In this document: positions 1 through 64,000 of the stretch, one piece after another | How positions within the stretch are numbered: the stretch's first letter is position 1 | Layout of the letters: every line of letters begins with the position of its first letter | Assembly: GCF_007970185.1 (NCBI RefSeq) | Contig: NZ_CP042431.1 | Location: 1,178,001 to 1,242,000 of the forward strand | DNA: 64,000 nucleotides | DNA from: Pseudobacter ginsenosidimutans | Lineage (GTDB): Bacteria > Bacteroidota > Bacteroidia > Chitinophagales > Chitinophagaceae | Direction of reading: 5' to 3' | The notes under the pieces: model-generated | Told to the model about the DNA's origin: nothing | What the model saw: the letters and a program-made list of their open reading frames with translations, nothing else | Databases searched by the model: none | Position numbers and translations under genes: made by a program

Positions 1-374
1 TATTTGGCATTGTCTTTATGAGCGGGAGATGCAGTATTGAGAAAGACGGTATTGTCCTTCACCCCCAGGGTGGCGTAATGCGTGAATTCGGCGAGGCGGA
101 TATCATAGCCCCATGATTCGAGGAATTCTTCGGGAAGTGCGGGCCTGAAGGTTTTGGAACCTACTCCCTTTACACTCTTTGCGGGATTGCCTGCAGCGAT
201 ATCGGCGAGAGCCTTATCATCCCAGGAATTTCCGTACCACCCACCGTTGGTGCCATACATGAACTTCCCGTTATAAGCAGGAACAGTATTGTTAGCTGTA
301 TAATTAACTTGCGCTGAAAGCTGATGGCATGCCAACAGGCATACCGCCAGGAATACGTGTAAACGGTGTTTCAT
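1..374 (-). CDS. Secreted protein of unknown function (N-terminal part)
   Basis: An open frame starts at an ATG (372-374) and runs off the left edge, giving 124 residues. It begins with a typical signal peptide (MKHR, then a hydrophobic stretch ending in a Ser-Ala-Gln site), so the product is exported. The visible mature part contains a Gly/Trp/Asn-rich stretch (YGTNGGWYGNSW) resembling the start of large extracellular proteins of Chitinophagaceae. I cannot name the family from this fragment. It lies downstream of crtY on the same strand, 98 bases away, and probably has its own promoter. Confidence 0.7.
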   Translation of the reverse strand, partial: MKHRLHVFLAVCLLACHQLSAQVNYTANNTVPAYNGKFMYGTNGGWYGNSWDDKALADIAAGNPAKSVKGVGSKTFRPALPEEFLESWGYDIRLAEFTHYATLGVKDNTVFLNTASPAHKDNAK

Positions 375-472
375 AAGACATCAACTTCACGGTTAGTGTA
401 CAGGATTACCGCGGGTTTTAGAAGCAATTACTTTGCCAAAAGCAGACCAGATAAGTCAAAAAATAAAGTTGA

Positions 473-1636
473 TCATCGGAAAACCTGATTCAGCGCAGCT
501 TTCAGGAAGGTCCATTTAGGCAACACGCTGATAATGCGGAGCTCATCTGATAAAGTACTTTGATTGCCCAGGAACTGTAAAACACTGGAGAGTTTGTTCT
601 TACTGAACAAACGGGTGAAGATGATTTCGCCGGGGCTGTATTGTTTGGCCAGCACTTCCAGCAATACAGCATCGTAAAAATGGAAGCGGGTATGCTGATA
701 GCTCTTTGGGCGGGGTTGTTGGTCCTTTGCCAGTTGATGGCACAGCAGATCAGCCTGTTGCTGGATGAATTGGAAAGTGTAGCCGCTGCTGGGCTTGGTT
801 TGTCCACCAGCTGTACCGATATTGATCAGCCTTCCTTTGGATTCGGGCCAGCGGTAATTGGTCATGGGGATCTTCCCTTCTTCCTTATTCAATACAGTGT
901 ATGTACTCTTGATATTGGCCTGTAAATATTGTTTCAGCGCAGTTTCATATTGTTCAGCAGTCAGCAGCTCAGTAGTGAACAGGGTGTATTCCACCAATGC
1001 CCGCCGCTGGCTCAAAGGCATCACATAAACAAATGCAGTTCCGTGTTCCTGCGAAACCCTGAAGTCCATCAGCGTGGCTGCTGCAGGATCAAATACCGGC
1101 TCTTCGGTTTCGATGAACCAGCCTTTGAAATGCTGCAACAGCATATGCTCATTTTTTTTCAAAACAGGAGGCCGGAAAATGATGCTGTTGAAAATGTATG
1201 AGGCTGAAAATATTTGCCCATTGATCTGTGCCGTAGCTTCTTCTCCCTCTCCATCGATGGCCGACACTTCCTCCCGGAGCCATTCCACATTCGGATACCG
1301 GGCAATCTCTTTCATACAATGATGATAAAAATCTTCGCCCCGGATCATTTTATAATGATAAGGAAAGATATTACTGCATTTCGAATACTCATTACCGTAA
1401 TACCACAGTTGATCATATTGGTGATGAACGATGGATTCAAAAAAACCTGTCCCCTTTTCCCAGAAACACCAGGTCTTGTTGTACATGCCGGAATTGTCTT
1501 TGTCCACCAGCAGGATCCGCTTATTGCTGGTGGAGGGATGCTTCAACAGTCGCATCAGCAGGCTCATTGCAGCGCAGCCGGCCCCGGTGAAAATATAATC
1601 GTAGCGGCGCTTATTACCGGGCTCGTTTCTTATCAT
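473..1636 (-). CDS. crtY: Lycopene beta-cyclase (CrtY family)
   Basis: 387 aa, the usual length for single-chain FAD-type lycopene cyclases. The N-terminus carries a dinucleotide-binding signature (YDYIFTGAGCAAMSLLMRLL, about residues 13-32), and a Trp-rich substrate region follows (NKTWCFWEKG). The C-terminus (FLGNQSTLSDELRIISVLPKW) is in keeping with the family. By family knowledge it converts lycopene to beta-carotene at the membrane. It overlaps the end of crtZ by 23 bases, so the two are probably translationally coupled. It is the last gene of the carotenoid operon. Function follows from family and from the crtB/crtI/crtZ context. Confidence 0.92.
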   Translation of the reverse strand: MIRNEPGNKRRYDYIFTGAGCAAMSLLMRLLKHPSTSNKRILLVDKDNSGMYNKTWCFWEKGTGFFESIVHHQYDQLWYYGNEYSKCSNIFPYHYKMIRGEDFYHHCMKEIARYPNVEWLREEVSAIDGEGEEATAQINGQIFSASYIFNSIIFRPPVLKKNEHMLLQHFKGWFIETEEPVFDPAAATLMDFRVSQEHGTAFVYVMPLSQRRALVEYTLFTTELLTAEQYETALKQYLQANIKSTYTVLNKEEGKIPMTNYRWPESKGRLINIGTAGGQTKPSSGYTFQFIQQQADLLCHQLAKDQQPRPKSYQHTRFHFYDAVLLEVLAKQYSPGEIIFTRLFSKNKLSSVLQFLGNQSTLSDELRIISVLPKWTFLKAALNQVFR

Positions 1637-2087
1637 TCCGGACCTTATTCCAGTATTTACGGTGAACGTATAACATACCGAAGCTTTCGCCTTCCTGTTT
1701 GTGGAGATGCTTGTGATGCATCTTATGCGCCCAGCGGATAGCGCGCACGTATGTATTGCTTGAGCGTGAAAACCATTTGAAGCGCTGGTGAATGATCACG
1801 TCATGCACCAGGAAATAAGCAGCGCCATAGGCCATGATGCCAAAACCGATAGCCTGAAGCCAGTAGATCTTATCGAGTGTGCCGAAGAGAATGCATAAAA
1901 AACTGGGAATGGCGAAGATCACGAAGAAAGCATCATTCTTCTCAAAGAAACCTGGTGTGGGTTGATGATGGTCTTCATGCAGGTACCAGAGGAATCCATG
2001 CATAACAAACTTGTGTGTGCACCAGGTTATACCCTCCATGAGGATGAAGGTGCCAATAAGAATTGCCAAATAAAGAAACCAGTGCAT
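1614..2087 (-). CDS. crtZ: Beta-carotene hydroxylase
   Basis: 157 aa, a typical CrtZ length. It is a membrane di-iron hydroxylase with the family's four histidine clusters: HKFVMH, HEDHH, HDVIIHQ and HKMHHKH. Hydrophobic segments lie at the N-terminus and around residues 50-85. By family knowledge it hydroxylates beta-ionone rings, turning beta-carotene into zeaxanthin. It begins 4 bases after idi and overlaps crtY. With CrtY present and no ketolase in the window, zeaxanthin is the most likely end product of this cluster (inference). Confidence 0.93.
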   Translation of the reverse strand: MHWFLYLAILIGTFILMEGITWCTHKFVMHGFLWYLHEDHHQPTPGFFEKNDAFFVIFAIPSFLCILFGTLDKIYWLQAIGFGIMAYGAAYFLVHDVIIHQRFKWFSRSSNTYVRAIRWAHKMHHKHLHKQEGESFGMLYVHRKYWNKVRNDKKRAR

Positions 2088-2091
2088 ACCA

Positions 2092-2637
2092 TCAGATTGT
2101 AGGCTGAACCAATCCCTGCTGTACCGCCCATTCCTTTACTTTCGGAAATGCGATATGGAACCAGGATGTATATTTCTGAGGATGTGTTTGCAGTGATTGC
2201 TGAATATCTTCCAGGCTTTTGTAGCAGACATCTTTCACTTCTTCCGGATTGGGTGTGATCCTTTGTTCATACTGACCTGCAAACACATGATCAAATTCAT
2301 GTTCTATCAGTCCGTTGTCAAAAGCAGTTTGATAGGTGAAATGGAAGATCTTTTCAAGGCCGGTACTGAAGCCGAGCTCTTCTTGTAATCTTCTGTGTGC
2401 AGCATCTGCCGTAGCTTCGCCGGGAGCAGGATGACTGCAGCAAGCGTTGGTCCAGAGACCTGCACTATGATATTTGTTCAGAGCGCGTTGCTGCAGCAGC
2501 ATTTCTCCTTTGCTGTTGAAGATGAAAACACTGAATGCGCGGTGCAATGCCGCTTTCCTGTGTGCTTCAATTTTCTCCATCGTTCCGATGGGCTCGTCCC
2601 TTTCGTTCACCAGTATTACTTCCTGCGTTCCGTTCAT
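2092..2637 (-). CDS. idi: Isopentenyl-diphosphate delta-isomerase, type I
   Basis: 181 aa Nudix-fold enzyme. The catalytic Cys motif TNACCSHP is at residues 63-70 (Cys67 aligns with the active-site Cys) and the acid motif EHEFDHVF at 111-118 supplies the catalytic Glu. It interconverts IPP and DMAPP and so feeds prenyl precursors to the carotenoid pathway. It sits 8 bases after crtB and 4 bases before crtZ, within the operon. Confidence 0.94.
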   Translation of the reverse strand: MNGTQEVILVNERDEPIGTMEKIEAHRKAALHRAFSVFIFNSKGEMLLQQRALNKYHSAGLWTNACCSHPAPGEATADAAHRRLQEELGFSTGLEKIFHFTYQTAFDNGLIEHEFDHVFAGQYEQRITPNPEEVKDVCYKSLEDIQQSLQTHPQKYTSWFHIAFPKVKEWAVQQGLVQPTI

Positions 2638-2645
2638 ACCGCAAT

Positions 2646-3476
2646 TTACTGCAAAACCTGCGAAAAGCGGGCGCCAACTAAGATCATGGCTTTGTGATAG
2701 TTAGGGATCCTGATCCGTTTTTCCATGATAGCGGCAGGAGTACTGCGCCTGATCTTCCTGAAAAGCGACCAGTAGTAACGGTAAGCCACATACACTCCAA
2801 ACCTTGCTTTCAACGGAAGCAGCATAACGCCTTTGTATGCCTGCTCGAAATCCATTTCTATATCTTTCTCGATTTCTTGTTTACTGGATTCATTCCAGTT
2901 CAGGGTGCTGATACCGGGGAAGTATATTCGCTGCAACTGCTGCTGGTCTGCCCTCATATCCCGCAGGAAGTTCACTTTCTGAAAAGCAGCACCCAGCGAT
3001 TGTGCATAGGGCTTCAATTGAAGGAAAAGTTTTGTATCACCCTCACAAAAAACAGTAAGGCACATCAGGCCCACCACTTCAGCGCTTCCATAAATGTATT
3101 CCGTATAACTCTGCTGTTCATGCCGGCTACGGGTCAGGTCCATGGCCATACTCTGAAAGAAAGCCCTGATCAACGAATGATCGATCTGGTGCCGGTTAAC
3201 GGCTTGCTGAAAGCTTTGAAGGATGGGATTGAGGCTGATGCCCTGCTGAATTGATTTCCAGGTGTCTTCTTCAAACTCCTGCAGCAATGCAGCTTTATCA
3301 TAATGATGGAAACTGTCTACTATTTCATCTGCAAACCTGACGAAGCCGTAAATGCTGTACACCGGAACGCGAAGGTCCTTGTGCAGCAACCGGATGGCAG
3401 CAGCAAAGGAAGTGCTGTAGGTTTCTGCAGTAGCTTTACTGCATCGATGGCTTACATGGTGAAATAGGTGCATCAT
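2646..3476 (-). CDS. crtB: Phytoene synthase
   Basis: 276 aa member of the squalene/phytoene synthase family. Both Asp-rich Mg-diphosphate motifs are visible: DEIVD at residues 50-54 and NFLRDMRAD at 169-177. By family knowledge it condenses two GGPP molecules to phytoene. Two ATGs are adjacent at the start (3474-3476 and 3471-3473). A 103-base gap separates it from crtI, longer than the other gaps in the cluster, and the gap contains a TAnnTTTG-like element on the minus strand (3529-3536), so an internal promoter is possible. GGPP synthase itself is not in this window. Confidence 0.94.
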   Translation of the reverse strand: MMHLFHHVSHRCSKATAETYSTSFAAAIRLLHKDLRVPVYSIYGFVRFADEIVDSFHHYDKAALLQEFEEDTWKSIQQGISLNPILQSFQQAVNRHQIDHSLIRAFFQSMAMDLTRSRHEQQSYTEYIYGSAEVVGLMCLTVFCEGDTKLFLQLKPYAQSLGAAFQKVNFLRDMRADQQQLQRIYFPGISTLNWNESSKQEIEKDIEMDFEQAYKGVMLLPLKARFGVYVAYRYYWSLFRKIRRSTPAAIMEKRIRIPNYHKAMILVGARFSQVLQ

Positions 3477-3579
3477 GTTCCCGTTGAATAACTTCTTTAT
3501 TCAATTACGCAAAAGATCACAACACTGCCAAAACTATCTGGTAACATGAGGGTGTTTGTGGAGATATTTCATGGTTGCC

Positions 3580-5121
3580 TCAGAAATATTTCAACACCTG
3601 TTTAGCCGCCACTTCTCCGCTGATCAGACTGGGAGGCACACCAGGACCGGGCACGGTTAGTTGTCCGGCATAGAAAAGATTGTGCAGTTTCTTACTTCTG
3701 CAGGAAGGCTTCAATATAGCGGTTTGTTTCAGCGTATTGGCAAGACCGTAAGCATTCCCCTTGAACGCATTGTATTCCTGCATGAAATCGGAAACAGCAA
3801 ATGATTTCCGGAAAACAATGGCATCCGAGATGGACTGCCCTATGCGCTGCTCGAAACGCTGAACGATCTGATTGAAGTATTTCTCACGAAGTGCTTCATC
3901 ATCTCCGGTAAGTCCGGCGGCTACCGGCACCAGGAAGAATAGATTTTCCCCTCCTTCAGGCGCTACGGAATCATCCGTTACTGAAGGAATGCTCACATAG
4001 AAAAGAGGATCATCGGGCCATTCCCTGCTGCTGTAGATCTGATGGGCATGACGGTTGAAATCCGTATCGAAAAAAAGATTGTGATGACTTACATTGTTCA
4101 ATTTCCTGCTGAGCCCTACATACCAAAGCAAACAACCCGGCGCCAGCACTCTGGAATCCCAGTATTGGTTGCTGTAACTGCGGTCACCAGGAGGCAATAA
4201 CTGTGTTTCGATAAAATGATAGTCTGCCGCTCCGATCACTACATCCGGCCTATAACTTCCTTGTTCTGTGATCACCTCGTGGATGCGTTTATCCATTGTA
4301 CTGAGAGCAGTTACAGCTTCATTGAACCTGAATTCCACGCCCAGCTCCAAAGCCAGGTTATACATTCCCGTTACTACGCTGTACATGCCGCCCTGCGGAT
4401 ACCAGGTGCCCAGTTGAATATCCGCGTAATTCATCAGGCTGTACAATGCAGGCGTATTCTCCGGCAATGCACCGAGGAAGAGAACAGGAAATTCCATCAA
4501 CTGCCGGAGACCCGGATGATGAAAGAATTTACCGATATGCGATTTCATGGACGAGAGCAGGTCAAGCCGGAATAATCCCAGCATCACATCGAGGTCAACA
4601 TATTCCCAGAGCGACCTTCCTGGTTTGAATACCAGTTTGCGCATTCCTGTATGGTATTTGTATTCTGCTTCGCGAAGGAATTTATCGAGGTGTTTGGCAG
4701 CGCCCGGCTGCAGGCTTTCCAGTAATGCCCGGAATGCAGCGGGATCTGCAGGAATATCGGAATGATGTTCGGACCAGTAAACGCGATAGGATGGATCGAG
4801 TCTTTGCAAATGATAATAATCACTCACCTGCCTGCCGAAGAGTGCGAAATATCTTTCGAAGATATCTGGCATCCAATACCAGCTGGGGCCCATGTCGAAT
4901 GAGAAACCTGCAGATTGCAACTGGCGCGCACGGCCACCGGGGCTGCATTGTTTTTCGAGCACAGTTACTTTCCAGCCTTCATGTGCAAGACAGCTTGCGG
5001 CTGCAAGACCAGCAAATCCACTGCCGATCACTACAGCTTGTTTTCGCGCTTTTGAATATGATGCAGTTGTTGTCAAGGGATAAAAAGAAAAAGGCGTGAT
5101 AAAGCTAACCAATTTGGTCAA
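3580..5121 (-). CDS. crtI: Phytoene desaturase (CrtI family)
   Basis: Up to 513 aa. The FAD-binding motif (VVIGSGFAGLAAASCL) starts near residue 30, and the C-terminal signature (YAGQLTVPGPGVPPSLISG) is the usual carotenoid desaturase ending. It desaturates phytoene to lycopene. The start is uncertain: no ATG occurs in frame before the FAD motif. The open frame allows TTG at 5121 or TTG at 5076, and the latter gives a more usual N-terminal length. It lies 55 bases after the sigma factor gene. Confidence 0.93.
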   Translation of the reverse strand: MTKLVSFITPFSFYPLTTTASYSKARKQAVVIGSGFAGLAAASCLAHEGWKVTVLEKQCSPGGRARQLQSAGFSFDMGPSWYWMPDIFERYFALFGRQVSDYYHLQRLDPSYRVYWSEHHSDIPADPAAFRALLESLQPGAAKHLDKFLREAEYKYHTGMRKLVFKPGRSLWEYVDLDVMLGLFRLDLLSSMKSHIGKFFHHPGLRQLMEFPVLFLGALPENTPALYSLMNYADIQLGTWYPQGGMYSVVTGMYNLALELGVEFRFNEAVTALSTMDKRIHEVITEQGSYRPDVVIGAADYHFIETQLLPPGDRSYSNQYWDSRVLAPGCLLWYVGLSRKLNNVSHHNLFFDTDFNRHAHQIYSSREWPDDPLFYVSIPSVTDDSVAPEGGENLFFLVPVAAGLTGDDEALREKYFNQIVQRFEQRIGQSISDAIVFRKSFAVSDFMQEYNAFKGNAYGLANTLKQTAILKPSCRSKKLHNLFYAGQLTVPGPGVPPSLISGEVAAKQVLKYF

Positions 5122-5176
5122 CTGTATCGCGCCTGCGAAAATATTTGACTGCGTTCAATACGCTTACACGTAGAAA

Positions 5177-5677
5177 TTAAAAGCGATGGATCTGTGTTTT
5201 TAACAACTTACGGGCAAAGTGTATCCTGCTTTTGATTGTTCCCAGTGGTTCATCCAGCATTTCTGCGATCTCATGGTATTTGAATCCATCGAAATACAAG
5301 AGAAAAGGATTTCTGAAGATCTCGGGCAGATTATGGATCGCTGCCTGAATATCTTTCAATCGCAATGTGCCTTCAGCGCCATTGATGGTTACCGCCTGGC
5401 TTTGATCGATCAGAAAATCGTTGGGAGTACTGTCGAAAATTACATTCTGCTTTACCTTCCTGCGATAATTGTTGATGAAAATATTTCGCATGATGGTGTA
5501 CAGCCAGGCCTTAATGTTCGTCCCTACGTTATACTTATCCTTATTGGCCAAAGCTCTGTATAAAGTCTCCTGGAACAAGTCTTTAGCCGCTTCTGAGTCC
5601 CTGGTGAGAGTAATTGCAAAAGGCTTGAGAAAGTCTGCATTCTTCACCAGCATTTGGTTAAATTCTATCGTCGACAT
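5177..5677 (-). CDS. ECF-type RNA polymerase sigma factor
   Basis: 166 aa with sigma-70 region 2 (about residues 10-75, including DLFQETLYRAL and the WLYTIMRNIFINNYRR segment) and region 4 (about 105-160, including YHEIAEMLDEPLGTIKSRIHFAR). No anti-sigma gene is adjacent. Position between the CarH-like regulator and crtI suggests it drives the crt genes and is itself light- or B12-controlled; this is inference from context, in line with known light-induced carotenoid sigma factors in other bacteria. Confidence 0.9.
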   Translation of the reverse strand: MSTIEFNQMLVKNADFLKPFAITLTRDSEAAKDLFQETLYRALANKDKYNVGTNIKAWLYTIMRNIFINNYRRKVKQNVIFDSTPNDFLIDQSQAVTINGAEGTLRLKDIQAAIHNLPEIFRNPFLLYFDGFKYHEIAEMLDEPLGTIKSRIHFARKLLKTQIHRF

Positions 5678-5705
5678 GGCTCAAGGTGTTTAAATAATTA
5701 CGACA

Positions 5706-5740
5706 CAAATTTAAACATAGATTGTCAGACTTAACGTTAA
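5706..5740 (-). promoter_or_regulatory. Candidate promoter and palindromic operator of the sigma/crt operon
   Basis: On the minus strand TAAATTTG (5706-5713) matches the Bacteroidota -7 consensus TAnnTTTG. The -33 position is covered by a perfect palindrome, TTAACGTTAA (5731-5740), with a further GTTAA-type motif close by (5756-5761). The arrangement suits a repressor blocking the -33 region. Not proven; no clear TTTG -33 box is present. Confidence 0.4.
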
Positions 5741-5789
5741 CTGTTCGGAGGAATATGTTAAAATGTCCATTACACACATTATCAATCAA

Positions 5790-6668
5790 TTACAGGCTCG
5801 TAATAAATTCCATAACTTCCTGTAAACTTCTCTTGAAAGACAGGTTCGGATAGCTCTTCCGGGGGTAACAGACAGCCAGCTGACCAGAGATCACCAGCTT
5901 TGCTTCGGGGACAGTAGCCTGGAAATTGTTCAGGAATTTATCGATGCTGAAATTAGCGGGCACGCTTGTGAGATGCGTGAGCAGAAAATCCGGCTTTTTG
6001 GCATTCACCAGGAACTCCATATCACGTACAGGCACATCCGAACCCAGGTAAAGCACCTGCACTCCCTTGCTCTTCAGCAGGTAGTAGATATACAAAAGTC
6101 CAAGCTCATGATATTCGCCTTCAGGAAGGAAGAGCACCACGATCTTATCAGAGCTCATACTGCTGTGTACATTCTCGATCCCAACGATCAGTTTCTGACG
6201 GATGATATTGGCCACAAGATGTTCCTGTGCGGGTTGAATGAAGTTGGTCATCCAGAGTATGCCGATCTTATCGAGGAACGGAAACACAAGCTGGGTAATG
6301 GTTCTCTCGATCCCTCTTGCACGAATGAACTGGTTGAGTACTTCTTCAAAACGCTGGATATCCAGGTCCACCATGTACTGAACAAGGTCGTTGATCAATC
6401 TTTCCTGTTGTGCTTCAGCGTGCGACAATTCGATGATCTTCTGCCGCATTTCGTCTGAGCTCATCTTGTCTATATGCGAGATCTTATAGCCGTACTTGTT
6501 GAGCAAAGCGATGTTCAAAACAGCTTTCAGCTCTTCGGTGCTATAATAGCGTATGTTCGTCTCCGTTCGTTTGGGTTTCAGAAAAGAGTAGCGTTGCTCC
6601 CAGATCCGGATCGTATGCGCTTTGATGCCCGAAAGATTTTCAAGGTCTTTGATGGTGAATACGTTCAC
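5790..6668 (-). CDS. MerR-type regulator with cobalamin-binding domain (CarH/LitR-like photoreceptor)
   Basis: 292 aa: MerR winged helix (residues 1-70, IKAHTIRIWEQRY), a helical bundle, then a B12-binding Rossmann domain (about 173-292). The CarH/LitR signature W-x9-EH is present (Trp139...Glu149-His150), as is the cobalamin lower-ligand motif E-x-H-x-x-G (Glu185-His187-Gly190). Such proteins bind adenosylcobalamin in the dark, repress carotenoid genes, and release DNA on illumination. The residue after Trp139 is Met140, where Thermus CarH has the His that becomes the upper ligand after light. Start codon is GTG. It is the first gene of the carotenoid region, 112 bases before the sigma gene. 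Confidence 0.9.
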   Translation of the reverse strand: MNVFTIKDLENLSGIKAHTIRIWEQRYSFLKPKRTETNIRYYSTEELKAVLNIALLNKYGYKISHIDKMSSDEMRQKIIELSHAEAQQERLINDLVQYMVDLDIQRFEEVLNQFIRARGIERTITQLVFPFLDKIGILWMTNFIQPAQEHLVANIIRQKLIVGIENVHSSMSSDKIVVLFLPEGEYHELGLLYIYYLLKSKGVQVLYLGSDVPVRDMEFLVNAKKPDFLLTHLTSVPANFSIDKFLNNFQATVPEAKLVISGQLAVCYPRKSYPNLSFKRSLQEVMEFITSL

Positions 6669-6842
6669 GGGTGATTGGTTTGTTACTGATTACTACAGGT
6701 AAGATATGTTAATTGTTTAAGATTCGATATGAGTAATCTCAACTAAAAAATTAACAATAGTCAGCCGCCCTTACCTAAAAAACAGATTTACAGCTTTTTA
6801 TGTTCTGATTTATACAGAGTTTATGGTGGGCTTTTACGGGGG
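6669..6842. promoter_or_regulatory. Regulatory gap upstream of the carH-like gene
   Basis: 174 bases between the polysaccharide operon end and the carH-like start. It contains an 8-base inverted repeat, TGTTAATT (6707-6714) and AATTAACA (6749-6756), 34 bases apart, resembling the GTTAA motifs ahead of the sigma gene. It probably holds the carH promoter and perhaps an autoregulatory operator. No strong -7 match or terminator hairpin is obvious. Confidence 0.35.
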
Positions 6843-7586
6843 TTAGAACCTGATGGAAGGATTGAGCAATTTGCCGGAATCGAGCAATTGTTTGGTAATA
6901 TCTGTGAGGTGGGGGGAAGAGCGTAAGGCTTGCAGGTGCCTGTCGTGATGCAGGTCGGTACCCAGCAGGTCTATATAATTCTTTTTGAGGAGATAATTGG
7001 CCAGTTCATGCGACTGTTTTCCGTAATAGTTGGAGAATGAAAGAAGGTTCACCTGAAACAGACAGCCTGCGTCTTTAAGTTCATCGTAGATTTTTTTCGA
7101 TGAAAGCAGGTAAGTATAGCGTTCAGGATGTGCAATTACAGGTTGATAGCCTTTGATCTGAAGTGCGAACAATTTTTCCTTGAGATCCATCGGCGGGGTG
7201 ATAAAACTGAATTCCACCAATACCCAGTTATCACGAATGGTGAGTAATGGTACATCTTTTTTCAGGAGGTCATCGATATGATCATCCAGGTAGTATTCAG
7301 CTGCTGCGCGGAAAGGCGCGGGAATACTACCGTTAAAGGATAAACGCAATTCTTCCCGGGCTGCATCGATACTTTCATTCGTATTCTTATACATATCCCA
7401 AAAGATATGCGGGGTTGTTACAAAGCGTTGATAGCCCAGATCCTGTAAGCCGGCTATAAGGATTGCGGAAACGGATGTATCGGGAGAACCGTCATCAATT
7501 CCCGGAAGCAGGTGCGAGTGCATGTCTGTTGACAGTTCACTAAGGTCAACTGTTCCTTTTTGCTTCTTTTTGAATATGGAGAACAT
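6843..7586 (-). CDS. PHP-family protein-tyrosine phosphatase (CpsB/YwqE-like)
   Basis: 247 aa. The metal-binding PHP motif (DMHSHLLPGIDDGS, about residues 21-34) and later His motifs (TPHIFWDMY, IAHPERY, GTDLHHDRH) match the CpsB/YwqE family of manganese-dependent phosphotyrosine phosphatases. Such enzymes dephosphorylate the tyrosine-rich tail of Wzc-type autokinases and so modulate chain length or export. It is the last gene of the polysaccharide operon, 23 bases after fcl, while its likely substrate (Wzc) is encoded near the operon's start. Confidence 0.88.
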   Translation of the reverse strand: MFSIFKKKQKGTVDLSELSTDMHSHLLPGIDDGSPDTSVSAILIAGLQDLGYQRFVTTPHIFWDMYKNTNESIDAAREELRLSFNGSIPAPFRAAAEYYLDDHIDDLLKKDVPLLTIRDNWVLVEFSFITPPMDLKEKLFALQIKGYQPVIAHPERYTYLLSSKKIYDELKDAGCLFQVNLLSFSNYYGKQSHELANYLLKKNYIDLLGTDLHHDRHLQALRSSPHLTDITKQLLDSGKLLNPSIRF

Positions 7587-7609
7587 GTGGTATAAGAAGA
7601 TGTATAAAA

Positions 7610-8548
7610 CTACACAACAGAAGTTGTTTGTTGTATGAATTCACTGTAAACTTTTTCTATTCCTTCCCGCAGGCCGATGCGGGCTTTCCAGCCCAGGTTG
7701 TTGACCTTCTGTACGTCCATCAGTTTTCGTGGAGTGCCGTCGGGTTTGGAGAGATCGTGTTCGATTTTTCCAGTGTAGCCTACAATATCTTTGATCAGGA
7801 GCGCAAGTTCATTGATGGAAAGATCTTCGCCGGTTCCGATATTCACAAAACCTTCATCATTATAGGTCTCCATCAGGAAATAACATGCGTCTGCAAGGTC
7901 ATCTGCATGAAGGAATTCGCGTTTGGGTTCTCCGGTCCCCCACATAAGAACTGAAGGAGCATTGTTAGCTTTCGCTTCATGGAACTTCCTGATCAATGCA
8001 GGAAGTACATGTGAGTTTTTGAGGTCGTAATTATCATTCCGACCATATAGGTTTGTAGGCATTACGGAAATGAAATTGCAACCATACTGAGCCCTGTAGG
8101 CATCGCACATTTTGATGCCTGCAATCTTAGCGATGGCATATGGTTCATTGGTCGGCTCAAGTAGCCCTGTCAACAGGTATTCTTCCTTGAGCGGCTGCGG
8201 AGCCAGTTTCGGATAGATGCAGGACGAACCGAGGAACATGAGCTTCTTCACTCCATTGACATAGGCTGAGTGGATCACATTGTTCTGGATCATCATATTT
8301 TCGTAGATGAACTCAGCTCGATAAGTATTGTTGGCTACAATTCCACCCACTTTTGCAGCAGCCAGAAAAACATATTCCGGTTTTTCTGAAGCGAAAAATT
8401 CTTTCACTGCCTGTTGGTTGCGAAGATCCAGTTCCTGCGATGTTTTTTGCAGGAGGTTGTCAAAGCCTTGTTCCTGCAGTTTTCTTGTGATGGCAGAGCC
8501 AACCATACCCCGATGCCCTGCCACATAAATTTTAGCCGATTTCTCCAT
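7610..8548 (-). CDS. fcl: GDP-L-fucose synthase
   Basis: 312 aa extended SDR epimerase/reductase. It has the Gly-rich NADPH motif ([10 protein letters not shown], residues 11-20), the catalytic Ser-Ser-Cys region ([10 protein letters not shown]) and the Tyr-x3-Lys pair ([10 protein letters not shown]). By family knowledge it epimerises and reduces GDP-4-keto-6-deoxymannose to GDP-L-fucose. It directly follows gmd, which supplies its substrate, so fucose is a likely sugar of the polymer. Genes for GDP-mannose synthesis are not in the window. Confidence 0.93.
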
Positions 8549-8580
8549 ACAACTTAATTACAGCTTGCTGATCAAATAGT

Positions 8581-9695
8581 TTATTCGAACTGGTTTCGTA
8601 CGTAATAACCTGCTTCCTGTAACATACGCTCTTTGCGGAAGAGATCAACATCGTTTTCCATCATTTCCTTTACAAGTGCCGGCAGATCATATTGTGGTTT
8701 CCAGTTCAGCATCGTTTGAGCTTTGGTAGGGTCCCCAATAAGCAGGTCAACTTCCGTGGGGCGGTAATATCTTGGATCCACAGAAACAACTTCCCTGCCT
8801 GCTGGTAACTGATATTCGGGATTATTACAAGCTGTAACAACAGCCACTTCTTTTTCATCTTTGCCTTTGAATTCCAGTTCGATTCCCACTTCATCAAAAG
8901 CCATTCTTACAAAGTCACGCACGGAGGTGGTTACTCCTGTTGCTATTACATAGTCTTCCGGAACTGGTTGCTGCAGAATGCGCCACATGGCTTCCACATA
9001 ATCTTTGGCATGGCCCCAGTCGCGCTGTGCATCGAGGTTGCCGAGATAGAGTTTGTCCTGCAATCCAAGTGCAATTCTTGCCGCCCCCTGGTGATCTTCC
9101 TGGTCACGAATGTTTCTCCACGCAGTGGAGATTCATGGTTGAAAAGGATACCGTTTACAGCGTACATTCCGTAGGCCTCGCGATAGTTGACAGTGATCCA
9201 GTATGCATAAAGTTTGGCTACAGCATAAGGAGAGCGTGGATAGAATGGAGTTTTTTCTGACTGAGGCACTTCTTGTACAAGTCCGTATAATTCTGACGTA
9301 GATGCCTGGTATACCTTTGTTTTCTTAGTCAGGCCCAGTAGTCGAACAGCTTCCAATATCCGTAAAGTTCCGATACCGTCAGCATTGGCTGTATACTCCG
9401 GCGTTTCGAAGCTCACATGAACATGGCTCATTGCCGCCAGGTTATAGATCTCATCAGGTTGTGTTTCCTGAATGATACGGATCAGATTGGTGCTATCGGT
9501 CAGATCGCCATAATGCAGTTTCATCTGAACATTCTTATCATGTGGGTCCTGATATAAATGGTCGATACGTTCGGTATTGAAGAGAGAACTTCTTCTCTTG
9601 ATACCATGAACGACATAACCTTTCTTTAAGAGCAGGTCGGCCAGGTAGGCTCCATCCTGCCCTGTGATGCCTGTGATCAGTGCGATTTTGGACAT
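8581..9695 (-). pseudogene. gmd: GDP-mannose 4,6-dehydratase, interrupted by an apparent -1 frameshift
   Basis: The gene reads in two frames. The 5' part (9695 down to about 9088) has the NAD motif [16 protein letters not shown], the STSELYG and YAVAKLYAY catalytic motifs, and reaches TRKITR. The 3' part (from about 9084 down to 8581) resumes with [20 protein letters not shown], the expected continuation. The join falls in a run of five C (plus strand 9084-9088). Adding one base would give RAAAR and a 371-residue protein, the normal Gmd length. So this is either an assembly/sequencing deletion or a real recent mutation; if real, GDP-fucose synthesis from this locus would stop. Confidence 0.9.
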
Positions 9696-9719
9696 GTGAT
9701 GTATAATTATTTAGACTGT

Positions 9720-10469
9720 TTACTGGATATTATTGTTGATGAAAATAAGGTTTTCGCCTTTCATGGAAAACGAAAAATCGTACTGACTGATTGCCTGAAA
9801 AAAAACCTTTGAACATCCTTCCTTCATCCGGTCGTGGAGTTCAATTATTAAGCATTTTGTGTTGGCAAGCCATGAGTGATCGGCATTTTCGAATAGATCC
9901 TTCTCACTGCCTTCAATATCTATCTTAAGAATATCAATAGTAGTAAACCCGAATTGATTTTGTAATGATCTGATGGAAACTGCCGACAAGGCCGTTTGGT
10001 CATCAGACTCCTGAGTCGGCTCTACCATATAGCTGCGTAATCCCTGTCCCTGGTTTATTACATGGAGCGTCTCCGTAACGGGCCAAAGGGCACTCTTTAA
10101 TGGGACCACGTTCGGATATGGTTTGCAATTGTTCACAAGGCACTGGTAGTTATCATCGCTTGGTTCTATTGCAAAAATCCTGGCATCTGAATATTTGCTG
10201 GAAAAGAACACTGCAGACAATCCTATGTTAGCACCTGCATCTATGATTACTGAAGGTGGTCCCCAGGAAGCTGGCAAGCGTATATCGTAGTCTCTAAGAA
10301 TGAACATTTCTTTGAATGTATACTTATCAAACTTATTGGGCCGAAGGGATATGGGATATTTGATCCCTCTTACTTGTACATTCCTGGTTCTATTGTAACG
10401 CAGTTTCAGATAATTGGTTACACCATTGGTGAAGCCAAAATTTTGAATAAATTCAGTCAGTTTCAGCAT
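9720..10469 (-). CDS. FkbM-family methyltransferase
   Basis: 249 aa. The SAM-binding motif (VIDAGANIGLSAVFF, about residues 75-89) and the FkbM post-motif (TIDILKIDIEGSE) are clear. FkbM enzymes O-methylate sugars or peptides; in this operon a role in methylating the polysaccharide repeat is likely, but the acceptor is unknown. It lies 24 bases upstream of gmd in the operon. Confidence 0.88.
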   Translation of the reverse strand: MLKLTEFIQNFGFTNGVTNYLKLRYNRTRNVQVRGIKYPISLRPNKFDKYTFKEMFILRDYDIRLPASWGPPSVIIDAGANIGLSAVFFSSKYSDARIFAIEPSDDNYQCLVNNCKPYPNVVPLKSALWPVTETLHVINQGQGLRSYMVEPTQESDDQTALSAVSIRSLQNQFGFTTIDILKIDIEGSEKDLFENADHSWLANTKCLIIELHDRMKEGCSKVFFQAISQYDFSFSMKGENLIFINNNIQ

Positions 10470-10509
10470 TTGTTACGGCTGTTATTTTAGAGTTAATATT
10501 GGATCATTT

Positions 10510-11256
10510 TCATCTGACAAAAAGCTGTTGGATCTTCCTTATCGGCTTCAAATAAAGGGTAAAGAAATATGGCTCCAGGTTGTTTAGTTTCCAGGCCAGC
10601 GCATCTTCTCGATTTGCTCTCAGCCTGTTTTTGAATGAAGCGTTGCTCATACCACCGGCTCTCATTTTCACCAGCACTTCAGGAATATACTCCGTGGAAC
10701 ATCCATACCTGAACAGAATGCGGAGCATCAATTCATAGTCAGCGGCTGATCGCAATGCCAGATTAAATAGGCCAGCTTGCTCATAAACCTCACGTCTTAC
10801 AAAGAAAGTGGGATGAGGTGGCATCCAGCCATAATAAAAACTATTCTTTCGGTATTGACCTGCTTTCCATGTTCTTACTACTTTCTCTGTTTGCACAGGA
10901 TGCACATATTGAAGATCGGCATAAACAGTTTGAACAGCAGGGTTAGAGAACGCTTCAGCTACTGTGGATAATACATGGGCGTGCGTGTAAAAATCATCTG
11001 AGTTCAATATTCCTACTACATCACCCTGAGCCATTTGAACCCCTTTATTCATAGCATCATAAATACCTTTATCCGTCTCTGAGATTAATTTGGCTACATG
11101 AGGAAATTCCCGGACGATCTCAAGGGTTTTGTCTTTTGACACTCCATCCACTATGATATGCTCTATATCAGGATGATCTTGCATTGCAATGCAGGAAAGT
11201 GTATCTCTGATTGTAGCAGCACTGTTATAAGTAGCTGTAATAATGGATATCTTCAT
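10510..11256 (-). CDS. Glycosyltransferase family 2 (WcaA-like)
   Basis: 248 aa GT-A fold enzyme. It starts with the family pattern ISIITATYNSAATIRDTL and has a DxD-like metal motif (NSDDFY, around residue 85). No membrane segment is visible. It is 3 bases after the WcaF-like acyltransferase stop. It likely adds one sugar of the repeat unit at the cytoplasmic membrane; donor and acceptor cannot be told from sequence. Confidence 0.88.
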   Translation of the reverse strand: MKISIITATYNSAATIRDTLSCIAMQDHPDIEHIIVDGVSKDKTLEIVREFPHVAKLISETDKGIYDAMNKGVQMAQGDVVGILNSDDFYTHAHVLSTVAEAFSNPAVQTVYADLQYVHPVQTEKVVRTWKAGQYRKNSFYYGWMPPHPTFFVRREVYEQAGLFNLALRSAADYELMLRILFRYGCSTEYIPEVLVKMRAGGMSNASFKNRLRANREDALAWKLNNLEPYFFTLYLKPIRKIQQLFVR

Positions 11257-11259
11257 AAA

Positions 11260-11823
11260 TCATTCTATGATCGCACGTTGCTTCACCGCTACAGCGGGAT
11301 TTCCCTGATAAATAGTAAAGGCATCCAGGTTCCTGGTAGCCACAGACCTGGCAGTCAGCACCGCATGAGTAGCACAATTCACACCTGGACAAACCAATGC
11401 CTGTGCACCAATCCAAACGCCGTCTTCTAAAATTATACCATCCACCATCAGCTCAAAATTTGTTTTTGCAAAATTGTGATTCCCGGTCAGCAACATAGCT
11501 CCTTGCGATAAACAAACATTTTTACCGATTGACACTATTCCCAGATTATCGATCCAAACCTTTTCGCCGATCCACGAATTGTCACCAATTGTCAGCTTCC
11601 ACGGATACTTGATATTAATGGCGGGTTTGAAAATTACACCCTTTCCGATTTTTGCACCAAACATCTTCAACAAGATTCGCTTGAGCCAGGACGAAGGATT
11701 TAGAGGGTTAATAAAGAAAAGTACATTCAAAAAATACCAGCATACCTGTTTTAGTTTTGATGCACCTATCTCTTTCTTGTACCAGTCATTATTGTAGGTA
11801 GAAAGATCTGTAAACCTATTCAT
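11260..11823 (-). CDS. WcaF-like acetyltransferase (left-handed beta-helix)
   Basis: 187 aa from the ATG at 11821-11823, which overlaps the upstream glycosyltransferase stop by 8 bases; a longer frame to 11895 exists but would overlap it by 80 bases, so the shorter start is preferred. Hexapeptide repeats (IGDNSWIGEKVWIDNLG, ISIGKNV, DGVWIGAQALVCPGV) and the C-terminal IYQGNPA motif match colanic-acid WcaF and related CoA-dependent sugar O-acetyltransferases. It probably acetylates a sugar of the repeat. Confidence 0.85.
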   Translation of the reverse strand: MNRFTDLSTYNNDWYKKEIGASKLKQVCWYFLNVLFFINPLNPSSWLKRILLKMFGAKIGKGVIFKPAINIKYPWKLTIGDNSWIGEKVWIDNLGIVSIGKNVCLSQGAMLLTGNHNFAKTNFELMVDGIILEDGVWIGAQALVCPGVNCATHAVLTARSVATRNLDAFTIYQGNPAVAVKQRAIIE

Positions 11824-12967
11824 TGAATAATTTGCTATAAGTGGAAAAATAATCCTGTTTAGCGAGGTACTCAACAGAATGATTTTTGGCCCCATTTGCC
11901 CAGACGTTGAATTCCTCCTGTTCCATATTCAGCAACTGTTCAATCACATTCGAATATGCCTGCTTATTTGCCACTGGCAGGTCCCATCCGGCTTTAGCAA
12001 CTGTCAGGTCCCTCCATGGGGTCTGATCGCTGATCAAGACCGGACGTCCGGCCGTAAGAGATTCAAAAATTGCATGACCAAAATTCTCTCCCAATGTTGG
12101 AAGCATGAATACATGACTTTTCTTTAAAGTAACCAACACGTCCCTACTGGCCAGGGGACCGTGAAAATTGATCAAAATGTTGTCAGGTAATGCTGATGCC
12201 AATTTTTTACATTGACTGGTATATGCTTCATCGTCGAACACTCCATAAATGTCGAAGGTAAGTTTTTGTGCAGGCTTTAGCTCCCTGAAAAGCTCTAATA
12301 GGAAATGCAGGTTTTTTTTGGGATGAATACGTGAAACAAAAATCGCTTTCAGTTCATCTTTTTGCTTTACCGGAAAGGAGAGGCTGGAATTATCAACATT
12401 CGGAATATTGGGCGCCATTTTCACATTAGCTGTGGGAAAGAAGGACTTGATATCTTTCAACTCCTGTTCATCTGTTGCGTGGAACTGCAATTTTCGGGGC
12501 CAACCTGTGAGTCGAAAGATTTGAAGAAACAGTTTCTTTTTCAATCCTTTCTGTTGAAGAGCCCCACTGTGTAACATCCCGCGGGGCGCCAATACTACCC
12601 GACCTTCAAACCTTATCCTTTTCAGCGCCAGTAATGGTAACAGTGTAAAACTCTTGCTGAACATGCTGTTTAAATATACAATATCAGGATCTACAGATCC
12701 TATGAGATGCCGAAGGTTATTCAAGCTCAAACTGCCTGGTGATGCATACCATACATGTATATCCGAACTTATCATATTCCACATATTTACCGCTATACCT
12801 GCAAACGGCATCTTCTCGTTGATATCCCTGTCAGAAGTAAGAATGTAGAATTCATACTCATTTTCCAAATGGGCCACCAGGTTCTTACATGACTGAATGG
12901 GTCCTCCGGCTTTATATCCCGGCGTGAACCAATCCGTAAATAACAGGATACGTTTCTTTTCAACCAT
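11816..12967 (-). CDS. Glycosyltransferase family 4
   Basis: 383 aa from the ATG at 12965-12967, which overlaps the preceding gene's stop by 8 bases; the same 8-base overlap recurs at its own 3' end, supporting this start. GT-B fold: N-terminal half beginning KKRILLFTDWFTPGYKAGGP, C-terminal donor domain with FVSRIHPKKNL and the E-x7-E region (PTLGENFGHAIFESLTAGRPVL). A retaining transferase of the repeat-unit assembly; sugar specificity unknown. Confidence 0.87.
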   Translation of the reverse strand: MVEKKRILLFTDWFTPGYKAGGPIQSCKNLVAHLENEYEFYILTSDRDINEKMPFAGIAVNMWNMISSDIHVWYASPGSLSLNNLRHLIGSVDPDIVYLNSMFSKSFTLLPLLALKRIRFEGRVVLAPRGMLHSGALQQKGLKKKLFLQIFRLTGWPRKLQFHATDEQELKDIKSFFPTANVKMAPNIPNVDNSSLSFPVKQKDELKAIFVSRIHPKKNLHFLLELFRELKPAQKLTFDIYGVFDDEAYTSQCKKLASALPDNILINFHGPLASRDVLVTLKKSHVFMLPTLGENFGHAIFESLTAGRPVLISDQTPWRDLTVAKAGWDLPVANKQAYSNVIEQLLNMEQEEFNVWANGAKNHSVEYLAKQDYFSTYSKLFNE

Positions 12968-14035
12968 TATTTGAATAGTTAACCAATACACTTTTCAGAG
13001 AAGCCGCCCAACTATCATGATCGATCCGTTTCGAAAGTTTAGAACTGGCATTACCCATTTCATCCAATTCAGTAATTTCTTTATTCATCAGCAATAGCAG
13101 TTTCTGTTTCAGATCCTCAAACTCCTGGCTACGGAATTGATACCCATTCCATCCGTCAACTAAGAATTCTGTAGCAGCGCCGCATGTATCTGAAAGTAAT
13201 AACGGAAGACCGGCTGCAGCGGCTTCCTGTACTACTACCCCCCAGTGCTCGAAGTGGCTAGGCAGGCAAAAGACTGTTGCTTCCTCATAATATTTTCTGA
13301 TCTCCGTTGGCTGCATGAATGGAAGGAATTCAACCTGCCCATTTTTTGATGGGTTTCTCTGCAGATCTGTATGTAAAGGTCCATTACCAATAAAGGTCAG
13401 TTTCCAATCCATCAAACCTGGATTCTCCCTCTGAATTTCTATAAACGCACGTAGTAACCAGTCCGGCCTTTTGTAATTCACCAATCTTCCAATATAAAGG
13501 ATACGCCTTGTTTTATTCTGTCTGTTATTCCTGATCTGAGAAGTATCGGCACAATACAAACCTCTGATAATTCTGGCAGGGGAAAATCCAAGCCTGCGGG
13601 CATATTCATATTGCCAAATTCCTGCAACCCACAAATGTGAACAGAACTTTTGCTGAAAAAATGGACTGAGCCAAACGGCAATCCGTTGTCTGAAATTGGC
13701 TTTCCAAGGATTGTCAAGACCCATTATTACAGGAATGGAAGATCTGTTCTTTTTTCCGATACTGTTATACAGTTTGTCCCCCATCCCGAAATATAAATGA
13801 CGTCAGGCTGAAAGTGATCAAGCATCGCTTCCCGGAAAGTTGATCTGTCGAGAATGGAGATAGCATCCGATCGACCAATATCGTAAGGAGCATTTTTATC
13901 CTGCTGGTAACAAACTATCCATGCCTTAGATCCTGCAGAGCTTGTTTGCAGCAGATACCGGATGCATTTAAAAAAATAATCAGGTAAACGCGTATATAAG
14001 AAAAGATAATTTCGAGGCTGGTTAATTAGTTGCAT
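12960..14035 (-). pseudogene. Glycosyltransferase family 4, interrupted by an apparent -1 frameshift
   Basis: Two frames make one enzyme. The N-terminal frame (14035 down to about 13782) ends with PDVIYISGWG and then runs into a stop at 13727. The other frame picks up at DKLYNSIGKKNRSS and continues to 12960 with the donor domain (RRILYIGRLVNYKRPDWLL, FCLPSHFEHWGVVVQEAAAAG). The switch lies in a run of five C (plus strand 13778-13782); one added base gives a continuous 358-residue GT4. Either a homopolymer deletion in the assembly or a true mutation. Confidence 0.85.
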
Positions 14036-14061
14036 ACAGATTTATAAGGTCATTCCAAATC

Positions 14062-15282
14062 TTAGGGGCGGCTCCGTTTAAATTCTCTGAAATTGATGAA
14101 AAGCATGGCAAAAAAGAATGGTGTGCCATAATCAATGAAGGCTCCCAGCTTGAAAGTTTTACAAAGGAAATGACTGAAACACCCAAAGGAAATACTTCTG
14201 TAAATACCGTTGTCCAGGAAGATCAGACGTCGTACCAATGCTGCTACATAGAGTATAAAGCCCAGCAATCCAAATTCAGACAGTATCCGGATCGTCAATG
14301 AGTGACCCGATTTTGAGTTCAATCCATAATAATAGTTCAGGGTAAATATAGAGCCCTTATAAAACCTGAAATATGTTTCTTCGTGACCACCAAGACCAGC
14401 GCCTGTGAGAAAATTATTCTTTACATTTTCTTCCGCCACCATGAGGTTAGAGTAAAGGGAGATAGTGGTTCCATTGGCATTGACAGAGCTACTCAGAACT
14501 TGTATATTCCCACGGAATACTGCCAACGTATCAACTATCCGCATATTAAAGTTTGCGTTGAAATTTGGAAGAACATAAAAAACAAGATAATAAACCACCG
14601 GAATGCTAAACAAATAATATATGGGATTGATATAGGCAAAACTGATTACCAGAATAAATACCATCCATCCGGTCAGATTGAAAGTCAGGATCAATGCCAG
14701 CATCATCACCAGAAAATACTTCTTATACTCTTTGAAATGAAAGAAGGTGAAGATCAGTGCCGGCATCAGTATTGAAGCATAATGTGATGGCTCATAAGAA
14801 ATGGAATCAAGCCTGCCCGGGATCTTGATCAGAATATTGATCCCCACAAAAGAAAGCATCACCTGAATGATTCCAAAAATGGCCGAAAAGTATGCAAACT
14901 TTACATATAGCCTGAAAATATTACGATGATCCCCATTCTCGATAATCACAAAGTTGACAGTAAAGATGAGTATGATAGGAATGATCTGCTTGAGAAAATT
15001 ACCATATTCCAGGTTCAACAAAAGGATGGAGAACAGGGAGGAAATGATAATATAAAAATACATCTTCCACGGCATAGTCTCTGAGTTCAGGATACGTTGA
15101 AGATGTAACGTAAAATAAATAATGGCAAAAGGATACCCGACAAAATCGAAATCAATGCCAGCCAATCCCCTTGATGCAAGTTCTTTTGTAAATACAGAAA
15201 GTACTAAAAATAACTCCGGAATGGAGTTGACATACATCAGGCCTTTGCCGTTGGGTACTGACCGTAATGAAGCTGCAATCAT
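14062..15282 (-). CDS. O-antigen polymerase/ligase-like membrane protein (Wzy/WaaL superfamily)
   Basis: 406 aa with about ten hydrophobic segments and a large hydrophilic loop around residues 260-330, the topology of Wzy polymerases and O-antigen ligases. The segment following ENVKNNFLTGAGLGGHEETYF is like the Wzy_C loop. It probably polymerises repeat units or ligates the glycan on the periplasmic side. It starts 10 bases after the secreted protein's stop. Polymerase versus ligase cannot be decided; presence alongside an ABC exporter is unusual. Confidence 0.8.
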   Translation of the reverse strand: MIAASLRSVPNGKGLMYVNSIPELFLVLSVFTKELASRGLAGIDFDFVGYPFAIIYFTLHLQRILNSETMPWKMYFYIIISSLFSILLLNLEYGNFLKQIIPIILIFTVNFVIIENGDHRNIFRLYVKFAYFSAIFGIIQVMLSFVGINILIKIPGRLDSISYEPSHYASILMPALIFTFFHFKEYKKYFLVMMLALILTFNLTGWMVFILVISFAYINPIYYLFSIPVVYYLVFYVLPNFNANFNMRIVDTLAVFRGNIQVLSSSVNANGTTISLYSNLMVAEENVKNNFLTGAGLGGHEETYFRFYKGSIFTLNYYYGLNSKSGHSLTIRILSEFGLLGFILYVAALVRRLIFLDNGIYRSISFGCFSHFLCKTFKLGAFIDYGTPFFFAMLFINFREFKRSRP

Positions 15283-15292
15283 AATTTACGGG

Positions 15293-18028
15293 TTAAAATT
15301 TTACCCAATCTATATCAATTGAACCGCTGAGGGTCTTAATATTAAAAGCTGACTGGCCCTTACTCAGGTCACTTTCCGCACCAGTAAGTTTCAGGACAGT
15401 CCAACTACTACTATTCACTGTTTTTTGAACGGTCCGGGCTCCATCAATTGCAATTGTGGCATTCCCGGTTCTGCTTCTTACCCGAAGGGTCATCGGGAGA
15501 TTACTCCTTTCCTGGGAAGGGATTTCAACATTTATTGATTCTCCTGACGTGAGAGTTATCCAGGTAGTGAAATTTCTGAAGTCGAATGGTTTATCGAATT
15601 CTGTGGCCATCTGAGCTTCCGGGGATCGTCTGGCATTTTCTGCCTCCACCCATACCTCCTTCGACCAATAGTAAGGATGCTCATACTGATGCCAACCATC
15701 CAGCTGATAAAAAACAGGTTTGTTTCCCGGTTCGAATACATACATGCTACCCTGCCTGCGAATCCTGAACTGCAGGGTCATATCATTTAGCTGTATCCTG
15801 GTATCTTCTTCCATCTGTACACTGCCGGCTAAATTACTATTGGGTTGAATGCTTCCGTAGATCAGGTAGCTATTTCCCATTTTCCGAACCAGGATCAATT
15901 GGTTTTCTTTTATTCCTTTGAACCGGTAAGTATAAATATCTGCTTGCAAATTACTTTGTGGATTCAAAAGTTGTCCCTTCAACAGAAAGGGATATACTTT
16001 GGAACCGATGGCCTGCGCATAAGCAGGCATTGCTACCTGATAAATATATCCCCTGGGATCATTAGGCCCCACACCATTGGGCCAACCTTTGCCTCCGGTA
16101 ACATTGAAATAACCCACGTGGAAAAAGTCAGCCCCCAACATCACCATTGATTTGAGCAGCGCCAACCATTGCGCTGGCCGGACACTGTTCTCTTCAATAT
16201 TCCAGCCTGCAGAAACGAAAGGAGCGAACAATAAATCCCCATAAGCAATTTCCTTTTTCCTGCCTTCGGCTATTTTCCCATATCCGTTCAGTTGGCCGGT
16301 AGCGTTACGCCAATTGTCGGGCCGGGCAGGATAGAATGCGGGGGTGGAGTAATGATTGCCATTGATTACCATGTTAGAGCTTCTTCGCATGGCATAATCG
16401 GGCCAGTAAGTGCTGTTATAAGCACTCACATTATAAAATGTGAACAAGGTTTTCTTCCATCCCAACTCCCGTAATACTTCGTTCTTATAACAAGTGTCCA
16501 ACCGGTTTTGGAACCAACCGTTATATTGAGCAATATTCAAATTACGCTGGGCAATATCTTTTTTTACCTCGGGATCACTTTGGAGCAAGGAAGCGGGGCG
16601 CATATGTCCGAATATCTCCCCGTTTTCATTCAACATATCGAAAGGTCTTCCAATGTGGCGGGTAACCTGCCGCAAATAAAAAGCAGTAGTATGTGCGTCA
16701 TTTTTGATGATATCCAATGGCGCCAAAGGACTAAGCCATTTTTTCCCTTTCTCAATAACCGGCTTCCCATTGGCATCCCTGAGATAATAATCAGTTTGCA
16801 GATTTTGTGAAATGGCATAGGCAGCTTTCTGATTCAGTGATGCCTGAACAGGTTTTCCCTGTATCTGCATAATCACACTGGCGATCGGATATTGAGGATT
16901 CGTCTTTGCATAGCGGATCAACGCATAATGCATTGAACTCGGATTAGTGTATACTTTGTTTGCAGAAACGGAATCCTGCCGAAGTGTGGGAATCTCCAGG
17001 TAATAATTCCAACGACGTACCATTTCATCTTCCAATTGAACAGCTTTGGCTGCACTGGTTTTCCCGAATCCTTTTCCTCCGTTGCCTGGCAACTCTCTGT
17101 GCAGGTAAGAAATATCCAGCCAGGGGAAATTTCTTTTCATTGAAAGTGATCTATCATATCTGGGATCCGGAAAAGACTTGAGCTGATCCGTTGCCTGCAT
17201 GGTGTATGACGGGTAGCCGGGTCCGAATTCTTTGCGATCGAGCCCAGTCTGTGGATCCACAGATGGAGCGCTTTTGACTTGCGCAACTGTTGCTTCCCTA
17301 TTATCTACTACAATTTCAGCAGAATTCCCAAGGGATGGCAATTTCGCAGCCTGTACCTGGATGGTATTACCTGAAATCATTGAATTATAGAAAGCCAGCT
17401 GATCGATCTTATTGGTATTTCTGAAGCCGTCAATTTTGTCAAGCACCAACTGATTACCCTGCTTGATATTCCTGCTAAAGCCGTCAACAGATTCGCCATC
17501 AATGAATAGCTTTTTGATGCCTAGCTGAATATCTATCATAAACACCCAATAATGCCATTTGCCATCAGCGTAATAATCATATGATTTCCTGCCCGCACCA
17601 TTCAAATTTATTTTCCAGTCATCAATGACTGGCTTCCCATTTACAAGGCTCGTTGTTTTAAACTGGATGTACGGATACAAAAATTTGATGAGAAAGTGTG
17701 GAGTTGGAAGAGTCTGATAAGTGAAATTATTGCCTTTGAAATAGAACTCGATGGTAGCGGCAGTTTTTACTTTCCCATAAAGAGCTGAAGTAAGTGCTGT
17801 TCCATTATTATTGTTAAGGTCCATGCCTTTGCCCACTGCTCCATCTACAGGAGTGAGCTTTGCATTGTAATTCTTTGTATTGATGATGGCATTGACACGA
17901 CTGTCTTTTAATGGATCTGATCCGTCAAAAGTCCATTGCAAATATGGATTGGCCATTTGTGCGTTGACGATCGTTCCCAGGAATAACAGTATTACTGTCA
18001 GCCTTACCTTCAAATTATGCTTTTCCAT
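15293..18028 (-). CDS. Secreted multidomain carbohydrate-active protein (LamG-like, central unknown domain, CBM6-like)
   Basis: 911 aa from the ATG at 18026-18028 (another ATG 12 bases upstream). A signal peptide (KVRLTVILLFLGTIVNAQ) is followed by a LamG/concanavalin-like domain (about 30-225, with WHYWVFMIDI and KKLFIDG), a long central region rich in aromatic residues (about 290-780) that looks like a glycoside-hydrolase-type barrel but which I cannot assign, and a C-terminal CBM6-like module (WVEAENARR ... IDIDWVKF). It overlaps the upstream GT gene by 14 bases. A role in trimming, cleaving or binding the polymer made by the operon is inferred. Confidence 0.7.
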   Translation of the reverse strand: MEKHNLKVRLTVILLFLGTIVNAQMANPYLQWTFDGSDPLKDSRVNAIINTKNYNAKLTPVDGAVGKGMDLNNNNGTALTSALYGKVKTAATIEFYFKGNNFTYQTLPTPHFLIKFLYPYIQFKTTSLVNGKPVIDDWKINLNGAGRKSYDYYADGKWHYWVFMIDIQLGIKKLFIDGESVDGFSRNIKQGNQLVLDKIDGFRNTNKIDQLAFYNSMISGNTIQVQAAKLPSLGNSAEIVVDNREATVAQVKSAPSVDPQTGLDRKEFGPGYPSYTMQATDQLKSFPDPRYDRSLSMKRNFPWLDISYLHRELPGNGGKGFGKTSAAKAVQLEDEMVRRWNYYLEIPTLRQDSVSANKVYTNPSSMHYALIRYAKTNPQYPIASVIMQIQGKPVQASLNQKAAYAISQNLQTDYYLRDANGKPVIEKGKKWLSPLAPLDIIKNDAHTTAFYLRQVTRHIGRPFDMLNENGEIFGHMRPASLLQSDPEVKKDIAQRNLNIAQYNGWFQNRLDTCYKNEVLRELGWKKTLFTFYNVSAYNSTYWPDYAMRRSSNMVINGNHYSTPAFYPARPDNWRNATGQLNGYGKIAEGRKKEIAYGDLLFAPFVSAGWNIEENSVRPAQWLALLKSMVMLGADFFHVGYFNVTGGKGWPNGVGPNDPRGYIYQVAMPAYAQAIGSKVYPFLLKGQLLNPQSNLQADIYTYRFKGIKENQLILVRKMGNSYLIYGSIQPNSNLAGSVQMEEDTRIQLNDMTLQFRIRRQGSMYVFEPGNKPVFYQLDGWHQYEHPYYWSKEVWVEAENARRSPEAQMATEFDKPFDFRNFTTWITLTSGESINVEIPSQERSNLPMTLRVRSRTGNATIAIDGARTVQKTVNSSSWTVLKLTGAESDLSKGQSAFNIKTLSGSIDIDWVKF

Positions 18029-19175
18029 TTGATGATTCAATGACTTTGTTGAATGAATCTAATACCTGAAAGATGATGTTGTCCCAAAGAAATTCTTTCC
18101 GGATACGATTTACGGATTCCTTCTTCTTTTCCAACAATTCCTGGTCCGGTATTTCTAAAGCCTTCATCAGCGCCTGCTGCAAAGAACTGCTGGAGCCAGG
18201 TTCTATAAGCCAGCCATTCCTTTCATTTACCTGAGCGGCCACTGCACCTACATCCGTAGCGATAATAGCGCACTGGCAAGCCATTCCTTCCAAAATAACA
18301 TTGGGCATCCCTTCCGCATAACTGGGACAGACCAATACATCAGCATTATCCAAAATAGCTTTGATGGCTTCTTTATTATTCAACTGCCCATGATAAATGA
18401 TCTCTGGCGATTTAACCCTGTAGCGCTCTGGTATATTGCCTATAAAATGGAACTGGAACTTATATAGTTTTTTCAGTTGCCCAATAGCTTCATGCAATTC
18501 ATGAATCCCCTTTCTTCTTTCAAATCTTCCCAGGTATACAAATTGCCGCGGGAAATTTATCCCAGGCATATTATCCGTGATAAAGTCCCTTTCGATGCCA
18601 GTGGGTATCTCTATGATCTTTTGAGATGCATTCGGAATATTCTTTCTGATGATATCTGTTATTTTACCGCCATAGGAATAAATATAATCTGAATAAGTAC
18701 TCACATTCCGGAAGGCAGGCCTTAGGATTATCTGTTCGAGCTTATTCCTGAAAGATGCAGTTTTTTGATAATACTCGTATCCGTGTACATTCAATAGTAC
18801 AGGCGGCAATTTTTCTCCTGATTTCTTTTGTTCGAGCAGATACCATCCTGCCAACCCCTTTGCATAAATCAAATCAACAGGGGGAGTTGTCCGGAACCGC
18901 TCATACAGAACCTTTGAATATTGATGTGAAGTTCGCAGGTAATGGCCAGGTAATCTATCAGACTGCTGGTAGGGTATCACATAAGAAGTAATGTATTTCA
19001 ATTCTTCCATGGTGAAACAGGTGGAAAGATCAGGCTTTGGGATTTGCTTGCCGGTATGATACAGGTCTACGTAAACTTTATTCCTCGCAAGGTATTTACA
19101 TAAATAGAATGAATGCTTTTGCATACCTCCAATTACAAAAGGCCATATACCATCCGTCAGTAAGGCTATTCGCAT
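18015..19175 (-). CDS. Glycosyltransferase family 4
   Basis: 386 aa GT-B enzyme. N-terminal domain starts RIALLTDGIWPFVIGGMQKH; the donor-binding half has FVYLGRFERRKGI and the E-x7-E motif (CPSYAEGMPNVILEGMACQ). It starts 11 bases after the next upstream GT2 stop and overlaps the secreted-protein gene at its 3' end. Repeat-unit assembly at the inner membrane; specificity unknown. Confidence 0.88.
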   Translation of the reverse strand: MRIALLTDGIWPFVIGGMQKHSFYLCKYLARNKVYVDLYHTGKQIPKPDLSTCFTMEELKYITSYVIPYQQSDRLPGHYLRTSHQYSKVLYERFRTTPPVDLIYAKGLAGWYLLEQKKSGEKLPPVLLNVHGYEYYQKTASFRNKLEQIILRPAFRNVSTYSDYIYSYGGKITDIIRKNIPNASQKIIEIPTGIERDFITDNMPGINFPRQFVYLGRFERRKGIHELHEAIGQLKKLYKFQFHFIGNIPERYRVKSPEIIYHGQLNNKEAIKAILDNADVLVCPSYAEGMPNVILEGMACQCAIIATDVGAVAAQVNERNGWLIEPGSSSSLQQALMKALEIPDQELLEKKKESVNRIRKEFLWDNIIFQVLDSFNKVIESSNGKA

Positions 19176-19186
19176 ATTTCGCAGGT

Positions 19187-20149
19187 TCAGAGGGTAATTA
19201 ATTTTCTCAATGCCAGATTGATGCCAGGAATCCTTACAGGCAAAAGATTGTAAAAACCTGCTGCCTGAAAAATTACTTTTTTGGAAAGCGGAAAGCCTGA
19301 ACCAGCATTTACTTCAAATAGCGATTGTTTCAATTCTCTGAAAGTTTCCTTTGTAATCTTTTGCTGTTTGAAAGCCCACAGCAGTTGCATATATGTATGG
19401 TATATAGTTCCATTCAGATATCTATCCAGTTTTTTCTCTTTCGCAGGCAAATAGAATTTTCTAAAGTATAAGACTGCGCCTGTTACCCACTTGTTTAAAA
19501 AACTTGTTGTGTCAAAATTTTTTCTTTCTTCCGTTGTACGGAAGAAACAATCAGGCTGACCGGGGAATACCATGAATTGCAGATTATGCAGAAGTAATGC
19601 TCTTGTGTGAAATTCAACATCCTGCAAACGCGGAAATTGTTCGTCGAAACCGCCGGTCTTCTTTATAAAATCCCTCCGCCAGATCGGTTGCATAGTCTGC
19701 CAGGGAAGATCGTGCTTCAAAAAACCTGGCAATGCATTTTCAGACTTCGGACTCCAGAATCGTTTAACTACATCGACGCGGTCTGTAAACACTCCCAGTG
19801 TAAAGATTCCGGCATCAATATGAGGATGTTGTTCCATGGCAGCTACTCTGATAGCCAAACATTCACGAGACAACAAGTCATCACCATCGAAAAAAATTAT
19901 GTAATGCCCTCTGGTCTGCCTGACCCCTTCGTTCCTGCAAAAATTTCCGCCACGATTCTGCTGATTGCGAATAACCCTGATCCGCTGTTCCTTTTCTGCC
20001 TGCTCCTGTACTATTTCATATGACCCATCTGTGGATACATCATCAACAATTATCAACTCCCAATCTGTATAGGTCTGATCTTTTACAGATCTTATTGCCG
20101 ACTCTATAAAATAACGCTTATTAAACAGTGGGATTATTATAGACACCAT
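19187..20149 (-). CDS. Glycosyltransferase family 2
   Basis: 320 aa. The GT-A start pattern (VSIIIPLFNKRYFIESAIRS) and the DxD metal motif (FFDGDDLLS, near residue 92) are clear. C-terminal part is helical and basic, typical of membrane-associated GT2 enzymes. It is 10 bases downstream of the GT61 gene. Donor and acceptor unknown. Confidence 0.88.
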   Translation of the reverse strand: MVSIIIPLFNKRYFIESAIRSVKDQTYTDWELIIVDDVSTDGSYEIVQEQAEKEQRIRVIRNQQNRGGNFCRNEGVRQTRGHYIIFFDGDDLLSRECLAIRVAAMEQHPHIDAGIFTLGVFTDRVDVVKRFWSPKSENALPGFLKHDLPWQTMQPIWRRDFIKKTGGFDEQFPRLQDVEFHTRALLLHNLQFMVFPGQPDCFFRTTEERKNFDTTSFLNKWVTGAVLYFRKFYLPAKEKKLDRYLNGTIYHTYMQLLWAFKQQKITKETFRELKQSLFEVNAGSGFPLSKKVIFQAAGFYNLLPVRIPGINLALRKLITL

Positions 20150-20159
20150 TAAGCACTCT

Positions 20160-21353
20160 TTATTTTTTCGATTCCATCAGGACTTTATTAAGCAATTTTT
20201 GCATCTCCTGTATATCCACCACAACATCTGACTCAACTCCATATGCGTTATCATTCCAGCTCTCTCCCCCTATCAAATATCCATACCTCAGATCCAACCT
20301 GTTAGCCAACCCCCAATAACATGGATTCACCCATTTTTCCGAAAAGATTTCTATTATAGTTGCCCCCGGGTGGCAAAATAACAGATTCACCTGGCTAGCC
20401 CCATGTGGAGCTATTATGATCTCAGCCTGCCTGTACAATGCAGCTTGCTCCTCAAGAGACATCTTTTCAGGAGAAAAAACCTGAAAGCCTTCGCCGATAA
20501 GCAACTGTATCAATGCTTCCTCATTTAAGACTTTCCTCTTTTTTGCATGGCGGCGTGAGATATAAATCTTTGGTGCCTCTATGATAATCGGCCGCTTCAT
20601 TCCTTCATCGTATTTTTTCTTTAATGCCTGAAGTGACCAGTCTGGTAAGAAATCGCCGGTGTCCGGAACTGATGGAATTAGTAATTGTTCTGCATCATAC
20701 TGCACTTTATCATGAGAGAATACGAACTTCTGCACAGGCAGGTTTAACAAGGATAATGATTCATGATGAAAAGGCATTTTGAGTTCATTGATGATAACCT
20801 GATCGCATTTTTCAAGCCATCCTGATCTTTCCAACAATAATAATCTCGGAAGCACATCGAAAGTCCAATGAAAATAATTATAACTACCACCAGCATACCC
20901 TGCCACAGCAGTTAAACCGTTCAGCCTTGTAATTCGCGGCAATTTTATTGTCTTAAAAATCTTCATCCGCCCAAAATCTTCATTGACTTTGAACTGTCTT
21001 GAAACATCTCCCAGCAATTTATCATCGGGGGCAATAATCATGCAATTATCGCCCAGCACTCTTCCTCCTGGAATATGTGCAATGAATTGAGCAGCGATCT
21101 GGTAGCTAACACGATTCAGAAAATTCTTATGAACAACAGAATCGATGGTAACTGGCTTGATCAGGTTAAAAAACTCTTCCGATTCGGTGAGTTTAATATA
21201 TTCATTTGCCTGATTTTCTTTGTATGCAGTCCAATACTCCAGTGTGGTATTGTAAAAACCTTTGGGTGGACCAATCACTCGTGAGGATGGCGAAAGCCTG
21301 GACAAGGCTGGCCCCAATAATGCCTCTGTTGCATTCCATGCCTGACTTAACAC
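20160..21353 (-). CDS. Glycosyltransferase family 61 (DUF563), start uncertain
   Basis: 397 aa in the open frame. GT61 features are the YNYFHWTFDVLPRLLLLE segment and the C-terminal APHGASQVNLLFCHPGATIIEIF motif. The open frame offers only GTG (21351-21353). An ATG at 21371-21373, 5 bases after the upstream gene's stop, is in the frame that would join this one if a run of six A (plus strand 21360-21365) had one more base, giving a start MIHFFKTVLSQ. The true start may therefore be 21373 with a one-base loss. Confidence 0.82.
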   Translation of the reverse strand: MLSQAWNATEALLGPALSRLSPSSRVIGPPKGFYNTTLEYWTAYKENQANEYIKLTESEEFFNLIKPVTIDSVVHKNFLNRVSYQIAAQFIAHIPGGRVLGDNCMIIAPDDKLLGDVSRQFKVNEDFGRMKIFKTIKLPRITRLNGLTAVAGYAGGSYNYFHWTFDVLPRLLLLERSGWLEKCDQVIINELKMPFHHESLSLLNLPVQKFVFSHDKVQYDAEQLLIPSVPDTGDFLPDWSLQALKKKYDEGMKRPIIIEAPKIYISRRHAKKRKVLNEEALIQLLIGEGFQVFSPEKMSLEEQAALYRQAEIIIAPHGASQVNLLFCHPGATIIEIFSEKWVNPCYWGLANRLDLRYGYLIGGESWNDNAYGVESDVVVDIQEMQKLLNKVLMESKK

Positions 21354-21378
21354 AGTCTTAAAAAATGTATCATGAAAG

Positions 21379-22521
21379 CTATTCCGCTACCAGAATCTTA
21401 TTATAGAGATTCATCAATTGAGCATTGTGTTTTTCCCGGTCATAGTATTGTTCAACTTTATTTCTATTCACAGTCAGGCGGCCAAGTTCAAGCGCCTGTT
21501 TCATCCTTACTGCATAGTCCTCCACATCCTTTTCTTTGACCAGGTATCCGTTTAAACCGTTTTCAACCAGCTCAGGAATTCCCGAATGCCAGGTGCTGAC
21601 TACTGGTAATTCCATTGCCATTGCTTCAATGATAGCGTTGGGAATTCCTTCCATATCACCATTGGACGACTGGATACTGTGATGCACAAAAACATCAGCA
21701 GTCTTCATCAGCGCAGCAGCTTCTGAAGGTGTAACCATGCCTGTAAAGGTCACTGCAGATTCGATACCAAGGCTTTTTGCCAGATCCTGCAACACTTGTT
21801 TACGTTTACCATCGCCGGTTAGAATCAGCCGGTATTCCTGCTCCAGATTAGCATTGACTAATTTGGCAAATGCACTGATGGTAAACTCATGCCCTTTCTT
21901 TTCCGCGAGGGATGAAACCTGGAGAAATATTTTCTCATGCCCATTGCTTCTTGAAGCCCCGGGGTTAAACTTATTAAGGTCTATGCCATAGCGAAGTACT
22001 TCAAATCCAAGGTCAGGAAGTGCCAGCTTCGTGCTGAGAAGCTGTACAAAAAAGTTGTTACAGCTTACAGGATAAACATTAGGAGCCGTTAGTATCTTTC
22101 TTAACCTTCGGTTATAACTCTTTTTCCTTGTCATTTCTGTAGCATCATAGCCGTGGAAATGTATGATTACAGGATAATTACCGAAAGGAATATTGTCGAG
22201 CAACTGAAGCGCCTCATAACCAAAATGACAATGAATGATATCTGGTTGAAAGGTGCTCACCAATTGTCTTGCCCGGGCAGCATAGGCAGGATTATAAAAC
22301 CAGCAAGCCAGATCCTTTTTCCATAACACCCAGCGAATCTTACGCAGAATACTCGCTTCCTTAAAAGGTAGTACCTGTACCAGCGGATCAGTTTCATACT
22401 CAGAGGCCACTTCATTACAGAGATACCGGCAATTTGCCTCAGTTCTGAAAAAATCCACCTCATTGCGAATGAAAGTAGTAGTTACCGCTCCATAATGCCG
22501 TGAAAAATACAATATCTTCAT
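21379..22521 (-). CDS. Glycosyltransferase family 4
   Basis: 380 aa GT-B enzyme. It has a typical N-terminal Rossmann half (KILYFSRHYGAVTTTFIRNE, then HCHFGYEALQ) and a donor domain with FLQVSSLAEKKGHEF and the motif IQSSNGDMEGIPNAIIEAMAM. It starts 1 base after the upstream GT2 stop, so it is tightly coupled. Likely retaining transferase acting on the lipid-linked repeat. Confidence 0.89.
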   Translation of the reverse strand: MKILYFSRHYGAVTTTFIRNEVDFFRTEANCRYLCNEVASEYETDPLVQVLPFKEASILRKIRWVLWKKDLACWFYNPAYAARARQLVSTFQPDIIHCHFGYEALQLLDNIPFGNYPVIIHFHGYDATEMTRKKSYNRRLRKILTAPNVYPVSCNNFFVQLLSTKLALPDLGFEVLRYGIDLNKFNPGASRSNGHEKIFLQVSSLAEKKGHEFTISAFAKLVNANLEQEYRLILTGDGKRKQVLQDLAKSLGIESAVTFTGMVTPSEAAALMKTADVFVHHSIQSSNGDMEGIPNAIIEAMAMELPVVSTWHSGIPELVENGLNGYLVKEKDVEDYAVRMKQALELGRLTVNRNKVEQYYDREKHNAQLMNLYNKILVAE

Positions 22522-22522
22522 A

Positions 22523-23533
22523 TCAGGCCTTTCCGTTTTTTGAAATCCATTGACTTCTCCTTATTTCAACAGTATTTTTCCGGATAGCAAAAACATTGAC
22601 AAGTAAGGAGAAGATAGTTCTTCCTTTATAGTTCATTAGCAACCTGAACTTTTCGTTCTCCTTCTTAATTTGAAATCTTTTGTAACGGTAAAGGATCTTT
22701 AGTAATTGTAATGAATAGTAATAAATGTCTTTCCACCACAACAAATAAAATCCTTTATTCCTTGTAATGGCGTACCTGTAGGCTGCCAGCACAGACAGGT
22801 TTTTCAGGTACCCATCATGTAACTTCACAATGTACTGCCAGTTCAAGCGCTCTTTCGGAATAAAATGCTGAAAGAGCAATGTTTGATCGTACCATATACG
22901 ATACCCGCTTAAAGCCAAAGCGTTGCATAACTCTACGTCTCCTCCTGAAGAAAGAGACTTCCCTTTTCTGTCATCAAGCAATCCGGCAAACCCTTTGTCA
23001 AATAAATCCTGCAGCGCAGACCGCCGATAAATGGAACCGGCGCCATATACATACCCTTTAACTTCAGTGATGTCTCCACTGGTTTTTCCCTGAGCACCCG
23101 TAGCATAATAGGTTTTGAAATCATCGAACCAGTGTGGAGGTGTTATTTCGCATTCAGGTTCACCATGCCCACCCAATACTGCCACGTTAGGATTTGATTC
23201 CATGATGTTAAATGCCCTTTCGATATAAGAGCTGTTCAACCAGTTGTCATCATCACAATAAAGAATATATTCATATCGGGAAACATCGAAACCTTTCTTA
23301 CGTGCATGGCTTAAACCTGCCTGTTTCTCTTCTACTACCTTACAATCGACGTGTTTGTTACTTGCAGCAAATTCAGTGGCCACAGAACCTGTATGGTCAG
23401 ATGAATTATTGTCAACCACGATTAGTTCCCAGGCTACCTGCGAGTTGAAAGTTTGTCCGGCAAGATGTTTCAGCGTAGGCACCAATCTAGACTCGCTATT
23501 ATAACAACAAATGATTACAGAAATTCCTTTCAT
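22523..23533 (-). CDS. Glycosyltransferase family 2
   Basis: 336 aa from the ATG that gives MKGISVIICCYNSESRL, the normal GT2 beginning; an upstream in-frame ATG at 23581 adds 16 unlikely residues and overlaps the neighbour. The DxD-like motif is YCDDDNW (about residue 85 of the shorter form). The C-terminal third is basic and aromatic, suggesting membrane association. Repeat-unit assembly. Confidence 0.85.
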   Translation of the reverse strand: MKGISVIICCYNSESRLVPTLKHLAGQTFNSQVAWELIVVDNNSSDHTGSVATEFAASNKHVDCKVVEEKQAGLSHARKKGFDVSRYEYILYCDDDNWLNSSYIERAFNIMESNPNVAVLGGHGEPECEITPPHWFDDFKTYYATGAQGKTSGDITEVKGYVYGAGSIYRRSALQDLFDKGFAGLLDDRKGKSLSSGGDVELCNALALSGYRIWYDQTLLFQHFIPKERLNWQYIVKLHDGYLKNLSVLAAYRYAITRNKGFYLLWWKDIYYYSLQLLKILYRYKRFQIKKENEKFRLLMNYKGRTIFSLLVNVFAIRKNTVEIRRSQWISKNGKA

Positions 23534-23558
23534 ATAAGTTGCACTTTGCCCCCCATTT

Positions 23559-24542
23559 CTACCGTGCAGCTGCATGGGCATTTTTATGGTAAATATTCTT
23601 AAACTTTGTTAGTACCCTTCCGGCTGTTAAGTTCATAAACGCAACGGGAAGTCTGACAACAATAATTGAGTTATATGCCGCAAGCAATCTAAGGGCTTTA
23701 AAGAAGACTTTTACGCTCAATGCCTTCTTCACAATCCATTGCTGCAACAACTCGTCAAGCCAGTATTTAGCAGTGTTTGTAAATACAGAATCTTCCAGTC
23801 CTATTTTCTCCTTAATATATCGTTGCACTTTCAATCCTTCCAATAGAAAAAGGCCTTCCTTGTCGGATTTAAAAGAAACACTGGAAGTATGTCGCCGAAA
23901 AAAACTTTTCTTTTCGTTCAGGTAAAAAACTTTGCCCATAGACGCAAGCTGAGTCCACATTAGCCAATCACCACAGTACCTGTGCTGCTTATATGACTGA
24001 TCTGGCAATTTTTCAAATAGTTTTTTTCTGAAGATAGCCATACTGGCATTGTAGATCCGGTTGCCCCTCGTCATATGTTCTGCAACGAATGTTTTGCCTT
24101 CCATCAATTGTGAAGCGGAAGGAAGTTCAATATTCTTTACCACATTATCCTTGGGGTCTACCCAGGTTGACTCACAAAAAGCGATCCCGGTTTCACTATC
24201 ATTTTCAAGTGCTGGCACCAGTCGTTCCAAAAAATCGGGCTCAGCATAATCATCACTTTCGGCTATCCAAATGTATTCTCCCCTGGCCAGGAGCAACCCT
24301 TTTTCCCACTGTTTGAAAGTATTTCCAACATTGGATTCATTGAAAACGATCTCTGACACTTTTGGATGATCCAGATAATTATCTATAATGTTTTTGCTGT
24401 TATCAGGAGAATGGTCATCCAGGATGATAAGCTCAAAGTCATCGAAGGTTTGCGCAAGTATGGAATCGATCCTTTTTTTTAAATAAGGAGCATGATTGTA
24501 ATTAGGCACTATGACTGAAACTACTGGATTCACGATAGACAT
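23559..24542 (-). CDS. Glycosyltransferase family 2
   Basis: 327 aa with the GT-A opening VSVIVPNYNHAPYLKKRIDS and metal motif IAESDDYAEPDFL (around residue 93). It begins 3 bases after the GT4 stop upstream. The fold and context support a role in assembling the polysaccharide repeat; sugar specificity is not readable. Confidence 0.89.
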   Translation of the reverse strand: MSIVNPVVSVIVPNYNHAPYLKKRIDSILAQTFDDFELIILDDHSPDNSKNIIDNYLDHPKVSEIVFNESNVGNTFKQWEKGLLLARGEYIWIAESDDYAEPDFLERLVPALENDSETGIAFCESTWVDPKDNVVKNIELPSASQLMEGKTFVAEHMTRGNRIYNASMAIFRKKLFEKLPDQSYKQHRYCGDWLMWTQLASMGKVFYLNEKKSFFRRHTSSVSFKSDKEGLFLLEGLKVQRYIKEKIGLEDSVFTNTAKYWLDELLQQWIVKKALSVKVFFKALRLLAAYNSIIVVRLPVAFMNLTAGRVLTKFKNIYHKNAHAAAR

Positions 24543-24545
24543 TTT

Positions 24546-25685
24546 TCATTGATCAATCAACACCTTTCGCATGGCGTCTATATGAGTTTCGAGGCTAAAT
24601 TTTTCCCTGGCTGTTTCCCATGCTTTTTTTCCAAGACGATCTCTCAAACCTTTGTCGCCGATAAGTTTGGTAAGGTTATCTGTCAATTCATCTATCTGAC
24701 CAGAGTATAGAATCCCGGTTTCCAGATGAGTAATGATCTCAGGTGTGCCTCCTCCATTTTTACCGACTACCGGAATACCATAAGATGCTGCCTCAATAGT
24801 TGTTCTCCCGAAAGCCTCGAAATCAGAATTCATTACTACTATATCCAATTGCTGATAATAATCACTAACATTGGTTACAAAACCAGTTATCTCAATGACT
24901 TTTTCCAATTGATTCTCCTGAATATATTTCCGGATTTGTGTTGTGTCTCCATCTCCGATAAGATACAATTTTGATTTCGGATACCTTTCAAGAATCCGGT
25001 GAAATGCTTTCACCACATCAAATTGTCCCTTTTGCACTCTAATGTTTCCAACAATTCCAATAGCAGTAAACTGATCATCAACATGGTTTTCCCTGACTCT
25101 TGCCCTCTCTTGAAAATGCTGATCGTACTGAGCCCTTGAATAGATGGCATTAGGTATCACAATACTTTTTACGCCAAAGCGTTTTTTGAAATAATCAGAC
25201 ACAGCCTGAGAGTTGCAAATTATGAGTGCAGGTATTTTTTTGAACCTATGGAAGAGTAGTCCATGTAGGTCAAAGTAGTATCCATGGTCAAGTTCGCCGA
25301 ATTCTCTTATATGCAGTACTGTTGGAATTTTCAAACGCTTTCCGACAATCAGTCCCCAATAATTGGTTACTGAATTCACATATAACAGATCCGGTGAGAA
25401 TTCCTGCACTTGTTTGCGCAAACGCGGCAGGTACTTGATGGCCGAGAGAAACTTCTTAATTTGTTTGTAGACCGAAGTGCCCTTGCGATGTACCATCAAC
25501 GGATACCATACACTTCGATATTCGATTTTTTCTTTTTCCAGTACAGTTTCAATGATGCCTTTTCCAGGAATAATCACCTGAACAGATGCACAACCTTGTT
25601 GTTGAAACCGGGAAGCAATGTCTATCATAGATCTGGAAGCTCCATGCAAAAAATTGTCGTGGGATAAGAATAGTATCCGTTTCAT
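24546..25685 (-). CDS. Glycosyltransferase family 4
   Basis: 379 aa GT-B enzyme. N-terminal half starts KRILFLSHDNFLHGASRSM; the donor half has IGIVGNIRVQKGQFDVVKAF and the E-x7-E motif (VVMNSDFEAFGRTTIEAASYG). It begins 4 bases downstream of the acyltransferase stop. Part of the glycosyltransferase block. Confidence 0.89.
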   Translation of the reverse strand: MKRILFLSHDNFLHGASRSMIDIASRFQQQGCASVQVIIPGKGIIETVLEKEKIEYRSVWYPLMVHRKGTSVYKQIKKFLSAIKYLPRLRKQVQEFSPDLLYVNSVTNYWGLIVGKRLKIPTVLHIREFGELDHGYYFDLHGLLFHRFKKIPALIICNSQAVSDYFKKRFGVKSIVIPNAIYSRAQYDQHFQERARVRENHVDDQFTAIGIVGNIRVQKGQFDVVKAFHRILERYPKSKLYLIGDGDTTQIRKYIQENQLEKVIEITGFVTNVSDYYQQLDIVVMNSDFEAFGRTTIEAASYGIPVVGKNGGGTPEIITHLETGILYSGQIDELTDNLTKLIGDKGLRDRLGKKAWETAREKFSLETHIDAMRKVLIDQ

Positions 25686-25689
25686 TGCC

Positions 25690-26418
25690 TCACTTGATGT
25701 TATTGAACGATTCGAGTGTCAGGCTGTTATGAAACAGATCATAATTGGCAAGAATTTTTTCTTCAGGCCAGTCCCACCATCTTAACTGCTGTAATCGTTC
25801 TATTATTTCCTCTGAGAAACGGTAACCAATTATTTTTGCCGGTGTTCCTCCCACTATGGCATACGGTGGAACATCCGAAGAAACTACGCTGTTTGCCGCA
25901 ATCACTGCTCCATTACCAATCGTTACTCCGGTAAGAATTACACACTGAGTAGCAATCCAAACATCATTACCAATTGAAACCGGCCCCTTTGAAACAACAT
26001 CAATACCATACGGTTCTCTAAAAACCCGGTGCCTGATAAAATAAGTAGTAATGCTTCTCAGATTATGATTATGCTCCTGAATGGCAGTTCCTCTGGCAAT
26101 AGAACAGAAATTTCCAATAACGATGGGATGTTCAATGCAGTAGAATTCAGTACCCGGCCCATTAATGGTAGTATTCCTTCCAACAGTAATGTTGCCATTC
26201 ATTAAGACCTTGTTGATAATGCATTGGGGGCCGATGGATATCTTTCCCTGCAGTTCACTGAATTGAACGGTAGCACTTGATTCAACCAGGTCAGGATACT
26301 TGATAACAGAGTCGATGATATTTTTCCGCTGACTGTTCTTCACGCCGGATACCCTCCTGACTTCCACGCCTGAGATACGTAAAATATTCTTGATTGTCCC
26401 CTTGATGCGTTTCCTCAT
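25690..26418 (-). CDS. Hexapeptide-repeat acyltransferase (CatB/XAT-like)
   Basis: 242 aa. Left-handed beta-helix repeats run from about residue 50 to 200 (ISIGPQCIINKVLMNGNITV, GPVSIGNDVWIATQCVILTGV, IGNGAVIAANSVV), with the characteristic catalytic-loop His region (EHNHNLRS) and the C-terminal GGTPAKIIGYRF. Such enzymes acetylate sugars from acetyl-CoA. It starts with a 4-base ATGA overlap with the 499-residue-frame gene upstream. Acceptor unknown. Confidence 0.87.
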   Translation of the reverse strand: MRKRIKGTIKNILRISGVEVRRVSGVKNSQRKNIIDSVIKYPDLVESSATVQFSELQGKISIGPQCIINKVLMNGNITVGRNTTINGPGTEFYCIEHPIVIGNFCSIARGTAIQEHNHNLRSITTYFIRHRVFREPYGIDVVSKGPVSIGNDVWIATQCVILTGVTIGNGAVIAANSVVSSDVPPYAIVGGTPAKIIGYRFSEEIIERLQQLRWWDWPEEKILANYDLFHNSLTLESFNNIK

Positions 26419-27866
26419 GAAACTAATAAATTCAATTGGTGACGAATGGATTCCCTGTCAGTCAGAATAGAATCAAAATCTGCATTGCCTCTTTCGAAGG
26501 ATTTGGTAAATGCATTTTTCATATCTTCTTCCCTTTCAACATAATCGAATACTCCATTCCCGATATAATGACGAAATGCCAGGAAACCTTCTTGTCCATA
26601 AATGATATTCCTTATCCCAAAAGCCTGCGCTTCCAAGGCTGTTCCTGAATACGAGGTGATATTAAATTGCACCTTTTGAAAAAGGTCATAAAGCGAAAGT
26701 GTATTCGCCTCTTCCATCTCGATCTTTTCAGGGTATTGGTGTTTGAATTCCTGCAGTTTTTCTTTATCCTGAGGATATCGCGGGTGTAGCCTAAAATACC
26801 ATTTATAGCTATTGCTGTTGCTGATGAACTTTTCTAAAAAGCCGGGAATCCACATTCCCTGCAGTGTTACCAGAACATTGATCTTTTCATTATGTATGGA
26901 AGAAGAGTCGACTTTTTTTTGCTGCGCCAGGAATATATTTCCGCCTCTGATAATACCAGGCTTAAATGACTGCCCCGTAAAATTCTGCTCAATTCTATTG
27001 GCGTCCGAGTTGCGCCAAAGCCAGAAGGTTGAAGGGAAGTTATTTCGGTATTGGTCTATGTCCGGCCATGGAGCATAAGCAAAATGATCGTCGTATTGCG
27101 CACTGTGTTGATACTCTGTAATTCCAATATCCAAAGTATTGGCAGCTCTGATCAGGGCCATGATCTTATTATCATAGTAGCAATAGGTCCAGATATGCCT
27201 GGGTTTTGTAATCTTCAGTAGACGAAGAAATGTGTTGTACTGGACCTCTTGTTCTATCTGATTTTCATAAATAAGCCGACCTGCCCTGTTAGCATCGGCA
27301 ATATTCCTTTTTGCCAGCCAGTCTCTGACGGTTTTGGCATTTTGGAATGCCATCCTGTTTTGTCCGCTATTGAAAAAGTTCTTGCACTTAAACCAGATTT
27401 TCTCGAAATAATATAAATGGCCATATAATGTATTCAGCGGATTATCATCAACAGGTTTCCCAGACATACTGACCCAGCATATTTCATTGCCGATAACGAG
27501 GCCATTCAATTCAAACTGGCAGGGATGTACATAAATATTTCCATGGCTTCCAACATGCTCCCAAAAGCCAGTCAACAGCACTTTTTTATTCAGTCTGTTT
27601 TTGTATTTCAAGCTCAGGAAAGGCAAGAGAGCAGCTCTGTAAACCAGTCTGAGTGTATCCTTAAAGGAAAATCCGTAATGTTTGTATTGCAGCGATATTC
27701 CCGTATCCTTTTTTTCTTTTTCGTTAACTGAAACATGAAAAAGATAGAGTACATGTATACGGATTATAGGCCATGGATGATTATTCCAAATCCTTTTCAA
27801 CTGTGTGGAAATGCCTGAATACATTTCCTGCATTAGTTCCAGTCCTGCCTTTTTCTGTCCGGTCAT
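26415..27866 (-). CDS. Putative GT-B-like surface sugar transferase, unassigned family
   Basis: 483 aa from the ATG at 27864-27866, which forms a 4-base ATGA overlap with the CMP-sugar synthetase stop; the longer frame to 27914 is unlikely. No membrane helix. The C-terminal half has a Rossmann-like pattern with YFRLHPRYPQDKEKL followed by FNITSYSGTALEAQAFGI, resembling nucleotide-sugar or CDP-alditol transferases (HP-R and Ser-x-Thr-x3-Glu). I do not recognise the family. Tight coupling to the CMP-nonulosonate synthetase suggests it may use that CMP-sugar; this is inference. Confidence 0.6.
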   Translation of the reverse strand: MTGQKKAGLELMQEMYSGISTQLKRIWNNHPWPIIRIHVLYLFHVSVNEKEKKDTGISLQYKHYGFSFKDTLRLVYRAALLPFLSLKYKNRLNKKVLLTGFWEHVGSHGNIYVHPCQFELNGLVIGNEICWVSMSGKPVDDNPLNTLYGHLYYFEKIWFKCKNFFNSGQNRMAFQNAKTVRDWLAKRNIADANRAGRLIYENQIEQEVQYNTFLRLLKITKPRHIWTYCYYDNKIMALIRAANTLDIGITEYQHSAQYDDHFAYAPWPDIDQYRNNFPSTFWLWRNSDANRIEQNFTGQSFKPGIIRGGNIFLAQQKKVDSSSIHNEKINVLVTLQGMWIPGFLEKFISNSNSYKWYFRLHPRYPQDKEKLQEFKHQYPEKIEMEEANTLSLYDLFQKVQFNITSYSGTALEAQAFGIRNIIYGQEGFLAFRHYIGNGVFDYVEREEDMKNAFTKSFERGNADFDSILTDRESIRHQLNLLVS

Positions 27867-28558
27867 ATTTGGGGGATGTTCCTTCGGGACATCATCAGTT
27901 CTGCAAAGTCCCAATCAAGTGGAGTGTCAATATCCAGGGAATCTTCATGCTTCATGATATACTTTTTTACTTTTCTGAATTGCAGGTGAGAACGTTCTTG
28001 CAATGCAGCCGCATTGATCACATATACAGCCCCGTTATATTCCCATACTTTCGGACATTCCTGCCTGGAAGAAAATTTTCCTTCTTTCGATTTGCGCAGA
28101 AATCCATCATTATCTTCTTCGAATAACACAAAATAGGGATTACTGGAGGTTTCGGTCACCGACACGATCATTTCTACCTCCTGGTTGTATAAGCTGATAG
28201 CCTCGCGGATATGATCGCCTGTTCGGAAAGGGGAAGTGGCCTGCAACAACACTACTATATCGTATTCCTTTCCCTTTTGTTTGTAATGTTCCAATGCATG
28301 CAACAGCACATCATAGGTGGAACTGGTATCGGTAGCCAGGTTCTCCGGTCTTACAAACGGAACTTCCAATCCTTGTGAATGTACAACCTGTATGATCTCA
28401 GATGAATCTGTGGAAATACAGATATCTTCATCAGCAAAAACTTCCCTTGCGGCTTCAATTGTATATTGGATCAGGGGTTTACCTGCCAAAGGCTTGATAT
28501 TCTTGCCCGGAACACCTTTGCTTCCACCACGGGCGGGTATTATGGCTAATGTTTTCAC
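27863..28558 (-). CDS. CMP-nonulosonate (acylneuraminate) cytidylyltransferase, NeuA/LegF/PseF-like
   Basis: 231 aa. N-terminal nucleotide-binding motif LAIIPARGGSKGVPGKNIKPLAGKPLI and the LLQATSPFRTGDHI segment are diagnostic of the CMP-sialate/pseudaminate/legionaminate synthetases. It activates a nonulosonic acid with CTP. The start codon is GTG. It follows the CBS-aminotransferase fusion by 2 bases and overlaps the next gene by 4. Which nonulosonate is used cannot be decided. Confidence 0.88.
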   Translation of the reverse strand: MKTLAIIPARGGSKGVPGKNIKPLAGKPLIQYTIEAAREVFADEDICISTDSSEIIQVVHSQGLEVPFVRPENLATDTSSTYDVLLHALEHYKQKGKEYDIVVLLQATSPFRTGDHIREAISLYNQEVEMIVSVTETSSNPYFVLFEEDNDGFLRKSKEGKFSSRQECPKVWEYNGAVYVINAAALQERSHLQFRKVKKYIMKHEDSLDIDTPLDWDFAELMMSRRNIPQI

Positions 28559-28560
28559 AA

Positions 28561-30039
28561 TTAAGTCAATTCAATATTGATAGCCTTTACTGCAAAAGCC
28601 ATTTCAACAGATTTGATAACGCTTGACATTTCTTCATCAGTAAGATCAACGTACGAAGGCAGGCTCAGGGCGTTTTCCGAAACATATTTACTATTAGGGA
28701 ATTCCCGACCTCTGATAAATTCTTCCTTTGCGTATACCGGCATCTCATGCAAGGGATAAAAGGCTGGCCTGCCTTCAATACCATTTTTGGAAAGTCTTTC
28801 AATCATCTCATTTCTGGTAACACCAAAACCAGGATTTACAATCATAGTATATAACCAGTAACTGTTGATGGTTTCACTTTTTTCGCCATGCAATTGAAGC
28901 CCTTCGAAATGAGAGAAAGCTTTATTATAAGTTTTGGCAATATTCCGTTTTAATTGCAGAATCTCTTCAATCCTTTCCATTTGGGCCACACCGATTGCGG
29001 CCTGCAGGTTAGTCATCCTATAATTGTATCCTACATGATCATGCCAGTATCTTTTCGTTTTTGACATGCCATGATCCCGTAAAACACTAGCTCTTTCATA
29101 AGTTTCTTTATCCTTGAATATCAGCATTCCTCCCTCGCCGGTGGTTATGGTTTTGTTTCCGAAAAAACTAAAAGCACCAACAGCCCCAAAAACACCGGAG
29201 GCCTGTTTCCTGTAAAAGCTACCCAGCGATTCGGCACAGTCTTCAACAATTTGGATATTATTGATAGCAGCCAACTTTGTCAGTGCATCCATATCACACA
29301 CATGACCGTAAATGTGAACGGGCATTATAGCTTTCGTTTTATCTGTGATTGCAGTTTTGACAGAATCGATATCGATGGTCCAGGAAGTACGATCAATATC
29401 CACCAGAACAGGCGTAGCGCCTGTATACAAAATTGCATTAATGGAAGCTGCGAATGTATAATCAGGTACAATTACTTCGTCTCCCGGTCCAATCCCCAAA
29501 CTTGCCAGCGCCAGGTGGAGGGCTGTGGTACCGTTACTACAAGCCAATGCGTAAGGCACACCACAGTATTCTGCAAACATTTTTTCAAACTGCTTTACAT
29601 AGCTACCCTGAGAAGATATCCATCCTGTTTGCACGCAATCTGTTACATATTTTACTTCGTTGCCGCTAAGGGATGGTTGCATGATCGGAATCCTTCTCGT
29701 TCTGGATCTGCTGGCAAAATCAATCAGTTTACCGGCTTCATCAATAAGAGGTATATGTCTGATCTTATCATTCAGTGCGCTGTTGATAAGCTCTGCGGGA
29801 GTACCTAATGGTAGAGCATTGAAATTCATATTCATTACCAGTTTTACCGGTGTATCAACAGTATTGGACTTAAGTAGAGCCCGCCTGATATCACCATCGG
29901 TTAAGATCCCGGTTAGCTTTCCCTGTTCATCCACGATAAAACAGATACCCTGGGCATTGGAATCGATGACTTTGAGTGCATCGAAAAGAGTTGCCTCTTC
30001 GTTAAGCAGAAAAGACTGGATATTAATATTCATGCACAT
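28561..30039 (-). CDS. CBS-domain pair fused to a DegT/DnrJ/EryC1 sugar aminotransferase
   Basis: 492 aa. Residues 1-113 form a CBS pair (GKLTGILTDGDIRRAL and DKIRHIPLIDEAGKLI), followed from about 118 by a full PLP-dependent sugar aminotransferase: Asp267 (IVEDCAES) and the Schiff-base Lys296 (FFGNKTITTGEGG). The LegC/PseC-type aminotransferases usually lack CBS domains; in legionaminate loci CBS domains are instead fused to a nucleotidyltransferase (PtmE). It probably transaminates a nucleotide-linked keto sugar, perhaps with adenylate control through CBS. Two in-frame ATGs (30039, 30033); overlaps the isomerase gene by up to 17 bases. Confidence 0.85.
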   Translation of the reverse strand: MCMNINIQSFLLNEEATLFDALKVIDSNAQGICFIVDEQGKLTGILTDGDIRRALLKSNTVDTPVKLVMNMNFNALPLGTPAELINSALNDKIRHIPLIDEAGKLIDFASRSRTRRIPIMQPSLSGNEVKYVTDCVQTGWISSQGSYVKQFEKMFAEYCGVPYALACSNGTTALHLALASLGIGPGDEVIVPDYTFAASINAILYTGATPVLVDIDRTSWTIDIDSVKTAITDKTKAIMPVHIYGHVCDMDALTKLAAINNIQIVEDCAESLGSFYRKQASGVFGAVGAFSFFGNKTITTGEGGMLIFKDKETYERASVLRDHGMSKTKRYWHDHVGYNYRMTNLQAAIGVAQMERIEEILQLKRNIAKTYNKAFSHFEGLQLHGEKSETINSYWLYTMIVNPGFGVTRNEMIERLSKNGIEGRPAFYPLHEMPVYAKEEFIRGREFPNSKYVSENALSLPSYVDLTDEEMSSVIKSVEMAFAVKAINIELT

Positions 30040-30889
30040 CGGTTAAAAAATTCTCTAATAGGTTTTGTTGTTGAAGAACCTCTTCTATGGTCAAAGATTT
30101 CACTTCAATGACCTGTGTAATGTGGCTGTATTCTTTTAGAAGAGGGCCGCACCAATATTCCAGGGTGAGGGGCTGGTTGTTATCAATCTTTCCCTCATTG
30201 TCACTGTGATGGATAGCTTTTATATATGGTCCGGCTTTCCCGAAATCATTAACGAAATTGAAACCAAGCGTATTGCCTGATACTTTCAAGTGAGCAGTAT
30301 CCAGTAAAATCCCAAGACGCGGATGATTCACCTCGTTCATTAACCGGATCATTTCGTCAGCATCACAACAAAATAATGGATTTTCCTTCCTGATGGTAAG
30401 GTTAAATTCAGCAAGCACGTTATTCTCGATGAGGAAATCAACTTCCAACTCATCAGCGGTTTGCAGAATACTCCTGACAGATTCAGCAAAAATTCCCCAA
30501 TGCATATTTCTATCGAAAACCTGGTTTATGTCGAGTTGTTTTCCCAGTTGCGTGGGTTGGGGGTCAATACAAAAACCTGCATGTGCTGCGTAAAAAGCAG
30601 ATCCGGCCTGCCGGGCCAGCATCAAACCATTTCTGCACATATCCAGCGATCGCAACCTTATATTTTCATCGCTACTCGCGAGATTCAACACAAATGGAGT
30701 ATCAGGAGCCGGAAAATAATTATGCGGGAGTCTTTTGACAGGAGCATTGATAAAGATCTCACCCATGCCGGGATTGTACGGCAGCCCTGAACTGAACTCA
30801 AGGTTCAGACCATATTGCAATGCCGTTTCAATGACCTTTTCGATGTCAATTCCGGCAAAAGCAACGGTACTGATGAAAATATTATTCAC
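30023..30889 (-). CDS. Sugar phosphate isomerase/epimerase-like TIM barrel (AP endonuclease 2 superfamily)
   Basis: About 288 aa. TIM-barrel features of the xylose-isomerase-like superfamily: FLIENNV (Glu ligand), LGILLDTAHLKVSG (Asp/His ligands), AIHHSDNEGK (His ligand) and a late Glu (QVIEVKSL). Start is not ATG: GTG at 30889 overlaps the GNAT stop by 8 bases, and TTG at 30895 is an alternative. Its place between nonulosonate genes suggests it supplies or alters a sugar precursor; standard legionaminate or pseudaminate pathways have no such enzyme, so the reaction is open. Confidence 0.75.
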   Translation of the reverse strand: MNNIFISTVAFAGIDIEKVIETALQYGLNLEFSSGLPYNPGMGEIFINAPVKRLPHNYFPAPDTPFVLNLASSDENIRLRSLDMCRNGLMLARQAGSAFYAAHAGFCIDPQPTQLGKQLDINQVFDRNMHWGIFAESVRSILQTADELEVDFLIENNVLAEFNLTIRKENPLFCCDADEMIRLMNEVNHPRLGILLDTAHLKVSGNTLGFNFVNDFGKAGPYIKAIHHSDNEGKIDNNQPLTLEYWCGPLLKEYSHITQVIEVKSLTIEEVLQQQNLLENFLTDVHEY

Positions 30890-31322
30890 GGTCAAGTATT
30901 AATTGCATCAGATAAACCTGTTCGTTCAGTTCTCTGGCAATGGTGAATCCATAAGTCTGGTACAACGGGATTGCGGCGCTGTTACTTTTATCTACGCTAA
31001 GGAAGATCTCACTCCAACTATTTTGTCTGGCCTTACCGATGAGCTGGTCCATCATTTTTCTCCCCAATCCTTTCTCGGTGTACCCTTCAGCAACTGCAAT
31101 ACCCAGCCAGATTTTCTCATTTTCCCGGTCAAGGTGCCCATATGCCACTGGTTGTTCATCAGACATCAGTAATAAAGTGCAAAGATGCTGTCCAACTACT
31201 GTCAGGGGCCGTTTACTATAGTAACGAAAAGTCAGAAGCGACTTACCTGCAGAATTCAAAAAGTCCTGTAACAAACCCAGGTGCCTGGTATCATCTCCCG
31301 AAAGTTCAAGTACTTCAAGCAT
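30882..31322 (-). CDS. GNAT-family N-acetyltransferase
   Basis: 146 aa. The acetyl-CoA binding motif (LGIAVAEGYTEKGLGRKMMDQLI, with the ...EKGLGRKMM loop) is clear. In nonulosonate loci a GNAT (PseH/LegH-like) acetylates the amino group introduced by the aminotransferase; that is the probable role here, but the substrate is inferred only from context. It lies 4 bases after the NeuB-like gene and overlaps the isomerase. Confidence 0.82.
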   Translation of the reverse strand: MLEVLELSGDDTRHLGLLQDFLNSAGKSLLTFRYYSKRPLTVVGQHLCTLLLMSDEQPVAYGHLDRENEKIWLGIAVAEGYTEKGLGRKMMDQLIGKARQNSWSEIFLSVDKSNSAAIPLYQTYGFTIARELNEQVYLMQLILDRE

Positions 31323-31326
31323 TCTA

Positions 31327-32340
31327 TTACCAATTGATCGTGTCTGTTTGAAGCGGTTCGTCTTTCTTCAACGCTTTACATAATTTTTTGCCGATCACAC
31401 TGTCCAGGTAATTTGGAGACAATCCATTAGCCGGCCTTTTGAATCCAATGTATTGCTCTTCCAATACCTCGCCTGCATTCATATCTTTCAGCACCACCAG
31501 ACTTCTCTTCATGCCGTACATATTCTTTCTTTCGGCTTCTGTAGGTTTTTTGATTCCATCGCCCAACGACATTTCCACGGCGCGTATGCCTTTCACCAAG
31601 TCGGCAAACTCCAATGGATCAAGTGAACTTGAATGATCAGGCCCATCCATTTTTTTGTCAAGAGTAAAATGTTTTTCGATCACTCCGGCGCCCAGCGCCA
31701 CAGCGGCATAGCAAGCATAGTTCTCCGGTACATGATCGGAATAGCCTACATCTGCTTTACAAGCTTCCCGAATGCTCAACATCGCCTTTATGTTGGCATC
31801 TTCCATTTTTGAAGGATAATTGGTAGTACACTGGAGTACACATAGATTATTGTTTCCTTCTTCACGGATGGCCTGCACGGCGTCGAATACATCAGATAAT
31901 GTTCCCATACCGGTAGAGAGATAGATCTTCTTACCTGTTCTGGCCACATACCGGAGAAAAGGCAATTCGGTAAGTTGGCCAGATGCGATCTTATACATCG
32001 TTACATCCAGTTTTTCGAGGAAATCAACATCCGCTTTATTATAAGGGGTTGATAAAAAGTCAACATTTTCAGCCTTACAGGCTTTCAATAGTTCACGATA
32101 ATCATCGAAGGACAATTCCAGTTTTTTCAGCATGGAGAACTGGGACTCACCCGGATCAGTAACCGCCAGCTGATAACTTGCCTTGGGAGAATTCTGAGTT
32201 ACGATCTGCTCCGCTTTGAATGTCTGGAATTTTACACAATCGGCTCCTGCCTTCTTCGCCTCCTGAATTGATTGTAAAGCGAGATCCAGGTTCCCATTAT
32301 GGTTTACACCTATTTCTGCTATTATATATGTTCTGGACAT
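31327..32340 (-). CDS. Nonulosonic acid synthase (NeuB/LegI/PseI family)
   Basis: 337 aa from the ATG giving MSRTYIIAEIGVNHNG (another ATG 6 bases upstream). TIM-barrel NeuB domain (GADCVKFQTFKAE, ASGQLTELPFL, LQCTTNYPSK, GYSDHV) plus C-terminal SAF antifreeze-like domain (LVVLKDMNAGEVLEE... about 280-337). It condenses PEP with a 6-carbon amino sugar to give a 9-carbon nonulosonic acid. It is the first gene of the nonulosonate block; no dehydratase (LegB/PseB) or hydrolysing epimerase (NeuC/LegG) is nearby. Confidence 0.9.
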   Translation of the reverse strand: MSRTYIIAEIGVNHNGNLDLALQSIQEAKKAGADCVKFQTFKAEQIVTQNSPKASYQLAVTDPGESQFSMLKKLELSFDDYRELLKACKAENVDFLSTPYNKADVDFLEKLDVTMYKIASGQLTELPFLRYVARTGKKIYLSTGMGTLSDVFDAVQAIREEGNNNLCVLQCTTNYPSKMEDANIKAMLSIREACKADVGYSDHVPENYACYAAVALGAGVIEKHFTLDKKMDGPDHSSSLDPLEFADLVKGIRAVEMSLGDGIKKPTEAERKNMYGMKRSLVVLKDMNAGEVLEEQYIGFKRPANGLSPNYLDSVIGKKLCKALKKDEPLQTDTINW

Positions 32341-32351
32341 GACCATTGATT

Positions 32352-33266
32352 TTACCTGCTTCCGGATGCAGACTTTTTGATATTACGCATCCTGTAGATT
32401 AAATTCTTCCTATAGCTTCCTATCTTCTCTGTTACAAGCCCTTTCAGGATAGTATAATATTGTTTATAATAACCAGCTTTTGTGTGCCTGACAGCAGTTT
32501 TTCCAGTTGCTCTTTTGGCAATCAGGTACAATTCCCCCTTTTGGTTATCCTGCAATACTTCTATCTGCAAACCAGATTGCTCCATTAATTCACTGATAGT
32601 ATCCTTATTGAAATAATAAGTATGTACAGTTCTGAAATAATATGAGGTGAGCGGTAACACCGGGTGATAAGCATCCGGCACAGCGAGATATAAGATACCG
32701 CGATCTGAAAGTACTTTTGCGATTTTTTTCAATGCATCAACCGGCTGCAACAAATGCTCCGCTACATGCCTCATGATGACAAGATCAAATTTCTGCTCAA
32801 AAGGATGGGTCCAGTCAGTATCAACACTGTTCGAAATCACCTGGATACCTTGTTCCTGCAAATAATCCACGCAGACTTTGGAAGGTTCTATAGCAGAATA
32901 ACCCGCCTGCTGGTATACATTCTTTTTCAGGTACAACAGTGATTCCCCGAATCCAACACCAATATCCAACACATGTCCGGGAGAAACGCGAAGTGAATGG
33001 TGACGGTTGATACGATCTACTATCAACTTGATATTCGCAAATTCATTTTCCTTTACGCCAGGTACGCGGGGATAATATTTTTCATATTCATGTATGTAAA
33101 AATGCTTATACCTCTCACTTGTCCATCGTGGGTTCAAATACATCAGACCACAGTTCTTACAAATGGAAACATAAGTAAGAATTCCAAACTGCCCCTTTTT
33201 AGTAACATTGATGGTGCTTTCGAGACCGCACAATGCGCAGCTTACTTTTTCGAAATTGTTGTCCAT
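32352..33266 (-). CDS. Class I SAM methyltransferase with N-terminal zinc-ribbon-like Cys cluster
   Basis: 304 aa from the ATG at 33264-33266, which forms a TAATG junction with the ABC ATPase stop; the longer frame to 33290 is less likely. Four cysteines (CALCG ... CKNCG) precede the SAM domain, whose motif I is VLDIGVGFGESLL; HVAEHLL follows later. This Cys-cluster plus SAM architecture is common in polysaccharide loci, probably acting on a sugar or chain end. With a Wzt-type ABC exporter, it could make a chain-terminating methyl group (inference). Confidence 0.83.
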   Translation of the reverse strand: MDNNFEKVSCALCGLESTINVTKKGQFGILTYVSICKNCGLMYLNPRWTSERYKHFYIHEYEKYYPRVPGVKENEFANIKLIVDRINRHHSLRVSPGHVLDIGVGFGESLLYLKKNVYQQAGYSAIEPSKVCVDYLQEQGIQVISNSVDTDWTHPFEQKFDLVIMRHVAEHLLQPVDALKKIAKVLSDRGILYLAVPDAYHPVLPLTSYYFRTVHTYYFNKDTISELMEQSGLQIEVLQDNQKGELYLIAKRATGKTAVRHTKAGYYKQYYTILKGLVTEKIGSYRKNLIYRMRNIKKSASGSR

Positions 33267-34540
33267 TACAAAACTGGTTCTAGTTGCCAATGTAAAGGAA
33301 TATTAATGTAGCCTGGACGGTTTGCCCTGAACTTATTCAATTCTACCAATTCAAAAAACAATGCGTCAAGCTCATGATAGGGATTCCGGTTGTCTTGATT
33401 TACACAACCAAGACTAACAGAATACTGTCCGGGAGTTAGTAAAGGATTGGGAATCTGCAGCCTTACTTTATAATTACCCGGACTAACCTTGATATAACTT
33501 CCGTAACTATCGGTGAGGTCAGAAAAAAATACAATCTCGTCGTGACTATTCTTTATATAGAAAGAGAGGTGCAGGTTTTTGATCTCAATATTTACATTAT
33601 AATGGATCATGAGGTCTACGTTATCACTGGAGGATACTGACTGTTCAATAGGAATGTTACTTGCCCGGTTTACCAGAAACGCCTTCACAATTTGAACATC
33701 AGCATGATCTTTTAGTACAAACTCTGCGTAGCTCTTCTTTTGCGACAGTTCATTACTCAGATAGCGTTGCACCACATCCTGCACATTACCTTGGTGGAAC
33801 AGAGTACCATTGGACAGGATGATACCAGAATTGCATAGCCTGTTAATGGCATTCATGTTATGACTTACGAAGAGGACAGTTCTCCCTTCATTCTGATTCA
33901 CATTCTGCATTTTGCCCATACATTTTTTCTGAAATTCTGCATCGCCAACAGCAAGTACTTCATCTACTATGAGAATCTCGCTTTCCAGGTGGGCAGCAAC
34001 TGCAAAAGCAAGTCGTACGTACATTCCGCTGCTATACCTTTTTACCGGGGTATCAATATATCTTTCTACACCAGCAAATGCCACAATCTCATCAAATTTG
34101 GCAGCTATTTCCTTTTTTCGCATTCCTAAAATAGCGCCATTCAGATATACATTTTCGCGGCCAGTCAACTCAGGATGAAAGCCTGTTCCCACTTCCAGCA
34201 AACTGGCGATCCGGCCTTTCGCTCTGATACGCCCCTGTGTTGGAGCAGTAACCCTCGATAATATCTTCAAAAGTGTGCTTTTCCCGGCTCCATTCCTTCC
34301 GATTATTCCCACTGCATCTCCACGTTGAATATTGAAACTGATATCCCGTAAACTCCAAACATAATCGCTTTCACCTTTCACACTCCGATCGTTGGTTTCA
34401 CCAATTTTCAAATAAGGATCTTCATTCCCGCGAACCTTATGCCACCAGCGGTTAACATCGTGAGCAAAAGAGCCCGTACCAATCTTTCCCAGCCGGTATT
34501 GTTTGGATAAATGCTGTACCTCTATAGCAATATCACTCAT
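33266..34540 (-). CDS. Polysaccharide ABC transporter ATP-binding protein (Wzt/TagH-like)
   Basis: 424 aa. The nucleotide-binding domain has Walker A GRNGAGKST (81-89), signature RYSSGMYVRLAFA, Walker B ILIVDEVLAVGD and switch His (VSHNM). A C-terminal beta-sandwich-like extension (about 255-424) corresponds to the Wzt substrate-recognition domain, which in characterised systems binds a modified non-reducing end of the glycan. Pairs with the permease encoded 73 bases upstream. Confidence 0.92.
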   Translation of the reverse strand: MSDIAIEVQHLSKQYRLGKIGTGSFAHDVNRWWHKVRGNEDPYLKIGETNDRSVKGESDYVWSLRDISFNIQRGDAVGIIGRNGAGKSTLLKILSRVTAPTQGRIRAKGRIASLLEVGTGFHPELTGRENVYLNGAILGMRKKEIAAKFDEIVAFAGVERYIDTPVKRYSSGMYVRLAFAVAAHLESEILIVDEVLAVGDAEFQKKCMGKMQNVNQNEGRTVLFVSHNMNAINRLCNSGIILSNGTLFHQGNVQDVVQRYLSNELSQKKSYAEFVLKDHADVQIVKAFLVNRASNIPIEQSVSSSDNVDLMIHYNVNIEIKNLHLSFYIKNSHDEIVFFSDLTDSYGSYIKVSPGNYKVRLQIPNPLLTPGQYSVSLGCVNQDNRNPYHELDALFFELVELNKFRANRPGYINIPLHWQLEPVL

Positions 34541-34613
34541 TATTTGATTTTTTCCTCGTGTAAATAATACATTTCATCATTGACCTGAAGGAGTTCAGAG
34601 ACATCCCGGACCT

Positions 34614-35483
34614 TTAAACTGTATCCATAAAGTTTTTCTCAACTTTATTGAAGATAAGTGTTCCGGTTACCAACACAACCAGCATAAACGCAAAGCTATA
34701 TCCAAGACTGTTAAGATCGAAAGTTCCTTTTCCGAATAAGGAATACCGGAAAGTTTCGACCAGGGGAGTAATAGGATTTAATGATATCAACATTTTGTAG
34801 CTTTTACCTTCCAGATATGATAAGGGATATGCAATCGGCGTTGCGTACATGCCAAGCTGAACAGCAAAAGTCAGTAATACAGCAAAGTCCCGGTATTTGG
34901 TTGTTAATGAAGAAATGATAATCCCCAGTCCGAGACCAATCCCCGCCATCATAAGGAGTAATACAGGGATAAGCAACCAGTAGAAACTTAAATAGATTGG
35001 ATATCCTTTAAATGCGTAGAAGATCATGGTGGCCAGTAGCAACAGAAACTGGATACCGAACCGAATGATATTGGAAAGAACTACAGAAAGTGGTAGAACA
35101 AGTCGCGGGAAATATACTTTACCAAAGATTCCTGCATTAGCAACAAAAGTATTGGCAGTATTGGTCAAACAGGCCGCAAAATAGTTCCAGATAATGATCC
35201 CACTCATGTAGAACAAAACCTTTGGTTCTATCCCATCTGTAGATATCCTCGCAATACGGGAGAAGATCAGTAAGAACATAGCGGTGGTCAGGATGGGCTG
35301 AATCAGATGCCATACCGGGCCCAGAATTGTTTGTTTGAACTGCGCTACGAAATCACGACGTACAAATGATAGCAGCAGATCACGATAGCGCCATACTTCT
35401 CCGAGATTTAACTTTAACAGGCGGGATTTAGGCTCAATTACTATATCCCAACGATCCTCTGTCAGTTCCTGAGTAGTTTTCAT
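34614..35483 (-). CDS. Polysaccharide ABC transporter permease (Wzm-like, ABC-2 type)
   Basis: 289 aa with six predicted membrane helices and the ABC-2 export signature (LLSFVRRDFVAQFKQTILGP before the first helix, and YRDFAVLLTFAVQLGMYATPIAYP). With the adjacent ATPase it forms the inner-membrane exporter for the lipid-linked glycan. It follows wzc by 58 bases. Confidence 0.91.
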   Translation of the reverse strand: MKTTQELTEDRWDIVIEPKSRLLKLNLGEVWRYRDLLLSFVRRDFVAQFKQTILGPVWHLIQPILTTAMFLLIFSRIARISTDGIEPKVLFYMSGIIIWNYFAACLTNTANTFVANAGIFGKVYFPRLVLPLSVVLSNIIRFGIQFLLLLATMIFYAFKGYPIYLSFYWLLIPVLLLMMAGIGLGLGIIISSLTTKYRDFAVLLTFAVQLGMYATPIAYPLSYLEGKSYKMLISLNPITPLVETFRYSLFGKGTFDLNSLGYSFAFMLVVLVTGTLIFNKVEKNFMDTV

Positions 35484-35541
35484 ATTGTCCTTTGAGCCTT
35501 ATTGGCAATAGTATAATAATAGAATAATGGGAGCCTGTCAA

Positions 35542-37949
35542 CTATTTCTTTTTGCTGAACATTCGCTTCAATTTACCCCAGTATTCCGAATTATGATCTT
35601 CATAATAACCGTTATGGGCTCCATAACCATAACCATAACCGTAGCCATATCGACCGCCACCATAACCGTAATAACTTTTTGCGCCCTTAGATATCACGTC
35701 ATTTATCACCAGACCGATATTGGGCAAACTTTTCTTTATATAAAGTTCCTGAATGAACTGCAATTGCTTTTTATGAGTATAGCGTTGTCTAACCAGGTAT
35801 AAGGTAGCATCTGCATATTGACCTAACGACATAGAATCACTTACGAGACCCACCGGTGCAGTGTCAATAACAACAACATCAAAATTCTCGTGCAGCCAGT
35901 TGAAAAGCTCACTCATTTTTTCTGACAATAGAATTTCAGATGGATTGGGAGGAATGGGCCCTGAAGGAATTACATATAGATTTTCAATCGAAGGTACGGC
36001 CTGAGGCAATTGTGCGAGATTAGAGCTGCCAATCAGATAATTGGTAAGTCCCTGACCTTTGGGTAACCCTAACCCTTCAACGATTTTAGGTTTTCTGAGG
36101 TCAAACTCGAGAATCACGGTTTTTTTACCCGATAAAGCCATTGCCGCGCCTAAATTTATAGAAATAAAGGATTTACCCTCTCCACTAAAAGAAGACGTTA
36201 CCAGAATAGTATTTTGTTTGGGCCTGTCCAGGAATAAAAACCTCAGATTACTTCTCAATATGCGAATCTGCTCAGCCACAACGGTTCTTGAGTTTCCTGG
36301 AAACAACAACACATTCTTTTCATTGCTATGGCCAACTTCAGCCACAATTGGAACATCAGTGATTTTAGTAATATCAGAACGGGTTGTGACTTTATCATTA
36401 AGAAGCTCAATGGAATAAATAATGACCACAGGAATCATTAGCCCTATAAGCAAAGCAATCAGGTAAATTCGAACTGAATTGGGGCTTACCAGTGCGCCGG
36501 AGTTCAAAGCCTCATCAATAACCCTTGAATCGGGAATTACGGATGCCTGCGCTATGCCCGATTCTTCTTTCTTCTGTAAGAGGTATAGGTACAGGTTTTG
36601 TTTTATCTCCTGTTGCCTGGCTTTCTCCCTGCTTTCCCTTTCCTTTTCAGGAATTGAAGCCAATTGGCTCTGGTAGTCTTTGTTCTGGGATTGCATAGCA
36701 GTAATTGCATTCCTGTAAACGGTTTTAATATTGACCAGGTTCCTTAAGAGTTTTTGTCTTGCATCATCGATATTTCGGTCTATAGCTTTAATGACCGGAC
36801 TGTTGATCGTAGCCCCGGTTTGCAACTCCGTACTACGGCTGACCAATAATTGGTTATAGTTAGAAGTGAGATCTGACAGTGTTTTATCTTCCAATCCAAG
36901 GGTAGAAGGCACCAGGCTCAGATTATGAGTAGAATCCCGTAAATAATTTTCCACCAGTTCTATAACCTGAAATTGTAATTCCTGTTGCTGAATGCCTTTG
37001 GTCATTTCATTCAGATTATTGAAATACACATTCGACTGGGTGGAGAGATCAATCACCTGCCGGTTTGTTTTGAACAGTTGCAGGTCTTTCTCAACGCTGT
37101 CAAGTTGTATTTCAACAAATCTCAAACGGTCGTCTATGAACGAAATGATTTTGCGATTTGTTTGATTCTTATCTTCAACTCCAGTTTCACTATATTCATT
37201 CATGAGCGTATTGATGATATCAGCACCAAGCCTGGGGTTCTCAGTAACATAAGTTAGTTTGAGAACATTCGACAGGTCTGCCGTTCCTGTAACTTCCAAC
37301 CTCCCAAGTACAGACAATGCAGCCTGCTCAACAGGTTGCCATTTCACAATAAAATCCTGATATTCTTCCGAAGAATAACGACTTTCACGTTGTACCAGCA
37401 TCACCTTACGTTCACCGACAGTAATGATCTCCCCAAAGTGATATTCCTTTTGATTTTCTCCCAGCCTGAAGACATCCTTACCCACTTTATGGACTTCAAG
37501 GGTCATGGAACGCGCGCTATCAAAAGGAGGAATCAATTGTAATTCGAATGGAGAATCCTTGTATATATTGGGCGTTTTTACATTCCCAACAACATAATAA
37601 GAACATTGCAGGTTGAGAGTTCTAACTACACGCATCATCATCGTTCTTGACTTCAGTATCTCCACTTCATTCTGTTTGTTGGTGCTTTCTTTGTATAACA
37701 AGAGATCAGAGAACATATCCTGGTTACCTCCGCGCCCACCATCACTCTTGATCAGCAGTGATGCAGAAACACTATATGTAGGGGAGTATACCGCAAATAC
37801 AGCCAGCTGCAAAACAAGGAAATGGCCAGCACCAGAATAAACAGCCATAAGTAATGATAGCATTTGGTCAACAACTCTTTTATATTGAAGCTGGCAAAAT
37901 CATTACTGCCGCGCTTTACAGGACCATCGTTTATTTGTTCGACTTTCAT
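35542..37949 (-). pseudogene. wzc: Polysaccharide co-polymerase/tyrosine autokinase (Wzc family), interrupted by an apparent -1 frameshift
   Basis: The N-terminal frame (37949 to about 37784) holds the first membrane helix and reaches LRYTP; the remaining frame resumes TYSVSASLLIKSDGG and runs to 35542. The switch is at a run of four G (plus strand 37781-37784); one added base gives a continuous 802 aa protein. Domains: Wzz, coiled coils, second helix, then the BY-kinase with Walker A (SSFSGEGKS), Walker A' (VILEFDLRKP) and VVIDTAP. The tail is Gly/Tyr-rich (about 12 Tyr in the last 40 residues), the autophosphorylation cluster. Controls chain length and export with Wza; likely dephosphorylated by the PHP protein at 6843-7586. 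Confidence 0.88.
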
Positions 37950-37981
37950 GAATATAGCGTAAGTATAAAAGAATTATTGTA

Positions 37982-38773
37982 TTATCTGTTGCTGATATTG
38001 ATGATTGTAGTGGTAATCAGGCCAAGGGTAGACAGAATCCCTAACCCAATTGAAATATTACGCAAAGTAACCTGGTCAGTAGCAGCCAGTTTCCTTTTTT
38101 GCATTTTCACGTACACTACATCATTTTGTTTTAGATAATAATAAGGTGAATCATAAAAGTTCCCGCTATTCAGGTTAATAAAGCCAGTCTGCAACATGCC
38201 TTCATTCTGACGAATCACTCTTACACTATCTCTTATTCCCCAAATGGTAAGATCTCCGGCCAGGCCAAGTGCGTCTAAAATACTTACTCGTTCATTCGGA
38301 ATACTAATCGTTCCCGGCCTTGCAACCTCACCCAGGATTGTAATTCTATAATTTAATAGTCTCACAGTCACTATAGGAGAATCCACATGATAACGCAACT
38401 TCTCTGTAAGCTCTCTGGTTACCTCATTCTTGGTCATTCCCGCTATTTTTATTTTCCCAAGTAGCGGAAATGTGATCATGCTATCATTCTCTACCAGGTA
38501 TCCCAAGGCGCCACCTCCCGGAGAAACTACAGGCATCGAAACTGGCTGATTCAGGATGGCAGCCATTTTTTCATTTGGGGTAGACACACCTACATAAAGG
38601 ATATCACCGGGTTGGAATCTTTGTTCAAAATTTTGCGGAGCCAACCGACTCAGACTGTCATCTAAATCTCTGAAATATAAAGCCTGATTATATGATTTCC
38701 TCGAAGACCCACATGAAGTTCCAATGATCACAATACCCACAACTAACAAAAAAAGAACTAAGCGATGATGCAT
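37982..38773 (-). CDS. wza: Polysaccharide export lipoprotein (Wza family)
   Basis: 263 aa. Lipoprotein signal peptide with lipobox ending at Cys21 (IIGTSC). Poly_export domain (QRFQPGDILYVGV) followed by SLBB-type repeats (ILGEVARPGTISIPNERVSILDALGLAGDL). A C-terminal hydrophobic helix near 240-260 fits the outer-membrane pore helix. Works with Wzc to carry the polymer across the envelope. 32 bases upstream of wzc. Confidence 0.91.
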   Translation of the reverse strand: MHHRLVLFLLVVGIVIIGTSCGSSRKSYNQALYFRDLDDSLSRLAPQNFEQRFQPGDILYVGVSTPNEKMAAILNQPVSMPVVSPGGGALGYLVENDSMITFPLLGKIKIAGMTKNEVTRELTEKLRYHVDSPIVTVRLLNYRITILGEVARPGTISIPNERVSILDALGLAGDLTIWGIRDSVRVIRQNEGMLQTGFINLNSGNFYDSPYYYLKQNDVVYVKMQKRKLAATDQVTLRNISIGLGILSTLGLITTTIINISNR

Positions 38774-38816
38774 ACTATGATTTTACGATTACTGAATTGG
38801 CTTTCCTATTCTAACT

Positions 38817-39329
38817 TCATTTCTTACTACGCTGCGCTTTGACGTGCTGTAATCTGGCCTTTAACTGATACCCCAGACTCTTGATGGTAACGATCACATA
38901 ATTCTTTTTTACATTTTCAACCCTGGCACGCTCTCCCATAAATATTCCAGAGGGGATACTTATCTCTTGCCCTGGCTTTAATGTAACAGGGATCACTTCA
39001 ATCTCCCTATAATTCTCCAGGAATAATTTGATCGTTTCAATTTCCTTATCCTTTACAATAGCGGGGTTCCCTAGCCAATATACAAAATTCATTACACCCG
39101 CTGTCATTCTCACAGGCACCTTTTCCTCTTCAGTTACCCTTACAAAAATGTACGATTTGAACAGAGGCTCTTCCACCACTTTCATCCTGTCACTCCATTT
39201 CCGATAAACCTTGTTCAGAGGGCAATAACTCTCAATACCTTTCTCCTGAAGAAGGCGATTCGCCTTTTTCTCCCAGCGGGGTTTGGTATATATTGCATAC
39301 CATTTTCTTATTGCATCTGCAGCTTCCAT
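38817..39329 (-). CDS. UpxY-family transcription antiterminator (NusG-like)
   Basis: 170 aa from the ATG at 39327-39329; a TTG-started extension to 39356 is less likely. The NusG N-terminal domain (RKWYAIYTKPRWEKKANRLLQEKGIESYCPL) and a KOW-type C-terminus (GERARVENVKKNYVIVTIKSLG) are clear. UpxY proteins in Bacteroides prevent premature termination in the leader of their own capsule operon. Here it is the second gene of a 33 kb operon, which fits that role; specificity would lie in the leader at about 39922-40245. Confidence 0.88.
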   Translation of the reverse strand: MEAADAIRKWYAIYTKPRWEKKANRLLQEKGIESYCPLNKVYRKWSDRMKVVEEPLFKSYIFVRVTEEEKVPVRMTAGVMNFVYWLGNPAIVKDKEIETIKLFLENYREIEVIPVTLKPGQEISIPSGIFMGERARVENVKKNYVIVTIKSLGYQLKARLQHVKAQRSKK

Positions 39330-39348
39330 TATCACCTGTAATACTATC

Positions 39349-39921
39349 TTAAACAAGCTTGTAAACCTCGTCGCCCGAAAGCGTATACTGTTGTCCGCTC
39401 TCAGGACAGACGGATAATCCCATTACATCAAAACTCAATTGGTGGCCGTATTCACTTACCCAGCCAGTTTGGCGGGCAGGATTCCCAACAACCAAAGCAT
39501 ATGACTTAACATCCCTGGTGACCACTGCTCCAGCGCCTATCAAAGCAAATTCACCAATGATATGCCCACAAATTATCGTAGCATTCGCTCCAATAGAAGC
39601 TCCTCTCTTAACCAACGTTTGTTGGTATTCATGTTTACGTATTATGGCGCTTCGTGGATTGATAACGTTAGTAAAAACCATGGATGGCCCAAGAAATACA
39701 TCATCCTCACATATAACCCCTGTATATATGGATACATTGTTCTGCACCTTTACATTATTACCCAATACTACTCCTGGCCCTACCATTACATTCTGACCCA
39801 GGTTACAATTCTCTCCAATCACTGCACCTGACATAACATGCGAAAAATGCCAGATCCGGGTGCCCTTTCCAATAGTGGCCCCTGAATCAATAACAACTGT
39901 CTCGTGTGCAAAAAAATCCAT
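39349..39921 (-). CDS. Sugar N-acetyltransferase (WbpD/WlbB-like, left-handed beta-helix)
   Basis: 190 aa from the ATG at 39919-39921 (TTG two codons upstream is possible). Hexapeptide repeats run through most of the protein ([33 protein letters not shown]) and the [17 protein letters not shown] segment is typical of UDP-2-acetamido-3-amino-2,3-dideoxyglucuronate N-acetyltransferases. Its usual partners (WbpA/B/E) are not in the window. First protein-coding gene of the polysaccharide operon. Confidence 0.86.
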
Positions 39922-40055
39922 GTTCAATTGAAAATTGCTACCCTTATCATTTGACCATATTACATAGCTTCGCCTTCTCAGTCACAATCCTATTTAGTAA
40001 CTGATTGATTTATACCCGTTTCCGCAATCCTTCTTTAATCCAAACACAATGCGAA

Positions 40056-40095
40056 AAGGGTGCAAAAGAGTAGTATCACACTCTTTTACACCCTT
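40056..40095 (-). terminator. Strong hairpin in the polysaccharide operon leader (candidate attenuator)
   Basis: A 16-base stem (AAGGGTGCAAAAGAGT at 40056-40071 with ACTCTTTTACACCCTT at 40080-40095) has one mismatch and an 8-base loop. On the minus strand it is followed by TTTTCGC, a weak U-tract. It lies about 135 bases before the first operon gene and about 28 bases after a small ORF. It could terminate that ORF's transcript or be the leader terminator that the UpxY protein overcomes. Confidence 0.6.
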
Positions 40096-40123
40096 CCAAT
40101 ATTATTTATAATTAAAAAAGTAC

Positions 40124-40312
40124 TTAACGTGCTTCTTCAAAGGATTGTGTTTCATGATTAATGGCATATTGTAGGAAGTAATTTAAGTTTCCATTCCACA
40201 CCCTGATTGCCTGGTACTTCCATACAAGGGCAATTCTATATGCTTGCTGCAAATATAGTGGATTTTTAATGTGTTTCCCCTCAAGAAAAAAAGCTAATCC
40301 ATTATTTCTCAA
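40124..40312 (-). CDS. Small hypothetical ORF upstream of the polysaccharide operon
   Basis: 62 codons, ATG to TAA, in the leader region. The product is Tyr/Asn/Gln-rich with no signal or membrane segment, and I do not recognise it. It is followed by the strong hairpin at 40056-40095. Against it, a TATATTTG element (40250-40257) inside the ORF would start transcription downstream of its ATG. It could be a real small gene, a leader peptide, or chance. Confidence 0.3.
   Translation of the reverse strand: MRNNGLAFFLEGKHIKNPLYLQQAYRIALVWKYQAIRVWNGNLNYFLQYAINHETQSFEEAR
40250..40257 (-). promoter_or_regulatory. Candidate -7 promoter element of the polysaccharide operon
   Basis: TATATTTG on the minus strand matches the Bacteroidota TAnnTTTG -7 consensus exactly. 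A TTG that could serve as -33 lies about 24 bases upstream (40282-40284), a little far from the usual 19-21. It would give a leader of some 320 bases ahead of the first gene, containing the hairpin. Prediction only. Confidence 0.4.
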
Positions 40313-40454
40313 TTAAGAAAAATGTTTCCTCAGTCACAGAACCACCCATACTACAAAACATCTGCCAAGATTCTTAAAATGCAGATCTGATTTAGCCGGC
40401 CTATTCAATACTCTTGGTAAATCCCTATCTTTAATCCCCTGAAAATCTACTGTT

Positions 40455-41636
40455 TTGAACCAACGCTTCTATTCCCTCGACGTATTCCGTGGCGCCACTG
40501 TTGCGTTCATGATCCTTGTGAACAATCCAGGCAGCTGGAGCCATCTCTACGGTCCGCTTGCCCACGCTCCCTGGCATGGATGCACGCCCACTGATCTTGT
40601 ATTTCCTTTTTTTCTATTTGCCGTAGGCAATGCCATGGCTTTCGTTTTGCCCCGGCTCCAGGCCGCGGGCACGCCGGTATTTCTAAAAAAAGTGATCAAA
40701 AGAAGTCTACTGATCTTCGCTATAGGATTGTTCCTCAACTGGAGCCCGTTTATCAAATGGAGCGACGGATCACTGGTCTTCAAACATTGGGCAGACCCCA
40801 CTAATCCGGAAAGCGGGATCAGGATCCTCGGCGTACTTCAACGTATAGCGATCTGCTACCTTTGCGCTTCACTGATCGTTTACTTCCTGAAGCTTCGCGG
40901 AGCAATCATAATCAGCATTATTATTTTATTGTTATACTGGCTGCTCACCCTGTTCCTTGGAGCTACAGGAGACCCTTACAGTTTGAATGGGTATTTTGGT
41001 ACCCAGATAGACAAAAACATTCTTGGCATTGCGCATATGTATAAGGGTGAGGGAGTGCCTTTCGATCCGGAAGGATTGACCAGCACTTTACCAGCCATTG
41101 TGCAGGTGATCTTCGGATTCCTGGTGGGGAATTATATCCAGCAAAAAGGTAAAACCTTTGAAATGCTGTCTGGCCTCTTCGTTTTTGGTTCCCTGCTTGT
41201 TTTCGGAGGCTTCGTGTGGGATATGACTTTCCCGATCAATAAAAAGATATGGACCAGCTCTTACGTGCTGTATACAACAGGGCTCGCAATCATGGTCCTT
41301 TCTGTGCTGATCTATGCTATCGAATTCAGAGGGGCCAAAGGAGCCTGGAGTAAATTCTTTGATGTATTCGGGAAGAATGCGCTTTTTGTTTTTGCCTTGA
41401 GCGGCTTCCTGCCCAAATTGCTTCCTTTATTCCGTTGGGTAGATCATGTGGACGAGAATGGCAAAAGCATTTACACCAGTGCGTTTCCATGGTTCTATGA
41501 ACATGTTTGCAAGCCGGTAACATCGTTTACCGATAACCCAAAAAACGGTTCGTTGTTATACGCTCTATGTATGATCGCGTTCTACTGGCTGATCGTATAC
41601 TGGATGGATAAGAAAAAGATATACATAAAAGTGTAG
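40455..41636 (+). CDS. NagX/DUF5009-like membrane acyltransferase (heparan-alpha-glucosaminide N-acetyltransferase-like)
   Basis: 393 aa with about ten membrane helices. The N-terminus (NQRFYSLDVFRGATVAFMILVNNPGSW) and the PLAHAPWHGCTPTDLVFPFFLFAVG motif are characteristic of bacterial homologues of HGSNAT (NagX/DUF5009). Likely a transmembrane acetyl transfer to amino sugars; the substrate is unproven. The start codon is TTG: a stop lies five codons upstream and no ATG precedes the conserved N-terminus. First gene of a short plus-strand pair. Confidence 0.86.
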   Translation: MNQRFYSLDVFRGATVAFMILVNNPGSWSHLYGPLAHAPWHGCTPTDLVFPFFLFAVGNAMAFVLPRLQAAGTPVFLKKVIKRSLLIFAIGLFLNWSPFIKWSDGSLVFKHWADPTNPESGIRILGVLQRIAICYLCASLIVYFLKLRGAIIISIIILLLYWLLTLFLGATGDPYSLNGYFGTQIDKNILGIAHMYKGEGVPFDPEGLTSTLPAIVQVIFGFLVGNYIQQKGKTFEMLSGLFVFGSLLVFGGFVWDMTFPINKKIWTSSYVLYTTGLAIMVLSVLIYAIEFRGAKGAWSKFFDVFGKNALFVFALSGFLPKLLPLFRWVDHVDENGKSIYTSAFPWFYEHVCKPVTSFTDNPKNGSLLYALCMIAFYWLIVYWMDKKKIYIKV

Positions 41637-41677
41637 GACGGTTGAAGGAAAACCCCTGTCAATCGAAAAAAAGACCC

Positions 41678-42772
41678 ATGAAAAAAATCCTGCAGTGGAT
41701 ATTCCGGAAACCAGTGATCTGGCTGGCGGAAAAAGTATCTTCCAGCCCAAACGAGGAAGATGTATTCTCCTCACTTACGAAGCTGAAGGAAGATATTCTG
41801 GAAGGGAAAACTTCCAAAGGAATAATCCTGCCTTTCGATCTGCATTCCGCACGTTTCATAATTTTTTCAGACCAGCACAAAGGAGGCAAGGACCTGGCCG
41901 ATGACTTCCGGCTTGCCGAAGAGAACTACATGACAGCCCTTCAATACTACGATCAACAGGGCTTCACACTTATCAGTCTTGGCGATAGCGAAGAACTATG
42001 GGAAAATACGCCAAAGACCGTTATTGAAAAGAATCGCCTGAGTCTGCTGGAAGAAGCCAAATTCCTGCAGCATGACCGGTATTACCGGGTATTCGGGAAC
42101 CACGACCTGGAATGGAGCTACGCCTTTCAGCAAAATCTTTTCCTCAAACCGATCTTTGGCGAAAAACTGAAAGTATTTGAAGGTATCATACTGCAATCAA
42201 AGTATAACGATAATGATTACCTGATAATGTTGACCCATGGACACCAGGGAGATAAGCGAAGTGATGGAAATCTCTTCAGCAAATGGATAGTTGCAGCTAT
42301 CTGGACTCCCTTACAACGATTTCTGCATATCTCCATCAATACTACTGCCGACTCTTTCGACCTGGTGGACCAGCACAATGTGATCATGTACAAATGGAGT
42401 GAGATACAACGCAACCTTGCTTTGATCTCCGGTCATACGCATAAGCCTGTATTTGCCTCACTGGATCATATCGATCGCCTGACCAAGCAATTGGAAAACG
42501 CAACACTTTCCGGTGATGCAGAATTGGTCCAGGCTGTTTCTGAGCAACTGGAAAAAAGAAAACTGGAATATGCCGGTAAACGTTTAACGAAAACCATGGC
42601 ACATCCCAGTTATTTCAATTGCGGTTGTTGTTGCTTTAACGATGGAGACATCACAGGCATTGAAATAGCAGACGGATTCATCCGGTTGATCAAATGGGAT
42701 GTAACCCATGAAGGCTATCATCGTGTAGTGCTGGAAGAATCTCCGCTTACTTATATATTCGATCAGCTTTGA
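41678..42772 (+). CDS. Metallophosphoesterase of the calcineurin-like family
   Basis: 364 aa from the ATG at 41678; a TTG at 41642 would add 12 residues. All metallophosphoesterase motifs are present: FSDQH (D-x-H), LGDSEE (GD), FGNHD (GNHD), THGHQGD (GH) and SGHTH (GHTH). A late Cys-rich stretch (FNCGCCCF) may be a metal site. Substrate unknown; UDP-diacylglucosamine hydrolase-like or nucleotide targets are possible. Follows the NagX-like gene by 41 bases and its stop abuts the convergent rtcB stop. Confidence 0.86.
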   Translation: MKKILQWIFRKPVIWLAEKVSSSPNEEDVFSSLTKLKEDILEGKTSKGIILPFDLHSARFIIFSDQHKGGKDLADDFRLAEENYMTALQYYDQQGFTLISLGDSEELWENTPKTVIEKNRLSLLEEAKFLQHDRYYRVFGNHDLEWSYAFQQNLFLKPIFGEKLKVFEGIILQSKYNDNDYLIMLTHGHQGDKRSDGNLFSKWIVAAIWTPLQRFLHISINTTADSFDLVDQHNVIMYKWSEIQRNLALISGHTHKPVFASLDHIDRLTKQLENATLSGDAELVQAVSEQLEKRKLEYAGKRLTKTMAHPSYFNCGCCCFNDGDITGIEIADGFIRLIKWDVTHEGYHRVVLEESPLTYIFDQL

Positions 42773-44224
42773 TCATTCTCCGTCTCTTTTCATCCAGGGC
42801 TTGGGTGGCGTTCCATCCATCTTAACTATCTTCGGATAGAAAGTTCCCACGGTATCCACCAGGTGTTTCTGTGCCTTCATCACATCTTCGATATCCTTGT
42901 ATGCATGTGGTGCTTCATCCAATCCTCCGCCTATCAGTTTAACGCCGTGCTTCGCCAGTATTTCGTTCAACGCATTTTGTGTGATGGAATTCAATGCAGC
43001 CGTACGGCTCATCTTCCTTCCTGCCCCGTGTGATGCAGAGGCCAGGGAGCTCACCTCACCTTTCCCTTTCACGATGAACCCAGGCGCAGTCATGGATCCG
43101 GGAATGATCCCCAACACATCCTTACCTGCAGGAGTAGCACCTTTCCGGTGAACGATCAATTCCTGTGGTCCGCCTTCAAGGCCATACACCATTTCCTTCC
43201 AGGCAAAATTGTGATGGTTCTCCACCATCGTGATGGGCTGTTGCCCCAGTTCCTTCGCCACTTTTGCGTGAATGGCGTGATGACATGCAGATGCATAGTC
43301 ACCTGCAAGGTTCATTGCGAGCCAGTATTCGATCCCTTCTTCTTCATTCATATCCAGCCAGGCGAGGTTGGCTGCTTCTTTGGGAAGCAATCTTTTTTCC
43401 TTTGCCAGTTTGGTGTAATGCCCTGCAATGCTGGCTCCCATCCCTCTTGAGCCGGAATGGCTCAACAGTCCGAGATAAGTTCCTGTTTCGAGTTTCAGCA
43501 CTTCATCTTTTTCATCGATTGTAACTATTCCGAACTCTACAAAGTGGTTACCGGAACCGGATGATCCCAGTTGCTTTGCTGCTTTGTTCTGCAACTGCTT
43601 CAGAATTGCGATCTCATCAAAAAGATGACTATCGAGTACTTCGTGATCAGCTGGTTTCGGGAATTGTTGTCCGCTTCCGAAAAGTGTGTTTTCATTCAGT
43701 ATTGTTGTGAAATAATGTTCACGCTGTACTAGTGATTTTGGATCGATATCGAAAACTGAAAGGCACATCCTGCATCCGATATCCACTCCAACGCCATAGG
43801 GGATCACGGCATTGGATGTGGCAAGTACGCCTCCTATCGGTAATCCATAACCGGAATGTGCGTCTGGCATCAGCGCTCCGCTGACGGATACAGGCAGCCG
43901 GGCTGCCTGGTCCATCTGCAACAATGCCTGCTGCTCGATAGCGCCTGATCCGAAGATGTTCACAGGAACTCCTGTTTTGTTCAATTCGATAACATTTCCT
44001 GCGATGGCTTCTTTCGGTATCAGTTGCTGTGCAATCAATCCGAGCACGGCATCATTCTCGTATTCGACAGGCGCTTTCAATATTTTTTGTAACAGTTCCA
44101 TTACTTCCTCCTTTGTGGAATATTTGAATTCCCTTTGCATGATGTTCATTGCGATGCTGATCACCGGACCTTCCGGGTAACCTATTTGTCTGAGGTCTTT
44201 ACCTCTTAATTTCAACTTTGCCAT
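42773..44224 (-). CDS. rtcB: RNA ligase RtcB
   Basis: 483 aa from the ATG at 44222-44224 (MAKLKLRGKDLRQIGYP). RtcB motifs: VDIGCRM (metal Cys), GSGNHFVEFG, LSHSGSRGMG and SHGAGRKMSR, which contains the His that is guanylylated. It joins 2',3'-cyclic phosphate or 3'-phosphate RNA ends to 5'-OH ends with GTP and Mn. It lies 27 bases downstream of a small membrane-protein gene and is probably co-transcribed with it. Confidence 0.94.
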   Translation of the reverse strand: MAKLKLRGKDLRQIGYPEGPVISIAMNIMQREFKYSTKEEVMELLQKILKAPVEYENDAVLGLIAQQLIPKEAIAGNVIELNKTGVPVNIFGSGAIEQQALLQMDQAARLPVSVSGALMPDAHSGYGLPIGGVLATSNAVIPYGVGVDIGCRMCLSVFDIDPKSLVQREHYFTTILNENTLFGSGQQFPKPADHEVLDSHLFDEIAILKQLQNKAAKQLGSSGSGNHFVEFGIVTIDEKDEVLKLETGTYLGLLSHSGSRGMGASIAGHYTKLAKEKRLLPKEAANLAWLDMNEEEGIEYWLAMNLAGDYASACHHAIHAKVAKELGQQPITMVENHHNFAWKEMVYGLEGGPQELIVHRKGATPAGKDVLGIIPGSMTAPGFIVKGKGEVSSLASASHGAGRKMSRTAALNSITQNALNEILAKHGVKLIGGGLDEAPHAYKDIEDVMKAQKHLVDTVGTFYPKIVKMDGTPPKPWMKRDGE

Positions 44225-44251
44225 TGTGTTTGTTTGATGAACCCGCACCTC

Positions 44252-44386
44252 TTAACGCAGGCTGAAAGCCGCAGGGTGCAAGGGTTCTTTGTGGTCATCA
44301 ATTTCCACTTTTTTTCTTTTCTTTTTCCTGCTCTCGATCAGTGAGCTTATGAGCGACACAAGCAGGACGAATAATACGAGCTTCAT
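44252..44386 (-). CDS. Small single-span membrane protein upstream of rtcB
   Basis: 44 aa. One hydrophobic helix (KLVLFVLLVSLISSLI, residues 2-17), then a strongly basic stretch (RKKKRKKV) and a short acidic/polar tail. A perfect AGGAGG Shine-Dalgarno (plus-strand complement 44392-44397) sits 5 bases before the ATG, which is unusual for this phylum and strongly supports translation. The basic stretch after the helix predicts an N-out/C-in orientation. Function unknown; probably in an operon with rtcB. Confidence 0.65.
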   Translation of the reverse strand: MKLVLFVLLVSLISSLIESRKKKRKKVEIDDHKEPLHPAAFSLR

Positions 44387-44463
44387 GTTGGCCTCCTTTT
44401 CTTTTCGTCATTTTGTTTTGGTTCTTAAGGGCGGACCATGCTGAGTTGGGTTGGGCATCAAAA

Positions 44464-44495
44464 AAGCCCGGTCGGTATGGTCCGGCCGGGCTTTC
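44464..44495 (-). terminator. Rho-independent terminator (minus strand)
   Basis: AAAGCCCGG (44464-44472) pairs with CCGGGCTTT (44487-44495), with a further three-base CGG/CCG stem inside. On the minus strand the hairpin is followed by six T (44461-44466). It ends the transcript of the 54-residue small gene just upstream. Confidence 0.8.
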
Positions 44496-44522
44496 GGTAT
44501 CTTGTTCAGCGCTGTGCTGATC

Positions 44523-44687
44523 TTAGAATCCGTGGTCTCCCGACCCTTTTCGTTTGATAAACTTATTACTGCCATCAAAGCGTGAAACGGAATGCGTGTT
44601 ACCCGCTGGGTACATACGTGTATCCTGCTGGCATTCAGCCAGGGCGAGGATCATTGTTCCGTAGTTGACATTGGCATCGATGGGCAT
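44523..44687 (-). CDS. Small hypothetical protein (54 aa)
   Basis: ATG at 44685-44687 to TAA at 44523-44525. Sequence begins MPIDANVNYGTMILALAECQ and ends in a basic, Gly-rich tail (KRKGSGDHGF). No signal peptide or membrane helix. The gene is bracketed by two minus-strand terminators, one 27 bases after its stop, which suggests an independent transcript. No Shine-Dalgarno. Not recognised; comparison across Chitinophagaceae would decide. Confidence 0.5.
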   Translation of the reverse strand: MPIDANVNYGTMILALAECQQDTRMYPAGNTHSVSRFDGSNKFIKRKGSGDHGF

Positions 44688-44719
44688 AACTATCACAACT
44701 GTTTAGAATTCAGTGAAAC

Positions 44720-44744
44720 AAAAAACCCCGCAGATGCTGCGGGG
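44720..44744 (-). terminator. Rho-independent terminator (minus strand)
   Basis: A perfect 8-base stem CCCCGCAG/CTGCGGGG (44726-44733 with 44737-44744) with a 3-base loop, followed on the minus strand by six T (44720-44725). It starts one base after the stop of the 39-residue small gene. Confidence 0.85.
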
Positions 44745-44745
44745 C

Positions 44746-44865
44746 TTATATTTTGAGGATCTTTTCGATCCGGCTATGCTGCAGCATAACAAGCCCGCGG
44801 ATGGCGTCACTCGGATTGAGTGCAAACCACTTCACTGTTTCGATATGTTGCATCTTTTGGGACAT
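44746..44865 (-). CDS. Small hypothetical protein (39 aa)
   Basis: ATG at 44863-44865 to TAA at 44746-44748. It begins MSQKMQHIETVKWFALNPSD and continues as an amphipathic helix (IRGLVMLQHSRIEKILKI). The terminator follows its stop immediately, the compact layout expected of a real small transcript. No signal peptide; no known family recognised. Confidence 0.5.
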   Translation of the reverse strand: MSQKMQHIETVKWFALNPSDAIRGLVMLQHSRIEKILKI

Positions 44866-45402
44866 GTTTTAACTTGTTTGTCGATGCAAAAGTGAAACTA
44901 TTTTTTTAATAGTGCCAACTTTTTATCAGGAATTTTTTAAAAAATATTTTCCTGTGGTCAACCGAAGAGAGCTGAAATCCATACCAGATAAGCATTTCAA
45001 ATGATTCAGAAGCAACGATAAAGAAATTTCGATGTATATCTCCGCAAAAACTATCTCGTTCACTATTGATGAGACGGGCAAGAAAGAAATGGAAAAATGG
45101 AATTCATTGTTTGTCAGCAAACATCGTACTGAACAAAAAATATTTTGGGGTTGGGCCACCATCTGCCGGTTTTGAATAGCCGGCGGATATAATTCCAGTA
45201 TATAACGTATATGCAAAACCGAATCAATCAGCTACTGATTTTTTCTGATTGGATTACTCTGAGCCGGGGATTCAATCAAATAAAGTAAGGATTGTTCTGA
45301 TGGGACAGGTTCCTCAGGCGCAGCAACTGATGGGTAGCCGGAGGCGGCCAAAGTATAAGTCACTCGCAGAGACGCGGTGGACCGGTTACTGCAAAATTGT
45401 TT
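44866..45402. other. Intergenic region without a supported gene
   Basis: 537 AT-rich bases. Short inverted repeats (CAGGAA/TTCCTG at 44927-44954; ACTATT/AATAGT near 44896-44915) lie upstream of the small genes. Short frames on both strands (for example 44926-45216 minus, 45032-45175 plus) lack codon structure or context and are not called. Confidence 0.5.
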
Positions 45403-46077
45403 TCAGATCCTTTCCGGTGTGTAGAGATTATTCTTGATAGCGTAAATGATGATCCCTGCCGTATTCTTCACTTCCATTTTTTCCAGGATCTTCATCCTTA
45501 GTCCTTCCACGGTACGAACGCTGAGGAAGATGCGTTCGCCGATCTGTTTGCTGGTGAGGCCATCGCAGATATGCCGGATGATTTCCAGTTCCCTGTCGTT
45601 GAACTCAGGTTTCACCTGCTGGCGATGCGGGTTGAACTTGCTCCTGGCCACCATTTCAGCCAGCTTATGGCTGGTATGGCGACAGTAATAGGGTTGCTGA
45701 TCGTAAACAGATTTGATAGCGTCCACAATCTCGTTCTTATCTGCGTTTTTGAGGAGGTATCCTTTGGCGCCGGCTTCCAGCATATCGATGATGAGATCTT
45801 CTTCATCAAACATCGTGAGGGCGATGATGCCGATATGCGGGTAATGTTCTACGAGATGACGGGTAGCGGCTGCGCCATCCATGCGTGGCATCTTTACATC
45901 GCTGATCACAATATCGGGCTGAAGCTTTTTTACCTGGTCGATGAGTTCACGGCCATCCCCGGCTTCTCCTACCAGTTGTATGTCCTGCTGCTTTTGCAGC
46001 ATGATGCGCATGCCATCGCGGAATATTTCATGGTCATCCGCGATCACTACTTTGATAGTGCCGTGTATTGTGCTCAT
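45403..46077 (-). CDS. NarL/FixJ-type response regulator
   Basis: 224 aa. Receiver domain with acidic pair Asp14-Asp15, phospho-acceptor Asp60 (IVISDVKMPRMDG) and Lys in LLKNADK; C-terminal LuxR-type helix-turn-helix (about 155-215: LEIIRHICDGLTSKQIGERIFLSVRTVEGLRMKIL). Pairs with the histidine kinase encoded 22 bases upstream. Target genes unknown; the adjacent lipoprotein is a candidate. Confidence 0.92.
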   Translation of the reverse strand: MSTIHGTIKVVIADDHEIFRDGMRIMLQKQQDIQLVGEAGDGRELIDQVKKLQPDIVISDVKMPRMDGAAATRHLVEHYPHIGIIALTMFDEEDLIIDMLEAGAKGYLLKNADKNEIVDAIKSVYDQQPYYCRHTSHKLAEMVARSKFNPHRQQVKPEFNDRELEIIRHICDGLTSKQIGERIFLSVRTVEGLRMKILEKMEVKNTAGIIIYAIKNNLYTPERI

Positions 46078-46099
46078 AAAACAGAGGATTCGGTGGTGA

Positions 46100-46855
46100 T
46101 CAAAGCGGGATCTCGAATGTGTACATCGTTCCCTTTCCAGGCTCAGACTGGCAGCTGAGTTCAGCTCCCATCACTTCTGCCCTGCTCTGCAAGTTACGAA
46201 GTCCAAGTCCTGGATTGTCTTTTATTTTCAAAAAATAATCGAATCCTTTTCCGTTATCGGCGGTCATGAGGAGGAGGCGATTCTCTTCGATCACCATTTT
46301 GATGATGAGGCAACTGGCCTGAGCATGTTTGATAGTATTGTGAACGATCTCCTGTATGATGCGGTAGATATTGATCTCCTTCTGCTGGTTCAGGTTCAGG
46401 CTTTGTTCGCAGATGAATTTCACCTGCAGGCCACTTGACTGGGTGGTCTGGTTGGATTGCTCCACAAATTCTGCAATGGCTTTCTGCAGTCCTTTACGCA
46501 CGAGCGTATTCGGCATCAGGTTATTGGAGATCTCGCGCAGTTTGGTAATGATACTGTCTATATGCGTACTGGATTTCATGATGGTAAGTGCATCCAGGTC
46601 ATTGGCTGCGTCGAGGCTGTTGATCTGCAGTTTCACGGCGGAGAGCAGCGGGCCCAGTTCATCATGCAGATCGGAAGCGATGCGGGTGCGTTCATTTTCC
46701 AGTGTATCGATCTCGGCCTGGATCTTTTCCTTATGCAAACGGAGGCTCCTTCGCTGGTAGCGAATGATAGTGATGATAAAATAGATGAGCACGGAGCCCA
46801 CAACTCCAACCACCATCAAAAGGGCCTGATAAAGTTTTGCTTCCGGGGTATCCAT
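46100..46855 (-). CDS. Sensor histidine kinase (HisKA_3/NarX type)
   Basis: 251 aa. One N-terminal membrane helix (about 10-32), a short coiled coil, the HisKA_3 dimerisation box with His64 (SDLHDELGPLLSAVKLQ), and the ATPase domain (NTIKHAQAS, DNGKGFD, GLGLRNLQSRAEVMGAEL). No extracellular sensor domain of its own; the overlapping membrane protein upstream (40-base overlap) may provide input. Confidence 0.92.
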   Translation of the reverse strand: MDTPEAKLYQALLMVVGVVGSVLIYFIITIIRYQRRSLRLHKEKIQAEIDTLENERTRIASDLHDELGPLLSAVKLQINSLDAANDLDALTIMKSSTHIDSIITKLREISNNLMPNTLVRKGLQKAIAEFVEQSNQTTQSSGLQVKFICEQSLNLNQQKEINIYRIIQEIVHNTIKHAQASCLIIKMVIEENRLLLMTADNGKGFDYFLKIKDNPGLGLRNLQSRAEVMGAELSCQSEPGKGTMYTFEIPL

Positions 46856-47478
46856 ACGATCGCTACAGCATACAAGAAGTTAACCAAAATATTTGAACAC
46901 ACATTGATGATCTGAAGATTTTGCCTGAACAGTTTGGTGGCAGACCTGAACACATTGAGGTTCACCATGCAAACCAAAATGAAAAAAGTGTAAAAGATAA
47001 TGATGCCAAGGCAGATCCAGAACTTGGGATTGTGAAAAATATTTCGTCTGTCGTTCACCACTGCCTTATTGAAAGTATTCACGCTGAAGGCGATCAGGAT
47101 AGCCGAATACAATACCCGGAAAGCGAAATTGGGTGTGAGGATATTCTGGATGATGAATGTGATGAATATCCAGGCGGCAAAGCCTGCAAGAAGGAAGGAA
47201 ATGAACACGGTCCGGTTACCATTGAAGAGTCGCCAGTTATGGAACAACCAGGTGAACAGAACATAATCAAGAATGGAAAAAGTATTGATCACTACAGTAA
47301 AATGCCGGGGCTCTGCAGACAAAAAGAAAAGTCTTGCAGTGATCTCGATGATCAATACAAGGAAGATGCGATAAAGAAAGGGATAGTAAGACTTGTCGAT
47401 TTTACGGAATCTTACTATCCCGATCAGTACAGCAAACACAATACTCAGGCTCAATACAAAACGTACTGTATCGTTCAT
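46816..47478 (-). CDS. Multi-span membrane protein, putative sensory partner of the kinase
   Basis: 220 aa with six or seven hydrophobic helices and short loops. It overlaps the kinase gene by 40 bases, so translation is coupled. It resembles the small 7TM proteins often encoded just before NarX-like kinases in Bacteroidota. A sensing role is inferred from coupling; no ligand motif is visible. Confidence 0.72.
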   Translation of the reverse strand: MNDTVRFVLSLSIVFAVLIGIVRFRKIDKSYYPFLYRIFLVLIIEITARLFFLSAEPRHFTVVINTFSILDYVLFTWLFHNWRLFNGNRTVFISFLLAGFAAWIFITFIIQNILTPNFAFRVLYSAILIAFSVNTFNKAVVNDRRNIFHNPKFWICLGIIIFYTFFILVCMVNLNVFRSATKLFRQNLQIINVCSNILVNFLYAVAIVWIPRKQNFIRPF

Positions 47479-47534
47479 CAGCTAAGGTGGAGAGGATTAT
47501 AGATTGGTTTGCGGCCGGGGAGCTGCAACTATGA

Positions 47535-48044
47535 TTAAGGATTTGGCGCGAAGCAGGGAGGATCGCACTGCCCGTATTCAGCACCACCTCTGCCTCCGGG
47601 AGGCGCTTTGGTAGCCACTGCCGAGCCATTGTCGATTAACAGGTCCTGTCCGTTTGCATCAACACCTACCAGGATCAGACGGAATTCATCCCTCGCACCG
47701 CTCTTGTCTTTGGCAGCGCCATAGTAAATGCGGATGCCAACACATTTGGGATCTTTCAGAATTTCCAGCAGGATCTTTTTATTGAAAGCTTCGCTATTGG
47801 GAATAAAGAGATTGGGCATGAGGCGCTTCAGGGTATCGCGGTCGATATTGAAATCTGCGCGGAATTCCTTGATCTCAGCTTCGGGAATAAAGTGATTTCT
47901 TTTGCCCAGTTCGGAAGAGTCTTTCGGATTAGGTATCCATACTCCCTCTTCTTTTGGGCCTCCTGTACAGGAGTTGAGAAGGAGTATTGCGGAAAAAATA
48001 CCGATCAACGACATTACGCTGGCTTTTTTCGGGTTGATTGCCAT
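47535..48044 (-). CDS. Lipoprotein of unknown function
   Basis: 169 aa. Signal peptide with lipobox at Cys26 (ILLLNSC). The mature part is soluble with a segment VGIRIYYGAAKDKSGARDEFRLILVGVD and a Gly/Pro/Cys-rich end (PPGGRGGAEYGQCDPPC). Probably anchored in the envelope. It precedes the membrane protein and two-component genes on the same strand (56-base gap), suggesting a shared operon. Confidence 0.75.
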   Translation of the reverse strand: MAINPKKASVMSLIGIFSAILLLNSCTGGPKEEGVWIPNPKDSSELGKRNHFIPEAEIKEFRADFNIDRDTLKRLMPNLFIPNSEAFNKKILLEILKDPKCVGIRIYYGAAKDKSGARDEFRLILVGVDANGQDLLIDNGSAVATKAPPGGRGGAEYGQCDPPCFAPNP

Positions 48045-48234
48045 AGAAAACGTGTTTATTGGTTAAATAGTGGCTTAAAGGTATTCGTAAAAGATTTTCT
48101 CCCAATAAGTATATCTACGGAATTTGATTTCACGCTCTACGCCCAATAAAGGGTATTTTAACGGTTGTTCTGAATGCAGGATTATAGGAAATTTGGGAGG
48201 TAACTTATCCACCGAAATCATTAAACAGCCTGTT

Positions 48235-48501
48235 ATGCGCCACCATCCACCGGTTCCGGGCAGCGGAAAGCTTTCATCCGCCCTGCCGGCCGGAAAGAAG
48301 CCGGTAATTGTTTCACCGATACTCGGTGATTCTTTGGAAGCGATTGAACTGTATCACCGTGAAAAAGCGCAGGTACTGGAGAAAAGCCTGCAGCAACTGA
48401 ACCTGCTGGAGAATGCAAAGGAGATTGCATTCATCTGCCGCGAGGTGATGGTAATCCGTGAGAAGATCTCAGCTATTCTGAAAAGGAAATTCAAAGCATA
48501 G
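48235..48501 (+). CDS. Small hypothetical protein with helical C-terminus
   Basis: 88 aa from the ATG at 48235; the frame is open back to a TTG at 48124. The N-terminal third is Pro/Gly-rich and the rest (from about 30) is a charged helix with possible coiled coil (YHREKAQVLEKSLQQLNLLENAKEI). Divergent from the lipoprotein gene and convergent with the radical SAM gene. Not recognised; could be chance, though the composition is protein-like. Confidence 0.4.
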   Translation: MRHHPPVPGSGKLSSALPAGKKPVIVSPILGDSLEAIELYHREKAQVLEKSLQQLNLLENAKEIAFICREVMVIREKISAILKRKFKA

Positions 48502-48518
48502 TCAGGAGTTCCTTTCCC

Positions 48519-49595
48519 TTAAAACAACTTCATTTGTTCGCCGGGCCGGCGGAACTGTGAGCAATCCAGTTCCCATTTTTCTTCATTTAATCCAAAACGT
48601 TTGCACCAGGTTTTGAACTGAAGGTTGATCAGTTCAGCCAGTGGCCCTTCTCCGCGCATGCGCGTACCAAACCGACTATCGTTCACCTGCCCGTTATGTC
48701 CCTGCTCGATGAAATGCCAAACCTTATCGGCCCGGTCGGGATAGTTTTTATAGAGCCAGTCGTGAAACAATAATTTCACAGCGCCATTGAGCCGTACGAA
48801 AGTGTAGGCAGCAAAAACGGCCCCTTCCTCCGATGCTGCTTTCAGGATATTATGCATTTCCTGATCGTTCAGTCCCGGGATCATGGGGCCTAACATAACG
48901 CCCATGCGCACACCGGCATCTGTCAGTTCCCGGATCACGCGCATCCGCTGCCGCGCTGTGGTGGTCCTGGGTTCCATCTTTCGCCGCAGCTCCTCATCGA
49001 ACGTGGTCACTGAAACCAATGCGGAAACAAGGTTTCTGGCAGCGAGCTGCTGCAGCACATCCTTATCGCGCAGGATGCCGGCATTCTTGGTAATGATGCC
49101 CACCGGCTGATTAAACTCCAGGCATATTTCCAGAATGCGCCGGGTCAATCGATATTTTTTTTCTGCTGGCTGATAACAATCGGTATTGCCACTAAGGGAT
49201 ACCGGAACACATTGCCAGCGTGGATTCATGAGGAATTTCCGGAACAACTCAGGTGCATTCTTCTTCACCATGATATTCCTCTCGAAATCCACACCGGCAC
49301 TGTATCCCCAGTATTCAAAGGAGTTGCGGGCATAGCAGTAGATGCAGCCATGCTCGCATCCCTGGTAGGGGTTAATGCTGTACCACATGCCAACGTCAGG
49401 GCTATCTACTTTATTAACCACCCCTTTGGCTTTGTCTTCGAGGTAACGCGTTGCTACATCGGATTCGATCCATTCATCGATTCCCTCGATATGTTCCTTC
49501 ACCCGTGAGTGTTGAAGAAAACGGTTACGCGTATTGATCTGCGCACCCCGGCCTTTGAGATAGGTATCGGGTTTTTGTTCTTCGTGGTTTTCCAT
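48519..49595 (-). CDS. PA0069/Rv2578c-like radical SAM protein
   Basis: 358 aa. The iron-sulfur motif is CEHGCIYC (C-x3-C-x2-C, in NPYQGCEHGCIYCYAR), followed by VPVSLSGNTDCYQPAEKKYRLTR and a TIM-barrel region. This group is related to spore photoproduct lyase-like radical SAM enzymes and its reaction is not settled. It lies 20 bases after a 2H-fold protein gene, in a minus-strand set that diverges from umuD/umuC. Confidence 0.87.
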   Translation of the reverse strand: MENHEEQKPDTYLKGRGAQINTRNRFLQHSRVKEHIEGIDEWIESDVATRYLEDKAKGVVNKVDSPDVGMWYSINPYQGCEHGCIYCYARNSFEYWGYSAGVDFERNIMVKKNAPELFRKFLMNPRWQCVPVSLSGNTDCYQPAEKKYRLTRRILEICLEFNQPVGIITKNAGILRDKDVLQQLAARNLVSALVSVTTFDEELRRKMEPRTTTARQRMRVIRELTDAGVRMGVMLGPMIPGLNDQEMHNILKAASEEGAVFAAYTFVRLNGAVKLLFHDWLYKNYPDRADKVWHFIEQGHNGQVNDSRFGTRMRGEGPLAELINLQFKTWCKRFGLNEEKWELDCSQFRRPGEQMKLF

Positions 49596-49615
49596 GATGT
49601 GTTTCCTTTCTTCAC

Positions 49616-50251
49616 TCAGGCGAAGAGCTCACCCTGCCTGGTATTCACAGGAAGGTTCCTGAACTCGAAACGCTCGGCGATCTGCCAGGCGCGGTCGCCC
49701 GTTCTCCTTTTCAACAATAACATGCCATCTGCCAGGAAGCGGCCGGTGAATTGCCTGTGGGAGTATTCCAGCCAGCCCTGTTCATATTGCCAGGGCTGCA
49801 ACCTGCTGGCGATGGTGATGAAGGGCTCATCAATAAAATGAGGTTTACGGTCCTTATCATATTTCATCAACCTTTGCAATTGCCTGACTTCTTTCACCAG
49901 TCCCTGGATAGGCTGCCTGGTCACCACATTCACATAAATGGAATGGGTAGGGAATGCCCCGTAATTCTTCAGTTCCACCCGGAACGGATGATAGCCATTG
50001 CCTGCGATGCGCAGACGATGCAGGATCTTTTCTTCCATCATCTCCAACTGTGTGAACTTCGCGAGCAGGATATGAGGACGAACAAAATTCGTATATCCGC
50101 CAGGGTAAGTTTCATGAAAGGCTTTCTTCACTGCAAGGATCTTGTTTCTCAGCTCTTCATGAGGCGAAAGCACCAGTTGATATTCATTGGTGCGCAATCC
50201 GCTTTTGTAAAGCGCTCCATAATCAGGTAAGGTGTCAACAAGCTGTTTCAT
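49616..50251 (-). CDS. 2H-phosphoesterase-fold (2'-5' RNA ligase-like) protein with altered motifs
   Basis: 211 aa from the ATG at 50249-50251 (GTG two codons upstream). The two halves of the 2H fold are visible, but the HxT motifs are changed: RPHILLAKF has Leu in place of Thr/Ser, and EPFITIASRL has Phe in place of the second catalytic His. A 2H catalytic mechanism is therefore unlikely as read. Tandem with a second diverged paralogue 31 bases upstream and followed by the radical SAM gene. Confidence 0.75.
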   Translation of the reverse strand: MKQLVDTLPDYGALYKSGLRTNEYQLVLSPHEELRNKILAVKKAFHETYPGGYTNFVRPHILLAKFTQLEMMEEKILHRLRIAGNGYHPFRVELKNYGAFPTHSIYVNVVTRQPIQGLVKEVRQLQRLMKYDKDRKPHFIDEPFITIASRLQPWQYEQGWLEYSHRQFTGRFLADGMLLLKRRTGDRAWQIAERFEFRNLPVNTRQGELFA

Positions 50252-50288
50252 TTGCACGATTTTAAAAAGATAGAAATAAGGATAAGGC

Positions 50289-50912
50289 TCAGGACAATTC
50301 CTGATATAGTTCGTAAGTACCCGGTAAGAACCGGAATACGTTCACTGTTTTATTGGTTGCTTCATAAGGAGAGCTTTTCACCAGCAGGAGATCATTGGCG
50401 AGGAAAGAATGGTGAAATGATCTTCTAGAAAAATCCGGCATGGCCTTCTCATATACCGACTGCGGCAGATGGCCGGCAATGTCCAGGTAAGGCCGCATCA
50501 TCATAATAGGCGGCGGGCAGGCGGAGGAACGGATATAATCTTCCACCGGACGAAGCTGCCTGATCAATTGCTGGATAGGCCATTGGTCCTGTATGCGCAG
50601 GTAAATGGTATGCGGAGGATGACCACTATAATTATTGAGTGTGATCACAAAGCTGCGGTGATTGCTGCAGATCCTTTGTATCCAGCGCATCAGGGTTTCT
50701 TCCATTCCATCCCTCACGGCAAATTTGGCGATGGTGATCTGATGACCTGCGCGTGCCTGCCCCTTCAGTCCATACTTCAATACCAGGTCCTGCTGCTCCA
50801 TCCAAACCTGCTGGCGGACCACATTATCTGCCTGGATCACCAGGCTGTATTCCTGTAACCCTTCTGCCATCCAACCCTTGCCACCACTATGATTGACCGC
50901 TCCTGTGTGCAT
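50289..50912 (-). CDS. 2H-phosphoesterase-fold (2'-5' RNA ligase-like) protein, second diverged copy
   Basis: Up to 207 aa; an internal ATG at 50870 (MAEGLQEYSLVIQ) may be the real start. It aligns end to end with the neighbour at 49616-50251. At the first motif it reads GHQITIAKF, with Gln at the His column and a His one place earlier; at the second, RPYLDIAGHL, with Tyr for His and Asp for Thr. So both motifs are eroded. First gene of the minus-strand set that faces umuD across 72 bases. Confidence 0.72.
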   Translation of the reverse strand: MHTGAVNHSGGKGWMAEGLQEYSLVIQADNVVRQQVWMEQQDLVLKYGLKGQARAGHQITIAKFAVRDGMEETLMRWIQRICSNHRSFVITLNNYSGHPPHTIYLRIQDQWPIQQLIRQLRPVEDYIRSSACPPPIMMMRPYLDIAGHLPQSVYEKAMPDFSRRSFHHSFLANDLLLVKSSPYEATNKTVNVFRFLPGTYELYQELS

Positions 50913-50984
50913 AAAAATACTTTTGTCTGATCATATATTTAGCATAAATTTACTAAATAATTTAGCACAGCCAAATTTAATTAT
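50913..50984. promoter_or_regulatory. Divergent promoter region with TTTAG repeats (umuD side and 2H side)
   Basis: 72 AT-rich bases between divergent genes. Direct repeats TTTAGCA (50938-50944 and 50961-50967) surround an inverted partner CTAAA (50953-50957), giving TTTAG-N10-CTAAA. The layout suits a shared operator, perhaps for damage-responsive control, but no LexA motif is established for this group. Confidence 0.4.
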
Positions 50985-51419
50985 ATGCAGGACGAAATTT
51001 TTTATGATGCCGCTTATAAAGGTTCCAAAGATTACAATCAATGGAATGTGAAGACTGCCGATGCAACAGGCTTCGGAGCGGCCGCGGATGATTATATGGA
51101 GAGAGGGATCGATCTGAATGAACAGCTTATTCACAACAAGCCCGCCACCTTCTTTTTGCGCATGAGAGGCGACGCCATGACCAGTGCAGGGATCCATGAC
51201 GGCGATGTGGTGATCGTGGACAAAAGCCTCAAGGCGCAGAGCGGGAAAGTTGTGATTGCAGTACTGAACGGAGAGATGCTGATCCGCAGACTGGAACGAA
51301 CATTCAACAAAGTTCGGCTGCTGCCGGAGAACAGGCAGTTCGCCAGCACGGAGATCGATCCTTCCTGTGACACACTCGAGATCTGGGGCGTTGTCACCTA
51401 TGTGATCCACCAATTATAA
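50985..51419 (+). CDS. umuD: UmuD-like S24 family protein lacking the Ser-Lys dyad
   Basis: 144 aa, aligned without gaps to E. coli UmuD from the cleavage region to the C-terminus. UmuD Ser60 (GDSM) corresponds to Ala64 (GDAM) and Lys97 corresponds to Arg101 (LIRRL), so both catalytic residues are replaced. The cleavage pair Cys24-Gly25 corresponds to Thr28-Gly29. The fold motifs (AGIHDGDVVIVDKS, LEIWGVVTYV) are intact. It precedes the UmuC-type polymerase gene and probably acts as a polymerase accessory that cannot self-cleave (inference). Confidence 0.88.
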   Translation: MQDEIFYDAAYKGSKDYNQWNVKTADATGFGAAADDYMERGIDLNEQLIHNKPATFFLRMRGDAMTSAGIHDGDVVIVDKSLKAQSGKVVIAVLNGEMLIRRLERTFNKVRLLPENRQFASTEIDPSCDTLEIWGVVTYVIHQL

Positions 51420-51553
51420 AGGCATCGCCTTTTTGAAGATACTGCCAACGAGCAGCCATTACCATTAAGCCTCCTATGAGAGAAGTGAGCAGCTCTTACC
51501 GTTCCATGAGTTGCTCATTATCTCTCCCTTTCATCATCAGCAATCATTGAAGT

Positions 51554-52882
51554 ATGAGAACAGCAGCAGCACCTGATCTTTTCACCGCCATTCCGGGTTC
51601 CTACGGAATGAAAGCGATCGTGGACTGCAACAGTTTTTACTGTTCCTGCGAAAGACTGTTCCGACCGGACCTCCGGAACAAGCCCGTAGTAGTGCTCAGC
51701 AACAATGATGGCTGTATTGTTTCGCGAAGTGATGAAGCCAAAAAGTTCGGGGTGAAAATGGCAGGTCCGTATTTTGAAGCAAGGCCACTGATCCGCCAGT
51801 TCGGGATCACAGCCTTCTCTTCCAATTACAACCTGTATGGCGACCTGAGCTGGCGCGTGATGGAAACATTGCGTATGCTGGTTCCCTCGGTGGAAGTATA
51901 CTCGGTGGATGAGGCCTTCATTGACCTCAGTCATGTACCATACGATCAACTGGAACAAACAGCAATGCACATACGTAAAACAGTAGAACAATGGACAGGA
52001 ATATCCGTTTCGATAGGGGTAGCGCCAACAAAAACGCTGGCCAAACTGGCCAATTATATAGCGAAGAAAGACAAGCAGGCTTCGCAATGTGTAACCGTAA
52101 CTGCCACCAGGGAGGAGCAGCTCAGGATGCTGCAGTCTACCAGGGTGGAGAATATCTGGGGCGTAGGGTGGGCCTACGCGGAAAAACTCATCAACCAGGG
52201 GATTATCAGTGCCTGGGACCTGAGCAATATGCCCGAAGAATGGGCTCACCGGCACCTGGGTGGTGTGAATGGCGTTCGACTGATCCGCGAACTCAATGGC
52301 ATCCCCGGGAAAGAGATGGCAGCGCCCCTGACCAGCAAGAAAATGATCGCTACTACCCGTATGTTTGGGCAACCCGTAACGGAACTGAATGATGTTCGGG
52401 AAGCCATCGCCACCTACACTTCAAGGGCAGCAGAGAAATTACGCAGGCAGCACAGCGCCGCCAAAACCATCAGCATCTTTCTCGTTACCCGCGAAGAAAA
52501 TCATATGACCAGTTTCAAACGGGGCGCAACCCTGCATTCTCATATCACACTTCCTTCCGCTACCGCTGTTACGCAGGAGCTGATCAAAGCAGCCGTGCAA
52601 CAGGCAGAACAATTGTTCAGAAAAGGAAAAGTGTACAAGAAAGCAGGTGTGATGCTCAGCAATATCGTGCCGGATGATTCTATCCAGGGCAATCTCTTCT
52701 CCCCTCCTTCGGGTAATGAATACCGTTACCTGATGGATGTGATAGACAATGTGAACTTCAGTATGCGCGATGATGTATTGAAGTTTGCCGTTACAGGCAC
52801 GACGCGCGACTGGAAGATGCGGCAGGAGTTGCGGAGCAAACGCCATACCACCCGATGGGAAGAGTTATATGAAGTGAAATAG
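51554..52882 (+). CDS. umuC: Y-family DNA polymerase V catalytic subunit (UmuC-like)
   Basis: 442 aa from the ATG at 51554; a second ATG at 51608 (MKAIVDCNSFYCSCERLF) fits the usual UmuC N-terminus better. Palm-domain acidic motifs are present: VDCNSFYCSCE, LSNNDGCIVSRSDEAK and YSVDEAFIDLS; helix-hairpin-helix and little-finger regions follow. Error-prone translesion synthesis. It lies 134 bases after the umuD-like gene. Confidence 0.93.
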   Translation: MRTAAAPDLFTAIPGSYGMKAIVDCNSFYCSCERLFRPDLRNKPVVVLSNNDGCIVSRSDEAKKFGVKMAGPYFEARPLIRQFGITAFSSNYNLYGDLSWRVMETLRMLVPSVEVYSVDEAFIDLSHVPYDQLEQTAMHIRKTVEQWTGISVSIGVAPTKTLAKLANYIAKKDKQASQCVTVTATREEQLRMLQSTRVENIWGVGWAYAEKLINQGIISAWDLSNMPEEWAHRHLGGVNGVRLIRELNGIPGKEMAAPLTSKKMIATTRMFGQPVTELNDVREAIATYTSRAAEKLRRQHSAAKTISIFLVTREENHMTSFKRGATLHSHITLPSATAVTQELIKAAVQQAEQLFRKGKVYKKAGVMLSNIVPDDSIQGNLFSPPSGNEYRYLMDVIDNVNFSMRDDVLKFAVTGTTRDWKMRQELRSKRHTTRWEELYEVK

Positions 52883-52890
52883 TAGCATCG

Positions 52891-53811
52891 TCAAAACATA
52901 CTTATCTGAGAACTACCGGGAGCAGGCTGTATGAATTGTGGCTTCGGAATATGAAGCCCGCTTACAGCCTCCATCCTTCCGGCAAAATATTCCACCATCT
53001 CCGGCGCCATGATCTCTTCCGGCGTATGCATGAAGAACCAGATCTCTTCCAGACCCTGATCCAGCCATCGTTTCAGCCTGTCGGCCCATCTATCCAATCG
53101 AACCGGATCCGTCGGCCCCATACCATGCCCCACATAACGGATGAATGTTTTTGGTAAAGTCAGCTCCATATGCGCACAATCCCTCCTGCCGGATGTATCG
53201 GTGATCACAGCGCCGATCTTCATTTCACGCAATGTATCAAAGAGATGTTTTTTCGGCGCGCCGGTTAGCCAGTCCGGGTGGCGCACTTCCAGGAAGAAGG
53301 TTAGATCAGTAGGCAGAGACTTCAAATAATTGAACAGCTTTTGCTGATTAGCGGGAGAATGTTTTTCGCTCAATTGTAGAAAGATGGGGCCAAGATGCTC
53401 ACCAAAAGCCAGGATACCGCGGAGAAAAGAATCGGTGGGCTCATCTACGTTATTGAAGCCGCTGTAATGACTGATCAGTTGTGGCACTTTCGGACAGAAC
53501 ATGAAATCCCGGCCTTCCGCTTTCGCGGCCCATTTGGCAATGGTTTCCTCGCCGTAGATCTGATAATGCGTTGCGTTGAACTCGATACAATTGAAATGCT
53601 TCACATATTCATCCAGGAAATCCACTTCTTTTGTTCCCTTCGGATAGATCTTATTGATCCATTGTTTGGGCCCACGGGTGGCGCATCCCACATAGAGCAA
53701 CGGCTTCGGAGCCGGCTTACCGGGCAGGACAAGCGCATTCCCGGGAGGATCGGGAGGAAGGCTGAAATCAATGCTATTCACTTCATTTTCAGGAACTTTG
53801 CCAAAATGCAT
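52891..53811 (-). CDS. DUF72 (YecE-like) protein
   Basis: 306 aa from the ATG at 53809-53811; a TTG-started form adds seven residues. TIM-barrel DUF72 motifs: LLYVGCATRGPKQWINKIYPKGTKEVDFLDEYVKHFNCIEFNATHYQ-like N-terminus and YVGHGM near the end. YecE-family function is not settled. It is convergent with umuC, 8 bases apart, and shares the neighbourhood of repair-type genes. Confidence 0.85.
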   Translation of the reverse strand: MHFGKVPENEVNSIDFSLPPDPPGNALVLPGKPAPKPLLYVGCATRGPKQWINKIYPKGTKEVDFLDEYVKHFNCIEFNATHYQIYGEETIAKWAAKAEGRDFMFCPKVPQLISHYSGFNNVDEPTDSFLRGILAFGEHLGPIFLQLSEKHSPANQQKLFNYLKSLPTDLTFFLEVRHPDWLTGAPKKHLFDTLREMKIGAVITDTSGRRDCAHMELTLPKTFIRYVGHGMGPTDPVRLDRWADRLKRWLDQGLEEIWFFMHTPEEIMAPEMVEYFAGRMEAVSGLHIPKPQFIQPAPGSSQISMF

Positions 53812-53917
53812 AGACCATGTTTTCGTTTGCAAAACTAGTAAAACCGGTCATTCCAGATTTTTTTTCTGAATTTTAAAATATCCTGTCGCCAGGCCCGTCT
53901 ACCTTTCTATACAAAGC

Positions 53918-54496
53918 ATGGAAGAGAGCCTGACGATATCAACCATTATGCCGGCTGAACGCAAAAGAAATATAACGCAGGTCATTAATGACTACAGCAA
54001 AAGACTGTTTGGCTTCATCCGTAAACGGGTGAAGAATGAAGCGGATGCGCAGGATATTATGCAGGATGTGTTCTACCAGTTCGTGGGCAATACACAACCC
54101 ATCGAACAATTATCAGGATGGTTGTTCACTGTAGCAAGGAATAAGATAACAGACAGTCAACGTAAACACAAGCCAGCCAATTTCAGCGACCTTTATTCTG
54201 ATGAAGAGCAGGATGATATCGACGGCTTCTCTGAATTGCTGATGGATACCGGTGATGATCCGGAAAAAGAATATCTGCGCACTTTATTCTGGCAGGAACT
54301 GAACACTGCGCTGCAGGAATTGCCGGAAGAGCAGCGGGAGATCTTTATCAAACATGAGCTGGAAGGCGTAAGCTTCAAAGAGCTTTCAGAAGCAACCGGC
54401 GAACCCGTAAACACGCTGATCAGTCGCAAACGCTATGCAGTACTGCACTTGCGTGAAAGGCTGAAAGCGCTTAAAGAAGAACTTTTAAATTATTGA
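53918..54496 (+). CDS. ECF-type RNA polymerase sigma factor
   Basis: 192 aa. Sigma region 2 (YSKRLFGFIRKRVKNEADAQDIMQDVFYQF, about 27-56, then WLFTVARNKITDSQRK) and region 4 (LPEEQREIFIKHELEGVSFKELSEATGEPVNTLISRKRYA) are clear; an acidic linker lies between. The next gene starts 6 bases after the stop and could be its membrane partner. Target regulon unknown. Confidence 0.91.
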   Translation: MEESLTISTIMPAERKRNITQVINDYSKRLFGFIRKRVKNEADAQDIMQDVFYQFVGNTQPIEQLSGWLFTVARNKITDSQRKHKPANFSDLYSDEEQDDIDGFSELLMDTGDDPEKEYLRTLFWQELNTALQELPEEQREIFIKHELEGVSFKELSEATGEPVNTLISRKRYAVLHLRERLKALKEELLNY

Positions 54497-54502
54497 CAGA
54501 AT

Positions 54503-54901
54503 ATGAGACGAAAATCGAAAGTCGGCAAAGTAATAGGAATACTCCTCTGTGTGGTATTGTTTGCCGCATTGTTCACCTTCATCGTGATGAGCTTGTGGAA
54601 TGCGATCCTTCCCGCAGTGATCGGAGTGAAAGCCATCACATTCTGGCAGGCGCTCGGTATCCTCATCCTTTCCAAGATCCTCTTCGGCGGATTTGGCGGC
54701 GGCCACAAATGGAAAGAGCGCGGCGGTCAACGCTGGAAAGAAAGAATGATGAGCAAGTGGGGTAATATGACCGAAGAAGAAAAAGAACAATTCAAGAACT
54801 CCTGGGAAGCCAGGTGCGGCAGACCCTGGAGACGCCCATTCGGCGGCCAGCGCTTTGAAGAGAAGAAGCCCGAAGACAGCCGCGAAGCTGGTGCCGAATA
54901 A
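54503..54901 (+). CDS. Small membrane protein downstream of the ECF sigma factor
   Basis: 132 aa. Two hydrophobic helices (about 9-32 and 40-62) precede a charged, Gly/Arg/Trp-rich cytoplasm-like tail (GGFGGGHKWKERGGQRWKER) that includes an EEEKEQFKNSWEARCGR segment. Coupling to the sigma gene suggests an anti-sigma or stress-response role, but no known anti-sigma domain is visible. Confidence 0.7.
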   Translation: MRRKSKVGKVIGILLCVVLFAALFTFIVMSLWNAILPAVIGVKAITFWQALGILILSKILFGGFGGGHKWKERGGQRWKERMMSKWGNMTEEEKEQFKNSWEARCGRPWRRPFGGQRFEEKKPEDSREAGAE

Positions 54902-54927
54902 ATCTTCAATCCCCAAAAAACCATATT

Positions 54928-55143
54928 ATGGAAGTGCTGGTGTTCAAAACAAGTGTCCAAAACAAGAACAATGTTCAATCGGTCAGTGCGGCCCTGGATG
55001 CATTAACCGGTGTTCTGAAATGGAACTTCGATCTGCAGGATGCAGACAATATCCTTCGCGTTGTAGCCAATGATGTATCGCCCCGGAAAGTGGAGCTGAC
55101 GCTACATTACGCAGGATTCACCTGTGAGGAATTACCTGATTGA
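54928..55143 (+). CDS. HMA-like (copper-chaperone-fold) protein without the CxxC motif
   Basis: 71 aa with the beta-alpha-beta-beta-alpha-beta pattern of heavy-metal-associated domains (MEVLVFKTSV, helix ALDALTGV, LKWNFDLQD, RVVAN, helix VELTLHYAGFTCEEL). The metal-binding CxxC normally near residue 10 is replaced by VQNK; only one Cys remains near the C-terminus. A non-metal or protein-interaction role is likely. It is the third gene of the sigma operon. Confidence 0.7.
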   Translation: MEVLVFKTSVQNKNNVQSVSAALDALTGVLKWNFDLQDADNILRVVANDVSPRKVELTLHYAGFTCEELPD

Positions 55144-55165
55144 GACGCAGGAAAGCACTCTACTC

Positions 55166-55190
55166 AATGCAATGCCAGGCGCATTGCATT
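55166..55190 (+). terminator. Hairpin after the HMA-like gene (probable terminator)
   Basis: A perfect 10-base stem AATGCAATGC/GCATTGCATT (55166-55175 and 55181-55190) with a 5-base loop, followed by TTTTG on the plus strand. It separates convergent genes and may serve both directions; the T-tract is short. Confidence 0.55.
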
Positions 55191-55204
55191 TTGCTGTTGA
55201 AACA

Positions 55205-56590
55205 CTATCGCAGTTGCGGCATACTGATCCCCGTGATCTTCCTGTAAATATCCACTGCAAATAAATCAGTCATACCGGAAATGAAATCCACCACCGACTG
55301 AATATCGTAATACAATTTTTCTGGCTCGCCCGTTACTACAAACTGAGGAGAGATCAACTGTAATACTTTTTTCGCCTTCGCAGATTTCTGTTCAATGATC
55401 GCCTCAAAGAATTCTTTCAGCAATCCACCAATCACATTATAGCCGGCAATTTCTATTTCCACCACCGAGCGATGATTGTAGATATGCTTCACGGAATAAT
55501 CATCGATATGTTTGATGAGCGATAATTCATCATCGCTCAGATAATCGATCAAACTCTTTTCCAGGCTGCCTTCCAGCAGTTCTTTCTCGCGTTCCATGAA
55601 CACCTGACAAATGCGGTTGATCAGCAGGTTGATCAGTCTTGCGCGGAGGAAGCTCACTTTCTGATTATCGTCTTTGATCTTCTTCAGAGAGCTTTCCACT
55701 TTTTCCTTCGATTCATATCCTTCTCTGGCATCGAAGAAAGAGAGGAAGAGTTCTTTGATGGTATCGAGAGAAATGATGTTGAGGCGGTGTGCATCCTCAA
55801 AATCGATGATACGGTAACAGATATCGTCGGCAGCTTCCACGATATACACGAAGGGATGTCGCGCATATACATTGGCGTTATCTGCTCTCTGCGGGATCTG
55901 CAGAGCAGTTGCAATCTGCTTATAGGTTTCGATCTCGGAATCGAAGAAACCGGATTTCTTGGTAATGAGCTGTTGCTTGTTGAATCCGTTCAAAGAATCA
56001 GCAGGATACTTGATGATGCTGGCCAGTGTGGCATAAGTAAGCCTGAAGCCACCGGGCGCATCTTCATTGAAATGATGCGTGAGCGTTCTGAACGCATTGG
56101 CATTGCCTTCAAAGAATAAGAAATCCCTTTGCTGATTGGGTGTGAGAAAGGCTTCAAACTTTCTTTTCGCATCTCCTTCCAGATCGCGGAAAAAAGTGCG
56201 GATGGCATCTTCGCCGGAATGGCCGAAAGGAGGATTGCCGATATCGTGTGCGAGACAGCCGGCGGCGATCACGGCCGACAATTCATATTTGTAGAATTCG
56301 CGGAAATCTTCGCTGTTACCTGGATACTTATCTGCAATAGCATCGCCAACAGCCTTTCCCAGGGAACGCCCTACTGACGCCACTTCCAGGCTATGCGTGA
56401 GTCGATTGTGAACAAACACGGGACCGGGCAGGGGAAATACCTGCGTTTTGTTTTGCAATCTCCTGAAAGCGGATGAAAAGATGATACGGTCATAATCGCG
56501 CAGGAAGGAAGTTCGTACGGCATCGTTGTTGCCGGAAGATTTGTTCTCTGATCCTGTACGTTTATTGCTGTAAAGGGTTTCCCATTTCAT
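55205..56590 (-). CDS. dgt: Deoxyguanosinetriphosphate triphosphohydrolase (dGTPase)
   Basis: 461 aa HD-superfamily enzyme. N-terminal signature FSSAFRRLQNKTQVFPLPG, first His in HNRLTHSLEVASVGR, HD pair in CLAHDIGNPPFGHSGED, and Tyr/Asp motifs in the middle (EAADDICYRIIDFED). It hydrolyses dGTP to deoxyguanosine and triphosphate. It starts 29 bases after the helicase stop, so the two may be co-transcribed. Confidence 0.93.
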   Translation of the reverse strand: MKWETLYSNKRTGSENKSSGNNDAVRTSFLRDYDRIIFSSAFRRLQNKTQVFPLPGPVFVHNRLTHSLEVASVGRSLGKAVGDAIADKYPGNSEDFREFYKYELSAVIAAGCLAHDIGNPPFGHSGEDAIRTFFRDLEGDAKRKFEAFLTPNQQRDFLFFEGNANAFRTLTHHFNEDAPGGFRLTYATLASIIKYPADSLNGFNKQQLITKKSGFFDSEIETYKQIATALQIPQRADNANVYARHPFVYIVEAADDICYRIIDFEDAHRLNIISLDTIKELFLSFFDAREGYESKEKVESSLKKIKDDNQKVSFLRARLINLLINRICQVFMEREKELLEGSLEKSLIDYLSDDELSLIKHIDDYSVKHIYNHRSVVEIEIAGYNVIGGLLKEFFEAIIEQKSAKAKKVLQLISPQFVVTGEPEKLYYDIQSVVDFISGMTDLFAVDIYRKITGISMPQLR

Positions 56591-56619
56591 GTATCGGAAA
56601 GGCGTATGATGTTCTGGAA

Positions 56620-57948
56620 CTATTGTTTGGGCTGTTGCGGTCGCGGACTTTTATTGGATGCATGCTGATGCTGACCGCCGCCGCCCTGGCGATTACCTCC
56701 GCCATTACGATTGCCACCGCCACCACCTTTGCGATTGTTGTTACCGCCACGCCATTTGCCGCCACCTCCGCCTCCGCCGCCATTTCTCTTTTTATTGCGC
56801 GGGCGGTAATCCGGTGTTGGTCCCAGTTCTGCCGGCACCATTCCTTTGTTCACGGTACGGCCGATCAGTTCCTCGATAGCAGCAAAACGGTTCTGTTCCT
56901 TTTCACTGATGAAGGTTATGGCTGCACCATCGGATTCTGCACGGGCAGTACGACCGATGCGATGCACATAATCTTCACCATCATGAGGAACATCGTAATT
57001 GATCACGAGGTCGATATTATCGATATGGATACCACGGCTAAGTATATCCGTAGCTACCAGTATGGGGATCCGACCGCTGGTGAATTGCATCAGCACATCT
57101 TCGCGGGCAGCCTGTTCCAGGTCCGAGTGGATCTCGGATGCGGGGAGTTTAGCGCGGCGAAGATCGCGGGTGAGATTCTTTACATTCTGCTTGCTGGAGC
57201 AGAAGATCAGGATCATTCTGCAATTGGTATGCTGCAGCAGATGCAGTAGCAGCGCAGGTTTCTGAGGCTCATATACTACAAATGCCTCCTGCACGATCTT
57301 ATCCGGAGGACGAGAAATAGCGATGTTCACTTCTTCCGGGTTATGCAGGATTTTTCTTGCGAGCGAGCGGATCTTCTCGGGCATGGTAGCAGAGAAAAGC
57401 AGTGTTTGCCTTTTCTCTGGCAGCTTGCCGATAATGCGCATGATATCGTCATGGAATCCCATGTCCAGCATGCGATCGGCCTCGTCCAGCACCAGGAATT
57501 GCAGTCCATCCAGTTTTGCATAGCCCATGTTCAGGTGAGCGATCATTCTTCCGGGCGTGCAGATCACCAGGTCAACTCCTTTTGAGAGGGCCATCTTTTC
57601 ATTCGAAAAGTTATTACCATCGTTACCGCCATAGATGGCGATGGAACTGATATTGGTGAAATAGCTCATGCCTTCCAGATTTTGTGAGATCTGAATGGCA
57701 AGTTCGCGTGTAGGAACGATCACGATGGCATTTACCTGGCCGTCGTTACTATGCTGTAATAATCTTTGTATGATGGGAAGCAGGAATGCTGCAGTTTTGC
57801 CTGTTCCGGTCTGAGCAGAAGCAATAAGGTCGTGACCTTTCAGAATGATGGGGATTACTTTCTCCTGGATGGGAGTTGCCTCTTCATAACCGGTTGCCTC
57901 GATACTTTCAATCAGACTGTCGTCTAAACCAAACTCTGTAAACTTCAA
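56620..57948 (-). CDS. DEAD-box RNA helicase (RhlE-like)
   Basis: 442 aa with Q motif (GYEEATPIQ), Walker A (SAQTGTGKT), PTRELA, DEAD (LDEADRMLD), SAT (FSATMP) and HRIGRTAR. The tail from about 385 is Gly/Asn/Arg-rich (GGGGGGGGKWRGG), typical of RhlE-type RNA-binding tails. The in-frame start is TTG at 57946-57948; no ATG precedes the conserved MKFTEFGL-like N-terminus. Confidence 0.93.
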   Translation of the reverse strand: MKFTEFGLDDSLIESIEATGYEEATPIQEKVIPIILKGHDLIASAQTGTGKTAAFLLPIIQRLLQHSNDGQVNAIVIVPTRELAIQISQNLEGMSYFTNISSIAIYGGNDGNNFSNEKMALSKGVDLVICTPGRMIAHLNMGYAKLDGLQFLVLDEADRMLDMGFHDDIMRIIGKLPEKRQTLLFSATMPEKIRSLARKILHNPEEVNIAISRPPDKIVQEAFVVYEPQKPALLLHLLQHTNCRMILIFCSSKQNVKNLTRDLRRAKLPASEIHSDLEQAAREDVLMQFTSGRIPILVATDILSRGIHIDNIDLVINYDVPHDGEDYVHRIGRTARAESDGAAITFISEKEQNRFAAIEELIGRTVNKGMVPAELGPTPDYRPRNKKRNGGGGGGGGKWRGGNNNRKGGGGGNRNGGGNRQGGGGQHQHASNKSPRPQQPKQ

Positions 57949-58137
57949 CTTATTAGCGTTAGGTGAATAAAGTCAATTCTGCATAAAGATACATAATTGC
58001 CGCATCATGGCTGTAGGTGGTGGCTTACAGCCGTTTCTAGGGTGTTTGGGTAGGGAATCAGGTTCGGTACAATCGCTGGCCAGACAGGGCCAATGCCTGC
58101 CACTGGTGGGACTGGGAGTGGCTGGCAGCTCTCAAAT

Positions 58138-58166
58138 AAAAGGCCGTCCCGCATGGGACAGCCTTC
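58138..58166 (-). terminator. Rho-independent terminator of the receptor gene
   Basis: AAGGC-C-GTCCC (58140-58150) pairs with GGGAC-A-GCCTT (58155-58165) around a GCAT loop. On the minus strand the hairpin is followed by TTTTATTT. It lies about 40 bases after the receptor stop codon. Confidence 0.75.
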
Positions 58167-58204
58167 CTTTTACACATTTTAATATGACGAAACTAACAAA
58201 AACC

Positions 58205-60676
58205 TTATTGCTGGCCGCCTCCGAGACCACCGCCCTGTGTAGTTACACGCTTATTCTCATCTTCCAGACCACCTTTACGCTGGCGTGCAGCTTTCACGGT
58301 ATTGCTGCCGAAGCGGTAAGTGAAGTTCAGTTTCAACTGACGGCTTTCCCAGCTTCCCCAGGCAGTAGTGGTTTGTCCTGCATAGCTCGGACTGGTCCCT
58401 CTCCACTTCATCGTTTTGAAGATATCACTTACAGAAGCTTTCACAGTACCTTTTCCTTTCAGAACGGTTTTGAGCAGACCCGCATCGATACTCCACATCT
58501 CTCCGCTCTTGAATACACCCTGCCAGATGGATGGTGAAATGTAGAGGCCAGTCAGCTCACCTGTCCAACCTTTTCCTAAACGAAAAGTATTTTGTGCAAA
58601 GCCGGTCAATGCCCATGCATCGAGATCGATCTTCTTGCCTTCGCCCATGTTCGCCTTGTATTTGGAGTAGTTACCATTCACATTGGCAAATACAGTATAC
58701 CATTTATAGGTGAAAGGATAACTGATGTTCAGGCTTACCACATCCTGTGTAGCCAGGTTTTCCTTCATCATGAAACTCTTGCTGGTTTCGATGGTATCGA
58801 TGGGAGAACCAAATACGTCACTGATATGGCTATAATTCAAAGTAGCGGTGAGCGTGTATTTGTAGATATAGGTCATGCCTATGCTATTGGTATATTGAGG
58901 ACGCAGCTGTGTATTACCCTTCATGTAATTGTACTCATCGATCTTGAACTCGAAAGGATTCAGGTCCTGGTAAGCGGGGCGGTCGATACGCCTGCTGTAC
59001 GTGAAGGTCCACTGGCTCATCGGGTTCTTGTTGAAGGTAAGCGATGCACTGGGGAAGAAGTCTGTGTAGTCGCGTGTGAAAGAGGAGTCGTAAGGTTTGA
59101 ACACACCTGATCCCTCATCCAGTTTTCTTCCAATGCTTCTGCCTTCAGAATGCGTGTTCTCCATCCTCAGACCTGCCTGGAAAAGTATGCCACCCTTGAA
59201 TTGCCTGTTGTAATTCACGTAAAGGGCATTTACATTTTCCTTATAGTTGAAATTGTTGCTGCGGGCAGAATCAAGATGTTTGGCGCTGGAGATTACGTCG
59301 TACCTGCGGAAATCATTTTTCGTTTCTACAATAGAACCTTTGCCACCCACGCCCAGTCTTCCTTTCAGGAAATCCTGCTCATAATCGATCTTCAATGTAT
59401 AGATATCGATATCAGTGGGCGCCACCATATTGTAAATGGCGTTATAGGTAGGCACTCCTTCGGGCGTCAAATAATAGTTCGGCTGGAACTGGTCACTGGT
59501 AATACGATACAAGCCATAGTCAGCATCGATATTGAGCTCGCGTTTGGCCGTATCGGCATAACGGTAGTTCAGGTTGAAATTTGCATTGTCTCTTTTTCCA
59601 TCTGTGGTGTTAGCAACATCCAGCAATTTCACCGGCTCTTTGACGGATGCATCAGTGATCACGGTGCGGCCGGGATTACGGAGACCGTAATCACTCAGTG
59701 CGCCATTCACCATTACGCCAATAGTGCTTGTTCTGCCCAGTGAATAATCCATACCAACTTTGAAAGTATGGGATTCGTTGCGGCTGAACATTTTGGAGTG
59801 CTGTTCAAATGTTGTGTCTTCCTGGGCTCTGTAAAGATTGAACGGACTTTCGTTCTTGTTCTTATTGTAATTATAGTTACCAAAGAGGTTGATATTCCTG
59901 TCCCGGTGGTTCAGCGAAAATCCTCCATTATATTTTGGATATACACCCTGATTGTATCCCGCCGTTACAGAACCGTTGGTGCCATATGCCTTGTTCTTTT
60001 TCAATTTGATATTGATGATACCGGCATTACCTGCTGCTTCATATTTGGCAGAGGGATTGGTGATGATCTCGATGGATTCTACAGAGGACGACTGCAATGT
60101 TCTGAGGTAGTCGGCCAGCTCTTTTCCGGCCAGCGGTGTTGGACGTCCATCTACATATACCTGTAATCCGCTCTTTCCACTGAGACTGAGGTTATCATCT
60201 TTATCGATCATAACTCCCGGTGCTTTGCGCAGCAATTCAAATGCATCCTGGCCTACCGCATTCACACTGCTCTCCACATTCAGGATCATTTTATCTGCAC
60301 GCACTTCCAGCACTGGTTTACGGGCGGTCACTACAGCTTCCTTCAGGTTGCCGGTAACTTTATTCAGCACGATGTCCGGTGCATTTACATCCCCCGCCCC
60401 GCTCACTTCAAATTTTGCGCTGTTCTGTGTTGTATGACCAACGAAAGTGGCATTCAGGAAGTAAGTGCCGGCAGGAATGCTTTCAAATGAATAATTCCCT
60501 GTTGCATCGGTTACGCTCAATTTGGCAACAGAGGAATCTTTTATCTTCTTTAATAATATGGTGGCTCCGGCAAGGGATTTGCCCTGATCGTCTTTCACAG
60601 TTCCTTTGATTTGCTGCGCCTGTGCGAAGGCTGATAAGGAAAGCACAATGATCGCAGTCAATAGTAGCGTTCTCAT
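58205..60676 (-). CDS. Outer-membrane beta-barrel receptor (TonB-dependent receptor-like, CarboxypepD_reg N-terminus)
   Basis: 823 aa. Signal peptide (LLLTAIIVLSLSAFAQAQ), CarboxypepD_reg-like domain (about 22-105, IKGTVKDDQGKSLAGATILL), plug domain (about 115-225, with LRKAPGVMIDKDDNLSLSGKSGLQVYVDGRP), then a large barrel. Resembles the outer-membrane beta-barrel family 3 of Bacteroidota rather than a SusC; no SusD gene is adjacent. Substrate unknown. A TACTTTTG -7-like element lies upstream (60703-60710). Confidence 0.88.
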   Translation of the reverse strand: MRTLLLTAIIVLSLSAFAQAQQIKGTVKDDQGKSLAGATILLKKIKDSSVAKLSVTDATGNYSFESIPAGTYFLNATFVGHTTQNSAKFEVSGAGDVNAPDIVLNKVTGNLKEAVVTARKPVLEVRADKMILNVESSVNAVGQDAFELLRKAPGVMIDKDDNLSLSGKSGLQVYVDGRPTPLAGKELADYLRTLQSSSVESIEIITNPSAKYEAAGNAGIINIKLKKNKAYGTNGSVTAGYNQGVYPKYNGGFSLNHRDRNINLFGNYNYNKNKNESPFNLYRAQEDTTFEQHSKMFSRNESHTFKVGMDYSLGRTSTIGVMVNGALSDYGLRNPGRTVITDASVKEPVKLLDVANTTDGKRDNANFNLNYRYADTAKRELNIDADYGLYRITSDQFQPNYYLTPEGVPTYNAIYNMVAPTDIDIYTLKIDYEQDFLKGRLGVGGKGSIVETKNDFRRYDVISSAKHLDSARSNNFNYKENVNALYVNYNRQFKGGILFQAGLRMENTHSEGRSIGRKLDEGSGVFKPYDSSFTRDYTDFFPSASLTFNKNPMSQWTFTYSRRIDRPAYQDLNPFEFKIDEYNYMKGNTQLRPQYTNSIGMTYIYKYTLTATLNYSHISDVFGSPIDTIETSKSFMMKENLATQDVVSLNISYPFTYKWYTVFANVNGNYSKYKANMGEGKKIDLDAWALTGFAQNTFRLGKGWTGELTGLYISPSIWQGVFKSGEMWSIDAGLLKTVLKGKGTVKASVSDIFKTMKWRGTSPSYAGQTTTAWGSWESRQLKLNFTYRFGSNTVKAARQRKGGLEDENKRVTTQGGGLGGGQQ

Positions 60677-60702
60677 GAATTGATTGTTTCTAATTTAGTC
60701 GA

Positions 60703-60710
60703 CAAAAGTA
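60703..60710 (-). promoter_or_regulatory. Candidate -7 element of the receptor gene
   Basis: TACTTTTG on the minus strand matches TAnnTTTG, 27 bases before the receptor ATG. No good -33 match at the normal distance. The rest of the 60677-60936 gap shows no gene. Confidence 0.4.
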
Positions 60711-60936
60711 CTCGGATGTTACAGGCAAGTTTCCTGTGCTACACCAACGGCAAATGATCCTTACCAGTGGCTACGCATAGAGAATAAATATTGCACGCGC
60801 AACTATTCAACAGAAATTTCACCGATTTGTTTATCGTCGTAACATTGACGGGTACTGTGTTTGCTGCCGCAAAAGAGCATATACCGGTAATCATTAACCG
60901 AAATAACAACTGTTAGCATTCAGCAACAAAAACAAG

Positions 60937-60966
60937 AAGGGCAGGAACTTATACCGTCCTGCCCTT
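60937..60966 (-). terminator. Rho-independent terminator of the mutase gene
   Basis: A perfect 10-base stem AAGGGCAGGA/TCCTGCCCTT (60937-60946 with 60957-60966) and 10-base loop. On the minus strand it is followed by CTTGTTTTTG. It lies 25 bases after the mutase stop. Confidence 0.8.
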
Positions 60967-60990
60967 AGGATATTTTCAGTAAAAACCAGC

Positions 60991-63900
60991 TTACATATTT
61001 CTGCGGTATTGGCCACCTACTTCATACAAAGCATGCGTGATCTGCCCGAGAGAGCAGAATTTTACCGTCTCCATTAATTCTTCAAAAAGGTTTCCATTGT
61101 TCATGGCCACTTTTTTCAACCTGTCCAGCATTTTCTCAGATTGATTTTCGTTCCTTTTCCAGAAACCTTTGAGATTGGAGATCTGCTGTTCCTTTTCTTC
61201 GGTGGTGCTGCGGATCACTTCCTGAGGCACTACGGTAGGACTTCCTTTCTTGTTGAGGAATGTGTTCACTCCAATGATAGGCAGCTCACCGCTATGTTTG
61301 AGGCTTTCGTAGTAAAGGCTTTCTTCCTGGATCTTGTTGCGCTGGTACATGCGTTCCATGGCGCCAAGAACGCCGCCACGTTCAGTGATGCGGTCAAATT
61401 CTGCCAGTACCGCTTCCTCCACGATATCCGTCAGCTCTTCGATTATGAATGAGCCCTGGATAAAGTTTTCGGTCTTTGCAGAGCCGAGCTCACGGTTGAT
61501 GATGAGCTGGATGGCCATTGCCCTGCGCACGCTTTCTTCTGTTGGCGTGGTGATAGCTTCATCATATGCGTTGGTGTGAAGGCTATTACAGTTATCGTAA
61601 ATGGCATACAGCGCCTGCAGGGTGGTGCGGATATCATTGAAGTCGATCTCCTGCGCGTGCAATGAACGTCCGGAAGTCTGGATATGGTATTTGAGTTTCT
61701 GGCTTCTGTCGTTCCCTTTGTATTTGTTCTTCATCGCCTTGGCCCAGATCCTTCTGGCAACGCGACCGATCACACTGTATTCGGGGTCCATACCATTGCT
61801 GAAGAAGAAGCTCAGGTTCGGTGCGAAATCATCGATGTTCATACCGCGGCTCAGGTAATACTCCACATAGGTGAAACCGTTAGCGAGGGTGAAAGCGAGC
61901 TGCGTGATAGGATTGGCGCCGGCCTCAGCGATATGGTAGCCGCTGATGCTCACACTGTAGAAGTTGCGCACTTTGCGGTTGATGAAATACTCCTGTACAT
62001 CGCCCATCAGCTTGAGCGCAAACTCGGTACTGAAGATGCAGGTGTTCTGCGCCTGGTCTTCCTTCAGGATGTCTGCCTGAACTGTTCCGCGCACCTGGCT
62101 GAGTGCTTCAGCTTTTATCTTCTCATAAATTTCGGCAGGCAGCACTTCATCGCCGCTCATGCCGAGTAATTTGAGACCAAGACCATTATTGCCTTCCGGC
62201 AGTCGCTCGGGCGCTGATGGATTATAGTAAGATGGTTTGGGAGCGTGTTTGAATTTCATCACCAATTTCTGATCCACTTCAGACCAGAGGTTATTGGCGG
62301 TAATATATTTTTCGCATTCCTGGTCGATGGCCGCATTCATGAAGAAAGCCAGAAGGATCGGAGCGGGACCATTGATGGTCATGCTCACAGAGGTTTTGGG
62401 ATCACAGAGATCGAAACCGCTGTAGAGTTTTTTTGCATCGTCAACAGAAGCGATGCTTACACCGCTGTTACCAACTTTACCGTAGATATCAGGACGATGA
62501 GCCGGGTCTTCACCATATAAGGTAACGCTGTCAAATGCAGTGGAGAGGCGCTTTGCGGGCTGATCTACCGAAACATAGTGAAAGCGTTTGTTGGTTCTCT
62601 CGGGGCCACCTTCACCGGCGAACATACGCGTGGGATCTTCGCCCTGGCGTTTCAATTCGAATACACCTGCTGTGTAAGGAAATTCTCCGGGAAGATTTTC
62701 CACAAGCTGCCAGCGGAGGATATCGCCCCAGTCCTTATAACGGGGAAGCACAACCTTGGGAATGCGTGTGCCGCTGAGCGAGGTGGTGGTCAGTGGTTGC
62801 TTGATCACTTTGTCTCGCACCTGGTATTCGAAGAAATCAGCTTTGTATTTTTTTTCTGTGGCGGGCCAGGATTCGATGAGTTTTTTGCATTCAGGATGCA
62901 GTTTCTCTTCGAAATTCTTGTAGATCTGCTGCAGATCGGCAATATAGCTTGCGTTACCGGCTGCATCCATCACACCTTTCAGCTGATAGAGTTTGGTAGC
63001 GATACCGGATTGCTCTTTCACCCATTCATCATAACTGCGGTTGTTCTCTGCGATCTCGGAGAGATAACGTACACGGTTAGGTGGAATGATGAGACTCTTG
63101 GTGGTAGTATCCTTGGTATGTGCATGCAGTTCGATGGAACCGAAGGAGATGCCTGTTTTCTTTTCGATACTCACCATCAGTTTTTCGAAGAGCTCGTTCA
63201 CACCCGCATCATTGAACTGGGCTGCGATGGTGCCTACGATGGGCAGGTCTTCATCCTTGGCAGTCCAGAGCTGGTGGTTGCGTTTGTACTGCTTGCGCAC
63301 ATCGTGTAAGGCATCGAGTGCGCCTGCCTTGTCGAATTTATTGATACAAACCACTTCGGCGTAGTCCAGCATATTGATCTTCTCCAGCTGTGAAGCAGCG
63401 CCATATTCGGGCGTCATAACGTACATGCTCACGTCGCAGAAATCGAGGATGCTGGCATCGCTCTGGCCTACGCCGGCAGATTCCAGGATGATGAAATCGA
63501 AGCCAGCGAGCTTGCACACGTCGATGGCTTCCTGAACGTGCTCACTGAGGGCAACATCGCTTTCGCGTGTGGCGAGTGAGCGCATGTAGGCGCGGGGATT
63601 GCTGATGCTGTTCATGCGGATACGGTCGCCGAGCAATGCGCCGCCGGTTTTCTTTTTACTGGGATCCACAGAGATCACAGCGATGGTCTTTTCCGGAAAA
63701 GCGTTTAGGTATCGGCGTACGATCTCATCCGTAACGGAACTTTTACCGGCACCACCGGTACCCGTGATACCGAGCACAGGTGATTTTTTGTTGGGATCGG
63801 TTTTGCCGGCAGTGCCATTCAAAACCTCCCTGCCATTAAGCCCGCTCTCGGCGAGTGTAATGGCGCGTGCAATGCGACGAATGTCTTTAGCCTCTCCGAG

Positions 63901-64000
63901 TGGCGCTTTGCCATTCCATTTCTCGGGAGCTTTCCAGTAAGCTGGTGTGTTTTTGGATTTCTCAGCGGGGGCGGGCGGAAGGGAGCATTGATCGATCACA
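60991..64000 (-). CDS. icmF: Fused acyl-CoA mutase (IcmF-like; N-terminal part beyond the right edge)
   Basis: The frame is open to the edge, giving 1002+ residues. In order: a linker, a MeaB-like G-protein domain (P-loop [12 protein letters not shown] near residue 80, then ESAGVGQSD and NKFDKAG), and the large mutase domain ([26 protein letters not shown]..., [27 protein letters not shown]). This G-protein/mutase fusion is the IcmF architecture; the expected N-terminal B12-binding domain lies outside the window. IcmF rearranges isobutyryl-CoA and butyryl-CoA (and related acyl groups). The GTG at 63997-63999 is unlikely to be the true start. Confidence 0.9.

Follow-up and report, generated by a model that had tools for sequence, protein, structure and literature searches.

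How can Pol V be activated in a bacterium whose UmuD appears unable to cleave itself? Self-cleavage of UmuD to UmuD′ is, in the textbook view, the second lock on mutagenic Pol V, and the umuDC locus discussed here, which lies in a 64,000-nucleotide stretch of the Pseudobacter ginsenosidimutans genome (the window), encodes a UmuD homolog in which both catalytic residues are replaced.

The window umuD gene and its relatives

The umuD-like gene (bp 50,985–51,419, + strand) is an intact open reading frame for a protein of 144 amino acids. In phmmer searches of solved structures its residues 28–142 match E. coli UmuD (8gmt_B, E 8.6e-23) and residues 29–141 match UmuD′ (1umu_A, E 5.8e-23), and it scores 88.8 bits with the Pfam Peptidase_S24 model and 133.7 bits with the NCBIfam UmuD model NF007621 (cutoff 110). 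Its AlphaFold2 model (alignment depth 54 sequences, whole-model mean pLDDT 65.8) has a UmuD-like core (residues 52–144, pLDDT block means 69–86), and Foldseek ranks UmuD 8gmt and UmuD′ 1ay9 highest among its matches. An S24/LexA-type core homologous to UmuD is therefore present by profiles, phmmer, and Foldseek alike, and the prediction agrees with the sequence-only reading that the rest of the UmuD fold is kept. The arm region (residues 1–51, pLDDT below 50) is predicted to be disordered, and its position is not fixed in this monomer model. Neither Pfam nor NCBIfam gave a match to an HTH domain; the N-terminus is a 28-residue arm only (bp 50,985–51,068, + strand), unlike UmuDAb-type regulators, which have an added N-terminal DNA-binding domain.

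In the phmmer alignment, codon 64 (GCC, bp 51,174–51,176) puts Ala at the position of catalytic Ser60, codon 101 (CGC, bp 51,285–51,287) puts Arg at that of catalytic Lys97, and Thr28-Gly29 (bp 51,066–51,071; all on the + strand) is the counterpart of the UmuD scissile pair Cys24-Gly25. Both the Ser-Lys dyad of the self-cleaving S24 peptidases (UmuD, LexA, and CI) and their Ala-Gly/Cys-Gly scissile bond are thus absent. The sequence-only reading had named these three replacements, and codons and alignment bear them out, as they do its description of an intact umuD next to a complete umuC; it was wrong in calling the alignment to UmuD gap-free, since it has gaps near query residues 106 and 127, and the two proteins are unlike in their arms.

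Among 394 genomes of the same family, 239 have a match at E 0.001 (45 weaker ones among them were searched again), not all of them to the Ala/Arg form. The 188 distinct sequences, which include the window's own, have at residues 64/101 Ala/Arg (133), Ser/Arg (13), Thr/Arg (2), Cys/Arg (1), or Ser/Lys (39), so that 149 carry Arg101. In the 140 that are more than 55% identical to the query, a set picked by its Arg101 (100%), residue 64 is Ala in 91% and Ser in 9%; still, no sequence with Lys exceeded that identity. The "long-arm" set used for the umuC and codon counts differs slightly, with 140 members if L142, a row from a family of another class (f24, see below), is included and 139 if it is not; it omits eight own-family rows that are arm-altered or diverged and one born-truncated row. 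All four Ala codons occur at position 64 and all six Arg codons at position 101 in the 139 long-arm sequences. Since both replacements recur across the clade, they are not due to chance, and the alignment of Chitinophagaceae homologs that the sequence-only reading had proposed indicates that Ala/Arg is conserved as a clade. Judged from these sequences, loss of the dyad is a stable, conserved trait of a Chitinophagaceae clade and not damage to one gene. Sister copies with an intact dyad, beside which this copy alone would be changed, were looked for; five same-genus sisters were found, the nearest three at 92–99% identity, and all are Ala/Arg. For three close relatives dN/dS is 0.031, 0.055, and 0.088 over the whole gene and 0, 0.133, and 0.093 over the arm alone; in three more distant pairs silent sites are saturated, and dN/dS over core or whole gene is not estimable.

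Named carriers include Pseudoflavitalea, Niastella, Paraflavitalea, Puia, Terrimonas, Sediminibacterium, and Agriterribacter, and one carrier record, a metagenome bin, is titled Sphingobacterium thalpophilum. When 395 genomes from across the phylum were sampled, the own family alone gave matches with E < 1e-40. In a UmuC tree, for which 164 near-full UmuCs were reduced by similarity to 136 and then to 92 plus that of E. coli (with long-arm Ala/Arg rows taken at random), the 48 own-family long-arm rows form a single group (SH-aLRT 100).

The substrate side of the reaction is altered in the same sequences. The cut site reads AGFPSPA in 39 of 39 Ser/Lys relatives, all of which have Ala at P1 and Val, Ile, or Leu at P3; P8 is Leu, Phe, or Ile, and P9 is Pro in 92%. 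In the 140 long-arm sequences P1 is Thr28 in 96%, Gly29 follows in 99% (Thr28-Gly29-Phe30 is 96–99% conserved), P3 is Asn or Asp in 99%, P8 is Asp or Glu in 73%, P9 Pro is not conserved, and the residues after the site are mostly GFGAAA. The arm has a conserved motif of its own, Y-x-G-[ST]-K-x-[FY]-x-Q (Y11 96%, G13 99%, S/T14, K15 95%, F/Y17, Q19 99%; n = 140), followed in the same position table by a conserved TANAT, and its length from Met to the residue before G29 is exactly 28 in 118 of 139 long-arm sequences. Enzyme and substrate features have, by this comparison, been lost together, and the arm has been remodeled and retained. Because the dyad is gone, Thr-Gly stands in place of Cys-Gly, and the arm is different, no self-cleavage is expected; the earlier claim that the protein should not self-cleave is thereby strengthened, with the catalytic pair lost clade-wide (Lys in 0 of 140, Ser kept in 9%) in parallel with the substrate features, and loss of self-cleavage is well supported at the sequence level.

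SOS box, gene neighborhood, and the UmuC partner

An SOS operator upstream of the window umuD is present as a predicted box, CTAAATAATTTAG (CTAA-N5-TTAG, bp 50,953–50,965), in the 72-nt divergent intergenic region; CTAA-N5-TTAG is reported as the SOS motif of Chitinophagaceae and other families, also upstream of umuDC (PMC8565304). The same source describes a Ser-Lys dyad and Ala-Gly in Bacteroidota repressors, and its available text does not discuss the dyad of UmuD. Chance predicts 0.69 such sites per 64 kb, so a single site is not rare by itself. Of the 137 long-arm loci with enough flank (from the 140 Arg101 sequences above 55% identity, of 149), 135 have a box at most 200 nt upstream, with a mononucleotide-shuffle mean of 0.94. 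It is also present in 8 of 37 Ser/Lys loci from several families and in all ten of a further group of own-family Ser/Lys loci (L240–L249); the box is not special to the long-arm, dyad-less form.

The whole P. ginsenosidimutans genome has 24 CTAA-N5-TTAG sites versus 143 for a reversed control pattern. Boxes precede recA and two further genes, one dnaE-like and one rarA/mgsA-like; judged by position, a LexA-like HTH-S24 gene has one as well. The remainder lie within open reading frames or ahead of genes without an evident repair role. The dnaE (DNA polymerase III alpha)-like gene has two boxes in front of it (L257, C1:3125114–3125150) and is possibly a second SOS mutagenesis enzyme. There are only two S24 proteins (PF00717) in this genome, UmuD and the HTH repressor. 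By eye, the LexA-like repressor keeps GDSM, the VYKRV lysine, and Ala-Gly, so that of the two proteins only UmuD has lost the S24 cleavage residues.

The divergent gene that shares the intergenic region (bp 50,289–50,912, − strand) has a weak match to the 2′-5′ RNA ligase (2H) superfamily (PF13563, 19.5 bits, cutoff 27); beyond it lie a second gene of that superfamily (bp 49,616–50,257, − strand; PF13563, 43.5 bits) and one for a PA0069-family radical SAM protein (bp 48,519–49,595, − strand; NF033668, 482 bits), and a DUF72 gene (bp 52,891–53,832) is convergent to umuC. DUF72 genes have been noted adjoining another translesion polymerase (PMC11791011). Of 80 loci, 63 have a full flank (6.3 kb or more). 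Among these, 59 match the nearer ligase-like query and 50 the second one, with cross-matching between these two queries; 54 have umuC, 52 the radical SAM gene, and 20 DUF72. The divergent ligase-like gene is present at 73 of 78 long-arm loci versus 0 of 19 own-family Ser/Lys loci (78 of 139 and 19 of 31, respectively, were used), and the SOS-boxed divergon of bp 48,519–50,984, with its radical SAM and two 2H genes opposite umuDC, is thus linked to the long-arm UmuD clade and not to the Ser/Lys copies. A phage or mobile origin of the window umuD is not supported, as the gene neighborhood is conserved; the matches to the query in 64 phage records are all below 60% identity, and each spans less than 80% of it.

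The gene for the Pol V catalytic subunit, umuC (bp 51,554–52,882, + strand; its start is possibly Met19, bp 51,608), lies downstream of umuD in 122 of 140 long-arm loci and was not found within the available flank in the other 18. Two active-site Asp columns (D24 and D119 in the window UmuC) are invariant in 112 long-arm, 10 f24, and 47 Ser/Lys-paired UmuCs. The C-terminal tails look alike by inspection in the sampled rows, and in sequence the tail of the window-clade UmuC resembles that with which E. coli UmuC binds UmuD′; in the Pol V model the UmuC tail binds UmuD′, and the N-terminal end of UmuD′ is near the UmuC active site (PMC11791011).

Possible modes of action of the dyad-less UmuD

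We favor, with a probability of roughly 0.6, the reading that the UmuD working with Chitinophagaceae Pol V stays full-length permanently, with its arm released, and that nothing but SOS transcription gates the polymerase. A self-cleaving switch would here have been converted into a permanently full-length accessory subunit of Pol V. By analogy with the engineered E. coli UmuD-3A (T14A L17A F18A), which is full-length and non-cleavable, has its arms released from the core, and is considered a mimic of UmuD′ (PMC5342242), the arm would no longer be clamped onto the core and, because of that, could be free to engage UmuC, so that full-length UmuD might serve UmuC directly. In that case Pol V would need no further activation after its synthesis, and SOS derepression by the LexA-like repressor would be what controls it. 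That the full-length form is active is something we infer. In E. coli, non-cleavable S60A UmuD greatly lowers UV mutagenesis (PMC5342242, PMC3901139), and therefore activity of a full-length form should need compensating changes, which are likewise presumed; the altered arm and UmuC of this clade are offered as the reason why it may differ from E. coli S60A. Of the three options in the sequence-only reading, the one with the most support is that of a permanently full-length partner; a scaffold or inhibitor role and processing by another protease keep, as far as sequence goes, the lesser likelihoods given below.

It is unlikely, if by no means fanciful, that full-length UmuD is a brake or checkpoint, like E. 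coli UmuD2C, with UmuC kept non-mutagenic and mutagenesis left to a different polymerase, for instance the DnaE-type enzyme with SOS boxes. Such an arrangement has its precedent in the restraint of UmuC by full-length UmuD in E. coli (PMC3901139) and a candidate second enzyme in the dnaE-like gene with two SOS boxes, but this umuC keeps both active-site Asp columns checked, in the arm, positions neighboring the core-holding residues of E. coli UmuD are replaced, and a pure brake would have no need of an SOS-boxed operon with an intact polymerase.

We regard as rather improbable, and a little more so than a brake, that some other protease, be it the LexA-like S24 repressor acting in trans, a ClpP-type protease, or Lon, cuts the arm at or near Thr28-Gly29 to give a UmuD′ form. 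The P1 Ala and the P3 Val, Ile, or Leu of all 39 Ser/Lys relatives are gone, even though Thr28-Gly29-Phe30 is itself strongly conserved, and the arm is conserved as though it were needed, not discarded. In E. coli a second UmuD protomer is able to cleave the S60A arm in trans (PMC5342242), and the one other PF00717 protein of this genome does keep, by eye, Ser, Lys, and Ala-Gly, but it is an HTH repressor. Finally, a decaying or mis-sequenced gene, of which loss of catalytic residues could be the first appearance, can be set aside almost entirely in the face of 133 distinct Ala/Arg sequences, low dN/dS, and the same residues in the three nearest sisters.

Recurrence in Bacteroidota and comparison with known systems

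Dyad-less UmuD-like proteins recur in f24, from which 45 genomes were picked out of the phylum-wide sample; all 28 of the other loci read from outside the own family are Ser/Lys. In the f24 rows L142, L270–L278, and L289–L309, none of the 30 intact copies read is Ser/Lys: residues 64/101 are Ala/Arg in 20, Gly/Arg in 4, Ser/Cys in 2, and Glu/Arg, Asp/Cys, Gly/Cys, and Asn/Cys in one each, residue 101 of the most diverged rows being alignment-dependent. The rest of the 45 genomes comprise two with broken copies, seven with weak matches in LexA-size frames, and six with no match. TACACAT-type repeats can be seen by eye in f24 promoters, e.g., TACACATATTTTATACATA in L142, and a stricter repeat pattern is present in 3 of 16 further f24 promoters; because these repeats resemble the reported Balneolaeota LexA motif, TTACACATATTTTWTACATA (PMC7739468), f24 is probably Balneolaceae. 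The AU test does not reject a single origin for the dyad-less UmuDs of the own family and those of f24 (p 0.57 for UmuC and 0.549 for UmuD core columns), and the tree in which the two are held together scored slightly higher in both tests.

Other own-family copies lack the arm altogether. The second copies (n = 20) comprise ten that are Ser/Lys, one that is broken, and nine (L231–L239) that start M-GFPSP or M-AFPSP; with L111, which starts M-LFPSP, these make ten that are UmuD′ by gene structure. All ten have Arg101 (7 Ser/Arg, 2 Ala/Arg, and 1 Asn/Arg), umuC lies directly downstream of nine, and the six included in the UmuC tree are nested in Ser/Lys lineages with at least three origins. Six genomes of genus g71 have a born-truncated copy in addition to a long-arm one.

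UmuC itself differs at the position that is Ser252 in E. coli, which we take to be Met270 of the window UmuC: Met occupies it in 99% of the 112 long-arm UmuCs, in 10 of 10 from f24, and in 0 of 47 beside a Ser/Lys UmuD. The UmuCs that accompany nine born-truncated Arg copies have Gly (6) or Ser (3) there. Of 15 further f24 UmuCs, 11 have Met, each next to an Ala/Arg or Glu/Arg UmuD, and the four with Ser sit beside other dyad-less UmuDs. Met252 therefore does not simply track loss of cleavage; the pattern is suggestive of co-adaptation with arm-bearing Arg forms of UmuD, with shared ancestry within each clade still contained in these counts.

Taken broadly, and at a little less than even odds, UmuD self-cleavage may have been abandoned repeatedly in Bacteroidota as the means of Pol V activation: a Chitinophagaceae clade and a Balneolaceae-like family would each have a permanently full-length, dyad-less UmuD whose remodeled arm is a built-in UmuC-engaging peptide, with UmuC often co-adapted (Met252) and control purely transcriptional, and other copies would be genetically truncated UmuD′. 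If that is true, RecA-driven UmuD cleavage is dispensable for Pol V. A large clade that has an SOS box and umuC but has lost the lock in enzyme and substrate alike could serve as a natural experiment on the purpose of cleavage and on the UmuD-UmuC contacts that let an uncut arm coexist with polymerase activity. No description of a natural dyad-less UmuD was found in the available text of open-licence PMC papers.

The window protein resembles E. coli UmuD/UmuD′ in its S24 fold, adjacent umuC, upstream SOS box, and similar arm and core length, and differs in having no Ser-Lys dyad, Thr-Gly for Cys-Gly, and a different arm. With the born-truncated own-family UmuD′ proteins it shares Arg for Lys97 and independence from self-cleavage. 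Phage HumD is a UmuD′ homolog, and its NCBIfam model gives the window protein 68.7 bits, below the cutoff of 120; HumD and the born-truncated proteins are without the arm, whereas the window protein retains and conserves it. The small subunits YqjX/YolD of Gram-positive Y-family polymerases, an evolutionarily distinct family from UmuD (PMC6511836), can be set beside it by description: their N-terminal arm is modeled inside the polymerase, with no mention of proteolysis in the accessible text (PMC12926913). The engineered UmuD-3A is likewise full-length, and residues that hold the arm are changed in both (PMC5342242), but the form in the window is natural and clade-wide, and in it the dyad itself has also been lost.
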